From: Onthophagus taurus
Lineage: Eukaryota > Arthropoda > Insecta > Coleoptera > Scarabaeidae
DNA: 64,000 nt
NCBI RefSeq assembly: GCF_036711975.1
Contig: NC_091969.1
Span: 2,294,001-2,358,000, forward strand
Reading direction: 5' to 3'
The notes beneath the pieces were generated by a model, which was not told the DNA's origin, did not search any database, and saw only the letters and a list, made by a program, of their open reading frames with translations. The position numbers and the translations under genes were made by a program. Positions 1 through 64,000 of this stretch are shown here, in pieces. Position 1 is the first letter of the stretch, and each line of letters opens with the position of its first letter.

Positions 1-1018
1 TTAAAATAATTAAATAACACCGCAACGAAGTAAAATACGAAGAAGTATCAGTAATCAGTAATCAGGGTGTTACTGTAAACAAGGCCGACCGTCCCGTGTG
101 AGTTTCAGCAGCCAGCGAGCTACCGTTCAGCTACCGTACAGCGACTATTTTTTTTATGATGCGGAATTAGAAATCGTAGAACAATCAAACCGATTTCAAA
201 CAATTTCTAGTATCATGAAATAACCGTTGAATGATTCTAAAGACGATCCGATTATGATTAACATGATTATTAACCAAAATCATCCCGCATCTTAATTAAT
301 TAATTTACTTCATTCCTGATGGTCATCCATGGAAAATACTACCCGTATAGGATTGCCCCGGACACCGCCCAACTGCTGAAGCTACTTTGTGTTGAAGTGC
401 GCGTTCATTAATACTGATTAATCGAAGTTAACCTGAAACACGCGGTCGGGAAAACGTTTATGTAGGTAAGTGCCGTAAACGCTAACCGATTTTGTTAATT
501 ATATTTTTGTAAATTTCCACATAAACAAGGGCATCTTTTGAATTATGTTATAAATTTTTCCGATAATTATTTTTAATTAATTATCACTCCGCTATTCCTT
601 AATAAATTTTATCCGCTCAAAAAAGGGATTTAGTTAATTTTATACCACGCATCCGATAACGCCGTTAAAATTTTGCTATTGTCATTAATTAGCCCCGCAC
701 ATTATAATTTAGTTTTGATAACTTGTTTCAATACGATCCCCACCTCGGAAAAATCCAGTTTTCACCCCGAACAAGTATAAGTAGCCGGTCAAAATTTCAC
801 ATTCAACCAGTCTTCAACTGTCAGAATCAGTCTTCAACTGTCTTGATCAGTCTTCGACCGTTCTGGATTAGTCTTCGACAGTCTTCAAGAGTCTTCAGCC
901 GTCATCAACCGTCTTCAAGAAGTTCGCCAGACTTCACCGAAAAATCTCCGAGTTTTGGAAATAACCGACTTTCATCGTAAGTTTCTTTTTGGTCTTGCAA
1001 TTGTGGGACTTTGATTTT

Positions 1019-1110
1019 ATTTTCCGCAATACTTTCCCCGACCTGGTGTTGCTGCGAGTTTTCCGCAACACTCTCCCGACCTGGTGTTGCTGCGAGTTTT
1101 CCGCAGCACT
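1019..1110. repeat. 39-bp tandem repeat, two units
   Basis: Units begin TTTTCCGCAA and contain GACCTGGTGTTGCTGCGAG. This copy has two full units plus a partial one; the matching array at 21479-21640 has four. The difference is therefore a recent expansion or contraction within otherwise near-identical repeat copies. Confidence 0.85.
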
Positions 1111-1557
1111 TCATCCAGACCAATTATTCCCTTATGAATAATTATTTCAATCACGTCCGAAGTACGAGTGCCACAATATTGCACTAGGCCAGACATTTAC
1201 CGATTATATATTTAAATAAAGATTTTTTTTTACCTTCCTCCGTAAACTCCTATGTTGATTTTTTTTATTATTAATAAATTTTGATTTTATTTCTTAATTT
1301 ATGAACCGCATGTTTTTATTTTTTTGACCCTTTCTCAAACACCCTGAATCTCCGACTGTAACCCCCAAAAGCTACTTGGAGGCGAAAGAGTTCCTTAACT
1401 CTGTAAACATAAGGTGGCGCCCGAGACCGTTAACATCCCGAACATAAAAAAAAGGGCACCAAGACCCCTTTCCTAGGACCGAAGCAGGAAAGGACGTCGC
1501 AATAAGTAAAGAGTGTGTCTGATTCACATAGATGTAATACTAAATAATATAATTCTC

Positions 1558-1681
1558 GTTGAACTAAAATTAGAACTAAAACTAGAACTAACACTAGAAT
1601 CTTTCGCAGTTTGCCGGGCGTCTTTTAAGAAAAACGCTAATTTTAGTTCAATTAACACCGGCCGTGAAAGCCTTCGTACTT
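1558..1681 (+). mobile_element. Short hairpin element with 14-bp target duplication
   Basis: The element is bracketed by a direct repeat ATAATATAATTCTC (1544-1557 and 1682-1695). It begins with AACTAAAATTAGAACTAAAA and ends with the family tail CACCGGCCGTGAAAGCC...TTCGTACTT. Its arms (ACTAAAACTAG type) are inverted repeats, shortened here compared with the fuller copy at 32255-32520. It was present before the composite repeat was duplicated, because copy B carries it with the same duplication. Long, variable target duplications and lack of a terminal inverted repeat match suggest retroposition, perhaps by a Penelope-like element; this assignment is an inference. Confidence 0.6.
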
Positions 1682-1753
1682 ATAATATAATTCTCCCTTT
1701 AAAAAAGTGTAACGCAACTGCTCTAGTGGAGTATCAGACCATCCCAACTGTTG

Positions 1754-3460
1754 TATATTTTTACATATTTGGATTTGTCTGTTTTGAAGCTTTATAAATA
1801 ACTTTACTTTTTGCAATTTGATTCTTCCGTTCTCGAGTTATTCGATTTTTTCTAGAAAAATCTGCTCCAGCGGTTATTTGTTAAAAAAATCATAGAACAC
1901 TCAATTTTTGAGATATCAATTTAGGATTCAGAACATGTTTAAACAATATGATGGAGTATGTTTTGGTGCCGAGAACAGCTGTCTAGATCGTTTGGTCACA
2001 TTACTATGGCACGTTAACTTTTCGAAACTTGGAAGTACCATAACTTCATTTTTTTAAATGGCACCCCCCATATTTTATTACTTAGTCGTCTTCGGTGTCT
2101 CTTTTTACATCTTTTATATCCGATATGTCCTATACCTAACATTTATAGTTTGGAAGATAATTAAAGTTTTTTGAAAAATGCACACACATCGATATTTAAC
2201 CTAGTGTGTCATGAATACCGTCATGTAGTGAATGACCGGATGAAGTGGAAATTTGAAAATTTGTAGACTTGTGATGTTTGATGCCAGCTTTTTAACTAAA
2301 GTATATTCAGGTTCCGGGTACTTGTGGTTACACCGGAAGAGGTGACAATTTTCATATTTCAAATGGAACACCTTGAGTTTTATTACATTTTTCAATCAAA
2401 AATGTCAACTACAACGTTACTTTTTATAATTTATAAATCATCTAGTTTACCGCCGGAAAAAAAATTTGGTGTTGTGGAATGTTGTTGTGGTTATGTATTA
2501 TCAGAGGATCAGTAAGGAAAGAGTAAACAGTTTGACATTTGCTAAAGCTATGGTTTATTTCTGTTGGAGTGTAATTGGAGTGTAATCAGAGGATCAGTAA
2601 GGAAAGAGTAAACAGTTTGACATTTGCTAAAGCTATGGTTTATTTCTGTTGGAGTGTAATTGGAGTGTAATCAGAGGATCAGTAAGGAAAGAGTAAACAG
2701 TTTGACATTTGCTAAAGCTATGGTTTATTTCTGTTGAGAGTGTAACCAAATAATGCCATATACGTGTCGGCTGCAACCTACAAATGGCCTAAAAAAATTG
2801 AACAAAAATTTCAAAAATGTAATGAAATACAGGTGTTTCATTTGAAATATGAAAGTTGTCACATCTTCCGGTGTAACCGCAAGTACCCGGAACCTGAAAA
2901 TATTTGACTAAAAAGCTGGCATCAAACATCAGAAGTCTGTAAATTTTCAAAAGGCCACTTCATATGGTTATACACTAGGTCACACTAGCTATTCATGGCA
3001 CACTAGGTTAAATATCGATATGATATGTGTGCATTTTTCAAAAAACCCTAATTATCTTCCAAACTATAAATGTTAGGTATAGGGCATATGGGATATAAAA
3101 GATGTAAAATGAGACACCCAAGACGACTAAGTAATAAAATATGGGGGGTGCCATTTAAAAAAATGAAGTTATGAAATTTCCAAATTTCGAAAAGTTAACG
3201 TGCCGAAGTAAAGTAACCAAACGTTCTAGACGGACGTACTCGGCACCAAAACATACTCCATCATGTTGCTTACGCATGTTCTGAATCCTAAATTGATATC
3301 CCAAAAATCGAGTGTTCTCTGATTTTTTTAACAAATGTCTGCTGGAGCAGATTTTTCTAGAAAAATTCGAATAACTCGAGAACGGCCGAATGAAATTGCA
3401 AAAAGTAAAGTTATTCATAAACCTTGAAAACAGACAAATCCAAATATGTAAAAATATATA
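1754..3460. mobile_element. Foldback element with ~0.7 kb inverted arms
   Basis: The left end (TATATTTTTACATATTTGG) reappears inverted at the right end (CCAAATATGTAAAAATATA, to about 3460). Inverted similarity continues for roughly 600-700 bases on each side, with many substitutions. The centre carries a three-unit 85-bp tandem repeat. No transposase is visible, so it is non-autonomous; the superfamily is not clear, though TA dinucleotides at both edges would fit a Tc1/mariner-like origin. Confidence 0.7.
2501..2740. repeat. 85-bp tandem repeat, three units
   Basis: TCAGAGGATCAGTAAGGAAA recurs at 2501, 2586 and 2671, an exact 85-base spacing, each followed by the same CAGTTTGACATTTGCTAAAG stretch. 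The array sits at the loop of the surrounding foldback element. Confidence 0.9.
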
Positions 3461-4402
3461 GGGTGTTCCATTTAAAAAAATAAAGTAGGTGTCGACTTCC
3501 GGTATAACCGGAAGTGCTAGAAATCTGAAAATATTTTAGTCGAAGAGAACGCAATTAATAATACTTAAATCTGAATTTTCAAATTTTTGTTTTAGCTAGA
3601 ACCCTGTAAAGTTCTAATGAACGATCGTCGTGGATGACCCTGTATATGTCCGTCCATAGGGAAGGTCAATGCGGAAAAAGGAGCAAAAAAAACATGTACA
3701 ATATTAAACAGACTTGATCAAAAAAGAATATTACATTACAGATAGAAACAGAACGATAAAAAGAGGAGAAACGAAGACATAAAGAGATACTAAACTCAAA
3801 TGTTTTGTTTACGGAAAAACGTGTCAAAATAAGATCAACTTGAAGTGTTAGGAACCTAAACATAGTTTCCATAAGAAATACGTTCCAAAATCTCATCGAA
3901 TTCTTATTCCTGATATGAATACTTATCTATGCCATAATTGTTACAGCGAAGAGCCCAGAAAATGAACTTTATAAGAACTCCTATGATGAAAACTTATTAA
4001 ATACAGACAAATTTTAACAACTTGAAACTGGCCAGGATAAGAACATTAATAATGATCCTTGCAAAATCAGTAAGACAAGAAACAACAGCAAGGTGTCAAA
4101 ATATAACTTGAAGGATTGGATGAAGATGAAAAAATTTATCCTAAATAAGCGCATTGTGTGTATAATCAAGTTTCAACAGTAATGTATTACAATTAACATA
4201 TGTCCAATAACTGTAACATTACCGCCCAATGACTATTTGTACTTTTTTGCAATAAATAATTAAAAATGTAATTCGTGTATTATCTACGAAATCAGATAAG
4301 TAACTACAAAAAATCCCTTAACTGTCCAATAACTGTATGGTTTACTCTAATCAATAATTATTTCATTCTGATTCAGATTATTTCACTCACATATACAATG
4401 TA
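3461..4402. other. Non-coding stretch with MITE-like edge
   Basis: 3456-3650 begins TATAGGGTGTTCCATTT and ends near GATGACCCTGTATA, so it may be a small MITE. From 3660 to 4400 only AT-rich sequence with short chance ORFs is seen. Confidence 0.5.
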
Positions 4403-5534
4403 TACAGGGTGTTTTAAAACAACGTTTAAATATTTATAGGGGTAGTACTACAGTCGAAGACAAGTTGAAAAGTGTTAATCAACATGGGTCCGAAAATCAA
4501 CCGTTTTCGAGATACAGAATGTTCAAATTTTTTGGGACATTACATTTTTTCTTTTAAACTATAACTACTACAGATTTGATACCTGGCAAATCGATACAGT
4601 ATAAAACTGTCTCTTTTTGAGAATAGTATGATGTTTCCATTGCTTCCGGTTAGACCGGAAGTGAAAATAAATACCACTATTTTTCAGAAAATTCAAAAAT
4701 TTTATTTAACAATTAGTCAGATAGCTTAATTCTAAACAACATTAATTCGAAAAAAGGAATTGTACTCCTTAAGGTTTCCGAAAAAGAAAACATTTTAAAA
4801 AATAAATTATTAGAAAAATTGAATTGACACAACGTAATACTAACATTAATCAAAACGAAGCTTTTTACTGAAGATGTTCAAAATGTCGACCTGCAACATC
4901 AATACAGTTTCTCATTCTACGTTCAAAGGAAGCCCGAACTCTTTCAAATAGCCCGTAGTTTTCACGAATTGTTTGGCAACCCTGTTAGCCGGCGATTGGA
5001 AAATGTTTCAGCATAGAAACGATGTGCTCTCAAACTATTTGCATTGACACGGCCGTACATAAACACCATATCGCTCATTTCAGCATTTGAATACAAGACC
5101 ATTGCAAACGATTTCACTTCACATTTCGCAAAATCAAATGACTGGAGTTTGGTTATTTCGTAATTTCAACAAAACGTCAAATTAATGTATCTTAGCAGAT
5201 TGTACGTAAGGCAAAGCCTACTCCTTGTAATGGCCAAATTTTGGTAACTAATGGCATAACGTTTTGTAATGGAATAACTTATACTAACTGGAAGCAATGG
5301 AAACATCATACTACTCTCAAAAAGAGACAGTTTCATACTGTATCGATTTCCCAAGTATCAAATCTGTAGTAGTTACAGTTTAAAAGAAAAATCCTAGCGT
5401 CCCAAAAAATTTGAACATCCTGTAACGCGAAAACGGTTGATTTTCGGACCCATCTTGGTTAACACTTTTCGACTTGTTTTCTACTGTAGCACTACCCCTA
5501 TAAATATTTAAACGTTGTTTTAAAACATCCTGTA
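4403..5534. mobile_element. DNA transposon with TACAGGG termini and long inverted ends
   Basis: The first ~300 bases (TACAGGGTGTTTTAAAACAA...) are repeated inverted at the right (…TTGTTTTAAAACATCCTGTA). TA dinucleotides flank both ends (4401-4402 and 5535-5536). The interior contains a decayed minus-strand transposase C-terminus. The structure is that of a Tc1/mariner-related element that has lost most of its gene. Confidence 0.7.
4855..4992 (-). pseudogene. Transposase C-terminal remnant
   Basis: The reverse strand reads ...RVAKQFVKTTGYLKEFG... then LNVE-stop-ETVLMLQVDILNIF. This resembles the conserved end of many insect helix-turn-helix/DDE transposases, where an arginine-rich segment is followed by C-I-x-x-x-G-x-x-F-E-H-L. 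It is interrupted by a stop and has no upstream catalytic domain in this element. The family assignment is by resemblance only. Confidence 0.4.
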
Positions 5535-5765
5535 TAAAGAGAAAATATTGTAACTGTGATATACACTTAACCGCAAAATTAACGCACCACTCTGACTTTT
5601 AGTTTTATTTCGAGAAATATTATACAGGGTGTCAGATAAAAAACGCCCCAAGCTGTAACTCTGTCATTTACATTTCGATTTTCATGAGCGAGGTATCAAA
5701 TTAAATGGTTTGATTCATGCTACAAATAAACTTTTTCCAACGCCATCTTCAATTTCAAGCGATTA

Positions 5766-6190
5766 TCAACTTTTGATTTTTAAATTGCTAGGTATGTTTT
5801 TCTTCACGTTATTGGATAGAGGTTTTTTTCTGAATCCATTAACGTACAATACATCAACATTAATTGTAATTGCGGCTTTACGCAATAAAACATCTTTAAT
5901 CCTAGTTACAAAAACTTTAAATGTTAAATACTTATAACTACCAGGCAGACTATTAAAAAATTTTATTCCATAATATTTATAGGCGTTCCTAGATCTGGTC
6001 AGTCTCAACGCATCATGTCGGATGTCACCCCCCCTCCTAGTTTTGTAATTGTGAAAATCACCATTTTTTTTTAGTTGACAATGAAGTAACATTGTATATT
6101 TCAAACATTCAAAGATTTTTAAATTGCTAAACGAAGAGCGACAGTCTTCAGTATAGTTTAATTTGGCTATATTTCTATTGGCTCAATTAC
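5766..6190 (-). pseudogene. Non-LTR retrotransposon (LINE) ORF2 C-terminal fragment
   Basis: The minus-strand frame reads HNYKTRRGGDIRHDALRLTR followed by a G-x-KFFNSLP segment and a K-x-FLLRKA-like tail. That is the conserved C-terminus that follows the reverse transcriptase domain in jockey-type LINEs (H-x-Y-x-TR ... G-x-x-x-YN-x-LP). Upstream sequence to about 6190 still matches loosely (CRSSFSNLKIFECLKYTM) but in broken frames. The reverse transcriptase core is absent, so this is a 5'-truncated fossil. Confidence 0.65.
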
Positions 6191-6361
6191 GCCTTTTGTA
6201 TAGGATTTGTCAGTCTTCTTAATTTAATTTTGAAATCATAGCAGCTTTTCATGAGGGGCTTGTTTTTTAAGTAAATAAGCCTCACTTCTAAAATAAAAGT
6301 AGGCATTGCATTTTAATTGTTTTACCAATTGATAAGATAACTGTCATTCGTGCAATACATA

Positions 6362-6655
6362 ATGGAGCGTGCTAGACGAAATTTAAATCGTGATGAATGT
6401 GTAACTTGGCGTGGCTCATACAACGGTCGGTAGGGTTTTGCAGAGATTTGTAGAGACCAACAATTATGCTAGACGACGTGACCAAGGCAGGCCATGAACT
6501 ATAAATGCGGTGGAGGATCAATTTTTGATGCTTCGTTTTGCCTTGTAAGTTCTGATCGTCGTAACAGAAGGCCAGTGACAGAATGTACAGAAGGCCAAAT
6601 GAAAGATATTCCACATGTAACATTCGAGAAACCACATTATACGTGTTAAAGCACA
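6362..6655 (+). pseudogene. Tc1-like transposase, N-terminal fragment
   Basis: The ATG at 6362 opens MERARRNLNRDECV, close to the start of a large family of insect Tc1-like transposases. A stop interrupts shortly after YNGR, and a shifted frame continues with a degenerate hinge (RDQQL...PRQ). Only the helix-turn-helix region survives; no DDE catalytic domain follows before the right terminal repeat. Confidence 0.65.
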
Positions 6656-6855
6656 TATATTTTACATGATTTTGTTTATTTTTAGTTTTCGTTTATTTCC
6701 TACAATTCATTTAAGTCAAACTTATTGTTGTTATCGAAATAATTCTGTTTATGTATTCTATTTTTAATATGTTTTACAAAATGTATGATAATTTTGACTT
6801 TAATTATAATAAATCGAAATATATAAACGGTGCGTTAATTTTGCGGTTAAGTGTA

Positions 6856-7198
6856 TTTAAACGTACCTGTATATGGAAGTCGTCTGTATCAGTTGAGTGT
6901 AGACCACTCCACTTAATTAAATGAAATAATTAGTGATTCATGTTTATCACTTACATCTATTTAAGAAAAAGATGAGTAAAATGACATACTTTGGTTGCAA
7001 TGTAATCCATTTTTGCCTCCTTTTTGTACTTCTGTTGCTCCATTAATTTTACATAACTAATCACAGAAAATCAAAAAGAAATTTATGAATTAAAATATGA
7101 ACATTTTACTTACTCGATTTAGAAAATGTGTTATTTTACACATCTCCTTTTTTACGTTGATTATTTAAATAAATCAGTGCCATTATGTTTTGTTTTAG
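6856..7198. other. Intronic flank upstream of the TMEM181-like exon
   Basis: No gene or element is recognised. The last bases are a polypyrimidine-rich acceptor (TATGTTTTGTTTTAG) that opens the exon at 7199. Confidence 0.5.
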
Positions 7199-7712
7199 AC
7201 ATTAAAAGTAATCTTTTTTACATTTTGCGGAATTTACATCGCCTATTTACTATTGTTACTACTAAGAGCTTATAGTGAATTAAGATCAATGCCATTTTTC
7301 GATATGAGATTAAAATTTTTGACACTACTAATGTTGGTGGTTTTATCGATAAGCTTAACAATAACAGTTTTAAGATTTGGAATCGGAGTTTTGGAAGATA
7401 ACTTCGTCGCCCAATTGTCCACCCATTACAACAGTTCTGTTCAATTCATGTCTTTTTACGGTTTATTAAATTTCTACGTTTACGCCATGACCTATGTTTA
7501 TTCTCCAAATACTAAAACCATTCAAGGTAAACATTAAAAATCTCATTTTGTAATCGATTGATTTAAAAAAAATCGTTTTAGAATCAATTATAACTAAAGA
7601 TAACCCAACCTTTTCGATGATTAATGATTCCGACGAAGATGTTATTTATGGTTCCGAAGATGAAAGTAGAAGGCCGTTGAATAGGGCAAGAAATGACGAT
7701 GACAGTGATTGA
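7199..7712 (+). CDS. Tmem181: TMEM181-like multi-pass membrane protein, last two exons
   Basis: Two exons encode the C-terminus. Exon one (7199-7526) follows a TTTTAG acceptor and stays open with membrane helices rich in L, V and I, then the blocks SELRSMPFFDMRLKFLT, LRFG, NFVAQLSTHY and FMSFYGLLNFY. A 55-base phase-1 intron (7527-7581, GTAAAC...TTTTAG) leads to exon two, ending in an acidic tail with FSMINDSDEDVIYGS and DDDSD before TGA at 7710. These blocks match my memory of animal TMEM181, a WLS/GPR-like membrane protein whose biochemical role is poorly known; the acidic cytoplasmic tail is characteristic. Earlier exons must lie upstream of the window, so the preceding intron exceeds 7 kb and is full of transposons. 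Confidence 0.85.
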
Positions 7713-7833
7713 ATTAAAATAAGAAATGGTGCCAAGAAGGGGGCTTTTTGGTGAAGTTCTTTTTCTACTTTCGCTATTTTAGATAATATGTAGTGTTTTA
7801 AGTAAGTCGAAATGAACTGTAAACAATTATCAT

Positions 7834-7873
7834 AATAAATAAGTGTTATTGTAATTTAAATTGGCGAAATAAA
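7834..7873 (+). terminator. Polyadenylation signals of the TMEM181-like gene
   Basis: AATAAA occurs at 7834 and again at 7868, 120-160 bases after the stop codon, in the expected position for 3' end formation. Confidence 0.65.
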
Positions 7874-8046
7874 CAAACGTAATTGTTTTTATGCTTTTTT
7901 TTAATGGAAGACTACAACAATCAATAGAAGATAATTAACTGTAATAATGGAAAATTTGCTCTTTTAATGCCTAACTGACTTAGAAGTTGGAAGTAAAAGA
8001 CTCTAAACAAGAAAATTTGTCCCACATAAAATGCAACATGTCTGAA

Positions 8047-10292
8047 TGTTTCTAGTTCTAATGTTAGTTCTAGTGACAGTGGTAGGTAGCGCTAGTTAAC
8101 ATGAGATATCACTATGTTGCATATTTTTATTGAAATAAAACTAGAACTCACAGTAGACCTAGAACTAGAATCATCCGGGTTTAGCCGTCTTGAGAGACAT
8201 GCGGCTAAATCCGAATGTTTCTAGTTCTAGGTCTAGTGTTAGCTTTAGTATTGTACTAGCACTATCACTAGAACTAACACAAGACCTAGAACTAGAATCA
8301 TTCGGGTTTAGCCGTCTTGAGAGACGTGCGGCTAAACCCAAATGTTTCTAGTTCTAAGTCTAGTGTTAGTTCTAGCATTACACTATCACTGGAACTAACA
8401 CAAGACATAGAACTAGAATCATTCGGGTTTAGCCGTCTTGAGAGACGTGCGGCTAAACCCGAATGTTTCTAGTTCTAAGTCTAGTGTTAGTTCTAGCATT
8501 TCACTATCACTAGAACTAACACAAGACCTAGAACTAGAATCATTCGGGATTAGTCGTCTTGAGAGACATGCGGCTAAATCCGAATGTTTCTAGTTCTCGG
8601 TCTAGTGTTAGTTCTAGTATTGCACTAGCACTATTACTAGAATTAACACAAGACCAAGAATCATTCGGCTTTAGCCGTCTTGAGAGACGTGCGTCTAAAA
8701 CCCGAATGTTTCTAGTCCTCGGTCTAGTGTTAGTTCTAGCATTCCACTATCACTAGAACTCACACACAAGACCTAGAACTAAAATAATTAGGGTTTAGCC
8801 GTCTTGAGAAACGTGCGGCTAAATCCGAATGTTTCTAGTTTTCGATCTAGTTTTAGTTCTAGTATTGCACTATCACTATCACTAGAACTAACACAAGACC
8901 TGGAGCTAGAATCGTTCGGGTTTAGCAGTCTTGAGAAACGTGCGACTAAACCCGAATGTTTCTAGTTCTAAGTTTAATGTTAGTTCTAGCATTCCACTAT
9001 CACTAAAACTAACAAAAGACCTAGAACTAGAATCATTCGGGTTTAGCCGTCTTGACAGACGTGCGACTAAATCCGAATGTTTCTAGTTCTCGGTCTAGTG
9101 TTAGTTCTAGTATTGCACTAGCACTATCGCTAGAACTAGCACAAGACCTAGAACTAGAATCGTTCGGGTTTAGCCGTCTTGAGAGACGTGCGACTAAACC
9201 AGAATGTTGCTAGTTCTCGGTCTAGTGTTAGTTTTAGTTTTACACTAGTACTGTCACTAGAACTCACACACAAGACCTAGAACTAAAATCATTCGGGTTT
9301 AGCTGTCTTGAGAGACGTGCGGCTAAACCCGATACTTTCTAGTTCTAGGTCTAATGTTAGTTCTAGTTTTACACTATCATTAGAACTAATACAAGACCTA
9401 GAACTAGAATCATTCGGGTTTAGCCGTCTTGAGAGACGTGCGGCTAAATCCGAATGTTTTTAGTTCTGGGTGAAGTGTTAGTTCTAGTATTGCACTAGCA
9501 CTATCACTAGAACTAACACAAGATCTGGAACTAGAATTATTCGGGTTTAGCCGTCTTGAGAGACGTGCGACTAAACCCGAATGTTTCTAGTTCTAAGTCT
9601 AGTGTTAGTTCTAGCATTCCACTATCACTAAAACTAACACAAGACCTATAACTAGAATCATTCGGGCATAGCCGTCTTAAGAGACGAGCGGCTAAATCCG
9701 AATGTTCCTAGTTCTCGGTCTAGTGTTAGTTCTAGTATTGCACTAGCACTATCACTAGAACTAACACAAGATCTGGAACTAGAATTATTCGGGTTTAGCC
9801 GTCTTGAGAGACGTGCGACTAAACCCGAATGTTTCTAGTTCTAAGTCTAGTGTTAGTTCTAGCATTCCACTATCACTAAAACTAACACAAGACCTATAAC
9901 TAGAATCATTCGGGCATAGCCGTCTTAAGAGACGAGCGGCTAAATCCGAATGTTCCTAGTTCTCGGTCTAGTGTTAGTTCTAGTATTGCACTAGCACTAT
10001 CACTAGAACTAACACAAGACCTGGAACTAGAATCATTCGGGTTTAGCCGTCTTGAGAGACGTGCGGCTAAATCCGAATGTTTCTAGTTCTCGGTCTAGTG
10101 TTAGTTCTAGTATTGCACTAGCACTATTACTAGAACTAACACAAGACCTAGAATCATTCGGGTTTAGCCGTCTTGAAAGACGTGCGGCTAAACCCGAATG
10201 TTTCTAGTTCTAGTATTTCACTATCACTAGAACTAACACAAGACCTAGAACTAGAATCATTCGGGTTTAGCCGTCTTGAGAGACGTGCGGCT
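8047..10292. repeat. Tandem satellite, ~18 units of 121-127 bp, each with two nested hairpins
   Basis: The landmark GCCGTCTTGAGAGACGTGCG recurs at 8184, 8311, 8432, 8553, 8674, 8798, 8925, 9046, 9173, 9302, 9423, 9550, 9671, 9798, 9919, 10046, 10168 and 10270. Each unit has one palindrome built on TAGTTCTAGGTCTAGTGTTA and its complement and another around CGGGTTTAGCCGTCT/AGACGTGCGGCTAAACCCG. The right half alternates 127 and 121 bases; 9550-9797 and 9798-10045 are near-identical 248-base dimers, that is, a higher-order repeat. The array lies between two convergent genes. The TAGTTCTAG/ACTAGAACTA motif is shared with the dispersed hairpin elements, so the satellite probably grew from one of them. 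Confidence 0.95.
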
Positions 10293-10760
10293 CACCTTTT
10301 TCCAAGTTAAACTTTTCTTATGCAAAACTACCCAATGGCACAGTGCAAGCATATAGTAGCTTCGTAACTATGGTTACTGCATTCATATATTGCGCGTTAT
10401 ATGAAATTCCCAGTAGGGAATTGCAAAAATTACTGACTCAGAAAATGGTTGTTATAGTTATAGACATTATGTAACTGACGTCTGCTAACAGAAAGTGATT
10501 TAATATGAAGTTAAGTGCTTCAAATTGTTTCAAGTATGTTTCAAAGTTTTCACACACTAAAAGGTAATTGAGGAGATTAATTACTGTAATATTTGATATC
10601 TTGTGTACCTGTAAACACTTATAAAGGAAATTTTATTAAATATGATAAATTTTTTAAGTAAGAAATTAGTTTTTATCAGAAAGTATTTTTTAATCAATAA
10701 ATAAACCCTAATAAAACATAAAAGTCATTTTTTAATAGTTAATTCAACAAACAACAAAAA
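10293..10760. other. Non-coding stretch between satellite and gene ends
   Basis: AT-rich single-copy-looking sequence. No gene, terminal repeats or tandem structure were seen. Confidence 0.5.
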
Positions 10761-10846
10761 TTACCACTGATGATTATTTCTTCTTCCTCTCCATCCACCT
10801 CTCCAACGTGGTTTCTTATAACCTCCACTCCTTCTTTCAGGAAACT
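10761..10846 (-). CDS. Possible alternative last exon encoding an RG-rich tail
   Basis: After a good acceptor (GATTTTTTCAG) the minus strand is open to TAA at 10761-10763 and reads FPERRSGGYKKPRWRGGWRG, then RRNNHQW. Such Arg/Gly/Trp-rich tails are common in RNA-binding proteins, which would suit the YTHDC2-like gene just upstream. The phase needs a preceding exon ending with one spare base; exon four of that gene could supply it only through a poor donor (G|GTCTTG). It may instead be an untranslated or chance segment. Confidence 0.3.
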
Positions 10847-10999
10847 CTGAAAAAATCACCCAAAAAAGAAAACATATTAGTTAAGCAACTGGAGTTTTAA
10901 GAAAACTTAATACTTACAAGAAAGTAATAACATTAATTAACGTTAATACTAAATTAATTCTAACTTACCTGTAACTTCTTAATAAATAAATTAATCTTC

Positions 11000-11092
11000 T
11001 TATTTCATAATCGGATGTGGATAATGGTGCGGAGATGATGTGGCATGATCAGGATTTAACACATTAATAAACACATTTACAATACGACATAA
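11000..11092 (-). CDS. Possible alternative terminal exon of the YTHDC2-like gene
   Basis: A minus-strand exon 11093-10969 is bounded by an acceptor (GCATGTAG) and a strong donor (GTAAGTT). In the phase left by exon three of the upstream gene it is open and reads LCRIVNVFINVLNPDHATSS before a stop at 11000-11002. Phase agreement is suggestive, but a chance ORF of this size is possible. Confidence 0.25.
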   Translation of the reverse strand, partial: LCRIVNVFINVLNPDHATSSPHHYPHPIMK

Positions 11093-11342
11093 ACTACATG
11101 CACAAAAAAAAATGCAAAAAAATTAAGTTAAAAATAATTAAACCGTAACAATTATTAAGCTAACATAGAAAAGGATAATTTATTAAAATGTTTTTTGTTA
11201 AAGGAACTGTACGAACATCGTAGATAAATAATTTTAAAAGAAATGCGATCAAAATGAGAAAATTCTAAAAGAAGTGTTTGGAAAAAAGAATATTGTTCGG
11301 ATAAGATGAGGTAATAAAAAAGATTTACTTTAAAAATTATTC

Positions 11343-12764
11343 TTAAATATCAAGACCCCTAAACAAAATTGGACGTGCGAAAACGTTAGGTTGATCGTTA
11401 CGTTCCATCATCAACGTGGCTATTTTTATGCCAATCTCCCTACTAATTTGATACCCATCCACGAAGTAATTGATCCCATTTGGAAAAAATCCCCTAAAAT
11501 TATTTAAACAATAAAAAATTATCAATATATTTAATAGGAAACTCACCTGATTTGATCGTATGTAACTCCTTGTGTACTTAACCAATTAATTTTGGCAGGT
11601 GTGTTATATTGACCGTCATTAGTAGACATTAATTGGGCTAAAGCTTGAAATTCCGAAGTTCCTAGAACGTTGTATAGAAGAAAAGTCTTTTGATTTTCCT
11701 AGGTTACAAAAAAAAAAAAAATTAATTAATAAATGAAATCAAATTTAATTATATATACCAAGAAGCTCCTAAAAACCTTCCGCTCAGTTTGCGGGGCGAA
11801 ATTCCAAATTCCTTGCGATAAACTAATCATGATATTGCTCAATTCCAATGGACGGATAACATAAAATATCGACGACGGACCAAAACGATATACTGGTCCT
11901 ATAGTCGCTGTCATATCAATCAACACATTCGTTGGAATACCAAAACGGCGATGATCACTAAAAACACCATCTTGAGATGTGCTTGGAACGTTTGCTCCAT
12001 TCCCGCTGGTATGACTCAATTCAGGCTGTTTTGAATGTGGTCCGCAACCTTGTCGTTTAGAAGAACCAGTTTTCAAACAAGGTTGGTATTGTTTCGAACT
12101 ACCACTTTGATGATCATGATTATCATCAGCATCATTTGGAATTCCATTAAAATTTCTTTTAAGAACCTGCTGATTCCTTTCAACATTATCACCGAAATTA
12201 GGTTCCATATTTGGATCGAAGTCGTTCGATGATTCGCCGTTTGTGTTAAAATGCAAATATCCATTGCTTCCTGGTGGGAGTCGTGGCCTTTTTCCAAATT
12301 CAAACGGTTGAACAAGATTAAAATAAGACTCTTCGATTACAAGAACATAATTAAAAAGTCCGAGAAGATCCGTTTCGAATTTTGTAGTTTTAGCAGATGG
12401 TTGCGTGACGTGACGTTGAATCATGTCGTTTAAAGCAAGTCGAAATTTCCACACTACATCGCCACCCAAGTTCACATTTAAAGAATCATCGATTTCCATT
12501 ATTGACGATTCCGGATCAAATCGCAAAGTTGAACCAGCGGTTAAAACAATCTAATTTTTAAATAGAAAAAGTTGTTTTAGTTCTATTTGGGTGTCTAATA
12601 CCAATAATTAGCTTACAGTTAATGGAGTAACAGCAGTAACTCCTTTTAAATTGCACAAATTCCCAAGTTTTGACATTTCATCAAAAACAAACCATAATCC
12701 TGATGAGTATTCCATGGTTCCTCGAAGACACGAAGTCGAATGCATTAAAACCCTCTTTTCATTT
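11343..12764 (-). CDS. Ythdc2: YTHDC2-like 3'-5' RNA helicase with YTH domain, C-terminal four exons
   Basis: Four exons in phase: 12764-12617, 12550-11759, 11698-11547, 11493-11343 (TAA), with GT-AG introns of about 50-66 bases. Exon one and the start of exon two read LWFVFDEM...GVTAVTPLT then IVLTAGSTLRFDP, the OB-fold end of DEAH/RHA helicases in YTHDC2-type order. A long polar linker follows (NDADDNHDHQSGSSK region). Exons two to four then give a divergent YTH domain: YVIRPLELSNIMIS, GIWNFAP (first cage Trp), LLYNVLGTSEFQ, KINWLST (second Trp) and FVDGYQISREIG. YTH domains read N6-methyladenosine; YTHDC2 acts in the germline switch to meiosis in mammals, and fly Bgcn is a relative. The helicase core exons would lie at higher coordinates, beyond transposon insertions, and were not found here, so whether the gene is whole is unknown. 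Confidence 0.8.
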
Positions 12765-13592
12765 CTATCAAATAATAATTTATTAAATTATTTAATTTAT
12801 TATTTAATAGGCTCACTTTCATATGAAATGTACCACCCACTAAAATTTGAACTACAACTTTGAAACTTCGGTAAAATAATGCCTTATTATCAACTAAAAA
12901 ACGATGAAAGTTTCCGCCGAAAAAACTCAACTTTCAATATTTTCTTCCTAGTACTGTAAGTTAATTTGATTGTCAAACTGCCAAGTAGACGCCTTGCAAT
13001 GCTCCCAATGCGACGTCGGTCGTCGATTTTGGTATCAAAGAGGTGGGTCTCTTACTCCGAAATTGGGAGAAGGATGAATCGGGACCACACTATAGTTGCT
13101 CAGATATGGGTTTTATGATCAGAAGAAGGTATTCAGAGGCGCCGTCTTGCTGGAAGACCCGCCCGAAGAAACAACGAACGTGAAGACCGACTCCTTAGGC
13201 GGATGGCTACCAGGGATCGATTTTAAACAACAAGGTCAATTGCTGTGGATTGGACGAGAGCTTTGAAGGGACACTTGTCGATTTCAACTGTTTACAGAAG
13301 AATTTCTTCCTTTGGGCTTCATTCATACCGTCCTTACCATCGGCTTCCATTAACACCTCCCTATAAAGCAGCCAGACTTGCATGGTGTCAAAAACGGCAA
13401 GGGTGGGTTCATCAATGGAATGACATCATCTTCAGTGATGAATCAAGGTTTTGTTTATGGATGAATGATAGTAGTAGAAGGATGCGACATCGAGGGGAAA
13501 AACGGCATTTGGAGTTCGTTCAAAGACGCCACACAGCCTTAACACCTGGGGTTATAGTTTGGGGGCTGATATGTGCTGGACGAGGGTGTTTG

Positions 13593-14326
13593 CCCACTAC
13601 ACCGTATATATACTATGAGCGTAACCGTATCGACACATGCAAAAAAATATTCTTTGTATGAATTATCATGAGACAATGTCCACTGGACCGTTCCGGCACC
13701 GACTAACGCCGTACCGTGCCATGCCCGACCCGACAGCAATTCCCAGGGAGGAATATTTTGCAGGTGCCGAAACGTTCGGTGCACGGCACGCACCGATGTG
13801 CATAGGCTGCCCAACCGCGTGGTTACGCAAACATCTGTTTTACTATTCCTTTCGCGCTAGAACACTGCAGCAGGTTCAGCAGGTTGTTAAATATGGTGGA
13901 CGAAAAACTAATGAAATGTGTTCGTAAATACGAATTTTTATATAACTTTCAACATCCAAAATTGATATGGATACTCAAAGGAAAGAGAGAGCCTGGAAGG
14001 AAATTTGAAATGATGACATTCGAAAGTACTGAAAAATTTTCTTCATCATCAATTAAGTGTCTAAATAATGTCCAGTATTCTCCCTCAGCTTTTCGTTCTT
14101 TTAGAGCATCGTGAATCCAATACCGTCGTCGCTGTTTTTGCGTTACTTTAGCAAGACTGAGGACGCCATATATGGCAAGTGAGACTACTGATTTACTTTA
14201 TACTGTGACTAAACGAGATCCGAACGGGGCATCTACAGTTTGCATACACGGGCATAATACGCGTGGCATACGGGCATATATATGACGCGTTCCTGTTATG
14301 GTCCTAGTATGGAACGGTGTAGTGGG
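13593..14326 (+). mobile_element. Nested insertion with 13-bp inverted ends, carrying a MADF fragment
   Basis: CCCACTACACCGT at 13593-13605 is matched by ACGGTGTAGTGGG at 14314-14326. The Tc1 transposase reading is interrupted exactly here. The interior is less AT-rich in its left half and holds a MADF-like ORF. No target duplication is visible, so the superfamily is uncertain; MADF proteins travel with PIF/Harbinger-type elements. Confidence 0.6.
13893..13985 (+). pseudogene. MADF-like DNA-binding domain fragment
   Basis: ATG at 13893 opens MVDEKLMKCVRKYEFLYNFQ then HPK, the pattern of the first MADF helix and the LY-x-x-x-HP motif. An AWKEI-like match lies in another frame just downstream, pointing to a frameshift. 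It sits inside the nested element, so it is probably the DNA-binding partner gene of that transposon. Confidence 0.5.
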
Positions 14327-14699
14327 GAAAGACCTTTACATGTCGTTACATCGACAACGTTCTGGAACCGGTGTTAGTACCTTTCATGAAGACGTTGCAG
14401 AATGCCACACAACAGGATAATGCAAGACCCCATACTGCTGTAGTTAAAAAGAAGGTTCCTGGAACAGGTTGGATTACAGATTTTGCCCTGGCCTGTAAGG
14501 TCATCGGAATTGTCGCCAATTGAACATGTCTGGGATATGATGGGTTGGCGACTAAGACAAGTACCCAGGCCTCCTGAGAATCTGGATGACCTTCGACACA
14601 ATCTAGAGTTTGCATGGAACGAGATACCCCAGGAGAACATCGACCACTTAAGAGCGGAAATTCTTTTTATGGAAATCTTTTTTCCATAAAAAGTTGCCT

Positions 14700-15116
14700 G
14701 AACATCTTAAGAATGTGATAGGAAAATTTTAAGGCGAAATTCTAAGTACTTCCGTTAAAATAGCGTTTTTCCCTACTACTATACATATGAACCACGGGAC
14801 TCACGCGTGATTAAAGTAACTCACGCATGATCACGTGATCAAAAAAATCGATTATTTTTATAGCAATATCTTGTTTAACCTCTTGATTCTATGAAGTTTT
14901 AATTTCAAATGATTTAAATTGTAAAAGTTATAAACCTTTAACAAGTACGTTATAGATAACAATCTACAAGTCTTCCCGGTTTTTATAACTCCGTCTCTTT
15001 ACTTCTGTGGGAATAAAACGGGATTATCACTAAGAGCCACATTAAGGAACACACCTTTATTGCAAATTGTAGAGAAATAATAGGTTTAAAATAATTTTAG
15101 TTTCAACGAATTTAAA
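14700..15116. other. Non-coding left part of the piggyBac fossil
   Basis: Contains two near-copies of ACTCACGCGTGA/ACTCACGCATGA followed by the palindrome GATCACGTGATC (about 14800-14842). These may be subterminal binding repeats of the adjoining piggyBac element; no clear TTAA-flanked end was found. Confidence 0.4.
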
Positions 15117-15950
15117 TTCGATCGAAAAAATACGAAAAAAAGGAAAAGTTATAAATGGACGGATAACGACTTGGAGCGTAATAATATAATTTTTAATGGC
15201 CAAGTAGATGAAAATGATAACGATATAAGTGCTTTGGAGTTATTTTCACTTTTCTTTGATGATGAAATACTGGATCTAATAGTAATCGAAAGTAATGGTT
15301 ATGCAAATCAGAAGAATCACCACCTAAGAATAGAGAAAACAGAAATAAAAGCATTTATACGTGTACTATTACTCAGTGGATACATGCAAGTACCAAGAAG
15401 GAGAATGTACTGGGAGTATGAAAGAGACAAAATGTCAAAATGTGTTGGTGTCTAAAGCAATAAGTCGAAATAATTTTGAATATATTATGTCCCATTTTCA
15501 TCTTGCAGATACTACTAAAATAGAAGCAAGAGACAAATTCGCAAAGGTGAGGCCTTTATTCCAACATCTGAATAAAAATTTTTTAGAAAATAGTATATGC
15601 ATTGCATTGATGAAGCCATGGTACCATACTTTGAAGTTGAGAGACACAGGCACCATTCGTGAAAACAGTATACCAGCTAATCCTCTGATGGATTCTAAAA
15701 AAATTAAGAAAGAGCCAAGGGGATGCTACGATTATAAAAATGTTGATGTCCAAAATATAATTGTTGTAAAATGGCATGACAATAGTATTGTCACTTTATG
15801 TTTAAATTCAGCAGGGGTGAATCCAATTCATTCTGCAAAAAGATTTTCTCGAAAAGAAAAGAAAATTATTCGGGTAACATTTAGTCAATTTATACAACGC
15901 CAATATGGGAGGTGTCGACAGATATGATCAAAATTTGAGCCTTTATCGTA
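15117..15950 (+). pseudogene. piggyBac-type transposase, frameshifted and internally deleted
   Basis: Fragments in order: KWTDNDLERNNIIFNGQ, FFDDEILDLIVIESN, LLLSGYMQVPRRRMYWEYER, then after a frameshift AISRNNFEYIMSHFHLAD, KVRPLFQHLNKNF, a third-frame CIDEAMVPYFE (region of the first catalytic Asp), and ENSIPANPL...KKEPRGCYDYKN, IIVVKWHDNS and a final GGVDRYDQN match. This is the DDE_Tnp_1_7 order. Sequence between the MVPYF motif and the TIRENSI segment is deleted, so the second catalytic Asp region is gone. Confidence 0.85.
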
Positions 15951-15954
15951 TATA

Positions 15955-17050
15955 CCGTATTTTCTCGAATCTTATCCGCACTCGAATCTAATCCGCACCC
16001 CGATTTTAAAAATGCATAGTGGTAAAAAAATTTAGTTTGCGAATGTAATCCGCATCTTTCTTTGAGCAATTCGACAACACCAAAACGATGCGATGCTTGT
16101 TGTTAACCAAAAATATAATTTTTTCCGTTGACTGACGCTGATGCACCTAAAGAAACCTTGCTTACGACGAGTTTTTATTAGACTAGACTTTAAATTTACC
16201 AAGCCAGAAAAAATTGGAAAATAAATATAATTTTAAAAATAAATAGTAATGCCTAGCACGAATTCCGTTCATATACTGCCCTAGTAGTAGCTCGAACGTG
16301 GTGTGTGCTTAATTAATAATTATACATATAATAGGGTAATTATAAAAAAATGTAGCAAAAATCTAAAAGGTTCTTCTATACAGCAAAGTTTAAAGAGATG
16401 TTATTAAGTTAGCGTTAAGGAAATCGAAAAGCTGGTACAATTTTTGCTGATAACGAGAGTAACGTTGCAGCTGTTGCGGAAAGACCAGGTAGCTATTGGA
16501 GACTGTGAGGCATCGTGCAAAAAATTTACCGGGCCAAAGAAGAGACGATTTCATGAAATTGACGAGGCAGTTTTCTAGTTCTCTCAAGAAAAACGAAAAG
16601 AGGGACTAAAGAATTTTTAATACTAGCTCCCAAAAGCGCCTAATGATTTTCAAGAAAATTTCAATTTGTCTCAAACTGTAAATGTCAACAAAATGGTAGT
16701 ATATCTGGATATGCCACCCAACTACACACTGGAAAGAAGAGGTGTGTGGGAAATTTCTTTATAAACGAATGGTTGCGAAAAATTGCGCATCACATTGATG
16801 CTAGCAGTAACAAGTGATAGGGAAAAATTGCTGACATTACTACTATTGAGAAAAAAACCATTCTGAAATCTGAAAGACTTCCCGAATGAGGTCCTAGTTA
16901 GGGCACAACAAAAAGGATGGATAATTGAAAAGCTGATGATGGAATGATTAAGACAAGTATGGAGTCGTAGACCAGGAAGATTATTAAATAAGGATATTAA
17001 TTAATCATAGATGATTGCCCTTGGTTTAGACTTCTTGTCACAATAATAAT
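15955..17050 (+). mobile_element. pogo/Tigger-like element, right end lost
   Basis: 15958-16065 has repeated CTCGAATCTAATCCGCACC-type terminal sequence. A decayed transposase follows (about 16335-17040): GNRKAGTIFADNESNV, GPKKRRFHEIDEAVF, then MPPNYTLERRG, KLRITLMLAVTSD, and VWSRRPGRLLN before a DDE-like tail. This is the CENP-B/pogo order of helix-turn-helix then DDE domain. Stops are frequent. The element stops at 17050 where composite repeat copy B begins, so that repeat arrived later or recombined in. Confidence 0.7.
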
Positions 17051-18176
17051 ACGCTAGATGTCCAAATCCAAATCGATTGTTTTAATTTATTCTTCCTTTT
17101 TGTATTCTGATTATCGTCTCAGTTAGTGTTTTAAATGTTCACGAATTTTTAATAAACAATTTTATACACTTGATTAAATTAGTTTTTTTTTTAATTGCTA
17201 GTTTTTTTTTAATATTCAAACTCACATTAGGTTATTTCTTCTTCTTCTTCACTATGATCGGGGTTATGTTTTTTTTTTTAGTATATTTTCATTGTCGAAC
17301 GCGTTCACAACAAAAGGGTGCGTCTTCTTCTACGATTCAACTTTGATTGTTATTGTTATTTTTTCAAGTGTCGGTTCTTCAATTTTCTATCAAATGCGTA
17401 GCGACTATGCTACTGACAATCGTGGATTATTTCAAAAATAATATAAATTTTGGTTATACAAAGTACGTTAAAAGATAATTTATGTAAAATTTCGGAACGA
17501 CATGCAATGTCGATCAAAATAGTTCAAATATGTTTTCTTTTTTCCAAAAATAATGATTATCAGATATTATTATCGATTTGTTGGTTAATTTCTTCAATTT
17601 CAGGAACAATATGGTTTTAAATGTCTATCATTATCGGTGAATTTTTAAAATAAGATTTTGGAATGGATATGGAAATTTTATTACTTTCTAGAAATATTAC
17701 GGCATAGATTATTATTGATTAAGTGAAAGATCGCATTAATAAGTCTTTGTAAGAAGTTTTATCGATAATTTCATGAGCAATATCGATTCTCAACTGACAG
17801 GTGAAAACGTAGTCATATTTTTTCATTAAAAATGAAATCAGATACTATCAGATACTCGTATCAGCCTGAATTACTACAATATCAATAAAAAATAAATAAA
17901 AAAGGAGAGATGTAACACCACGTTTCTAACTACAGTATAAATAAGAACATATTTCAATATGTTCTTTATAATTCAATATTATTTCATAACAAACATGACC
18001 ACTATTTGGTGTAATTTATGTGAAAAATGATTCTGCTTTTGTAAGCCGTTGTGGAGTTAGTATTCATTATAAATAATATTTCCAACTCTAACAATGCCAT
18101 AAACACGTATTGATTTTTAATGTTCTATTTCATTGACAAAATCGAAAAACATAATGAAAATAATAAACAAAATCAT

Positions 18177-18368
18177 TAAACTAAAACTAAAACTAACACT
18201 AGCACTATCACTAGAACTAACACTAGACCTACAACTAGAAACTTTCGGGTTAACCCGTGCGTTTTTTGAAAAAAATGTTTGACGTTCGGATGCCACATGA
18301 TAGTGCTAGTGTTAGTTCTAGTTTTAGTTTAATTAACACCGGCCGTGAATGCCTTCGTACTTATAAAT
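18177..18368 (+). mobile_element. Short hairpin element in repeat copy B
   Basis: Flanked by AAAATCAT (18169-18176 and 18369-18376). Left arm ACTAAAACTAACACTAGCAC is answered by GTGCTAGTGTTAGTTCTAG at the right, then the family tail with CCGGCCGTGAATGCC and TTCGTACTTAT. The middle has TTCGGGTTAACCCGTGCG and GACGTTCGGATGCCACATGA. Confidence 0.6.
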
Positions 18369-19019
18369 AAAATCATACTAACCAAAATAACGTAAACTAG
18401 ATCTTTTACAAAAAACTAATAATTTTTAATAGATAAGTACGCTACATGTAAACTGTAAATAATTCAAAATAACAATTTTAAAATAAGGTTGTCAAAACTG
18501 ACAGGTGACTATGTATTTTCTGTTTAATAGTGACATTGTCACAAAAATTAATGACGTTGTCGTTTAAAGAAAATGTTGGTTGTAAACGATGAATACTAAA
18601 AGTAAGTTTTTGTTATTTCGCGAAATAATAAAGCTTTTTTTTCAATATTTTTATAATTTAAAAGGGCCCTTCTAACTGCAGAGAGAGGAATGGACGATGT
18701 TCTAACTTTAGAAACACAAATTTAGTATTTAACAAATTCTTATGTACGGTTCTTAAGGTTGATTATTAAGGTTTAGAAGTAGAACGGAATGAAATTGGTA
18801 CAGGCTTTAAATTTGAAAATGTATTGCGCAAACTAGATAGGAGAGGTTCTGTGTCAACAGAATGATGTGAATTTATAGAAAATTCTCCAGGAAGACAAAG
18901 TGGTTGCCTAACTCAGCGGGAGAACAACGCCGATCTTCTTTTAAAGAGAATCAGAGTCCCAACAGGATTATTGGTGGTTCGTGATTCCACCTATCGACAT
19001 TTCCTAGGGCTGTTATGGC

Positions 19020-19690
19020 GGTTTTGAGAGTCCTGTGCTTGTAAAATTGTAAAAGGGTGTGATAGATTGTGGTATGCCGATTCTGGAAAGATATTCACGG
19101 AGAAGAGTGTTTGCTACTGAAGAAGATGAAATATCATTTATAGGATAAGCTTCAGGCCAAAGTGTGAAGCGGTCGATTACTGTGAGGACATAAGAACATC
19201 CTAAAGATACTAAAGGTCCTAATAAATCTATATGGATATGCTGAAATCGTCCTTTAGGAATGGATATTTTCTCAACAAGGGATTTGGTATGTTGATAGAT
19301 CTTTGTTTTCTGCTACTGGAGACATCTCATTCTTGTCCAAAATTGTATGTCCTTTGACATATGAGGCCAAATGAAGCGAGATTTAACACTGTGTAATGTA
19401 GAACGAAAACCTGAATAAGTTAAAGAATGAAATTTATTAAAAATTACTCTTCTATATTTTTAAGGTATATATATTTTAGGGGATGTCAAAGTAATGTCGC
19501 ACCAAAGTAACTTCTAAGATTTAATGATCACGTTAATAATTTTTTGTCATTAGTATTTATCGAATTTCCCTTAGCAGCCGAAAGGAATTTAGTAGAATCC
19601 TGTTTGTGTTGTAGATACAACGTGTGAGGAAGTACTGAAATATCTGCGAAGACAAAGATTGGCGAATAAATGAAGTAGAACCTCTTGGTC
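19020..19690 (-). pseudogene. Ty3/gypsy pol fossil (protease and integrase pieces)
   Basis: Reading the minus strand from 19690 gives a degenerate aspartic protease stretch (PIFVFADISVLP, then KFLSAAKGNS), cut at about 19512. Directly after the deletion comes the integrase core near 19245-19120: HIHIDLLGPL then YVLTVIDRFTLWPEAYP. Those are the first catalytic Asp and the DRFTRWPEA block of Ty3/gypsy integrases. Stops and shifts abound. The fuller version is at 60870-62530. Confidence 0.75.
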
Positions 19691-21478
19691 GCTAAAGAGT
19701 TGTAGTAATTAAATAATTTTAACTGTTTTTAAAAATTAAAATGCAAAGGCAGACGTGTTGTCTGGTTGGTTGCTTATAATCGAATGATATTTACATCGAA
19801 ATCAACAAAAATGGTAACAAAGGTAATTTATGATAATAAGGTAATTTGATAAAAGTTATAATTTCTATGTGTACGCTACAGTCGCTCTATATAGAATGCA
19901 AAACACCGGAGAATCACGTATGTACGATTTGTGTAGTCAAATATTCTCGACACATAAAACTTAAGCAGCACAATATTGTACCGGTCTTATGGTCTCGACG
20001 CAGAAGTACGAGCGCGTTAATTATAAACAGTCGAAAGAAATGTTCTAGTTGAAAAGAAATAAGTCATCTAATTGTAAAAAAATACAAATAATATAATTAA
20101 AAATAAACTACGTTTCTTCGTTAATAATGTAACGAAGTAACATTTTTTTTTTAATTCCGAAAAATTAATAACATCCGAATATACTTCCCACATTACCCCG
20201 ACCTCCTACAGTTTCCGCCCGATTTAGAAAAATCCAAAAATTGATACCTTATCACCACCCACATATGCAACTTTATTCGCATTTTCCTTAATTTCTTAAT
20301 TTCCTTAATTAAACTTCAAATTTTCATATTAATTCATTTAAAACCGTTAAACCTTTTTCTGAAAACGTTTCCTGACCGAATTTCAAATAAACAAAAGCAA
20401 TTAGTGGAAATCGCCAAACGACGTAATTACCGAAAGCACATGGTTTCTGAAAATTGTTATTTAAAATAATTAAATAACACCGCAACGAAGTAAAATATGA
20501 AGAAGTATCAGTAATCAGTAATCAGGGTGTTACTGTAAACAAGGCCGACCGTCCCGTGTGAGTTTCAGCAGCCAGCGAGCTACCGTTCAGCTACCGTACA
20601 GCGACTATTTTTTTTATGATGCGGAATTAGAAATCCTAGAACAATCAAACCGATTTCAAACAATTACTAGTATCATGAAATAACCGTTAAATGATTCTAA
20701 AGACGATCCGATTATGATTAACATGATTATTAACCAAAATCATCCCGCATCTTAATTAATTAATTTACTTCATTCCTGATGGTCATCCATGGAAAATACT
20801 ACCCGTATAGGATTGCCCCGGACACCGGCCAACTGCTGAAGCTACTTTGTGTTGAAGTGCGCGTTCATTAATACTGATTAATCGAAGTTAACGTGAAACA
20901 CGCGGTCGGGAAAACGTTTATGTAGGTAAGTGCCGTAAACGCTAACCGATTTTGTTAATTATATTTTTGTAAATTTCTACATAAACAAGGGCATCTTTTG
21001 AATTATATTATAAATTTTTCCGATAATTATTTTTAATTAATTATCACTCCGCTATTCCTTAATAAATTTTATCCGCTCAAAAAAGGGATTTAGTTAATTT
21101 TGTACCCCGCATCCGATAACGCCGTTAAAATTTTGCTATTGTCATTAATTAGCCCCGCACATTATAATTTAGTTTTGATAACTTGTTTCAATACGATCCC
21201 CACCTCGGAAAAATCCAGTTTTCACCCCGAACAAGTATAAGTAGCCGGTCAAAATTTCACATTCAACCAGTCTTCAACTGTCAGAATCAGTCTTCAACTG
21301 TCTTGATCAGTCTTCGACCGTTCTGGATTAGTCTTCGACAGTCTTCAAGAGTCTTCAGCCGTCATCAACCGTCTTCAAGAAGTTCGCCAGACTTCACCGA
21401 AAAATCTCCGAGTTTTGGAAATAACCGAGTTTCATCGTAAGTTTCGTTTTGGTCTTACAATTGTGGGACTTTGATTTT

Positions 21479-21640
21479 ATTTTCCGCAATACTTTCCCCG
21501 ACCTGGTGTTGCTGCGAGTTTTCCGCAACACTCTTCCGACCTGGTACTGCTGCGAGTTTTCCGCAATACTTTCCCCGACCTGGTGTTGCTGCGAGTTTTC
21601 CGCAACATCTTTCCGACCTGGTGCTGCCGCGAGTTTTCCG
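21479..21640. repeat. 39-bp tandem repeat, four units
   Basis: Same unit as at 1019-1110 but with four copies; the four differ mainly in the middle (ACTTTCCCCGACC, ACTCTTCCGACC, CATCTTTCCGACC). Confidence 0.85.
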
Positions 21641-22092
21641 TAGCACTTCATCCAGACCAATTATTCCCTTATGAATAATTATTTCAATCACGTCCGAAGT
21701 ACGAGTGCCACAAGATTGCACTAGGCCAGACATTTACCGATTATATATTTAAATAAAGATTTTTTTACCTTCCTCCGTAAACTCCTATGTTGATTTTTTT
21801 TATTATTAATAAATTTTGATTTTATTTCTTAATTTATGAACCGCATGTTTTTATTTTTTTGACCCTCTCTAAAACACCCTGAATCTCCGACTGTAACCCC
21901 CAAAAGCTACTTGGAGGCGAAAGAGTTCCTTAACTCTGTAAACATAAGGTAGCGCCCGAGACCGTTAACATCCCGAACATAAAAAATAGGGCACCAAGAC
22001 CCCTTTCCTAGGACCGAAGCAGGAAAGGACGTCGCAATAAGTAAAGAGTGTGACTGATTCACATAGATGTAATACTAAATAATATAATTCTC

Positions 22093-22216
22093 GTTGAACT
22101 AAAATTAGAACTAAAACTAGAACTAACACTAGAAACTTTCGCATTTTGCCGGGCGTCTTTTAAGAAAAACGATAATTTTAGTTCAATTAACACCGGCCGT
22201 GAAAGCCTTCGTACTT
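22093..22216 (+). mobile_element. Short hairpin element in repeat copy B, right part
   Basis: Twin of 1558-1681 at the same place in the repeat, with the same duplication ATAATATAATTCTC on both sides (22079-22092 and 22217-22230). It was therefore inserted once, before the composite repeat spread. Confidence 0.6.
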
Positions 22217-22290
22217 ATAATATAATTCTCCCTTTAAAAAAGTGTAACGCAATTGCTCTAGTGGAGTATCAGACCACCCCAACTGTTGCT

Positions 22291-24044
22291 TTTCTCAAAA
22301 ATGGTTAAAAATAAAAAATGTCTGATTTATGAATGACAATAATGTAGTAGAAGAATATCTAAAACCAAATAATTGAAAAAAATTGGTTTAAAAGATATGA
22401 AGCAAAAACTGGTGTCTGGGTATCTAAACACCCCAGTATAGTACTTGAGTGTTAAATGTGACACCATCAGTGTTTAACTACGGTTCAGCATCGAGTTACT
22501 CAAATGCCGGACCGGTGCTTAGACATTTGAACGCGGCGACGGTTTGATCTTGCATCCAAACTTCTAACTTCGCTCGTTACGTTATCTTTGTCAAGAATTC
22601 GATCACGCTTTCTTCCGATTTTCCAGATAACACTGGCAAACCAGTTAACGAAATTTTAGACACAGTTTTTGGTGCTTCTGATTTACGTTATCTTAAACAA
22701 ACTTTAATTGAGTTAAGTAGAGAAATTTACGATTCCTGACCGTAATGTATTAATGCCGGTTCTGGCGCAGGAACAAGCGCATGGGCAGTTCCAACCCTGT
22801 GACGTCACACTCCAATGTATTCAGCATGAGCGACTTGTCGGATGAGTTGTTGGCTCGATAACTCGTGTAATACCATATACTGGATGTATCTGAATGATAA
22901 TATGATATACATATGATATGATATATATATATATGATATATATATGATAATATGATATACATATATCTGATATACTTTGATATATGAACCATGGGCGACT
23001 TTGGCTCCCCTAAGGAGCTACACACCTCCAAAAATGGCTGAAAATTTTGGTTTAATTTTTTTTCTCAAAAACCCTAAACGATAGGTAAACGAAATTTGGG
23101 GAATATGTTTAACTCATAATAGGGCACGTTTTGACCCTCTTTGTACTTTCAACCCACCCTTCTAAACTACTAAACGTAGCCACCCCCTTTATATTTTTAC
23201 ACTACCCGATTAACTTACTACCCGATTTTCGATATTTTCTTTTGGTTTATTTTTATATTTACATTTATTTTTTTTTGTTTACCATTTATTTTTTTAATAA
23301 ATTTATTTCTTTGGTATATGATTTTGCCGATTTCTTGTTTTGTGTTATATGTTGGTGTCGTCGAACCTTTTCCTTTCCAACCCTCTTGGCAGTTAGAGCG
23401 ATCTGCAACTGAAACTGCGTGGCGCCTTATAAATTCAGACCCACCCCATCTTCACTGGGAAGCCGAGGTGTTGCAGATCTGCGCACTTATTTTTAAGGGT
23501 TCGATTGTGTTGTCGTTTCTTTTTGTAGAGAAGTCGTCACACTATGGGTACTACTTTCAAAATATTTGGCAGCAATATGTTTTAGAACATTCTCACACGA
23601 TGGTGATATCATATTTTCAATGATTTTTAATATGAATGAATTGTTTTACAATCGATGTTATTTTTGCCCAAATAACGAAGTAGATGTTTATTACAAAAAA
23701 AGTTTAATTGTTTCTTTCGTGTCTACCGCTACTTGATATTTGGACAACAATAACATTGAGTGATAATTAACTTTAACTATAATGATAATTTATAGTTAAA
23801 GAAAACCATCTACAATAATTGCATTTTAAAGCTGTATAAAATACGAGCGAAACACTTCAAACACTTTAAAATTTACGATTCGTGCAAGCGCTTTCGCGAC
23901 ATTGGGCCATGACAAAGACAGACAAATACATCATTCCGTCTGCCTTTGATGCAAACGCTCTCCTCTCATTGCTTAAATATTGAGTCAGCGATATAGGAGA
24001 TAGTATATACAAGGTACATGAATATATTTATCAACCTTGAGTAT
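22291..24044. other. Mostly non-coding stretch with low-complexity AT tract
   Basis: 22905-22985 is a (GATATAT)-like microsatellite. 22770-22860 has GCGCATG, GTGACGTCAC and GAGTTGTTGGCTCGATAACTC; a similar GAGTTGTTGGTTGCATAACT occurs at 24102, and GCGCATG/GTGACGTCAC also occur in the Polinton ends, so this may be another terminal scrap of that family. Short open frames at 23130-23620 show no recognisable domain. Confidence 0.45.
22548..22739 (+). CDS. Unrecognised short open frame with coding-like composition
   Basis: A 63-codon frame without ATG, opened by a TGA at 22545 and closed by TGA at 22737. It reads SNFARYVIFVKNSITLSSDF, then NEILDTVFGASDLRYLKQTL and IELSREIYDS. The amphipathic, helix-like composition is unusual for random AT-rich DNA. 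I do not recognise a family. It could be a remnant exon or transposon fragment. Confidence 0.25.
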   Translation, partial: SCIQTSNFARYVIFVKNSITLSSDFPDNTGKPVNEILDTVFGASDLRYLKQTLIELSREIYDS

Positions 24045-24307
24045 ATATATATGTGTAACATCATCCATCGGAGAAATCCTGAAGAGTACGTCATACAAGG
24101 GTGAGTTGTTGGTTGCATAACTCGTGTAACGCCATCTAGCGGAGAAATTCGGTGGTGTAAAAATAGAAATAACAATTATATGATAACACATTTATCATTT
24201 AATTGTTAAGTAAAACATAAATATTCTAATATAACTACTGTTTACAAATTTATATCCATACAGAGAAACATCGGATTACATATCAGATTTCTTGAAAAAA
24301 CAAATTT

Positions 24308-24410
24308 CTAGAAATAACAGGTGTTATTGCTACATAAAATGCGAATAAAGCGGTTTTTATTATTAAATCACCGAGGTTAAGTGAACTTTACTTAACTTAC
24401 TTGCACCTCA
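24308..24410 (-). promoter_or_regulatory. Polinton gene-junction element, relic copy
   Basis: AATAACAGGTGTTATTGCTA, AGCGGTTTTTATTATTAAAT and GAGGTTAAGTGAACTTTACT follow one another as in the copies at 38329, 39372 and 42937. It lies just after the polymerase stop, the same position as the 39372 copy. Confidence 0.6.
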
Positions 24411-24516
24411 CAATAAATTTAATTGTTTTAAGTTTTTTAACATTACATTTACTTAATATAGTTAATCTATATGAAATTAAACAATAATTATTTACTTAAA
24501 ATTGTATTAACATTAC

Positions 24517-24846
24517 TTAACACGTTATGCTATAATGACCCCAAGCTAATGTATTAATTCCGTTATCACAAATATATCGCTTGGAGTCATTTCGTGAAAG
24601 AACCAATTTATTTTGTAATACAGTAAATATTCTGCGGTTAAAACTTCTAAATAATGTTTGTTGTTTAAATAATACCAATTTCGAATTTAGACAATCTAAA
24701 TAATTTTGAAAAGAGATGTGATGTTTAACAACGGCCTTCTTAACTCCTTTGAATTTTTTGGTAATCCGCCCATCTGCGACCCTTTTAGCCTTTGACCTCA
24801 AACCAACAAATTCGACCATTATGTTTCCACAATTCTCATCTTTCAT
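24517..24846 (-). pseudogene. Family B DNA polymerase, C-terminal fragment
   Basis: The last 109 codons of the Polinton polymerase, from MKDENCGNIMVEFVGLRSK to the terminal AWGHYSITC. Compared with the intact copies it lacks a VYAN tetrapeptide region and has several substitutions (FKGVKK, SRNDSK), so it is an older lineage. All catalytic motifs lie in the missing part. Confidence 0.85.
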
Positions 24847-24850
24847 TTTA

Positions 24851-25082
24851 ATTTAATTAATTTTAGTTTGTATTTTATTGTTTTGCTATTGTTTTGGTTT
24901 GATTTTAATACATTTAATTTATTATTTAAATTTAACTAAATTTCTTTTATTTTTATAAATTTCATTTAACTTTGCTCCCTAAATTCAAGCCGGCGTGACA
25001 AGTTCTGCTTGTCGCATACGCCTTTAGCACGCCCACACAACATAGTAGAGCCGCTCCTTACAAATTGGTGTCAGAAGTGGGA
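24851..25082 (+). promoter_or_regulatory. Ty3/gypsy LTR end and primer-binding site
   Basis: The stretch ending CCGCTCCTTACA (25062) is followed by TTGGTGTCAGAAGTGGGA (25065-25082), a primer-site sequence commonly seen just after the 5' LTR of insect gypsy-type elements. A gag frame starts 73 bases later. The LTR start was not located, and no second LTR copy was found in the window. Confidence 0.5.
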
Positions 25083-25154
25083 CATTATAGTTTTTGTATA
25101 ATTTTCGAACCTTTAATTTCGTACCAATCAGAATAATTACTAACCGTTATTATC

Positions 25155-26118
25155 ATGGCAGAGGCCGCCATACAAGCTATGACCGTTACCCCCGTGTCAC
25201 TCGGGATGATCGCAGCAACGGTAGAAGCGTTGTCGGGACAAAGGAAAAAAATTATATTTTGAACGAATAGAGCAAAGAACCACGTTAGATAGGTGGACAG
25301 AACAAGAAACATTGAATATCGTAAAATATCGACTTTCCGGAGAAGCGTATCGATATAACAAAAGTGATACAACATTGAAAATAATGGTAATGTTTACTGA
25401 ATTCAAAGAAAAATTTATCCAAAGATTCAAGCCGCGAAGAATTCCAGGTGAAGCATACAACAAATTGAATCGCACTTTCCGGGTACCTAATGAGACTGTG
25501 TCCGAATTCTAGACTAGAATAAAATTGGTAGCTAATAAAATTTTGGAGGATAACCAAAGTAGGGCGACAGATGCCGAGTTGCCAGGTATTAAAAAGAAAA
25601 TTAACGAAAGCGTCCTTAATCAATTTAGGATGGGGTTGCGAAGAGAGATTTCTCAAAACATCGGAATTATATTAATGCGAGAAGAAAGTCTGACTTTGGA
25701 GAAGGCGGCGGAAATTGCGACTCTAGAAGAGAGTCATCAATTCGCCTTGAGGCGTCGATTCAAATCGGTTCGGGTGATGGAATCTTCGATTACATGTTTC
25801 AAATGTGGAGAAATTGGTCACATATCAAGAAATTGTAGAAATCAACAAAGACAAAAAACAACGCAGTTTAAAGGAAATCAGAAATTTAATTCTATAAACC
25901 TCATAAGTAATAGATTAACCGAAGGGAATTCGCCAAGACAGTCGTTTAGCTGTTATAATTGTGGACAAGAAGATCACTTTAGTCGAAATTGCACTCTTCC
26001 CAGAAATCATAGACAAGGCACGACTCAGAAAAATTTTAAACGTGTAAGACTTAGGGAGCCTCTTATTAGGATTAGGTGTGCATTTAAACACAATTTCTTC
26101 GAATGTACGTTTAATTAA
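25155..26118 (+). pseudogene. Ty3/gypsy Gag with two CCHC zinc knuckles, broken
   Basis: From ATG at 25155 (MAEAAIQAMTVTPVSLGM) the frame shifts near 25250, continues ERIEQRTTLDRW...EFKEKFIQRFKPRR, and has one in-frame TAG at 25510. The C-terminal part is open and shows the knuckles CFKCGEIGHISRNC and CYNCGQEDHFSRNC, flanked by basic, Gln/Asn-rich sequence. These bind retroelement RNA during particle assembly. No protease or pol follows: the element is cut at about 26118. Confidence 0.8.
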
Positions 26119-27717
26119 CTTTTCATACGCCTAATGTAAAACTTACAACTACCATAAAACATAACATAATGTCGACTCTAACGGACACGGACACAAGGCA
26201 TGCCGCGTAATAATTAATATACAAACTAATAAAAATCAGCGTTTTAAAATCAAATTAAATTAATGCTACAACTCGGCCATCCTGACAATAGTTCGTCCTC
26301 GAACTACACACAAAAGTTTTTTTTTTTATGTTTATCCACGGAAGCAAATTATTTCCCACCGGTACACCCTCATATGGTCTATTCGAATTTTGAAATCCAT
26401 CAATATCTACTATGACAAATCGAGTTTCAAAAGAAATTTTCTGGGAAAATTTCTTCGTTAGTAAAGGGAGGTATTATTACAGCTCAATTTTTTTTTTTAC
26501 TTTAGGTAACTTGAGTTTTGTTCGGAATTTATGTTATTTGTTATCTTTTCTTTATGTTGGTGGGAAATTTGTATTGCATATAGGCGGTTATTGAAATATT
26601 TGTGTTTATTTGGAATTAATTTTATTAATTTTTGTTTAATTTGATTTTTTTAGCAACGATCTCGATTCAGCAACTCCCTAAATCCCTTTTATCCTTTCAG
26701 ATGATTTTTCTTTTCCTTTTCTTGATTTTTCTTCGTTTTTCGTTCTTTTGTGCATGTGTATATTGAGCGAGCAGGTGTATTTTTTGGGCCCTTTAAATTT
26801 AATTTAAAAGCATTGTGGCTTACCTCTCGAGTCTCTTCTTGAGTAACCAGTTACGATACACTGTGGTGTAAGGTGATTGAGGCATTTTTGGGTTCATCAC
26901 CACTGCATATCTTTTGAAATCGTGTTTTCACGTTTCAAGTCATCGGATTTTTAGTGTATTTACATTAAAATTCATCTTTCTGGTTTTAAACTTCGAACAT
27001 CAGAGGTAAGCGTGTATTTTTCTAACTTTTGCTATTTCTTTTAACCTTTCATGTAATCATTCTTTCTCTCTTTTCCAAACTACTTTAATTAACTTACTCT
27101 TTAAAAAATATATATATACATACTAAACTAATTTCCCATTTAATCTAATTTAAATACTAAAACTGTTTTATCTTCTTTTCCTAATTTCTTTTTATTATTT
27201 TCATGCAGGTTTTAGTAAGAGCCAATTTTATTTGGTAATTTTTCTAAGAGCGAAATTTCGTTCAACCAAACGTTTCGTTCTGCCATCTTGGAAACATCCA
27301 CTTCGGTGTGTTGCTTTCCTACAAGAAACATTAAGCATCAAATTCTAAAATAACATCATCCATACTTACCTTTCCCTCGCACCAGAGGTCGTTGCTGCGG
27401 AAAGTTAAGATACAAAATCATCGATACTAGAACCTAGAACATTACATCGGGGAAAAAGGTCAGGAATATTTTTAAAAAATATAATTATGTATGAAATGGG
27501 TGCCCATTATGTATGAAATATAGTATATATCTTTGTAGGTATCAACTTTATAAAAAAACATTTTATGCAAAACTTGTTTAATATTTTATTTGCCTTAATT
27601 AGACTCCATTCAATTGTTTTAAATTCAGAAAACAAATGAGTAACGAATAATACTTAAATTTTTTAAATGTCAATGTATTCTTTCTTTATGATGGCGTAAA
27701 ATTGTAATAAAAATTAA
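26119..27717. other. Non-coding stretch
   Basis: AT- and T-rich sequence with chance ORFs under 61 codons. No repeats with clear ends, RNA genes or domains were recognised. Confidence 0.5.
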
Positions 27718-27890
27718 TCAATAACATTAATCTAAATATCCGAGATCGTCAAATAACTCGAATTATTACTGTAAATTAAATTTACATACAAAATAAAACA
27801 AATAAACGAAAAACTATTGTACATCTCCAATAATTCGAGGTACTGCGAGATACTTGACGATCTCGGATATCTAGATTAATGTTATTAGTT
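27718..27890. mobile_element. Small MITE with ~30-bp inverted ends
   Basis: ATCCGAGATCGTCAA near 27740 is answered by TTGACGATCTCGGAT near 27865, extended outward by TAACATTAATCTA / TAGATTAATGTTA. An inner pair AACTCGAATTATT / AATAATTCGAGGT continues the symmetry, with an 18-base interruption in the right arm. No coding capacity. Confidence 0.75.
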
Positions 27891-28211
27891 AAATTTTCTT
27901 AATAAACTAAAATTAATTAAATTTTTCGCGGGTTCTAATAATTTTGATGATTGTTTTTTTTTGGTTATTTCTTTTTTTCGCTAATATTAATAGTTTAGAG
28001 TTCATTATTTGTTATTGTTTGTACGTTATTTTGAATTTTTGGAAATAAACAAAACTTTTCTATTTTGCCTGTATAGACACTGTTGGAAATAATTCACGAG
28101 CACACCCTGTATAATCTGAACGCGTGAAGATAAGTCCATAATATCTGCGGAGCACAAAGGATTACTGTAGACGAGTTTATTCAGGGAGTTTCGAGTTTTT
28201 CCGTCGCGGCA

Positions 28212-29275
28212 TTGTTGTCTGAGCCACCCTTCCAAGTGGAACATTCCGTCGCTATGGAAACCGAAGTGGATGGAAAATTCCGGTCGTTTTTAGTGTGGTG
28301 TGAGGAACCACATTGTTATCGTACTCTGTGCGCAATGGATGGGCGATCGCGTTACTTAAGCGAGTTTGAGCGAGGAATGTTTGTGCTTATGCACATTGAG
28401 GGTGTATCGTTCTGTGAAATTGCGCGTCGTCTCGAGTGATCTCGAGTGATATTTTAATAATGTGAAATTGACAGTAACAACAATTCTTTGTTTAATGATA
28501 TTACAGAATTTAATAACCATCGACTTTTCCCAAAATACGTGTAGCTCCCTGAATCTGATCTACTTTATCGCTTAGCCTACAGTTTTTAACAAAATTTACT
28601 TTTCACATCTTTTAAACCTTTTAAATTTTTAAATCTGGATCGTTTCGTACTGTGATATGATTCACAGTTTCAACACCGCACAGGTGCATCCGCCTTTTTA
28701 CGATAGCCTACATAACCTTAAATAAAACTCACGTTAGTCGTCTTACTGCGCTTCACGCTATAACGCGTTTTTACTTTTTGTGGATGGAAAATTCCGGTCG
28801 TTTTTAGTGTGGTGTGAGGAACCACATTGTTATCGTACTCTGTGCGCAATGGATGGGCGATCGCGTTACTTAAGCGAGTTTGAGCGAGGAATGTTTGTGC
28901 TTATGCACATTGAGGGTGTATTGTTCTGTGAAATTGCGCGTCGTCTCGAGTGATCTCGAGTGATATTTTAATAATGTGAAATTGACAGTAACAACAATTC
29001 TTTGTTTAATGATATTACAGAATTTAATAACCATCGACTTTTCCCAAAATACGTGTAGCTCCCTGAATCTGATCTACTTTATCGCTTAGCCTACAGTTTT
29101 TAACAAAATTTACTTTTCACATCTTTTAAACCTTTTAAATTTTTAAATCTGGATCGTTTCGTACTGTGATATGATTCACAGTTTCAACACCGCACAGATA
29201 GCCTACATAACCTTAAATAAAACTCACGTTAGTCGTCTTACTACGCTTCACGCTATAACGCGTTTTTACTTTTTG
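28212..29275 (+). repeat. 515-bp tandem duplication carrying a Tc1-like helix-turn-helix fragment
   Basis: 28266-28780 is repeated at 28781-29275. Each copy encodes a short frame with YLSEFERGMFVLMHIEGVSF then CEIARRLE, the N-terminal helix-turn-helix of Tc1-like transposases; both end in a stop soon after. The second copy lacks about 20 bases (TGCATCCGCC region, 28694-28713), apparently lost between short direct repeats. CTCGAGTGATCTCGAGTGAT gives a small direct repeat in each. Confidence 0.8.
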
Positions 29276-29867
29276 AATTTTTTTAATTTGCGTTCTTTTT
29301 GTTGATGGTAATATTTTAAGTTTTATTGCGACATTTTGTTGTTTACAATCTTTTTATAATGAAAAATAGGTAATTGAAAGCCGCTTTACTGAATTCTAAA
29401 TATAATTTTAAACGTTCCTTTTTTTTACAGTTCTCTTTAATTTTTCAACTCGCCCTTCTGGCTTTTAATCTTTTGTAACTTATTAAAACATTACGTTCTT
29501 ACTCCCGAAGTCGCTTGGTGTTCTGATTATGTATTCTCCTTCTAGTTTGATTCTTCGTTATTGACGGTATCTAGTTTAAACATTGTCATTTGCAAAATGG
29601 TTTTTTCTATTATTGATTTTTCAGTCATGCCTGAGGAAGGTTTCATAGAAACCGAAACAGCTTGTGCACCGATTAGCTAAGTTTTTCAAATACACTCTTT
29701 TTTATCATAAGACCTTTGGTATTTTTTAAACTTATCTCTCTACAATCAACGTGAAATCACAATTATCTAAACTAAAATGTCACTTTTATATTTACGCTTG
29801 TAAAACTAGCAAAAATTTATATTTATCTTGCATAATTCTTGTATTAATTCCTCAAAGTATATATTTA
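29276..29867. other. Non-coding stretch with a hammerhead-like core motif
   Basis: 29631-29657 reads CTGAGGAAGGTTTCATAG followed by AAACCGAAA: a CUGANGA box, a perfect GGTTTC/GAAACC stem and a GAAA box, as in hammerhead ribozymes or in decayed retroposon ends. An extra A before the stem and no good cleavage site argue against activity. Otherwise nothing recognised. Confidence 0.35.
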
Positions 29868-30795
29868 CAGTATGTCCCAGGACAGATGTTACAAGAGGTA
29901 AATGACCTACATATTTTTGAATTTTACTTTAAGGATGTGGAATTAAGCCCTGCTTGATGTGAACAGAATTTTAAGAATATTATCATTTTTTGAAAATCAA
30001 GTTGGCCTTGGCAGTGAAAAGAACTATTTTTAGTTCAGGTAAAGTAACTTTTTTGTTCATGATCATTCGAAATTTTATTAAGAAAAGTTGTTCAAAATGA
30101 CAAATTATGGTTCTATGCAAAATTTCTCGACGTAAATTTTGTGTTCTAAAATTAACATAATGCAAGAGGAATTCAACTTTTAACTAGAACTGAGGGATAA
30201 TACAATTTAAAGGAAAAATATAAAAAGGTTTCTTCGTAGTTTGAACTGGTCTGCAATTTAAAAAAATACAATAGTCTGACTAGTTTCGGCTTTTTGACAA
30301 CTTCAGAAATTATTTTGAATTCAGAAAGAAGTTAAGATATATACATATTTTCTCATTTGACATTGTTGAGATCGTGAAGGTTGTTAATTACAATAAAATA
30401 ATATTAAATAAATTACAATACAATTAATTTTCCAATATTTGCGACTACTTAAGTACATTTTTTCTAGGCGTACTAATGTTTGTGTTCCTTCACTCTGATC
30501 TAATCTAAAAGTATGGAGGTAGATCAGAGTAAAGATTAGATTTCTGAAATTTTTCATAGTGCCATTATTTCACATTCCAAACAACTTTTCATGATGAAAT
30601 TTTGCCCTATCATGAACAGAAAGGATACTCTAACTGAACTAAAAATAGTTTCACTGTCAACGCCGACTTGATTTTCAAAATATGAAAATATTCTTGAAGT
30701 TCTCTTCACACCAAGCAGAGTTTAATCCCCAATCTTTCTAAATTTTTAGGTCATACCTCTTGTAACATCTATACTGGGACACACTTCATATTTAA
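29868..30795. mobile_element. Foldback element with ~190-bp imperfect inverted arms
   Basis: TATGTCCCAGGACAGATGTT at the left is answered near 30780 by its inverted equivalent (AACATCTATACTGGGACACA). Similar inner blocks include TTGAAAATCAAGTTGGCCTT against GCCGACTTGATTTTCAAAA and GAACTATTTTTAGTTCAG against CTGAACTAAAAATAGTTTC. The loop carries no recognised gene. Confidence 0.65.
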
Positions 30796-31425
30796 TAGGT
30801 ATATTAAATTGTTAAAAATATAAAATGAAATCAATGAAATTCTGAAACATCAATGAAAAATATAGATATTTATTCTAGCCACATAATGTAATGCTCATTA
30901 TTATTAATTACATCCGAAAAAATAACAAATTAAACCTATTCAAAAAACGAGTAAATAACGAGTAAATGCTGTTACTGAAGCATCAGTTGGAATGTTTGGA
31001 GTATTCACTTTATTCAAAAAACAAATAAGTAATTGTTTATTCAAACACATGAACTTAAAATTTGACAGAAAATTATTAAGAAGTACAATAAATATAAACA
31101 TATTACGAAACGACGTAATTAATCAACAATAGCAAATAAAATAAGTACTCTAATAAAGTATATATTGCACTTACAATCTAATATATAAGTGAAACTAAAT
31201 TATGTAAATCGCCAAGAATTGTAATAATACTGCAAATAATCGAAACATATTCATAAACAACTCATTCCAAACAACAATTATTAAATCTCTAAAAATTAAA
31301 TCAAAATTAACCTTGACAAAACTATACGAACTACATTCATGCATTTACTAGAAATATTCAGTAAGAAATGTTGAATCACTTCGGAAATTCAAGAATATTG
31401 TTCTTCAGAACAATAATTAAGTTCA
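30796..31425. other. Nanos downstream flank, non-coding
   Basis: Apart from the 42-base duplicated exon scrap at 30968, only AT-rich sequence is seen; it probably includes the 3' UTR of the Nanos-like gene. Confidence 0.45.
30968..31009 (-). repeat. 42-base copy of the Nanos-like exon start
   Basis: Exactly repeats 32024-32065, the first codons of the main Nanos exon including its splice acceptor AG. It is an isolated scrap about 1 kb downstream, in the same orientation. Confidence 0.9.
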
Positions 31426-32223
31426 TTACTTGTGATTGCTAGCTGATGCCAACGTGCCATTAGCCAACCTTCTAGGTTCTGGTAGTGTTTCATTGACGGA
31501 TTTATACAGTGGACAATACTTTCTAGTATGAGCATTATAACCATCTGCATAACAATACGGATACTTCAACGCTCTCAAAACCGGACATGAAACTTTACCT
31601 GTGGAATCTTTCAACGAATGACTTTCATAAAATTCTCGCCCCTCTGAATTTCTTCGACAAAACGTACAAGTTCTTGTTGATATGGCTTTTGACCACCCGT
31701 TTACGGTAGAATTGTTTCCATTGAGAAAATTATCCCACTTATGATTATCTTCCTGTTTGGCGATAGGTTGTCTTAAAAATACCTCTTTCATTTTTGTCAC
31801 GTAATAATCCATTGGTTGATTATTGCTAACTATGATCTCTTCTGATGAATATTTAAAAGGAATGTTATAGATGCTGGTGGTCTGGTGACAGAGCGAACAG
31901 GAAAATATATCAGGGTTTTTGTTGTTAATTAACAAATGACAACGTGATGGACATTTATCAGGAATTCCTTTGAAGCTATCAATCTTTTCAGTAGTTTGAT
32001 GATTGGCAGAGAGTGGCTTTGAAGCTGTTACTGAAGCATCAGTTGGAATGTTTGGAGTATTCACTGTATAAAATACGGAAAATGTGTTAGTCATTTCTGT
32101 TTACATGAATACAAAAATAACGTAAAATAAATATAAATTCGATCTAAATAATCATAAAAGTATCTCACCTCCATCCCGTAGATTTTTCTTCAATATGCAG
32201 CCGGTGACATTCCCACCATTTAT
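31426..32223 (-). CDS. nanos: Nanos-like CCHC zinc-finger protein, last two exons
   Basis: The main exon (32063-31426) encodes a 212-residue segment ending in a Nanos domain: CTFCRRNSEGREFYESHSLK with spacing C-x2-C-x12-H-x10-C, then YPYCYADGYNAHTRKYCPLY. Nanos proteins recruit Pumilio and CCR4-NOT to repress mRNAs in germline and early embryo. In the second finger the usual first Cys (CPxC) is Tyr (YPYC), a change explicable by one G-to-A substitution, so zinc binding there may fail. The exon begins after a TTTTATACAG acceptor; a 55-base candidate preceding exon (32223-32169, INGGNVTGCILKKNLRDG) has matching phase and a GTGAGA donor. The initiator exon was not found. It may be a diverged paralogue or a gene starting to decay. 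Confidence 0.8.
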
Positions 32224-32254
32224 CTGTACAAAAAGGGAAAGATAAAAAATTATT

Positions 32255-32520
32255 TAAACTAAGATTAGAACTAAATCTAGAACTAACACTAGAAACTTTC
32301 GGGTTTTGCCGTGCGTCTTTTAATAAAAGGTTTGACGTTTCGGATGCCATGTCAAAAGCTCACTTCGAACCAGTTTCTGAAGAAGGTTGCAACATGGCAT
32401 CCGAAACGTCAAACCTTTTATTAAAAGACGCACGGCAAAACCCGAAAGTTTCTAGTGTTAGTTCTAGTTTTAGTTCTAACCTTAGTTTAATTCACACCGG
32501 CCGTGAAAGCCTTCGTACTT
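32255..32520 (+). mobile_element. Full-length short hairpin element with 13-bp target duplication
   Basis: Flanked by ATAAAAAATTATT (32242-32254 and 32521-32533). It is a near-perfect palindrome: TAAACTAAGATTAGAACTAA through TTCGGGTTTTGCCGTGCGTC, a 50-base loop, and back, followed by the asymmetric tail CACACCGGCCGTGAAAGCC and TTCGTACTT. The loop and right arm contain CTGAAGAAGG...CCGAAACGTC, a pattern common in Penelope-like and other retroposon ends. This is the reference copy for the family in this window. Confidence 0.7.
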
Positions 32521-32533
32521 ATAAAAAATTATT

Positions 32534-35009
32534 ATAATGCATATACCGTTTGAGGCATTTAAATTGACACTACCTATAGCTCATAAATCGTCAATTTTAT
32601 CGAATAAGGTTTCAGATAAAACTTTCATCATATGAAGGGGAAAATATTCTGTATGGTATTCAGTTTACATTTTAGAAGCGCTATATATGTCTTTCAATTG
32701 TTAAGTTGTAACGCCTAAATATCTAACTTTAACAAAATAAAATCTAGACAAAGAGAAAAGAAATATGTTTACACCTAAGGACACACGCGAGTCCTCGACC
32801 GGCCGGAATTCTGAGTTGCAATAATTTTATTGAAATAAAATAATACTCGCATAAAATATAATCAAAAAATAATACAGGTAAGGTATTGTAATAGATAATG
32901 TAATTCAAAGGATAATATACTAAAAACAGAATTTGTTGTCAATGGTTCGCAAAATGAAACAAGCAAAAAAATAAAATGTGGCAAAAAAATTGAAACTCGC
33001 CAACAAAAATGTACGAAGGATATAAAATGAATTTAATTTAATCAATGAATTGCTTTTAATCAAAAAAATAATTGAATGAAACACTACATGAAAATTCCTC
33101 AGTGAGAACAAGATTAGTGCACGATTCTCCGGCAGAAATAAAATGTTGATGTTATCTGACCTTATGTTCGTTGACTATTCCGATCTGATCTGAAGGAACT
33201 TATCTACACCAGCAACTTTTGGTGTTCTATAGGAAAATTTATTTTTATTGAACAATTTTTCTTAATTGATGCAGTTGTTTCCAGTCAGTAACGAAATAGT
33301 AATTCCTCTCGGACCAAAGTTGTCTCCAAAATATTGGTAACCGAAGAAGTAATGAAATGAGATTATTCCACAAAAGTAAATCGAGAATAATATAGCTCCT
33401 CACAATAAAACCTGGTTAAAAGAAAATTAAAGAAGAATAGTAAAGAAAATTAAGAAGCATTACTAAAGATTAAATTTTAGGACGGTTTTTTAATTTTTCT
33501 TTGTAGAATAGTTTTAGGATAGTAGTTTTGTAGTACTAGAAAGGATGTGTGAATAGATGAATGGGTTGAATGAATAGTAATTAAGCAAATGCTTTCCTCA
33601 GGTGGTCTAGGTTTTAAGCAAAGAAAAATTTGGGAATAAGAAAATACGTTGAAATCCGGATGTACCGATAAATTCGAGAAAAGAAAATCACTTTTCTCAC
33701 AATTAATCACGAATAATGAATCCCAAAAATTTGGATTGAAAAAACTCACAAAACTGTGACTTCGCTTTTCTATACTTGAAAGAGAACGAGAAGGCTTTTG
33801 AACATACCTTTATACGAATGAGAAAAAATTACACCTGCGCAAAAATAAAGTCACAACACGGTCTCGAAATGAAAGGAAGAAATTCAAAGAATTAGGAATC
33901 TTTTAAGGGAAAAGAGAAGAAAGGAATATTGAGGATTACCAGGAGTATGCTGCTGTAAAAAAATCTTAATTAAAAAAAACAATGTAAAATATATGCATCC
34001 CAAAATTATGCAACTCATAATTCACAACAAAGACAAGTCAACAACATAAAACAAAAAGAAACAAAGTCTTTCCGTAGCTACCTAATTCATTCGTCACGTT
34101 TCACTAATTAAGCTTGGAAGGACATATGATTACTGAAACGATTTAAATAATTTTAGTTTATGAGAAACATCAGAGTTATCAATGATGCTCGAAATTTATG
34201 CGAAGATTTCCTACAGAAACATTCCGTCCCGTGCTTCATTTTATCGTATTGTGAAATAATTTAAAAAAAAATTTGTGAAAAATTATTAATTTTTGCCTTG
34301 AAAAATTTTGCTCAAGATAAACGACGATGAGTGATAATAGTACAATCAACGTTTAAGCTGCTGTTCGTAATAATCCACATTTATTCTCTCGCTATTTCTC
34401 GAGGCTGTACGGTATCCCAACGTAGTGTCCTTTACATTTTATTTTTAATTGAAGCTTATTTGTTTTATTGTGTTTGTTATGGAGAATACCATAATGATTA
34501 AAAAAGGGTAAGTATCTATTTAAAAAATCTTACTTGACAAATGAAAGACAGATCGAGACGCTTCTGAAATGTAATGGGACAAATGGGAACTATGCAGAAT
34601 ATTTTCACCCTTTATATCATGAAAGTTTTACCTGAAACTTTTTACGATAAAATTGACAGTTTAAGAGATACAAGGTCGTCTCAATTTCAATGCCTCATCG
34701 ATATAATATCGATAATTAGAATATACAGTATTACCATTATCAGGAAATAGTGAGTAAAATGATCTATGGTCACCTCCTAGAAATAACAAAAAAATATAGG
34801 CTATTATTATTATAGATAGTTAAAACGTTATTATGAATGTTAGTGTAAGTACATGAAGTTAATAAAAAAAAAGCAATGAAGTTTGTTAAACATAAACGTT
34901 ATTAACATCACAGAAATTTCATGCAATTACATGCAATTACTATACTTTTCCGAAAAAATTAAACGACGATTCAAATGATTATTAAAATTAAAATATATTT
35001 TGGAACTTT
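32534..35009. other. Non-coding stretch upstream of the Nanos-like gene
   Basis: No gene, RNA or bounded repeat recognised. If the promoter at 36481-36519 drives the Nanos-like gene, this would be intron. Confidence 0.45.
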
Positions 35010-36120
35010 TCAAGAATCGCCCGGTCGCTTAAAAATCGACGATTCTTTTTAATCGATAGGTACTGACCTAAAAATGACGTTAACAATAAAAAAGTGTGTT
35101 CACTTTTGTGACGTCACAAGCAATGCTTTTTAAACATTTAACTTTTTTGTAAACATGCTTTTTCGTATTCAACCGGTCAACACCTAACCCACAAATTGTT
35201 TATTTTATAGCCACGCACAAAATAAATCTAATAAACTTAAAAGTAAAGTTATTTTTACTTAACTTGTAGAGATTACAACATATATTTTCGGATGAAATAC
35301 CCTAGTTTCTTAAGTTTTCGATGCATAGCACTACCTAGATAGACTGTATCAATAGACTGTCTGTCAAGTGATACAAAAACCTACAACGACTGAAATGTCT
35401 TTATTTACCGTCTTTCTACTGGCGTGGATCTAAATGTTAGCGGTTTTCTTTCAATGGACCCTTCAATCCGTAATTTACAACTCGACATTTAGCGAATTCG
35501 CACTAGTTTAAATGTTAATTAACATAACTGAACATCCAATTTCTATACAAAATTCTGAAGTAAATCCAATCTAACCTAATCCAGACCTAATCCAACCCGG
35601 AATTTACACCTACCACCTGCATCAAACCCAACCGGTACCCAACCCGACAATTCGGAAATTCACACCAGTTTAAATGTTAATTAAACTAACTCAAAATCTG
35701 ATTTCGAATATAGTAAGTAAAAATTAAATCATTGTCTCAAATTTAATGAAAGAATTAACAACTTGTTAATATTAATTTAATAATATTTATAACGCATATT
35801 TTCGGATATAATACAACGACTAAAAGTCTTTATTTACCATACACCTGTTCGTGTGGACGGTTTTTTTTTTTGTCAACAAAACCAACCTAACCTGAAATTT
35901 ATAACCCAAGGTTATTTCACCCGAAAATACATTAATTTTTTCAAAATTTATGTGTAACGGTGTTGCTTTGAAAATATATGGTTAGCATGGTTGATGAAGT
36001 CACAAAACGTGACGTCACATCAAAACTTTAAAGTGATTTTTTTACTTTTCCGCACTTTTTCTTTGTTTTGCCTTCAATTAAAAAGAATCGATTTTTATGC
36101 GACCGAGCGATTCTTGAAAA
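35010..36120. mobile_element. Foldback/MITE with CGGTCGC-containing inverted ends
   Basis: CAAGAATCGCCCGGTCGCTT and AAAATCGACGATTCTTTTTA at the left are answered by TAAAAAGAATCGATTTTTAT and GCGACCGAGCGATTCTTG at the right. Inner inverted matches include GTGACGTCAC at both sides. Non-coding; a non-autonomous DNA transposon of uncertain type. Confidence 0.65.
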
Positions 36121-36480
36121 ATGCCCATATTTTTATTCAAAGATAAATACGTCTAATTGATACGAATGTTAACACAGAATGAATTGTATATAAAATAAAT
36201 ACATATTTGTTATCTTGGAAACAAATAAAAATATATAATTTTCATAAGCAATAGACCCTAATGATTGAATTGAATAGATTGAACTCGTTCATCAATGCCG
36301 GCAATATTGACAGTAACGTCACAATGAACAACTGAATTAAAAAATACTAAAATGAAGTATATAAAACCCAAAACTACTCACAAATTTTCGATATAAGAAG
36401 AGAATTTTTAATAAGTTGTAAACATCTCCGCGGGGTAAACTTAACCTAAACTTAACACAAACACTAAACATCGGTGAGGT

Positions 36481-36519
36481 GACTGAATTGGAAGGCCAAG
36501 CGTCTGCGGTTTATATAGG
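36481..36519 (-). promoter_or_regulatory. TATA plus initiator core promoter, minus strand
   Basis: On the minus strand CTATATAAACCGC (TATA at 36517-36510) is followed by TTCAGTC, whose A at 36484 would be the start site, 33 bases from the TATA start. TCAGT is the insect initiator. The nearest minus-strand gene downstream is the Nanos-like gene, 4.3 kb away; linkage is an inference. Confidence 0.45.
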
Positions 36520-36759
36520 GGTAGGATTGACGATGTAATACAGGGGCGTGGCTTAGAAATTAACATTGTTCTTTGTATGCTAAAACGTACACTTTTATAG
36601 CAGCGAAAATACTAGAATAAATTGTTGAAAAACTTGAATAATGTTCGATTAAGTGTAAAATTAGGTTCTATCATTATTTTACATTGAAAGTTGTTAATTA
36701 CAACTTTGATACGAGATTTTGTATTGAAGTATCGATACGGGTCGTGTTAACAGTTTCTA

Positions 36760-36819
36760 CATCCGCCCAAGGTTCGTAAAGCGCATTGTACAATACGCTT
36801 TACGGACCTTGCATCCGCC
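36760..36819. mobile_element. Minimal 44-bp palindromic insertion with 8-bp target duplication (hAT-like)
   Basis: CATCCGCC occurs at 36760-36767 and again at 36812-36819. Between them lies a 44-base palindrome (36768-36811) whose two 22-base halves match at 20 positions and begin CAAGGTTCGTAAAGCG. An 8-bp duplication with CA...TG ends is the hAT pattern. It is nothing but two terminal repeats back to back. Confidence 0.75.
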
Positions 36820-37169
36820 ATGCTGTCGCCAGACAAACCGGAAACCCGCCCTCAGAAACTTCGAGTTGTTCTCATAAAAGGAAATAAAACCTACCCATAT
36901 TTTCTATAAACTGCAAGAAATTATCAAAGTATTAATTCTGCCTCTTAATGTAAAGAACTACACTTATTATCTTTCTATAAAATATTACTATGAAATTTTA
37001 ATAGTTATATTTAATTTTAATATCTGCGATGAATAAATGTGAGTAGTATAATAATGAGAGTTCTGGAGCGGAAGTTGCTCCCTGTGCTCCCTGCTCCCTG
37101 CGCATGCGCAGGAAGTGACGTCACAGCGCGGGAAATTTGGCGGGAAATTTGAAATTCAAAATTCATGTG

Positions 37170-37510
37170 GCGCCATCTGGTGGTGTGTAGTTAAACTAAA
37201 AAAGGTTGGTTTACCTGATGAGAGATAGGTGGCGCAGCTTAAAATTTACCTGATGATTGATAGATGGCGCAGCTTAAAATTTACCTGATGAACGATAGAT
37301 GGCGCTGTCATCTTTTTAAGTTGGGCCGGAAATTACTAACCATCGGGCTAGATAGATGGCTCTGTTATATTTTTAAAATTTAAATTTACCTGATGGGTGA
37401 TAGGTGGCGCTGTTATATTTTTAAAATTTAAATTCACCTGATGGGTGATAGATGGCTCTGTTATATTTTTAAAATTTAAATTCACCTGATGGGAGGGATA
37501 GATGGCGTGC
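37170..37510. promoter_or_regulatory. CTCF-like motif array in left terminal region
   Basis: 37170-37183 (GCGCCATCTGGTGG) fits the 14-base CTCF core GCGCCMYCTRGTGG at every position. It is followed by seven spaced units of the form CTGATGNNNGATAGRTGGC, about 37-56 bases apart (37213 to 37510); four contain AGRTGGCGC. The mirrored array is at 49692-50039, with its consensus match at 50026-50039. An insulator role or transposase binding are both possible; neither is shown. Confidence 0.55.
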
Positions 37511-37679
37511 GAAAATTTAAAATCATGGAAAAAAAATTTGGTTGGTAGAAAAATATAAACAAGAATTATATGTTAATACATTTATTATTTAATTTTTAAA
37601 ACAAATTTTATGATTCAATTATGGTTTATGAAATTTATATACATACAGATGAACATCAGGGTCATCGGTAGGAAATTTT

Positions 37680-37989
37680 TTACGTTTCAGGTTTCTTGAT
37701 GAAATCCAATAAATATACTGGGTGAGTTTTACCGATGTCTTTTGCACCCTTATAAATTATGCACATTTTCCTGAGTTCGATGATTTCCTCGTCAGCAATA
37801 CCTTCAGCGGTGCGTCTTGGTAAATAAATTATGAATCCAGCCTCCAACTCAAGTAAGTACCACGGACGGCCAAGAACACGTTTTAAGACGTTTCACGCAC
37901 TTAATTGGATATGGAGTGTCCGGTTGAAGCTCAGAAATTGACTTTTTCGGTAGGAAATTATACTGACCCAATTGACTTAGACGAGACAT
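37680..37989 (-). pseudogene. Small Polinton ORF with shared frameshift, left copy
   Basis: Starts MSRLSQLGQYNFLPKKSISE, passes DTPYPIKCVKRLK, and after one surplus A in an A-run continues GRPWYLLELEAGFIIYLPRR, EEIIELRKMCIIYKG and ends IKKPET. The total of 310 bases would be about 102 codons if in frame. The pattern (short strands, LPRR, YKG) resembles small OB-fold-like proteins found with viral-type polymerases in insects; that is an inference. The same frameshift is in the right copy, so it predates the palindrome. Confidence 0.55.
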
Positions 37990-38328
37990 GGTTCGTTCCT
38001 TGAACAACTGTTTCGTAGATTAATAATAATAAAACGTAACTTGTTAGCTTACAAATAGCTGCCAAACTGAATAAATTATTAGGAACATGTAATTATATGC
38101 TTGAAACAAGATTAATGACGAGACATGGTGGTTCGCTCTTTGAACAATTATTTCGTGGGTTAATAATAAGCGTAACCTATTTGCTTGCACATAGCTGCTA
38201 AACTGAATAAATTATAAAGAACATGTAATTATATGCTTGAAAAAAAGATTACGGGGAGTGGGGAAATGGGCAATAGAAGTTTCTAGAAGGATGATGTAAT
38301 TCACACGTCCAATTGCAAAGAAAAAAAT

Positions 38329-38420
38329 TAGAAATAACAGGTGTTATTGTTCTATAAAATGAAAATTCAGCAGTTTTTATTAGCATTAAATTACCACGGT
38401 TAAGTAAAGTCCGATGCATC
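38329..38420 (-). promoter_or_regulatory. Polinton gene-junction element, copy 1
   Basis: AAATAACAGGTGTTATTGTT, CAGCAGTTTTTATTAGCATT and ACCACGGTTAAGTAAAGTCC follow one another. It lies between the possible membrane ORF (stop 38623) and the small ORF (start 37989). The mirror copy is at 48789-48880. Confidence 0.6.
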
Positions 38421-38622
38421 ACGTCGCCAGGGGTGTCAAGTTACACCTGTCTCAATTAAAAACCTTAATGTTATGATACTTTTTTACAAATTCAATTATA
38501 TTGACAGTTGAATAAAAATAACAAAAATTATGCACGTGAAAAATACATTTAAGTAAAAGAAGGAAAAGGTTTCGGTGGCTCAGTGGTAATATAAATTAAC
38601 GAACTATATAATACAGACTTAT

Positions 38623-38805
38623 TTAATTGAATTTTGCGCGACTTGAACTGATAGCTGCAAGGTGAAATATAAGTACTTTAAAGGCAATAAACCACTGAAT
38701 CACTAAATTGAAAGTCAACAACAACAAAGCAACGAAGATGTAGGAAAGGGTTGAATTGTTAAAAAGAGGAAACTCATCTCGTTTCCTGACGACGATGTGT
38801 AACAT
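38623..38805 (-). CDS. Possible small membrane protein, left copy
   Basis: Sixty codons, MLHIVVRKRDEFPLFNNS followed by a strongly hydrophobic stretch (TLSYIFVALLLLTFNLVIQW and FIAFKVLIFHLAA) and a basic end. It would form one or two membrane helices. It is identical in the right arm (48404-48586). No family is recognised; being intact in both arms is weak evidence because the arms are near-identical anyway. Confidence 0.35.
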   Translation of the reverse strand: MLHIVVRKRDEFPLFNNSTLSYIFVALLLLTFNLVIQWFIAFKVLIFHLAAISSSRAKFN

Positions 38806-38934
38806 GAAAAACTTTTAAAAATGTAGAATTGTTAATAAAAAACATAATAAAACAAAATTTTTATATTGTATAAACCAATTATATAACAATATTGTTCTTT
38901 TTCATTTTTCCATTTTCACGTTGGTTTGCAATTT

Positions 38935-39096
38935 ATGCGAGATATTTTATCTAAGGAACCTTTCATTTCATACAAATTGAAAGTATTGGATAATTTACAT
39001 TTTAGTGATTACATTGATTTTATTATGAACCACCGAAATCTTTTCAATTTAATATTAAAAGATGAAGAAATATATAAAACTTACTTATTTAATTGA
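38935..39096 (+). CDS. Possible 53-residue ORF, left copy
   Basis: ATG at 38935 to TGA at 39094, reading MRDILSKEPFISYKLKVLDN, then FIMNHRNLFNLILKDEEIY. Charged, helix-like composition looks coding. It runs opposite to the polymerase gene. The mirror copy is at 48113-48274 on the minus strand. No family recognised. Confidence 0.35.
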   Translation: MRDILSKEPFISYKLKVLDNLHFSDYIDFIMNHRNLFNLILKDEEIYKTYLFN

Positions 39097-39371
39097 ATTT
39101 AAGCGGATTGAATTGAAGGTGAAATACAAACAACAGAATGATGTGTTTAAGAAATACATTTATTATTATTATTTAATTTTTAAATATACATAACTTTTAT
39201 TATACAATTACATTTTAAAAAATATATATCCATACAGATGAACATCAGGGTCATCGGTCGGAAATTTTTTACGTTTCATAAGTAAAACATAAATTTTATA
39301 AAACAATTAATATACATAAGTATGAACAATAGGGTATCAGATTACATATCAGATTTCTTGAAAAAAAATTT

Positions 39372-39465
39372 CTAGAAATAACAGGTGTTATTGCTACATA
39401 AAATGCGAATTAAGCAGTTTTTATTATTAAATTACCGAAGTTAAGTAAAGTTCATTGCACCTCAC
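39372..39465 (-). promoter_or_regulatory. Polinton gene-junction element, copy 2
   Basis: TAGAAATAACAGGTGTTATT, AATTAAGCAGTTTTTATTAT and ACCGAAGTTAAGTAAAGTTC. It lies 220 bases beyond the polymerase stop codon. Mirror at 47744-47837. The core AATAACAGGTGTTATT is itself a palindrome. Confidence 0.65.
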
Positions 39466-39688
39466 CAACACTTGTTTCAATTTGTTTAAATTAAAATAAA
39501 TACATTTTTTTAAATAAGTTTTTATAACATTACATTTATTTAATATACTTAATCTATATGAAATCAAATAATCTAAATTTTAAAAATATTATGAACCTCC
39601 GTAACATACTAATTACAAAAGGTATTAAAATTGTACAATAAAACTATCAAACTTAATAATTATATACTTAAAATTATAGTAACATTAC

Positions 39689-42094
39689 TTAACACGTTAT
39701 ACTATAATGACCCCAAGCTAGTGTATTAATTCCATTATCACAAATATATCGCTTGGAGTCATTTGGTGAAAGAACCAATTTATTTTGTAATACAGTAAAT
39801 ATACTGTGATTAAAACTTCTAAATAATGTTTGTTTTTTAAATAAAACCGATTTGGAATTTAGACAATCTAAATAATTTTGAAAAGAGATGTGATGTTTAA
39901 CAACAGCCTTCTTAACGCCTTTGGATTTTTTGGTAATCCGCCCATCAGCAACCCTATTAGCATATACCTTTGATCTCAAACCAACAAATTCGACCATTAT
40001 ATTTCCACAATTCTCATCTTTCATTTTACCTAAAACCGCTTTATTCTGCAAGGGTATGTCAAACCGATTATCGGGACTGTAGTTAGATGTGTCAAATTTA
40101 TTTAAATTTAATTTCACATCTCTATATATATCATCAGAATTAATTAATACAGTGAAACTATCGGTGTCCATATAGCACAACCGAACGTCCTCGCCATATT
40201 TAGGTTTTAAGAAATCATAATAAAAATCATACATTAATAATTTTGAAAGTTCTAAAACAGTAAAACCAACGTATAGAGGTTTATCGTAAACGACATGAAG
40301 ACGATCCATTTGAATTGCCGAAAACGTTTCTGTGAATACTTTAATACTTTTAAAATTTAATTTTGCTATTAAACTCCGAGCTCCTAAACGAGGTCTACCT
40401 GCGGCTTTACCAGTATGCACATCATCCCAACTGGTCACTAATCTTACATCGACTCGCTTATCGACGTTTTCCATTGTCTTGCCGAATACAGAATTATTCA
40501 TCAATTTAAAAAAATCTTTTTCAAACGCATTCTTTGCGGATTGACGTAATTCCGTATTTTTATCGATGTAAGATTTCAACCACGCAGACTGTCTGAACGA
40601 TAAAACTCTATTAATTTTGCAAACTTTAAGACCGTGAGCAACAGCTTGTTTCAAATTTCTATAATGGATCACATAATTTTTCTTATCAAATAAATTTGGA
40701 ATTAATCTCCTTTCACTTTCAGATCGATTAATGGGGGCAATTAAATTCTCAGCTAAAAACGGGAGATCGTTGTGTAAATCATGCAAAGCTGCAGGGTATT
40801 CAATATCTACGTCTAAAATATATCCAAAATCGGAATTATCGGGTATATTATTAAAATCTAATTTTTGTATGTCATTTTCACTCAGCCATTTAAAATTGGA
40901 AACGGGCATAAATTGAGACATCGCCCACCCATACAAATTATTAGCGTCCCAATACATTAAAAAGTTTGACGGTAAATTGAGGTTATAATCATCCATATAT
41001 TTATTATTGGCTTTAGCGGACCGTAGGGAGCATTGGGAAATGCCTCCACGGATACCTTTCTTAATAAAATGGACTTGATCTATATCCGTTAATAATTCTA
41101 ATTTAATTTTGGTAAATTTCAACATTGCATCCCAAGAAAGTCCTGGGGCAGTATAATAATGAGCGGGATCTAAATCGTAGGTTTTGAAGCAAACTTGTCT
41201 GAATTTTTCAAATACATCAGCAAGTAAAAGGACATCAGTTTTTAGATACAAATCCGAATAATCTTTTAAATTTAGACAATTAAATTTTTCCCACACAGTT
41301 TGAGCATGGGAATACTGCTCATCGGTTATATCTTCAAATGATAGTTTGTTGAAAAAAGCGTTTTTAGGTGGCAATGAAGTTACGTTTAATTTATCGAGTG
41401 AATCCATATAACCGTAGGGGAATATTCCCTTCTTGCTCAATAATCTAAACTGATCATTGTGTGGAAAGAATTTACGTATATTTATTAAATCAAATTCGTC
41501 AAGGTTACCAGCTAAAGAATCTAATGATGAGGCCATAAACCTAAATGAATCTACAAATCTTAGTTTAAAAAAAGTATTTTCAACGCGGTCCCCCTCCACT
41601 TGAGCTTTATCGACTAATATCCGTTTACTGAAACTGATGTATTTTTCTTTATTATTAGGTAATACATCAAGCCCATCTTCATCCGCATCAGCCATTTCTT
41701 TAATAAATAAATGACAATCGTAACCACTAAAATTATGAAAAAATATTGGAATAAAATTTTGAAGTTGAAAATTTAAATTACAATTTGTATGAGCGGGCCC
41801 ACGGTACCTACCGCTTATGTGACAATGATCGCGAACCTTAACCTGATCTGAAGTGAAAGGATTTTGGCAAATAAAACAATTTTCAGCTGAATCGAAATTC
41901 CGTTGCTCATCGACCGTTAAAGGTAGCATTGGTTTTACGGATTTAAAGTATTTATTGTAAATAAATTTGACATCATCAATTAATTTAGAGATAAAAACTT
42001 GAGGTGCATCAGGTCCCGCATACGTTTCAAACTTATTGGAGTTGGAATCAATGGTGGAAACGATATAGTACGCGAAACTATACGGTTGATGCAT
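39689..42094 (-). pseudogene. Protein-primed family B DNA polymerase, left copy (5' deleted)
   Basis: An open frame of 801 codons from MHQPYSFAYYIV to the terminal AWGHYSITC. It keeps an HNH/endonuclease VII-like insertion (CFICQNPF ... RDHCHISGRYRG), Exo II (NFSGYDCHLF), Exo III (YLKTDVLLLADVF), the family B motifs DANNLYGW, MNNSVFGKTMEN and YMDTDSF. Exo I is lost because 1.07 kb present in the right copy (about 44023-45100) is missing here. The deletion junction has short filler (see findings). The residue before MNNSVFG is Leu, where the right copy has Ser. Confidence 0.9.
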
Positions 42095-42109
42095 CTCAAT
42101 TTTTTTCCC

Positions 42110-42628
42110 CTATTTTACCCTATTTTTATAGCATGACATCATTTTTGCAACATTCTTATCGATTAATTCGGCATGCTGTGTTTGAAGATGAGTTTCGAGT
42201 GACGTAAGTGACGGTAAAAACTCACCGCAAACCTCGCATGCCTTACCTTTGTTCTTGGTAATTGAATGTGGTAGTGGTGTTGAGCCTCGACGGCGTTTAG
42301 TGGATGGTGGTGATGATGATGATGATGATGATGATGAAGAACCTCCCATCTCTAAATTCGATTGAGTTTCAATAGTTGATTGTGGCGGTGGTGCTTGAGT
42401 TGATGGTGGCGGTGATGTTTGAGTTGATGGTGGTGGCGGTGCTTGACGTTTGGATGTAATTGGTAATCCATGAAATAATCTTTGATGTTCATCCAATTTA
42501 TCTCGCCTCGATAAACATTTTCCACACATCGAACAATCAAATTTGGATTGACCATGTTTACTTCGTACATGTCTGTCAAGATTACGTTTTAATGTAAAAG
42601 ATGCTTGACAACGCTGGCAAATAAACAT
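42110..42628 (-). pseudogene. Polymerase N-terminal zinc-finger region, left copy
   Basis: Likely start ATG at 42626-42628, reading MFICQRCQASFTLKRNLDRH then a second finger CSMCGKCLSRRDKLDEHQRL, a proline-rich linker (PPPPSTQTSPPP type), a serine run encoded by a TCA repeat, and a third finger CEVCGEFLPSLTSLETHL. The frame ends at TAA just after CYKNRVK, at the deletion junction. C2H2 fingers ahead of a Polinton polymerase suggest DNA or origin binding. The original gene is therefore preserved only in two unlinked halves; they are not joined in this DNA. Confidence 0.8.
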
Positions 42629-42936
42629 TTTAGAGTTTGTAAATTTCGGAAATATCAAAACACTTGGTATAAAAGTTTTAGATAAAATAGGTGAAACTAC
42701 TACGATGTTATCGCAACCGCGAACGAATGGTATTTGCGTTCCAGTACGTGATGAGCATACTCTAATACTCAAATTACATAAATTAGTTTTGCTCGATCAA
42801 GGTCAAGTAAAGTCGAAGGTTTCGGTATGTGACAGTATACTTCAGATGCACTGTCCAACCGTTACCGACTAATGCCGAAACACTCCGATCGGAGTAATCG
42901 GCAGTTTAACCTGTTAATATTCAAATTACATAAATT

Positions 42937-43009
42937 ATTATTGTTACATAAAACGCAAATTAAGCGGTTTTTATTAAATCACTAAGGTTAAGTAAAGTTC
43001 AATGCACTG
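42937..43009 (-). promoter_or_regulatory. Polinton gene-junction element, central copy
   Basis: TTATTATTGTTACATAAAAC, AAATTAAGCGGTTTTTATTA and ACTAAGGTTAAGTAAAGTTC. It lies between the central truncated gene (stop 43290) and the polymerase start (42628). It lacks the ACAGGTGT palindrome. Confidence 0.6.
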
Positions 43010-43289
43010 TGGCAATCAGCACTGTGATTATTTGCGAACGTCCCCGCACCCCGGAGTAAAGGACCCCCCCCCCATAAAAAATAAGGCAACACTACGGTTG
43101 CGGTTAAAAAACGTTACAGCATCAGTGATCAGTCGGGAGAGATAAGGATTAAAATAAAAAATTAAAGATGTTTCGAGATTATTTATTTTTTAAAAACCAT
43201 AAATTACATAAATTTAATAAGAAGCATTTATTATTATTACAGTTCAAATATTTTAATTAGCATGTAAGTGTGGTAGAGGAGTGTTATAG

Positions 43290-43777
43290 TTAACTGTTAA
43301 ACAACAACAAATTATTAACCCTACGCTTTATCGATTTACGTATCCGCAACAGAATTTCTGGAGATTCTTTAAAATAATCTGCAGATGAATGTGTTTGTAT
43401 ATATTTCTTATACCATGTCTTCATCTGTAGTTGTTGTTCATCGATAGGACTAACATCAAATTCTTCATAGGTGAAGTCGGTTTCATGAACACCACAATAA
43501 TTATTCATTACTTTACATGTAGGATCATAACATTCATTTTCCACTTTTACCCAGAAATGCATTATGGGTATGCGTAGCTCCTTATGTATCATGTAACCAA
43601 ACAACATTTCCGGCTGATACCCCAATTTTCTTGCTTCATCACAAAACATTAAGGATGTTGGTAGACAGGCTCCAAAATAATGTTGCCTTATCAATTCTTG
43701 GGAAATTATATTGCTTAATAAAGAGAGTTTAATACGATCTGCACCTGTTAACACCATGATGAGATGCGTCAATGTCC
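43290..43777 (-). pseudogene. Cysteine-peptidase/transglutaminase-like gene, 5' truncated
   Basis: About 160 codons survive, ending at TAA at 43290. The core reads YFGACLPTSLMFCDEARKLG, then IPIMHFWVKVENECYDPT. The ordered Cys (GACLPTS), His (MHFWVKV) and Asp (CYDPT) spacing matches papain/transglutaminase-like folds such as TGase-type peptidases; this is a fold guess. Polintons normally carry an adenovirus-type cysteine protease, but the motifs here look different. The 5' part is cut at 43777, where the inverted right arm begins, so the frame reads on into antisense polymerase sequence. It is the only gene unique to the centre. Confidence 0.5.
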
Positions 43778-46700
43778 ATTTAGAGATGGGAGGTTCTTCA
43801 TCATCATCATCATCATCATCATCACCACCATCCACTAAACGCCGTCGAGGCTCAACACCACTACCACATTCAATTACCAAGAACAAAGGTAAGGCATGCG
43901 AGGTTTGCGGTGAGTTTTTACCGTCACTTACGTCACTCGAAACTCATCTTCAAACACAGCATGCCGAATTAATCGATAAGAATGTTGCAAAAATGATGTC
44001 ATGCTATAAAAATAGGGTAGTTTCCTATAAAATTAGTGGAGCTCAATCTGACGATGATATACCGTCATATCTATTGAAATGTCGTGAAACAGTTAATAAA
44101 CTGATTGAACAACATCTCAATGAGAATGGTTCGATAAAAGCTCAGATTGAGTTATTAGCTAATTTTATTAAGTCCGGGTTTGATGATGATGGTAATGAGG
44201 AAGTCATAACGTCAGAGAAAAATTTTAATATCAAATTTAAAATTGTCACTTCATCTACTATGTTAAATGAGGTTTATGATGAGATGACTCGCGATATTTT
44301 AACTCAAAGCGAGGAGTTTCAGGAGCGTGGGTCTGGGTGGGCTTTCCACTCAATATCTTACCTCCTGTTAAACCTCAACAAATTTGAACCTATTCCCGGG
44401 TCATCATATATTCATTTACCTCATGAAATCGTTAATAAAAAGGCGTGCATCAATATTAAAAACTATGAAGATGATGCATGTCTAGCGTGGTGTTTGACGG
44501 CAACTCTTCATCCCGCGAAATATAGTCAAGACCGGACTGCGAGCTACCCTCATTATAGCCAAGTGCTTAATTTACAAGGGATTACATTCCCCATTAGTGT
44601 AAAAGATATTGTTAAAGTGGAAAAATTAAATAATTTAAGTATTAATGTTTATGAATTAGTTAAGGAATCAAAAAGTTATTCGGTGGAAGGACCAATTTAT
44701 TTTACCAAACAAAGACGTGATATTCATATAAATTTACTTTATTTATATGAATCCGGGAAAGGTCATTTCGTTTTAATTAAAAATCTTTCGAGGCTAATAT
44801 CAAACCAGTGTGTGAACCGTAACGGCTCTATACACCTTTGTGATGGCTGTTTAACACGATTTTCATCAGCTGAACATTTAACTGCGCATCAGATTAACGA
44901 TTGTAATCATACAAAGACAGTTGTACCCTCCACAAATTTAAAATCAAAACCAAATTATTTCGGCTTATATACCCCTCAGAACATTTTAGAGTTTAACAAC
45001 TATAAATTCACTCAGATGGCCCCTTTTGTCATATACGCTGACTTTGAATCGATTTTAAAACCGATCGATCATTGTGAACCACATTCCTCCAAGTCTTTCA
45101 CGGAAAAAATTGAGATGCATCAACCGTATAGTTTCGCGTACTATATCGTTTCCACCATTGATTCCAACTCCAATAAGTTTGAAACGTATGCGGGACCTGA
45201 TGCACCTCAAGTTTTTATCTCTAAATTAATTGATGATGTCAAATTTATTTACAATAAATACTTTAAATCCGTAAAACCAATGCTACCTTTAACGGTCGAT
45301 GAGCAACGGAATTTCGATTCAGCTGAAAATTGTTTTATTTGCCAAAATCCTTTCACTTCAGATCAGGTTAAGGTTCGCGATCATTGTCACATAAGCGGTA
45401 GGTACCGTGGGCCCGCTCATACAAATTGTAATTTAAATTTTCAACTTCAAAATTTTATTCCAATATTTTTTCATAATTTTAGTGGTTACGATTGTCATTT
45501 ATTTATTAAAGAAATGGCTGATGCGGATGAAGATGGGCTTGATGTATTACCTAATAATAAAGAAAAATACATCAGTTTCAGTAAACGGATATTAGTCGAT
45601 AAAGCTCAAGTGGAGGGGGACCGCGTTGAAAATACTTTTTTTAAACTAAGATTTGTAGATTCATTTAGGTTTATGGCCTCATCATTAGATTCTTTAGCTG
45701 GTAACCTTGACGAATTTGATTTAATAAATATACGTAAATTCTTTCCACACAATGATCAGTTTAGATTATTGAGCAAGAAGGGAATATTCCCCTACGGTTA
45801 TATGGATTCACTCGATAAATTAAACGTAACTTCATTGCCACCTAAAAACGCTTTTTTCAACAAACTATCATTTGAAGATATAACCGATGAGCAGTATTCC
45901 CATGCTCAAACTGTGTGGGAAAAATTTAATTGTCTAAATTTAAAAGATTATTCGGATTTGTATCTAAAAACTGATGTCCTTTTACTTGCTGATGTATTTG
46001 AAAAATTCAGACAAGTTTGCTTCAAAACCTACGATTTAGATCCCGCTCATTATTATACTGCCCCAGGACTTTCTTGGGATGCAATGTTGAAATTTACCAA
46101 AATTAAATTAGAATTATTAACGGATATAGATCAAGTCCATTTTATTAAGAAAGGTATCCGTGGAGGCATTTCCCAATGCTCCCTACGGTCCGCTAAAGCC
46201 AATAATAAATATATGGATGATTATAACCTCAATTTACCGTCAAACTTTTTAATGTATTGGGACGCTAATAATTTGTATGGGTGGGCGATGTCTCAATTTA
46301 TGCCCGTTTCCAATTTTAAATGGCTGAGTGAAAATGACATACAAAAATTAGATTTTAATAATATACCCGATAATTCCGATTTTGGATATATTTTAGACGT
46401 AGATATTGAATACCCTGCAGCTTTGCATGATTTACACAACGATCTCCCGTTTTTAGCTGAGAATTTAATTGCCCCCATTAATCGATCTGAAAGTGAAAGG
46501 AGATTAATTCCAAATTTATTTGATAAGAAAAATTATGTGATCCATTATAGAAATTTGAAACAAGCTGTTGCTCACGGTCTTAAAGTTTGCAAAATTAATA
46601 GAGTTTTATCGTTCAGACAGTCTGCGTGGTTGAAATCTTACATCGATAAAAATACGGAATTACGTCAATCCGCAAAGAATGCGTTTGAAAAAGATTTTTT

Positions 46701-47520
46701 TAAATCGATGAATAATTCTGTATTCGGCAAGACAATGGAAAACGTCGATAAGCGAGTCGATGTAAGATTAGTGACCAGTTGGGATGATGTGCATACTGGT
46801 AAAGCCGCAGGTAGACCTCGTTTAGGAGCTCGGAGTTTAATAGCAAAATTAAATTTTAAAAGTATTAAAGTATTCACAGAAACGTTTTCGGCAATTCAAA
46901 TGGATCGTCTTCATGTCGTTTACGATAAACCTCTATACGTTGGTTTTACTGTTTTAGAACTTTCAAAATTATTAATGTATGATTTTTATTATGATTTCTT
47001 AAAACCTAAATATGGCGAGGACGTTCGGTTGTGCTATATGGACACCGATAGTTTCACTGTATTAATTAATTCTGATGATATATATAGAGATGTGAAATTA
47101 AATTTAAATAAATTTGACACATCTAACTACAGTCCCGATAATCGGTTTGACATACCCTTGCAGAATAAAGCGGTTTTAGGTAAAATGAAAGATGAGAATT
47201 GTGGAAATATAATGGTCGAATTTGTTGGTTTGAGATCAAAGGTATATGCTAATAGGGTTGCTGATGGGCGGATTACCAAAAAATCCAAAGGCGTTAAGAA
47301 GGCTGTTGTTAAACATCACATCTCTTTTCAAAATTATTTAGATTGTCTAAATTCCAAATCGGTTTTATTTAAAAAACAAACATTATTTAGAAGTTTTAAT
47401 CACAGTATATTTACTGTATTACAAAATAAATTGGTTCTTTCACCAAATGACTCCAAGCGATATATTTGTGATAATGGAATTAATACACTAGCTTGGGGTC
47501 ATTATAGTATAACGTGTTAA
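43778..47520 (+). CDS. Protein-primed family B DNA polymerase, right copy (N-terminus replaced)
   Basis: An open frame runs from 43711 to 47520, but sequence before 43778 is antisense to the central gene, so the first ~22 codons are not original. From EMGGSSSS it carries one C2H2 finger (CEVCGEFLPSL), a cysteine/OTU-like stretch around YEDDACLAWCLTATLHP, another finger (CDGCLTRFSSAEHLTAHQ), Exo I (YADFESIL, residue ~441), the HNH-like insertion (~540), Exo II (~589), Exo III (~750), and polymerase motifs DANNLYGW (~848), MNNSVFGKTMEN (~1000) and YMDTDSF (~1109). The two N-terminal fingers of the left copy are missing. Ser replaces Leu just before MNNSVFG in motif B. Otherwise it is intact, and identical to the left copy almost everywhere. 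Confidence 0.9.
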
Positions 47521-47743
47521 GTAATGTTACTATAATTTTAAGTATATAATTATTAAGTTTGATAGTTTTATTGTACAATTTTAATACCTTTTGTAATTAG
47601 TATGTTACGGAGGTTCATAATATTTTTAATATTTAGATTATTTGATTTCATATAGATTAAGTATATTAAATAAATGTAATGTTATAAAAACTTATTTAAA
47701 AAAATGTATTTATTTTAATTTAAACAAATTGAAACAAGTGTTG

Positions 47744-47837
47744 GTGAGGTGCAATGAACTTTACTTAACTTCGGTAATTTAATAATAAAAACTGCTTAAT
47801 TCGCATTTTATGTAGCAATAACACCTGTTATTTCTAG
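47744..47837 (+). promoter_or_regulatory. Polinton gene-junction element, right-arm mirror of copy 2
   Basis: Inverted copy of 39372-39465, lying 220 bases after the right polymerase stop. Confidence 0.6.
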
Positions 47838-48112
47838 AAATTTTTTTTCAAGAAATCTGATATGTAATCTGATACCCTATTGTTCATACTTATGTATATT
47901 AATTGTTTTATAAAATTTATGTTTTACTTATGAAACGTAAAAAATTTCCGACCGATGACCCTGATGTTCATCTGTATGGATATATATTTTTTAAAATGTA
48001 ATTGTATAATAAAAGTTATGTATATTTAAAAATTAAATAATAATAATAAATGTATTTCTTAAACACATCATTCTGTTGTTTGTATTTCACCTTCAATTCA
48101 ATCCGCTTAAAT

Positions 48113-48274
48113 TCAATTAAATAAGTAAGTTTTATATATTTCTTCATCTTTTAATATTAAATTGAAAAGATTTCGGTGGTTCATAATAAAATCAATGTAA
48201 TCACTAAAATGTAAATTATCCAATACTTTCAATTTGTATGAAATGAAAGGTTCCTTAGATAAAATATCTCGCAT
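48113..48274 (-). CDS. Possible 53-residue ORF, right copy
   Basis: Mirror of 38935-39096 with the same reading frame; antisense to the polymerase. Function unknown. Confidence 0.3.
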   Translation of the reverse strand: MRDILSKEPFISYKLKVLDNLHFSDYIDFIMNHRNLFNLILKDEEIYKTYLFN

Positions 48275-48403
48275 AAATTGCAAACCAACGTGAAAATGGA
48301 AAAATGAAAAAGAACAATATTGTTATATAATTGGTTTATACAATATAAAAATTTTGTTTTATTATGTTTTTTATTAACAATTCTACATTTTTAAAAGTTT
48401 TTC

Positions 48404-48586
48404 ATGTTACACATCGTCGTCAGGAAACGAGATGAGTTTCCTCTTTTTAACAATTCAACCCTTTCCTACATCTTCGTTGCTTTGTTGTTGTTGACTTTCA
48501 ATTTAGTGATTCAGTGGTTTATTGCCTTTAAAGTACTTATATTTCACCTTGCAGCTATCAGTTCAAGTCGCGCAAAATTCAATTAA
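48404..48586 (+). CDS. Possible small membrane protein, right copy
   Basis: Identical in sequence to the left copy at 38623-38805: a 60-residue peptide with a long hydrophobic stretch. Confidence 0.35.
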   Translation: MLHIVVRKRDEFPLFNNSTLSYIFVALLLLTFNLVIQWFIAFKVLIFHLAAISSSRAKFN

Positions 48587-48788
48587 ATAAGTCTGTATTA
48601 TATAGTTCGTTAATTTATATTACCACTGAGCCACCGAAACCTTTTCCTTCTTTTACTTAAATGTATTTTTCACGTGCATAATTTTTGTTATTTTTATTCA
48701 ACTGTCAATATAATTGAATTTGTAAAAAAGTATCATAACATTAAGGTTTTTAATTGAGACAGGTGTAACTTGACACCCCTGGCGACGT

Positions 48789-48880
48789 GATGCATCGGAC
48801 TTTACTTAACCGTGGTAATTTAATGCTAATAAAAACTGCTGAATTTTCATTTTATAGAACAATAACACCTGTTATTTCTA
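48789..48880 (+). promoter_or_regulatory. Polinton gene-junction element, right-arm mirror of copy 1
   Basis: Inverted copy of 38329-38420, about 340 bases upstream of the small ORF at 49220. Confidence 0.6.
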
Positions 48881-49219
48881 ATTTTTTTCTTTGCAATTGG
48901 ACGTGTGAATTACATCATCCTTCTAGAAACTTCTATTGCCCATTTCCCCACTCCCCGTAATCTTTTTTTCAAGCATATAATTACATGTTCTTTATAATTT
49001 ATTCAGTTTAGCAGCTATGTGCAAGCAAATAGGTTACGCTTATTATTAACCCACGAAATAATTGTTCAAAGAGCGAACCACCATGTCTCGTCATTAATCT
49101 TGTTTCAAGCATATAATTACATGTTCCTAATAATTTATTCAGTTTGGCAGCTATTTGTAAGCTAACAAGTTACGTTTTATTATTATTAATCTACGAAACA
49201 GTTGTTCAAGGAACGAACC

Positions 49220-49529
49220 ATGTCTCGTCTAAGTCAATTGGGTCAGTATAATTTCCTACCGAAAAAGTCAATTTCTGAGCTTCAACCGGACACTCCATAT
49301 CCAATTAAGTGCGTGAAACGTCTTAAAACGTGTTCTTGGCCGTCCGTGGTACTTACTTGAGTTGGAGGCTGGATTCATAATTTATTTACCAAGACGCACC
49401 GCTGAAGGTATTGCTGACGAGGAAATCATCGAACTCAGGAAAATGTGCATAATTTATAAGGGTGCAAAAGACATCGGTAAAACTCACCCAGTATATTTAT
49501 TGGATTTCATCAAGAAACCTGAAACGTAA
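49220..49529 (+). pseudogene. Small Polinton ORF with shared frameshift, right copy
   Basis: Mirror of 37680-37989. It carries the same surplus A after VKRLK, so both copies descend from one already broken gene. About 130 bases upstream is a tandem duplicate of its leader that also contains ATGTCTCGTC (49083). Confidence 0.55.
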
Positions 49530-49691
49530 AAAATTTCCTACCGATGACCCTGATGTTCATCTGTATGTATATAAATTTCATAAACCATAATTGAATCATA
49601 AAATTTGTTTTAAAAATTAAATAATAAATGTATTAACATATAATTCTTGTTTATATTTTTCTACCAACCAAATTTTTTTTCCATGATTTTA

Positions 49692-50039
49692 AATTTTCGC
49701 ACGCCATCTATCCCTCCCATCAGGTGAATTTAAATTTTAAAAATATAACAGAGCCATCTATCACCCATCAGGTGAATTTAAATTTTAAAAATATAACAGC
49801 GCCACCTATCACCCATCAGGTAAATTTAAATTTTAAAAATATAACAGAGCCATCTATCTAGCCCGATGGTTAGTAATTTCCGGCCCAACTTAAAAAGATG
49901 ACAGCGCCATCTATCGTTCATCAGGTAAATTTTAAGCTGCGCCATCTATCAATCATCAGGTAAATTTTAAGCTGCGCCACCTATCTCTCATCAGGTAAAC
50001 CAACCTTTTTTAGTTTAACTACACACCACCAGATGGCGC
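49692..50039. promoter_or_regulatory. CTCF-like motif array in right terminal region
   Basis: Mirror of 37170-37510. CCACCAGATGGCGC at 50026-50039 matches the CTCF core consensus CCACYAGRKGGCGC throughout; GCGCCACCTATC and GCGCCATCTATC recur inward. Confidence 0.55.
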
Positions 50040-50423
50040 CACATGAATTTTGAATTTCAAATTTCCCACCAAATTTCCCGCGCTGTGACGTCACTTCCTG
50101 CGCATGCGCAGGGAGCACAGGGAGCAACTTCCGCTCCAGAACTCTCATTATTATACTACTAATGTGTTTATTCAAAATTGTAATAAATTGTTGACATTGA
50201 TTTGTTGACATTTGTTGCATTGTTTATTCTTACTTTTACTTTCGTTTTAAACTAGGAGGATTGAATACAAAACTTAGATTTAGAATAAGAAATATCATTA
50301 AAAAATATCACTGGATATTTTTGGCGGTAAATTTAAATTCACGTTATTATTACATAAAACGAAATGTTCTACTTATTATTAACATTTATTTAGCATTTCG
50401 TCTATTTTAAACATACAAGTTAG

Positions 50424-53260
50424 GAGTGCGGGAAGTTACCCCCAATTTTTTGATTTTTAAATTTTTTATTGTTGTCCTAGATTGTTCTAGAGATGTTCTA
50501 CATTGTTCCAAAGCGGCAAATTGAAAAAATAAAACTCCACGAGAAAACCGAAGAAACAGGTTTTTTGACTAGCCCCCCATTTTTGGAAAAGTGAAATTTT
50601 CTTTGTTGTTCTGGGTTGTTCTAGTTGTTCTAGTTATTGTTCTAGAAAATCAAAATTGTGGGATACAGCATTACGAAGTTATAACTAAAAATAGGTTTGG
50701 CCGCTGAAATGTCTGGTTGATTGCTGTGACCATAGCTTTTCTATCAATTCCATATTACAAATATATACCTATTATAGCTAACGCAATCTGGAACAGCTAT
50801 TATTTTCACTAGAACAACTCTCTAAAGGGCACTTTACTCTTTGAAAATTAAAGTTTTTCGAAGTTTTAATAAGAATTAAAAAACATAGAACAATCAGAAA
50901 TAACTCAAACTTTGCCGATTCAAATTGTTCTAGATGTGTTTTGCGTTCAACACGAACATTAATTTTGCAAAATCACATATTTTTTGTTGCTCTAAATTGT
51001 TCTTGTTGTTCTAGGTACTTAAAATGTTTATTTAATCACTGCGGTTTTAGTTCTTTTGAAGTTTCATATAATAATACTTTTTAAATACTAAAAAAATATA
51101 GAATAATCTGACCATCATAATTATCTAAAAATCACAAGTTTCACCTTTCTCTTTAAACTTATAATAGTAAAACAAAAGATGCGATTTAAGGTGTATTTAT
51201 TTTGTATAAACTAATAAATTAATAAATAAACTAAACTAAGAAATAAAACAATAACTATTCGATCAGTATTACTATATTAGTACAATAATTTATTTTAAAG
51301 TAAACTATAACTAAATAAACTAAATTATGTAAATAAACTAATATCATGGAATAATACGGTTACATCACTTTGCTCAATTATAAACATATATGCACATTTA
51401 AGCATTTATTTCAGTAGCTTTTTCAACTTGTACGGATTCTTTTCGTAAGTCTTTAAATAATTTCCAATTGGCATTGTTGGGCACAAATGCCAGGTAGTGT
51501 CCTACATCATTCAAAGTTTGAGTACCTTCGTAACTGATGATACCTGCGGGGATATAAAATTTGTTGTGGAGTTACAAATTGCGTACGTAATCACTCAATT
51601 TTGTTTTATTGTTCTCTCCATTCGTTGTTTCTATAAACAGACCACATTTTTTTGCAATTGTTGCTTAGGGTTTGCATGTAGTTTTCTATTACTTGGTTTA
51701 GCTATGCATAGCCTAATATTGTTACGATGTCAATGTCGATTGGTAAAATTATGTTTTTATGGAAAGTAACGTTTAAACCATTATTGCAGTTTTTAATGCT
51801 ACAATAACTAAATTCTTCTTTAAATCGTTGTGTGCAAAGAAACGTAATATTTGACACAACATTCACTATTATCAGGCCAGCAATATTCTGGTTTCCAAAA
51901 TAATTTATGCCTGTTAATAGTTCAGCTCTTTTTTTATATGTTGCTTTACTAGAACCGGTTTTTAAAAATAATTTTAGGAAACTAAAGCAATATGTGCAAA
52001 CATTCTCAACATGATTTCTAAATGAATAGCTAGTATCATCAGCTACGAAGGTACTCACTCTTTGAGTGATGTAGGATACTACACGGCATTTGTGCCCAAC
52101 AATTAGTTATTATTTAATGATTTAAGAAAAAAATCCATACAGGTTGAAGAAGCAACAGAAATAAATGCACAAATGTGCATATATGTGTGTAAATGAGTTC
52201 CGTGATATTAGTCCATTTAGATGATTTAATTTATTTACTTATACTTTACTTTAGAATAATTTTTTGTACAGTTTTTGTGAAAGAATAGGTATTGTTTTGT
52301 TAGTTTATTTATTAATTTATTACTTAGTTTTACAAAATAAAATACACTTTAAATCGCATCTTATGTTTTATTATTATAAGTTTAAATAGAAAGGTGATTT
52401 TTAGAAAATTAGATGGTCAGATTATTCCATATTTTTTAATTTTTTAAAACTATTATTATATTAACGGTTGGGTTCACTGATTCAACAAAACCTGTCCGAT
52501 ATCACAACAACTAATAAAATTTAAGGTTTTTCTAGTGAAAATAACAGCTGTTCTGAATTGTTTTAATTGTTGTAAGTAGTAATTTTTAATATGAAACTTT
52601 AAAAGAACTAAAACCGCAGTGATTAAATAAACATTTTAAGTACCTAGAACAACAAGAACAATTTAGAGTAACAAAAAATATGTGATTTTGCAAAATTAAT
52701 GTCCGTGTTAAACGCAAAACACATCTAGAACAATTTGAATCGGCAAAGTTTGAATTATTTTAGATTGTTCTATGTTTTTTAATTCTTATTGTGTAATATA
52801 AAACCGCTGTCACAAGAATTACTGACTGAAACTTCCAAAAATTTTAATTTTCAAAGAGTAAAGTGCCCTTTAGAGAGTTGTTCTAGTGAAAATAATAGCT
52901 GTTCCAGATTGCGTTAGCTATAATAAGTATATATTTGTTATATGGAACTGATAATAGAAAAACTATGGTCACAGCAATCAACTAGACATTTGGGCGGCCA
53001 AACCTATTTTTAATTATAACTTCGTAATGCTGTATCCCCTAATTTTGATTTTCTAGAACAATAACTAGAACAACCCAGAACAACAAAGAAAATTTGATTT
53101 TTCCAAAGATGGCTAGTAAAAAAACCCGTTTTTTCGGTTTTCTCGCGGAGTTTTTATTTTTTCGATTTGCCGATTTGGTACAATGTAGAACAACTCTAGA
53201 ACAATCTACAACAATAAAATATTTAAAAATCAAAAAATAGGGGGCTAACTTCCCGCACTC
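50424..53260. mobile_element. MULE/foldback-type element with ~1 kb inverted arms and 9-bp target duplication
   Basis: Ends are GAGTGCGGGAAGTTA and TAACTTCCCGCACTC, flanked by ACAAGTTAG at 50415-50423 and 53261-53269. Inverted similarity covers most of the element, with a loop at about 51570-52030. The outer arms are rich in TTGTTCTAG and its complement (for example GTTCTAGTTGTTCTAG near 50615 and 53055). Nine-base duplications plus long internally repetitive arms are the signature of foldback elements of the Mutator superfamily. The loop has a minus-strand open frame (52058-51702, 118 codons, with a CSIKNC motif) that I cannot assign. Confidence 0.8.
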
Positions 53261-53269
53261 ACAAGTTAG

Positions 53270-53995
53270 CATGTATGGTTTTAATATATTTAATATAACA
53301 CACATAACTTCATAATTACTAACATTCGCCATATTGAGTGCCAACATAATTCACTAAAAAAAACATTAACAAATAACTGTAAAAGATTCGATTTATGCCA
53401 ACGAGAATTTCAAACAAAAGGGAAGCTTTGTGGTGCGAAATTTTAAAATCTACACCGCGTATGCAGGCTGTTTCTGTAAGTGTTTGGATATTTTTAATCA
53501 CAAATACTACGTGACTAAAAGTTATGACGAATCATTTAAAAATTTCTGGTCTAAACCCATAAATGGCTAAGATATATATATGCCTTCGCAATTTTTAAAC
53601 ATTTTCTTAAATATTTTTGACATGGTTTGTCGTATTAAACTTATGTTCTCGTTGTCATTACATCACATTCTTTGTTCATATTTAACAAATAATAATCCTT
53701 AAATTAAAATAAATTACGTTAAGACTTACTACAACCAATGCACACCGATAAAAATCACGAACACTACTATCCGTGCTGAAAGTCAAGACCTCTCACTTTA
53801 GACATCGATATCTTCGCAACCGCTTGATGAAAAAGATTGCGGTAAAGTTTGTTGTAATTACTAAACATTTCTACGTACCATTGAATGTGAATTTGAATTT
53901 TCGGCTCCGCGGTTTTCTTTTTATCGCGAAGTAAATGAAAAAAGTACCCGATTTTTGAGTGTGCCGCCAACTGTCCACTTTGCGATTTTTTCACT
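53270..53995. other. Non-coding flank, possible small exon
   Basis: A plus-strand ATG near 53395 opens MPTRISNKREALWCEILKST then PRMQAVS before a GTAAGTG donor-like site at about 53475. It could be a first exon, but no downstream exon was identified. Nothing else recognised. Confidence 0.25.
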
Positions 53996-54007
53996 TGAAA
54001 ATATATT

Positions 54008-54189
54008 AAACTAAGATTAGAACTAAAACTAGAACTAACACTAGAAACTTTCTGGTTTTGCCGTGCGTCTTTTAATAAAAGGTTTGACGTTTCGGATGCC
54101 ATGTTGCAACCTTCTTCAGAAACTCGAAGTGACTTCGAACCAGTTTCTGAAGAAGGTTCACACCGGCCGTGAAAGCTTTCGTACTTATA
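54008..54189 (+). mobile_element. Short hairpin element with 12-bp target duplication
   Basis: Flanked by TGAAAATATATT (53996-54007 and 54190-54201). Left arm AACTAAGATTAGAACTAAAA as in the 32255 copy, but the right arm is mostly deleted: after CAGTTTCTGAAGAAGGTT the tail CACACCGGCCGTGAAAGC follows at once. Confidence 0.7.
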
Positions 54190-54201
54190 TGAAAATATAT
54201 T

Positions 54202-54431
54202 GTATTGGTGAACGATTGAATATTGATGATATATATATCGATGAATTAAAAATTTAATTAAAAAAAAACAAAAAAAACAACTTAATAAATTATTTAATTA
54301 TTAATACGAACTTAAATTTTATATCATTTGATGTTGTTAACTCGGACTGAATATCCTAAATCAAAATAAAATTTTCAAAATTCGAATTTTTAATGAACAA
54401 CAAAAAAAATGAATCAAAGACTTATCTTAAT
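54202..54431. other. Short non-coding flank of the copia element
   Basis: AT-rich, nothing recognised. Confidence 0.5.
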
Positions 54432-54604
54432 TGTTAGATGACTAAGGTTGTAATGAGGAACTTTTCTTTATATAACGATTTATTCACGTTGACACTTTTA
54501 CACGTTCGCATAACAACAACTAAAAACTAACCTTACAAACTTGACTCTCACACAGAACGAGAGTTGGTCGGTAAAACAGATTTCTTAAAACAAAATATTT
54601 CACA
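54432..54604 (-). repeat. copia 3' LTR
   Basis: Identical to 58644-58816. On the minus strand it follows the polypurine tract. Confidence 0.9.
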
Positions 54605-54616
54605 CTCCCCTTCAAG
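54605..54616 (-). promoter_or_regulatory. copia polypurine tract
   Basis: Minus strand TTGAAGGGGAG immediately before the 3' LTR; primes plus-strand DNA synthesis in such elements. Confidence 0.7.
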
Positions 54617-54687
54617 TTAACATTTCTGATTTTTCTTTTTTTTTATAAGTTTGCACAACTGGCAAAAGAAATAATAATTAAACGACA

Positions 54688-57600
54688 TTAAATATACAAA
54701 TTTAACTTGCTTCTAAATATTTCAAATTTGATTCGCCCCAATGGCTTTGTAAATATATCAGCCGTATTGTTGTCGGTCTTAACATATTTTACATTCATTA
54801 GGTTTTTACTTACAATATCTTTGATATAATGTAACTTAATATCTATGTGTCTAGATCTTTTGCTATTCATATAATTCTTAATCATAGAAATTGCACTCTG
54901 ATTATCCACAAACATAACTGGGATCTCACATTCATTTTTTTTAATTCTGTCAATACACTTTGTAGATACATTAGGTCACAGGTTGCGCTGGCACAAGCTA
55001 TATACTCAGCTTCTGCTGTTGAAAGTGCTACGACGTTTTGTTTTCTGGTAGACCATAGAATCAGATTTTGACCGTGATATATGGCTGATCCACTTACACT
55101 TTTCCTATCCACTTTGTTGTTTCCCCAATCTGCGTCTGTGTATGCAATCAGGTTTTGTATATTGCTCTTTCTGTATACTAATTTTACTTCTTTCGTATGT
55201 TGCAGGTATCTAAGAATTCGCTTTCCTGCATTCCAAACTTGCGTGGTGGGTTTATTTATAAACTGACTTAAATAAGATGTGGCAAATGTAATATCCGGTC
55301 TACTCACTGTTGATAGATATAGTAGTGATCCAATTAGTTCTCTGAATGGTGCTTTTATACATTCACTCTTTTCGTCAATATAGAAGTTTTGTTCCATTGG
55401 AGTAAATTGGCCTTTACATTCACTCATGTTGAACTTTTGCAGTATTTTAGTAATGAAACATTCTTGGTCTATAGAAAGTTCATTTTTACCTTTGATGATG
55501 TTCATACCAAGAAAGTTTTTGAATTCTCCTAAATCTTTAGCATTGAACTCAACCTTCAGCGATTCAATTAAATTTTGAACTTTTGGTTCTTCTCCAGTTA
55601 TTATAATATCATCAACCCAAATGATGAGTCTTACTTCTGTACTGGTATACAAGCAAAAGTCGCTGTTTGATCTTTGTAATCCGTTTTTCTCGACAAAGTT
55701 GTGGAATCTTTCGTTCCATTTCCTTGGTGCTAATTTTAGACCATATAAACTCTTTATTAACTTCAGAACTTTTCCAGGCTGATTGTTAACACCTTGTGGC
55801 GTTTTTATGTATACATCGTTGTCCAGATATCCGTTTAAAAAGGCAGTAGGTATATCTAATTGTTTGATTACCCATTCATGTTGTATGGCATAGGATAGCA
55901 GCAGTCGGATTGTTGGAATACGTGCCACTGGACTATAAACTTCCCCGTAGTAATCCTCTTGGAATCCTTTGACGACCAGTCTTGCCTTTTTGGTTCCATC
56001 ATTTTTCGTCTTGAAGATCCATCTGGTGTCGATGGCCCTTTCACCTTCAGGCAATTCAGCTGTTGTCCAAGTACCATGATGTTGTAATGCCTCTACCTCT
56101 CGTTGTATAGCTGTTCGCCACTCATCTCCCTTTCGAATGGCTTCTTCATACGTTTCTGGATCCCCTGTATAGTAGCAATAAGCGGTGTACAACTCATAGT
56201 CTTTGAATTTTGTTGGGATTTTAACTTCCCTTTTATGTAATTTGTGCAATACATTACCAGAATTTGATCCCTCGTCATCACTAGGATCTCCATCGTTTCT
56301 TTCTTCGGCTTGACAATAGTTTCTTTCTTCGGTCTGATCATTGTTTCTTTCTTCTTCCATTCCATCATCTTCGCCTTGTTGATTTTCCTCGTCTTCACAA
56401 TTTGTATACGGTTTTCTTCGCTCTTCTTTCCCACTTTCTGTGTAGATGTAGTCACCTTCATCAAACTGTACGTCTCTTGATACTATTATGGAATTAGTTT
56501 GTTTGTTCCACAGCCTGTAGCCTTGCTTTCCATACCCAACCATTCTACATTCTACAGCTCTGGTTTCCAGTTTGTCACTAGGTACCGGTAACTTACATGC
56601 CCATGCCCTACTTCCAAATATTTTTAGGCGATTCAAGTTTATTTTTCCATGATAAAGTTTGGCTGGTATGTTTCCTTGAATGCTTTTACTTGGGCATCTA
56701 TTCAATTGATATGCCGCACACTGTATGGCCTCACCCCATAAACTTTTTGGTAGGTTTGTCTCGGCTAGCAACGTCCTTACTCTACTCATTAGAGTGAAAT
56801 TCATCCTTTCACTAACACCATTTTGTTGTTGTGTGTATGGTAGAGTGTATTGTAAATCGATTCCTTTTTGCTTGCAAAAATTTGTAAGTGCATGAGATCT
56901 AAATTCTCCTCCACAATCTGATCTAATTCTACTACACTTATAACCTTCCGAATTTATTCGCCTAATGTGGTTCATAAGATTATCGGCTGCTTCACTTTTG
57001 TTTTTTAGTAAATATACAGTTACAAAATGTGTGTAATCATCAATTATAGTTTGAAAGTATCTTTCCTCATTTATTGTTTGAGTTTTTATGGGGCCTGCGA
57101 TGTCTGTATGTAAAAACTCACCTTTTCTTGTCGATCGTGGCGTATCAACTTCTTTAAATGGAGTTCTTTTCGCCTTTCCTTCCTTGCATGCTCCACAGTT
57201 GTTTTCATTGTCTTTTAAACCCATAGATTTCAAGTCTTTACCATTTAAATGTCCCAAACGTTTGTGCCATAAATCTTTAATTTTTGCAATATTGCAACTT
57301 TGCATGCTTTCGCATATTTCAAAGTGAGCTTTGTAAATATTATGGGCTGCATCAAACTTCACCATACGTCTTCCCTTGTGCTTAATTATGGCTGTGTTTG
57401 TACCAAATATTATAACCTTTCCTTTTTCTGTTATTTTCCTTACGGATAGTAAATTCTCAAAAAGTTTCTTTACAATTAACGCTTGGATTGTAATGGTAAT
57501 ATTTTCTGTTTTCACCCTTAGTTTTCCTGTCTTTTCAGCTATCAATTTTTCTCCATTTGCTATATTTATTTTTACGTAATTTGGTAATTTTTGAACATCA

Positions 57601-58535
57601 AACATCCATTTCTCAACTTCTTCTTTAACCAAATGGTCTGAGGCTCCACTGTCTAATATAAACTTAATGTTTTCTATGCTTGTTGTCCCAAAAGCATTTT
57701 CCACTTCGTTTGTGGTTGCGATAAAAGACAATTCTTCACCTTTATCTTCATAGTTCTCCCTTGGTGCGCAATGGGCCTTTTTGTTGTGATATCTTCCTGT
57801 ACCTCTTCGATTACCCCTTTGGTATCTTCCCCTTCCTCTATTGTTTGTAATCTTTGGGCAATTCCTTTTAAAATGTCCTTCTTCTCCACATTCAAAACAT
57901 GTGATTTGTACTTGTGGTTTGTACGATGCAAAAGAATGATTATCATTATCACTTGGACAATTTTCCCTCATTTTAAGTTCAGCATCTAATAATCTATTCT
58001 TTACAAACTCATACGTTAATCCAGAGGACATAGTTTCGAGAGTTGTAATTACTATATCATATTTTTCGGGCATTGTTAATAGTAGGAAACATACCTTGTC
58101 ACTGTCCTCTAGCTTCATGTTTAACGACTCTAGCTCTCTCAATAAAGTTTCAACTCTCACTAAATGGTCCTGTAGCTCTCCGTCAGTAAATTTTGTCTTC
58201 AATAATTTCTTCATAACAAACAATTTCGTTAATGGACTTTTTCTTTCGAAGATATCTTTCAAACATTTCCACATTTCGAACGTGTACTTTGCATCTTTCA
58301 GATTTTCCAAATGTTTGTCGTCTACACATTGTACTATGATACATTTTGCCTTAGAATTCTTTTTAATGAAAGCTGTCAATTTCTCTTGATTCATTTCATC
58401 GATTTTCTCTTTATCCATTTCTAAAGTATCTTTAACACCTTCCTTTTCAAGCAGTATTTCCATTCTAAATTTCCAATGTGAAAAGTTTGTCCCGTCTACT
58501 AACTGAGGAAGCGGAATTGGTGACGACGACGCCAT
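54688..58535 (-). CDS. copia Gag-Pol polyprotein with a single frameshift
   Basis: ATG at 58533-58535 opens MASSSPIPLPQLVDGTNFSH. Order: Gag (UBN2-like), zinc knuckle CFECGEEGHFKRNC, protease FILDSGASDHLV, pre-integrase LWHKRLGHLN, integrase core (FLHTDIAGPI, IDDYTHFVTVYL, YTQQQNGVSERM), reverse transcriptase with WVDDIIITGE in place of YVDD, and RNase H (YTDADWGNNK, STAEAEYIA). About 1217 codons are open to 54882; the conserved end FVDNQSAISMIKN and KPLGRIKFE lies in another frame (to 54688). The switch falls in a run of eight A near 54935; nine would restore the frame. It could be a real mutation or a sequencing slip. Otherwise it looks intact, as expected for a young copy. Confidence 0.92.
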
Positions 58536-58628
58536 TTTGTTCTTTTTTCTTTACACAGGTATTTTTTTTTTCTTTAGAAAAGTCACACTCACTCGTTTAC
58601 AACCTTTCCAGCTTTTAAATTTGTGTTT

Positions 58629-58643
58629 ACTGGGCCCATAACC
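58629..58643 (-). promoter_or_regulatory. copia primer-binding site (initiator tRNA half-molecule)
   Basis: Directly inside the 5' LTR the minus strand reads GGTTATGGGCCCAGT. From memory this equals the Drosophila copia primer site, complementary to an internal (anticodon-stem) part of initiator methionine tRNA. Confidence 0.8.
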
Positions 58644-58816
58644 TGTTAGATGACTAAGGTTGTAATGAGGAACTTTTCTTTATATAACGATTTATTCACG
58701 TTGACACTTTTACACGTTCGCATAACAACAACTAAAAACTAACCTTACAAACTTGACTCTCACACAGAACGAGAGTTGGTCGGTAAAACAGATTTCTTAA
58801 AACAAAATATTTCACA
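58644..58816 (-). repeat. copia 5' LTR
   Basis: Identical to 54432-54604. Contains a TATATAA-like stretch (CTTTATATAACG on the plus strand). Confidence 0.9.
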
Positions 58817-60035
58817 TTAATTACAAGTAAATTGTTTCTCCTTCAAACAATGGTTTCTATATACGCCTCCTCTATCAACTTAAATCCTCGGTGATTCCAC
58901 ACTCTCACGCTAGATGTCCAAATCCAAATCGATTGTTTTAATTTATTCTTCCTTTTTGTATTCTGATTATCGTCTCAGTTAGTGTTTTAAATGTTCACGA
59001 ATTTTTAATAAACAATTTTATACACTTGATTAAATTAGTTTTTTTTTTAATTGCTAGTTTTTTTTTAATATTCAAACTCACATTAGGTTATTTCTTCTTC
59101 TTCTTCACTATGATCGGGGTTATGTTTTTTTTTTTAGTATATTTTCATTGACGAACGCGTTCACAACAAAAGGGTACGTCTTCTTCTACGATTCAACTTT
59201 GATTGTTATTGTTATTTTTTCAAGTGTCGGTTCTTCAATTTTCTATCAAATGCGTAGCGACTATGCTACTGACAATCGTGGATTATTTCAAAAATAATAT
59301 AAATTTTGGTTATACAAAGTACGTTAAAAGATAATTTATGTAAAATTTCGGAACGACATGCAATGTCGATCAAAATAGTTCAAATATGTTTTCTTTTTTC
59401 CAAAAATAATGATTATCAGATATTATTATCGATTTGTTGGTTAATTTCTTCAATTTCAGGAACAATATGGTTTTAAATGTCTTTATCATTATCGGTGAAT
59501 TTTTAAAATAAAATTTTGGAATGGATATGGAAATTTTATTACTTTCTAGAAATATTACGGCATAGATTATTATTGATTAAGTGAAAGATCGCATTAATAA
59601 GTCTTTGTAAGAAGTTTTATCGATAATTTCATGAGCAATATCGATTCTCAACTGACAGGTGAAAACGTAGTCATATTTTTTCATTAAAAATGAAATCAGA
59701 TACTATCAGATACTCGTATCAGCCTGAATTACTACAATATCAATAAAAAAATAAATAAAAAAGGAGAGATGTAACACCACGTTTCTAACTACAGTATAAA
59801 TAAGAACATATTTCAATATGTTCTTTATAATTCAATATTATTTCATAACAAACATGACCACTATTTGGTGTAATTTATGTGAAAAATGATTCTGCTTTTG
59901 TAAGCCGTTGTGGAGTTAGTATTCATTATAAATAATATTTCCAACTCTAACAATGCCATAAACACGTATTGATTTTTAATGTTCTATTTAATTGACAAAA
60001 TCGAAAAACATAATGAAAATAATAAACAAAATCAC

Positions 60036-60227
60036 TAAACTAAAACTAAAACTAACACTAGCACTATCACTAGAACTAACACTAGACCTACAACTAGAAA
60101 CTTTCGGGTTAACCCGTGCGTTTTTTGAAAAAAATGTTTGACGTTCGGATGCCACATGATAGTGCTAGTGTTAGTTCTAGTTTTAGTTTAATTAACACCG
60201 GCCGTGAATGCCTTCGTACTTATAAAT
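60036..60227 (+). mobile_element. Short hairpin element in repeat copy C
   Basis: Twin of 18177-18368. The left target duplication reads AAAATCAC here against AAAATCAT at the right, one later substitution. Confidence 0.6.
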
Positions 60228-60869
60228 AAAATCATACTAACCAAAATAACGTAAACTAGATCTTTTACAAAAAACTAATAATTTTTAATAGATAAGTACG
60301 CTACATGTAAACTGTAAATAATTCAAAATGACAATTTTAAAATAAGGTTGTCAAAACTGACAGGTGACTATGTATTTTCTGTTTAATAGTGACATTGTCA
60401 CAAAAATTAATGACGTTGTCGTTTAAAGAAAATGTTGGTTGTAAACGATGAATACTAAAAGTAAGTTTTTGTTATTTCGCGAAATAATAAAGCTTTTTTT
60501 TCAATATTTTTATAATTTAGAAGGGCCCTTCTAACTGCAGAGAGAGGGATGGACGATGTTCTAACTTTAGAAACACAAATTTAGTATTTAACAAATTCTT
60601 ATGTACGGTTCTTAAGGTTGATTATTAAGGTTTAGAAGTAGAACGGAATGAAATTGGTACAGGCTTTAAATTTGAAAATGTATTGCGCAAACTAGATAGG
60701 AGAGGTTCTGTATCAACAGAATGATGTGAATTTATAGAAAATTCTCCAGGAAGACAAAGTGGTTGCCTAACTCAGCGGGAGAACAACGCCGATCTTCTTT
60801 TAAAGAGAATCAGAGTCCCAACAGGATTATTGGTGGTTCGTGATTCCACCTATCGACATTTCCTATGGC

Positions 60870-62530
60870 TGTTATGGCGGTTTTGAGAGTCCTGTGCTTG
60901 TAAAATTGTAAAAGGGTGTGATAGATTGTGGTATGCCGATTCTGGAAAGATATTCACGGAGAAGAGTGTTTGCTACTGAAGAAGATGAAATATCATTTAT
61001 AGGATAAGCTTCAGGCCAAAGTGTGAAGCGGTCGATTACTGTGAGGACATAAGAACATCCTAAAGATACTAAAGGTCCTAATAAATCTATATGGATATGC
61101 TGAAATCGTCCTTTAGGAATGGATATTTTCTCAACAAGGGATTTGGTATGTTGATGGATCTTTGTTTTCTGCTACTGGAGACATCTCATTCTTGTCCAAA
61201 ATTGTATGTCCTTTGACATATGAGGCCAAATGAAGCGAGATTTAACACTGTGTAATGTAGAACGAAAACCTGAATAAGTTAAAGAATGAAATTTATTAAA
61301 AATTACTCTTCTATATTTTTAAGGTATATATATTTTAGGGGATGTCAAAGTAATGTCGCACCAAAGTACTAAATTTTAGCCTGCAATTTTTGTTTCAGAT
61401 AAAAATATAAGTTAGTTATAATTGCATTTGGAAGCTGATTGTTTGTTGATTAAATAAGGTAATTGTTGATCTTGGTCCTGAGCATTTTTAATCATCTGTA
61501 AGTTTGGGTATTGATCTTCAAGGCAATCGACATTGATTCGTGACAATGTGTCTGCCACAATGTTCGATTTACCTTGCTCCCATACCTATATTTGAAGCAT
61601 TAGTAGTTAACGAAAGCGACGCATGAATAGATGGATGCGCAAGTGTTATCGTAAAAGTAAGAAGTTCTTGAGTGAATGATAGTTCATGTTTGTTTGAACA
61701 TGAAGAGATTGATTTGTCTTTACTAGAATTTAGACCAGGTGTTAAATTATACAGTGGTGCTAATGAATGAACGAATGAATATATGATAAAAGTTTATCAT
61801 ACCTAAGAATCTTTGTAGCTCTTTTAAAGAAACAGTGCTGTACAGTTATTTAAATGCAAGTTGAAGTCTTGTATGTGAGGAAGAGGGTAACGATCAAGAA
61901 CAGTTAAAATTTAGATGATGATAATCTCCACAGGGTCCCCAACCATTGGACTCTTTTTTAGGGACCATATGTTATGGAGAAGCTGTGGACGAAAATGATG
62001 AAAAATACCTAAAGATACGATAGTTTCAAATTTTTTTTTAGCAATATTAAATTTTTAATGATATGGTGATTTGTAGAATGCATCACTGGGGAAGAAAAAT
62101 CTGGGGGAGAAATTAATTTTGAGTAGCATTTTAAAAGTTGTTTAAATTTCGTTTCAATAGAAAATAGTTTTGGTGAAGTTGAATTAGTTCGTTGGATTAA
62201 ACGTATTGAACATAGATTGGTTTCCAAATCAATTAAAGGACGATTTTTAATATCTAATAAGATACCGTATTTATGTAAAAAATCGGCACAGATAATTGTT
62301 TTTTTAACATCGGCTATAATAAATATGAAAGGGTAATTTCTTCTAAGATTTAATGATCACGTTAATAATTTTTTGTCATTAGTATTTATCGAATTTCCCT
62401 TAGCAGCCGAAAGGAATTTAGTAGAATCCTGTTTGTGTTGTAGATACAACGTGTGAGGAAGTACTGAAATATCTGCGAAGACAAAGATTGGCGAATAAAT
62501 GAAGTAGAACCTCTTGGTCGCTAAAGAGTT
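60870..62530 (-). pseudogene. Ty3/gypsy pol fossil (protease to integrase)
   Basis: Minus strand, in shifting frames: protease-like PIFVFADISVLP (about 62490), the protease/RT linker YPFIFIIADVKKTIICADFL then KYGILLDIKNRPLID (62340-62230), an RT stretch with CGDY-like and LQRFLGMINFYHIF (about 61800), RNase H end with GKSNIVADTLSRI (about 61540), and integrase HIHIDLLGPL with VIDRFTLWPEAYP (about 61100-61000). Many stops and internal losses, including the RT active site. It is the parent form of the shorter fossil in copy B. Confidence 0.85.
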
Positions 62531-62674
62531 GTAGTAATTAAATAATTTTAACTGTTTTTAAAAATTAAAATGCAAAGGCAGACGTGTTGTCTGGTTGGTT
62601 GCTTATAATCGAATGATATTTACATCGAAATCAACAAAAATGGTAACAAAGGTAATTTATGATAATAAGGTAAT

Positions 62675-62881
62675 TTGATAAAAGTTATAATTTCTATGTG
62701 TACGCTACAGTCGCTCTATATAGAATGCAAAACACCGGAGAATCACGTATGTACGATTTGTGTAGTCAAATATTCTCGACACATAAAACTTAAGCAGCAC
62801 AATATTGTACCGGTCTTATGGTCTCGACGCAGAAGTACGAGCGCGTTAATTATAAACAGCCGAAAGAAATGTTCTAGTTGA
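62675..62881 (+). other. Short open frame conserved between repeat copies, probably not a gene
   Basis: 68 codons, also at 19846-20052, with a CTICVVKYSRHIKLKQH stretch that looks like half a C2H2 finger. No second His at the usual spacing and no context for a gene. Its preservation only reflects the recent duplication. Confidence 0.2.
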
Positions 62882-64000
62882 AAAGAAATAAGTCATCTAA
62901 TTGTAAAAAAATACAAATAATATAATTAAAAATAAACTACGTTTCTTCGTTAATAATGTAACGAAGTAACATTTTTTTTTTAATTCCGAAAAATTAATAA
63001 CATCCGAATATACTTCCCACATTACCCCGACCTCCTACAGTTTCCGCCCGATTTAGAAAAATCCAAAAATTGATACCTTATCACCACCCACTTATGCAAC
63101 TTTATTCGCATTTTCCTTAATTTCTTAATTTCCTTAATTAAACTTCAAATTTTCATATTAATTCATTTAAAACCGTTAAACCTTTTTCTGAAAACGTTTC
63201 CTGACCGAATTTCAAATAAACAAAAGCAATTAGTGGAAATCGCCAAACGACGTAATTACCGAAAGCACATGGTTTCTGAAAATTGTTATTTAAAATAATT
63301 AAATAACACCGCAACGAAGTAAAATACGAAGAAGTATCAGTAATCAGTAATCAGGGTGTTACTGTAAACAAGGCCGACCGTCCCGTGTGAGTTTCAGCAG
63401 CCAGCGAGCTACCGTTCAGCTACCGTACAGCGACTATTTTTTTTATGATGCGGAATTAGAAATCGTAGAACAATCAAACCGATTTCAAACAATTACTAGT
63501 ATCATGAAATAACCGTTGAATGATTCTAAAGACGATCCGATTATGATTAACATGATTATTAACCAAAATCATCCCGCATCTTAATTAATTAATTTACTTC
63601 ATTCCTGATGGTCATCCATGGAAAATACTACACGTATAGGATTGCCCCGGACACCGCCCAACTGCTGAAGCTACTTTGTGTTGAAGTGCGCGTTCATTAA
63701 TACTGATTAATCGAAGTTAACGTGAAACACGCGGTCGGGAAAACGTTTATGTAGGTAAGTGCCGTAAACGCTAACCGATTTTGTTAATTATATTTTTGTA
63801 AATTTCCACATAAACAAGGGTATCTTTTGAATTATGTTATAAATTTTTCCGATAATTATTTTTAATTAATTATCACTCCGCTATTCCTTAATCAATTTTA
63901 TCCGCTCAAAAAAGGGATTTAGTTAATTTTGTACCCCGCATCCGATAGCGCCGTTAAAATTTTGCTATTGTGATTAATTAGCCCCGCTCATTATAATTTA

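Follow-up and report, generated by a model that had tools for sequence, protein, structure and literature searches.

Palindromic Polintons in the beetle Onthophagus taurus and their possible origin by copy-back replication

Can a Polinton (Maverick) whose two ends are inverted copies of each other enter a chromosome in that form, or does the inversion arise within an element that is already inserted? This question is raised by a locus of Onthophagus taurus. In the window (the whole stretch of 64,000 nucleotides that was analysed), a Polinton of 13,119 bp at positions 37042-50160 has inverted copies of one polymerase-bearing end at both of its ends, with arms of 5.3 and 6.4 kb around a loop (Table 1). 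The original prediction, made from the letters of the window, described a 13-kb palindrome that had integrated as such.

Structure of the window copy

Base-by-base alignment bore out the inverted arms and the duplication of a Polinton end as a palindrome. Three substitutions separate the arms (left-arm positions 37141, 39579 and 40503); besides these, a short tandem repeat near 37085 has a 7-bp indel, and the left arm is deleted for 1,074 bp relative to the right. A near-perfect inverted repeat of 5 kb is far beyond chance. The word palindrome holds for the inverted arms but not for the element as a whole, since the loop is non-palindromic and the arms are unequal. Similarly, polymerase sequence lies in both arms as predicted, but the long open frame is confined to the right arm and the left one is broken. 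The right frame starts in the loop and as a result lacks the zinc fingers found at the N-terminus of the left copy.

Table 1. Features of the palindromic Polinton and its insertion site, in window positions
Feature	Positions	Strand	Description	Basis
Left target-site duplication	37036..37041	.	AATGTG	Empty paralogues
Left arm	37042..42357	+	5,316 bp; begins AGTAGT	Arm alignment
Outermost 247 bp	37042..37288	+	99.6% identity to both ends of element C6:27.86M	
Left polymerase frame, C-terminal part	39689..42109	-	806 aa; B-family motifs DANNLYG, NNSVFG, DTDS	
Left-arm 10 bp standing opposite 1,084 bp of right arm	42106..42115	.	3 further mismatches counted here	
Left polymerase frame, N-terminal C2H2 zinc-finger part	42110..42796	-	228 aa	
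Loop	42358..43777	.	1,420 bp, non-palindromic; upstream part of left polymerase gene and segment R1	
Segment R1	43074..43777	.	95-96% to R1 in loops of elements C11:11.12M and C8:14.20M	
217-aa frame, mostly inside R1	43290..43943	-		Frame list
Right polymerase frame	43681..47520	+	1,279 aa; first residues loop-derived	
Right arm	43778..50160	-	6,383 bp; inverted copy of left arm; ends ACTACT	Arm alignment
Polymerase-gene stretch retained in right arm only	44020..45103	+		Arm alignment
Right target-site duplication	50161..50166	.	AATGTG	Empty paralogues

The element shares with Polintons its AGT-type termini, a 6-bp target-site duplication and a B-family polymerase gene. The termini are of the (AGT)2//(ACT)2 type given for Mavericks in excerpts from PMC8097293. 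By its homologues, which are named DNA-directed DNA polymerase or carry PF03175, and by the three motifs listed in Table 1, the polymerase is classed as a B-family DNA polymerase of a putatively protein-primed type. On the window polymerase frame itself Pfam gave no polymerase domain and no match to PF03175, a PDB search gave no match at E 1, and the PHROGs gave weak matches to endonuclease VII only. The loop segment R1 also occurs at many other places in the genome, mostly in shortened form. For its 217-aa frame there was no Pfam match (window and C11 versions), no PHROG (window version) and no homologue at E 0.001 (C11 version). Rfam gave no match in the window at gathering scores.

Unlike complete Polintons, the window copy has no detected integrase, ATPase or capsid gene. 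Its Polinton relative C1:22.14M encodes an integrase, an ATPase, a PLA2-like protein, a protease-like protein and a double-jelly-roll capsid protein. A 292-aa part of the C1 integrase, which is of the retroviral type, gave no match in the window copy (tblastn, E 1e-4), and capsid, ATPase and protease genes gave none at E 1e-4. The same integrase part was matched by tblastn in elements C6:27.86M, C8:13.41M and C15:5.03M; a polymerase frame was not seen in C6:27.86M. Since no integrase was found, the window copy is a non-autonomous derivative rather than a complete Polinton.

The whole palindrome is flanked by perfect copies of AATGTG, as had been predicted. The insertion site, taken as 400 bp, is present at least 19 times on the contig. 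In 18 full-length paralogues there the site is empty, its two flanks meeting at a single copy of the target; 12 of these reach the top score. It had been argued that a duplication on both sides proves that the palindrome preceded insertion. This argument fails: an integrated element repaired from within would likewise retain the two target copies.

Palindromes elsewhere in the genome

Among 22 end-paired elements examined, seven are palindromes, with inverted arms of 4.6-7.5 kb and six different central junctions. The 22 pairs came from end-sequence searches (the best 40 of 135 and 40 of 294 candidates) plus element C11:10.37M, and only paired ends are covered. Because searches had been started from the window copy and C8:13.83M, only the 12 later pairs form a blind sample, and two of these are palindromes. 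In these 12, samples were taken 3 kb inward from each end (601 against 1,801 bp in ten pairs, 301 against 1,001 bp in two), so that palindromes with short or unequal arms may be missed among them. One of the end pairs, C8:14.82M, has a 114-bp inverted match at the sample edge and was scored as non-palindromic; C8:13.41M gave no direct match and was spotted by polymerase sequence on both sides. All seven palindromes have AGTAGT/ACTACT termini and equal 6-bp duplications, each of a different sequence. Empty full-length paralogues were also found for the sites of C11:11.12M (three, at 93-94%) and C8:14.20M (12), and the one compared for C8:13.83M is 99.0% identical over 402 columns. In five palindromes the inverted arms extend into or beyond the polymerase gene. 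Polymerase sequence is present in both arms of five of the seven, and the other two carry an 89-bp polymerase fragment. This bias towards the polymerase side is partly a matter of ascertainment, as several searches used polymerase-side DNA.

The replacement of one half of the ancestral element by an inverted polymerase half, as originally proposed, is directly visible in two of these elements. The normal element C1:22.14M and C15:5.03M are collinear (69% over the polymerase, 91-98% from the integrase into the ATPase); the latter keeps the normal order up to a point inside the ATPase gene, where the inverted polymerase gene follows. In C8:13.41M the fold-back point lies beyond the integrase gene. 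Both termini of the window copy are formed by one and the same genome end, and its distal genes are gone, as in a copy-back product; because its loop holds segment R1, of uncertain derivation, a fold-back joined to normal gene order can be read directly only in C15:5.03M and C8:13.41M. Microhomology at the three junctions judged (those of the C4, C15 and C8:13.41M elements) amounts to 0-2 bp.

Evidence for movement comes from the pair C11:11.12M and C8:14.20M. These two align without gaps over 2,563 bp at 99.6%, across both arm-loop junctions of C11:11.12M. Their 1.5-kb flanks share no sequence at E 1e-3 and their 6-bp duplications differ. With junction and loop in common and flanks different, the palindrome has moved as a unit, and transposing panhandle Polintons, as the original prediction envisaged, do exist in this genome: at least one palindrome occupies two unrelated sites with different duplications. 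Of the 20 arm sites that vary between the two, eight have changed on both arms, indicating that arms are homogenised. C8:14.20M additionally has 177 bp mirrored from its right half, beyond the shared left arm.

The window copy is a different case. Its junction, 43777/43778, was found nowhere else among 94 matches (the best 40 of 179 candidates), of which one outside the window overlaps it by a single base. Its arms are nearest to those of the non-palindromic element C8:19.3M, from which they are 0.75-1.5% apart in three internal pieces; other palindromes are farther. We considered a palindromic ancestor shared with C11:11.12M and C8:14.20M on account of the common R1 segment and of 188 sites that separate both window arms from all four arms of that pair. 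This descent was dropped because the window arms are closer to C8:19.3M and the junctions differ, and homogenisation is consequently claimed for the C11:11.12M/C8:14.20M pair only. With a private junction and arms nearer to a non-palindromic element, movement of the window palindrome itself is not demonstrated. Integration as a palindrome stands for the pair; in the window copy, taken by itself, the palindrome may have preceded insertion.

Origin of the palindromes

We consider it likely, with a probability of about two in three, that the palindromes arose by copy-back during protein-primed replication and entered chromosomes in the way of ordinary Polintons, using enzymes provided in trans. 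During strand-displacement copying of a linear, protein-primed Polinton genome, the polymerase would leave its template and turn onto the complementary strand. The new molecule would have the polymerase-side end at both termini and would lack the integrase, ATPase and capsid genes, as the window copy does. It would retain two working ends for replication and integration, and Polinton integrase provided in trans would join it to a chromosome, giving rise to the 6-bp duplication. Long arms may stay alike either because they pair while the molecule replicates or because conversion acts on them once inserted. That the element replicates outside the chromosome, that a template switch caused the fold-back and that help came in trans is inferred from the chromosomal copies.

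The same product, with both duplications retained, could also come from repair in situ. A normal Polinton would have inserted, a double-strand break would have removed its capsid half, and the end with the right terminal repeat would have invaded the left repeat and copied inwards through the polymerase before end joining closed the gap and left the duplications intact. Terminal repeats that could prime such an event exist in four non-palindromic relatives (1.6-2.0 kb, 99.4-100% identity), and repair could also yield the 177 bp mirrored in C8:14.20M. For the window copy, with its private junction and its closest arms in a non-palindromic element, repair is possible. As a general account we find it rather unlikely, since C11:11.12M and C8:14.20M represent a single palindrome present twice, at sites whose duplications differ, and since copying of the capsid side would be expected equally often and was seen in none of the seven, in a search that was biased to the polymerase side.

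Two further explanations were rejected. Long near-perfect inverted repeats assemble poorly and the insertion site of the window copy is repeated on its contig, so that reads or copies might have been joined head to head in the assembly. This is very improbable: a false join would not stop exactly at Polinton termini with equal, locus-specific 6-bp duplications in seven of seven cases, substitutions, an indel and a deletion distinguish the two arms of the window copy, its flanks differ on the two sides, and empty sites exist. Polinton ends and polymerase genes are also abundant in the genome, and two Polintons could have inserted tail to tail with their inner parts then deleted or inverted. That history we regard as scarcely credible, because two insertions predict two different outer duplications, these being equal in all seven palindromes, and because the joined flanks were found uninterrupted elsewhere for the three sites searched.

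Relation to known systems

Foldback transposons resemble the palindromic Polintons in that their insertions consist mostly of one long inverted repeat, but they have neither Polinton termini nor a polymerase gene. Left-end palindromic defective genomes of adenovirus and palindromic derivatives of yeast linear plasmids have one end of a protein-primed linear genome duplicated in inverted orientation, as here; we know of none that integrates with a target duplication. Protein-primed replication of Mavericks/Polintons has, to our knowledge, not been demonstrated directly. Among the papers listed by a literature search, titles and the beginnings of abstracts showed no palindromic Polinton. The inverted arms of 4.6-7.5 kb differ from the terminal repeats of 134 intact vertebrate Mavericks, for which excerpts from PMC8097293 give 46-1,447 bp with a mean of 402 bp. 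According to the abstract of that paper, Maverick particles are so far unobserved. In phage phi29, which is protein-primed, subgenomic DNA consists mainly of one genome end and is ascribed to template switching by the polymerase (PMC4974454, excerpts). The phi29 molecules likewise keep mostly one end of a protein-primed linear replicon; they arise as by-products of replication in infected bacteria and measure 1-8 kb, whereas the Polinton palindromes are chromosomal insertions with target duplications.

Recurrent copy-back palindromes with clean insertions are the leftovers to be expected of protein-primed strand-displacement copying, and recurring, mobile mirror-image forms hint at how Polintons copy themselves. 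A virus-like transposon, they suggest, can shed the entire capsid side, retain its polymerase end in duplicate and remain mobile. Free linear palindromes can now be sought in a named beetle, O. taurus. It is conceivable, though we hold this tentatively and think it somewhat improbable, that panhandle Polintons form a lasting class of replicating satellites that depend on helpers. They would replicate as free linear palindromes whose folded single strands re-copy arm from arm, would rely on enzymes of complete Polintons to be carried or integrated, and would spread in this form. If so, the copies in the chromosomes would record past protein-primed replication outside the chromosomes of an animal much as fossils do, and long hairpin RNAs transcribed from them could also contribute to silencing of the family by small RNAs.

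Structure and gene content

The window corresponds to C4:2294001-2358000. Its Polinton begins with AGTAGT, ends with ACTACT and is adjoined on each side by the same hexamer (Table). The arms of this Polinton, inverted copies of the polymerase-bearing end, differ in alignment by three substitutions and, within a short tandem repeat, by an indel of 7 bp; in addition, the left arm has a 1,074-bp deletion where 10 bp are left, with 3 further mismatches. Each arm carries a polymerase gene reading outwards and the motifs DANNLYG, NNSVFG and DTDS. The right frame (1,279 aa) starts in the loop, the non-palindromic centre, without the zinc-finger start, and the left frame is broken into 806 and 228 aa. 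Homologues identify the product as a B-family polymerase: the best named matches are from Onthophagus taurus, and some matches are annotated as DNA-directed DNA polymerase or carry PF03175. Pfam returned weak endonuclease VII and zinc-finger matches for this frame and nothing else. From the reference normal Polinton C1:22.14M (other Polintons of the genome are named by contig and position in Mb), the integrase (part), ATPase, PLA2-like, protease-like and capsid products, and one that we take to be penton-like, were compared with the window copy, and none of the six matched (E 1e-4).

Palindromic Polintons of Onthophagus taurus (window positions for the window copy, contig positions for the others)
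Element	Position	Arms	Loop	Duplication
Window copy, whole (13,119 bp)	37042-50160			AATGTG
Window copy, left arm	37042-42357	inverted relative to right arm
Window copy, right arm	43778-50160	inverted relative to left arm
Window copy, loop	between arms		1,420 bp
C11:11.12M	C11:11124153-11139235	6.6 kb, 99.88%	1,862 bp	GACGAC
C8:14.20M	C8:14204888-14220461	6.8 kb, 99.90%	2,010 bp	GAACCC
C8:13.83M	C8:13822477-13838522	7.5 kb, 99.9%	1,042 bp	GAATGT
C11:10.37M	C11:10368854-10383178	6.7 kb, 2 mismatches + 51 gap positions	852 bp	AATAGC
C15:5.03M	C15:5033506-5047851	4.65 kb, 99.85%	5,049 bp	TCAGTG
C8:13.41M	C8:13412306-13424760	5.1 + 5.9 kb, broken by deletions/other changes	1,426 bp	CTCTGG

Palindromes make up seven of the 22 end-paired elements examined, window copy included: three of seven from the first end-sequence search (40 of 135 candidates scored), three of 14 from the second (40 of 294), and C11:10.37M, which came separately. 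In the blind subset, probed 3 kb inside the ends, two of 12 pairs were palindromic. The other 15 elements are the remaining ten blind pairs and C1:22.14M, C6:27.46M, C6:27.86M, C8:19.3M and C2:29.0M, these five compared across their fetched length.

Origin and relationships of the palindromes

Normal gene order is seen in C1:22.14M and C6:27.46M, which have terminal repeats of 2,004 bp (99.85-100%) and a single polymerase gene each, with broken frames. The left half of C15:5.03M keeps the order of C1:22.14M (polymerase gene 69%, integrase into ATPase gene 91-98%), past which it switches into an inverted polymerase gene with no clear microhomology; its polymerase frames are 1,390 aa (left) and 836 aa (right). 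In C8:13.41M the fold-back comes after the integrase gene and shows microhomology of 2 bp, and the 9-kb non-palindromic C2:29.0M holds a single copy of the stretch doubled in C8:13.83M and C11:10.37M. These palindromes are a single end folded back on itself, as template switching would be expected to produce. Palindromic defective genomes occur in adenovirus and linear plasmids.

Across both arm-loop junctions of C11:11.12M, C8:14.20M aligns over 2,563 bp without gaps at 99.6%, and the loops differ at 3 positions in 1,499 bp, while the 1.5-kb flanks of the two elements show no similarity (E 1e-3). A palindrome thus appears to have moved as a unit; conversion of one older insertion by another might give the same likeness but would require more steps. 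The polymerase frames are 1,361 aa in each arm of C8:14.20M and each cut in two in C11:11.12M. Past the shared left arm, C8:14.20M has a 177-bp mirror copy of part of the right half, followed by 325 bp of arm sequence repeated. This is a trace of a further exchange from arm to arm, in one element or the other. Their four arms vary at 20 of 6,601 ungapped positions; at eight of these both arms of one element differ from both arms of the other, and at the remaining 12 the change is confined to one arm. Given one shared palindrome, the changes at the eight sites must be later copying between arms. Terminal repeats of C1:22.14M and C6:27.46M behave likewise (3 of 6 variable sites), and thus the palindrome looks like an extreme form of terminal repeat.

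The junction of the window copy is unique among the matches listed (40 of 179 candidates scored), and over three internal pieces its arms lie at 0.75-1.5% distance from C8:19.3M, which is not a palindrome and lacks equal flanking hexamers, versus 1.7-6.2% from C11:11.12M and C8:14.20M. The window copy may therefore be a separate, independent fold-back. Part of its loop, segment R1 (window 43074-43777), is common to the latter two at 95-96%, through either descent or recombination. Its target duplication does not prove whether folding preceded or followed insertion. C8:19.3M, at C8:19317994-19329711, is a short mosaic of the window's closest polymerase arm and stretches of the C8:13.83M family, with hexamers AATTGA and CATTGC.

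Insertion sites and the rest of the window

The empty-site query for the window copy, its two 200-bp flanks joined over a single AATGTG, found at least 18 full-length empty copies on C4 among 40 of 553 candidates scored, in one orientation throughout and mostly 25-42 kb apart; 12 share the top score, 15 are printed as 100% and three are at 97-98%. Two further matches lie on C8 (79%). With the occupied one, the at least 19 C4 copies are taken, from the flanks, for a tandem array. Joined flanks also recovered three full-length empty copies for C11:11.12M (93-94%) and 12 for C8:14.20M (96-100%); emptiness of copies below 100% was judged by full-length alignment of the joined flanks. C8:13.83M occupies a further copy of the C8 repeat that holds C8:14.20M: over 402 columns, its joined flanks are 99.0% identical to the left flank of that element.

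A second large repeat array spans C8:13538356-14220667, and two of its copies hold different palindromic Polintons, whose insertion points are offset by about 100 bp within the repeat. Read from the flanks, the GACGAC target of C11:11.12M (C11:11124147-11139241) appears to fall on the codons for FDD in a reverse transcriptase frame, and this reverse transcriptase-like target has three uninterrupted copies. In the window, a frame of 224 aa (31426-32100) contains a nanos RNA-binding domain and lies near the site present at least 19 times along C4. An array at 8140-10292 repeats a 121-bp unit, which in turn forms an imperfect inverted repeat. At 54882-58550 lies a long open copia-type retrotransposon frame; it encodes 1,222 aa and includes domains of gag, integrase and reverse transcriptase.

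Known features and a candidate helper

None of the papers listed by the literature searches was seen to describe a palindromic Polinton. Polinton termini and 6-bp duplications are standard and 134 intact vertebrate Mavericks have terminal repeats of 46-1,447 bp (PMC8097293), and template switching is recorded in the protein-primed replication of phi29 (PMC4974454).

The Polinton at C6:27856153-27867890 has frames for integrase, ATPase, PLA2-like, protease-like and capsid products, with no polymerase frame seen. These products share 30-69% identity with their C1:22.14M counterparts, and the outer 247 bp of the element are 99.6% identical to the window copy. It is a possible partner supplying enzymes in trans.
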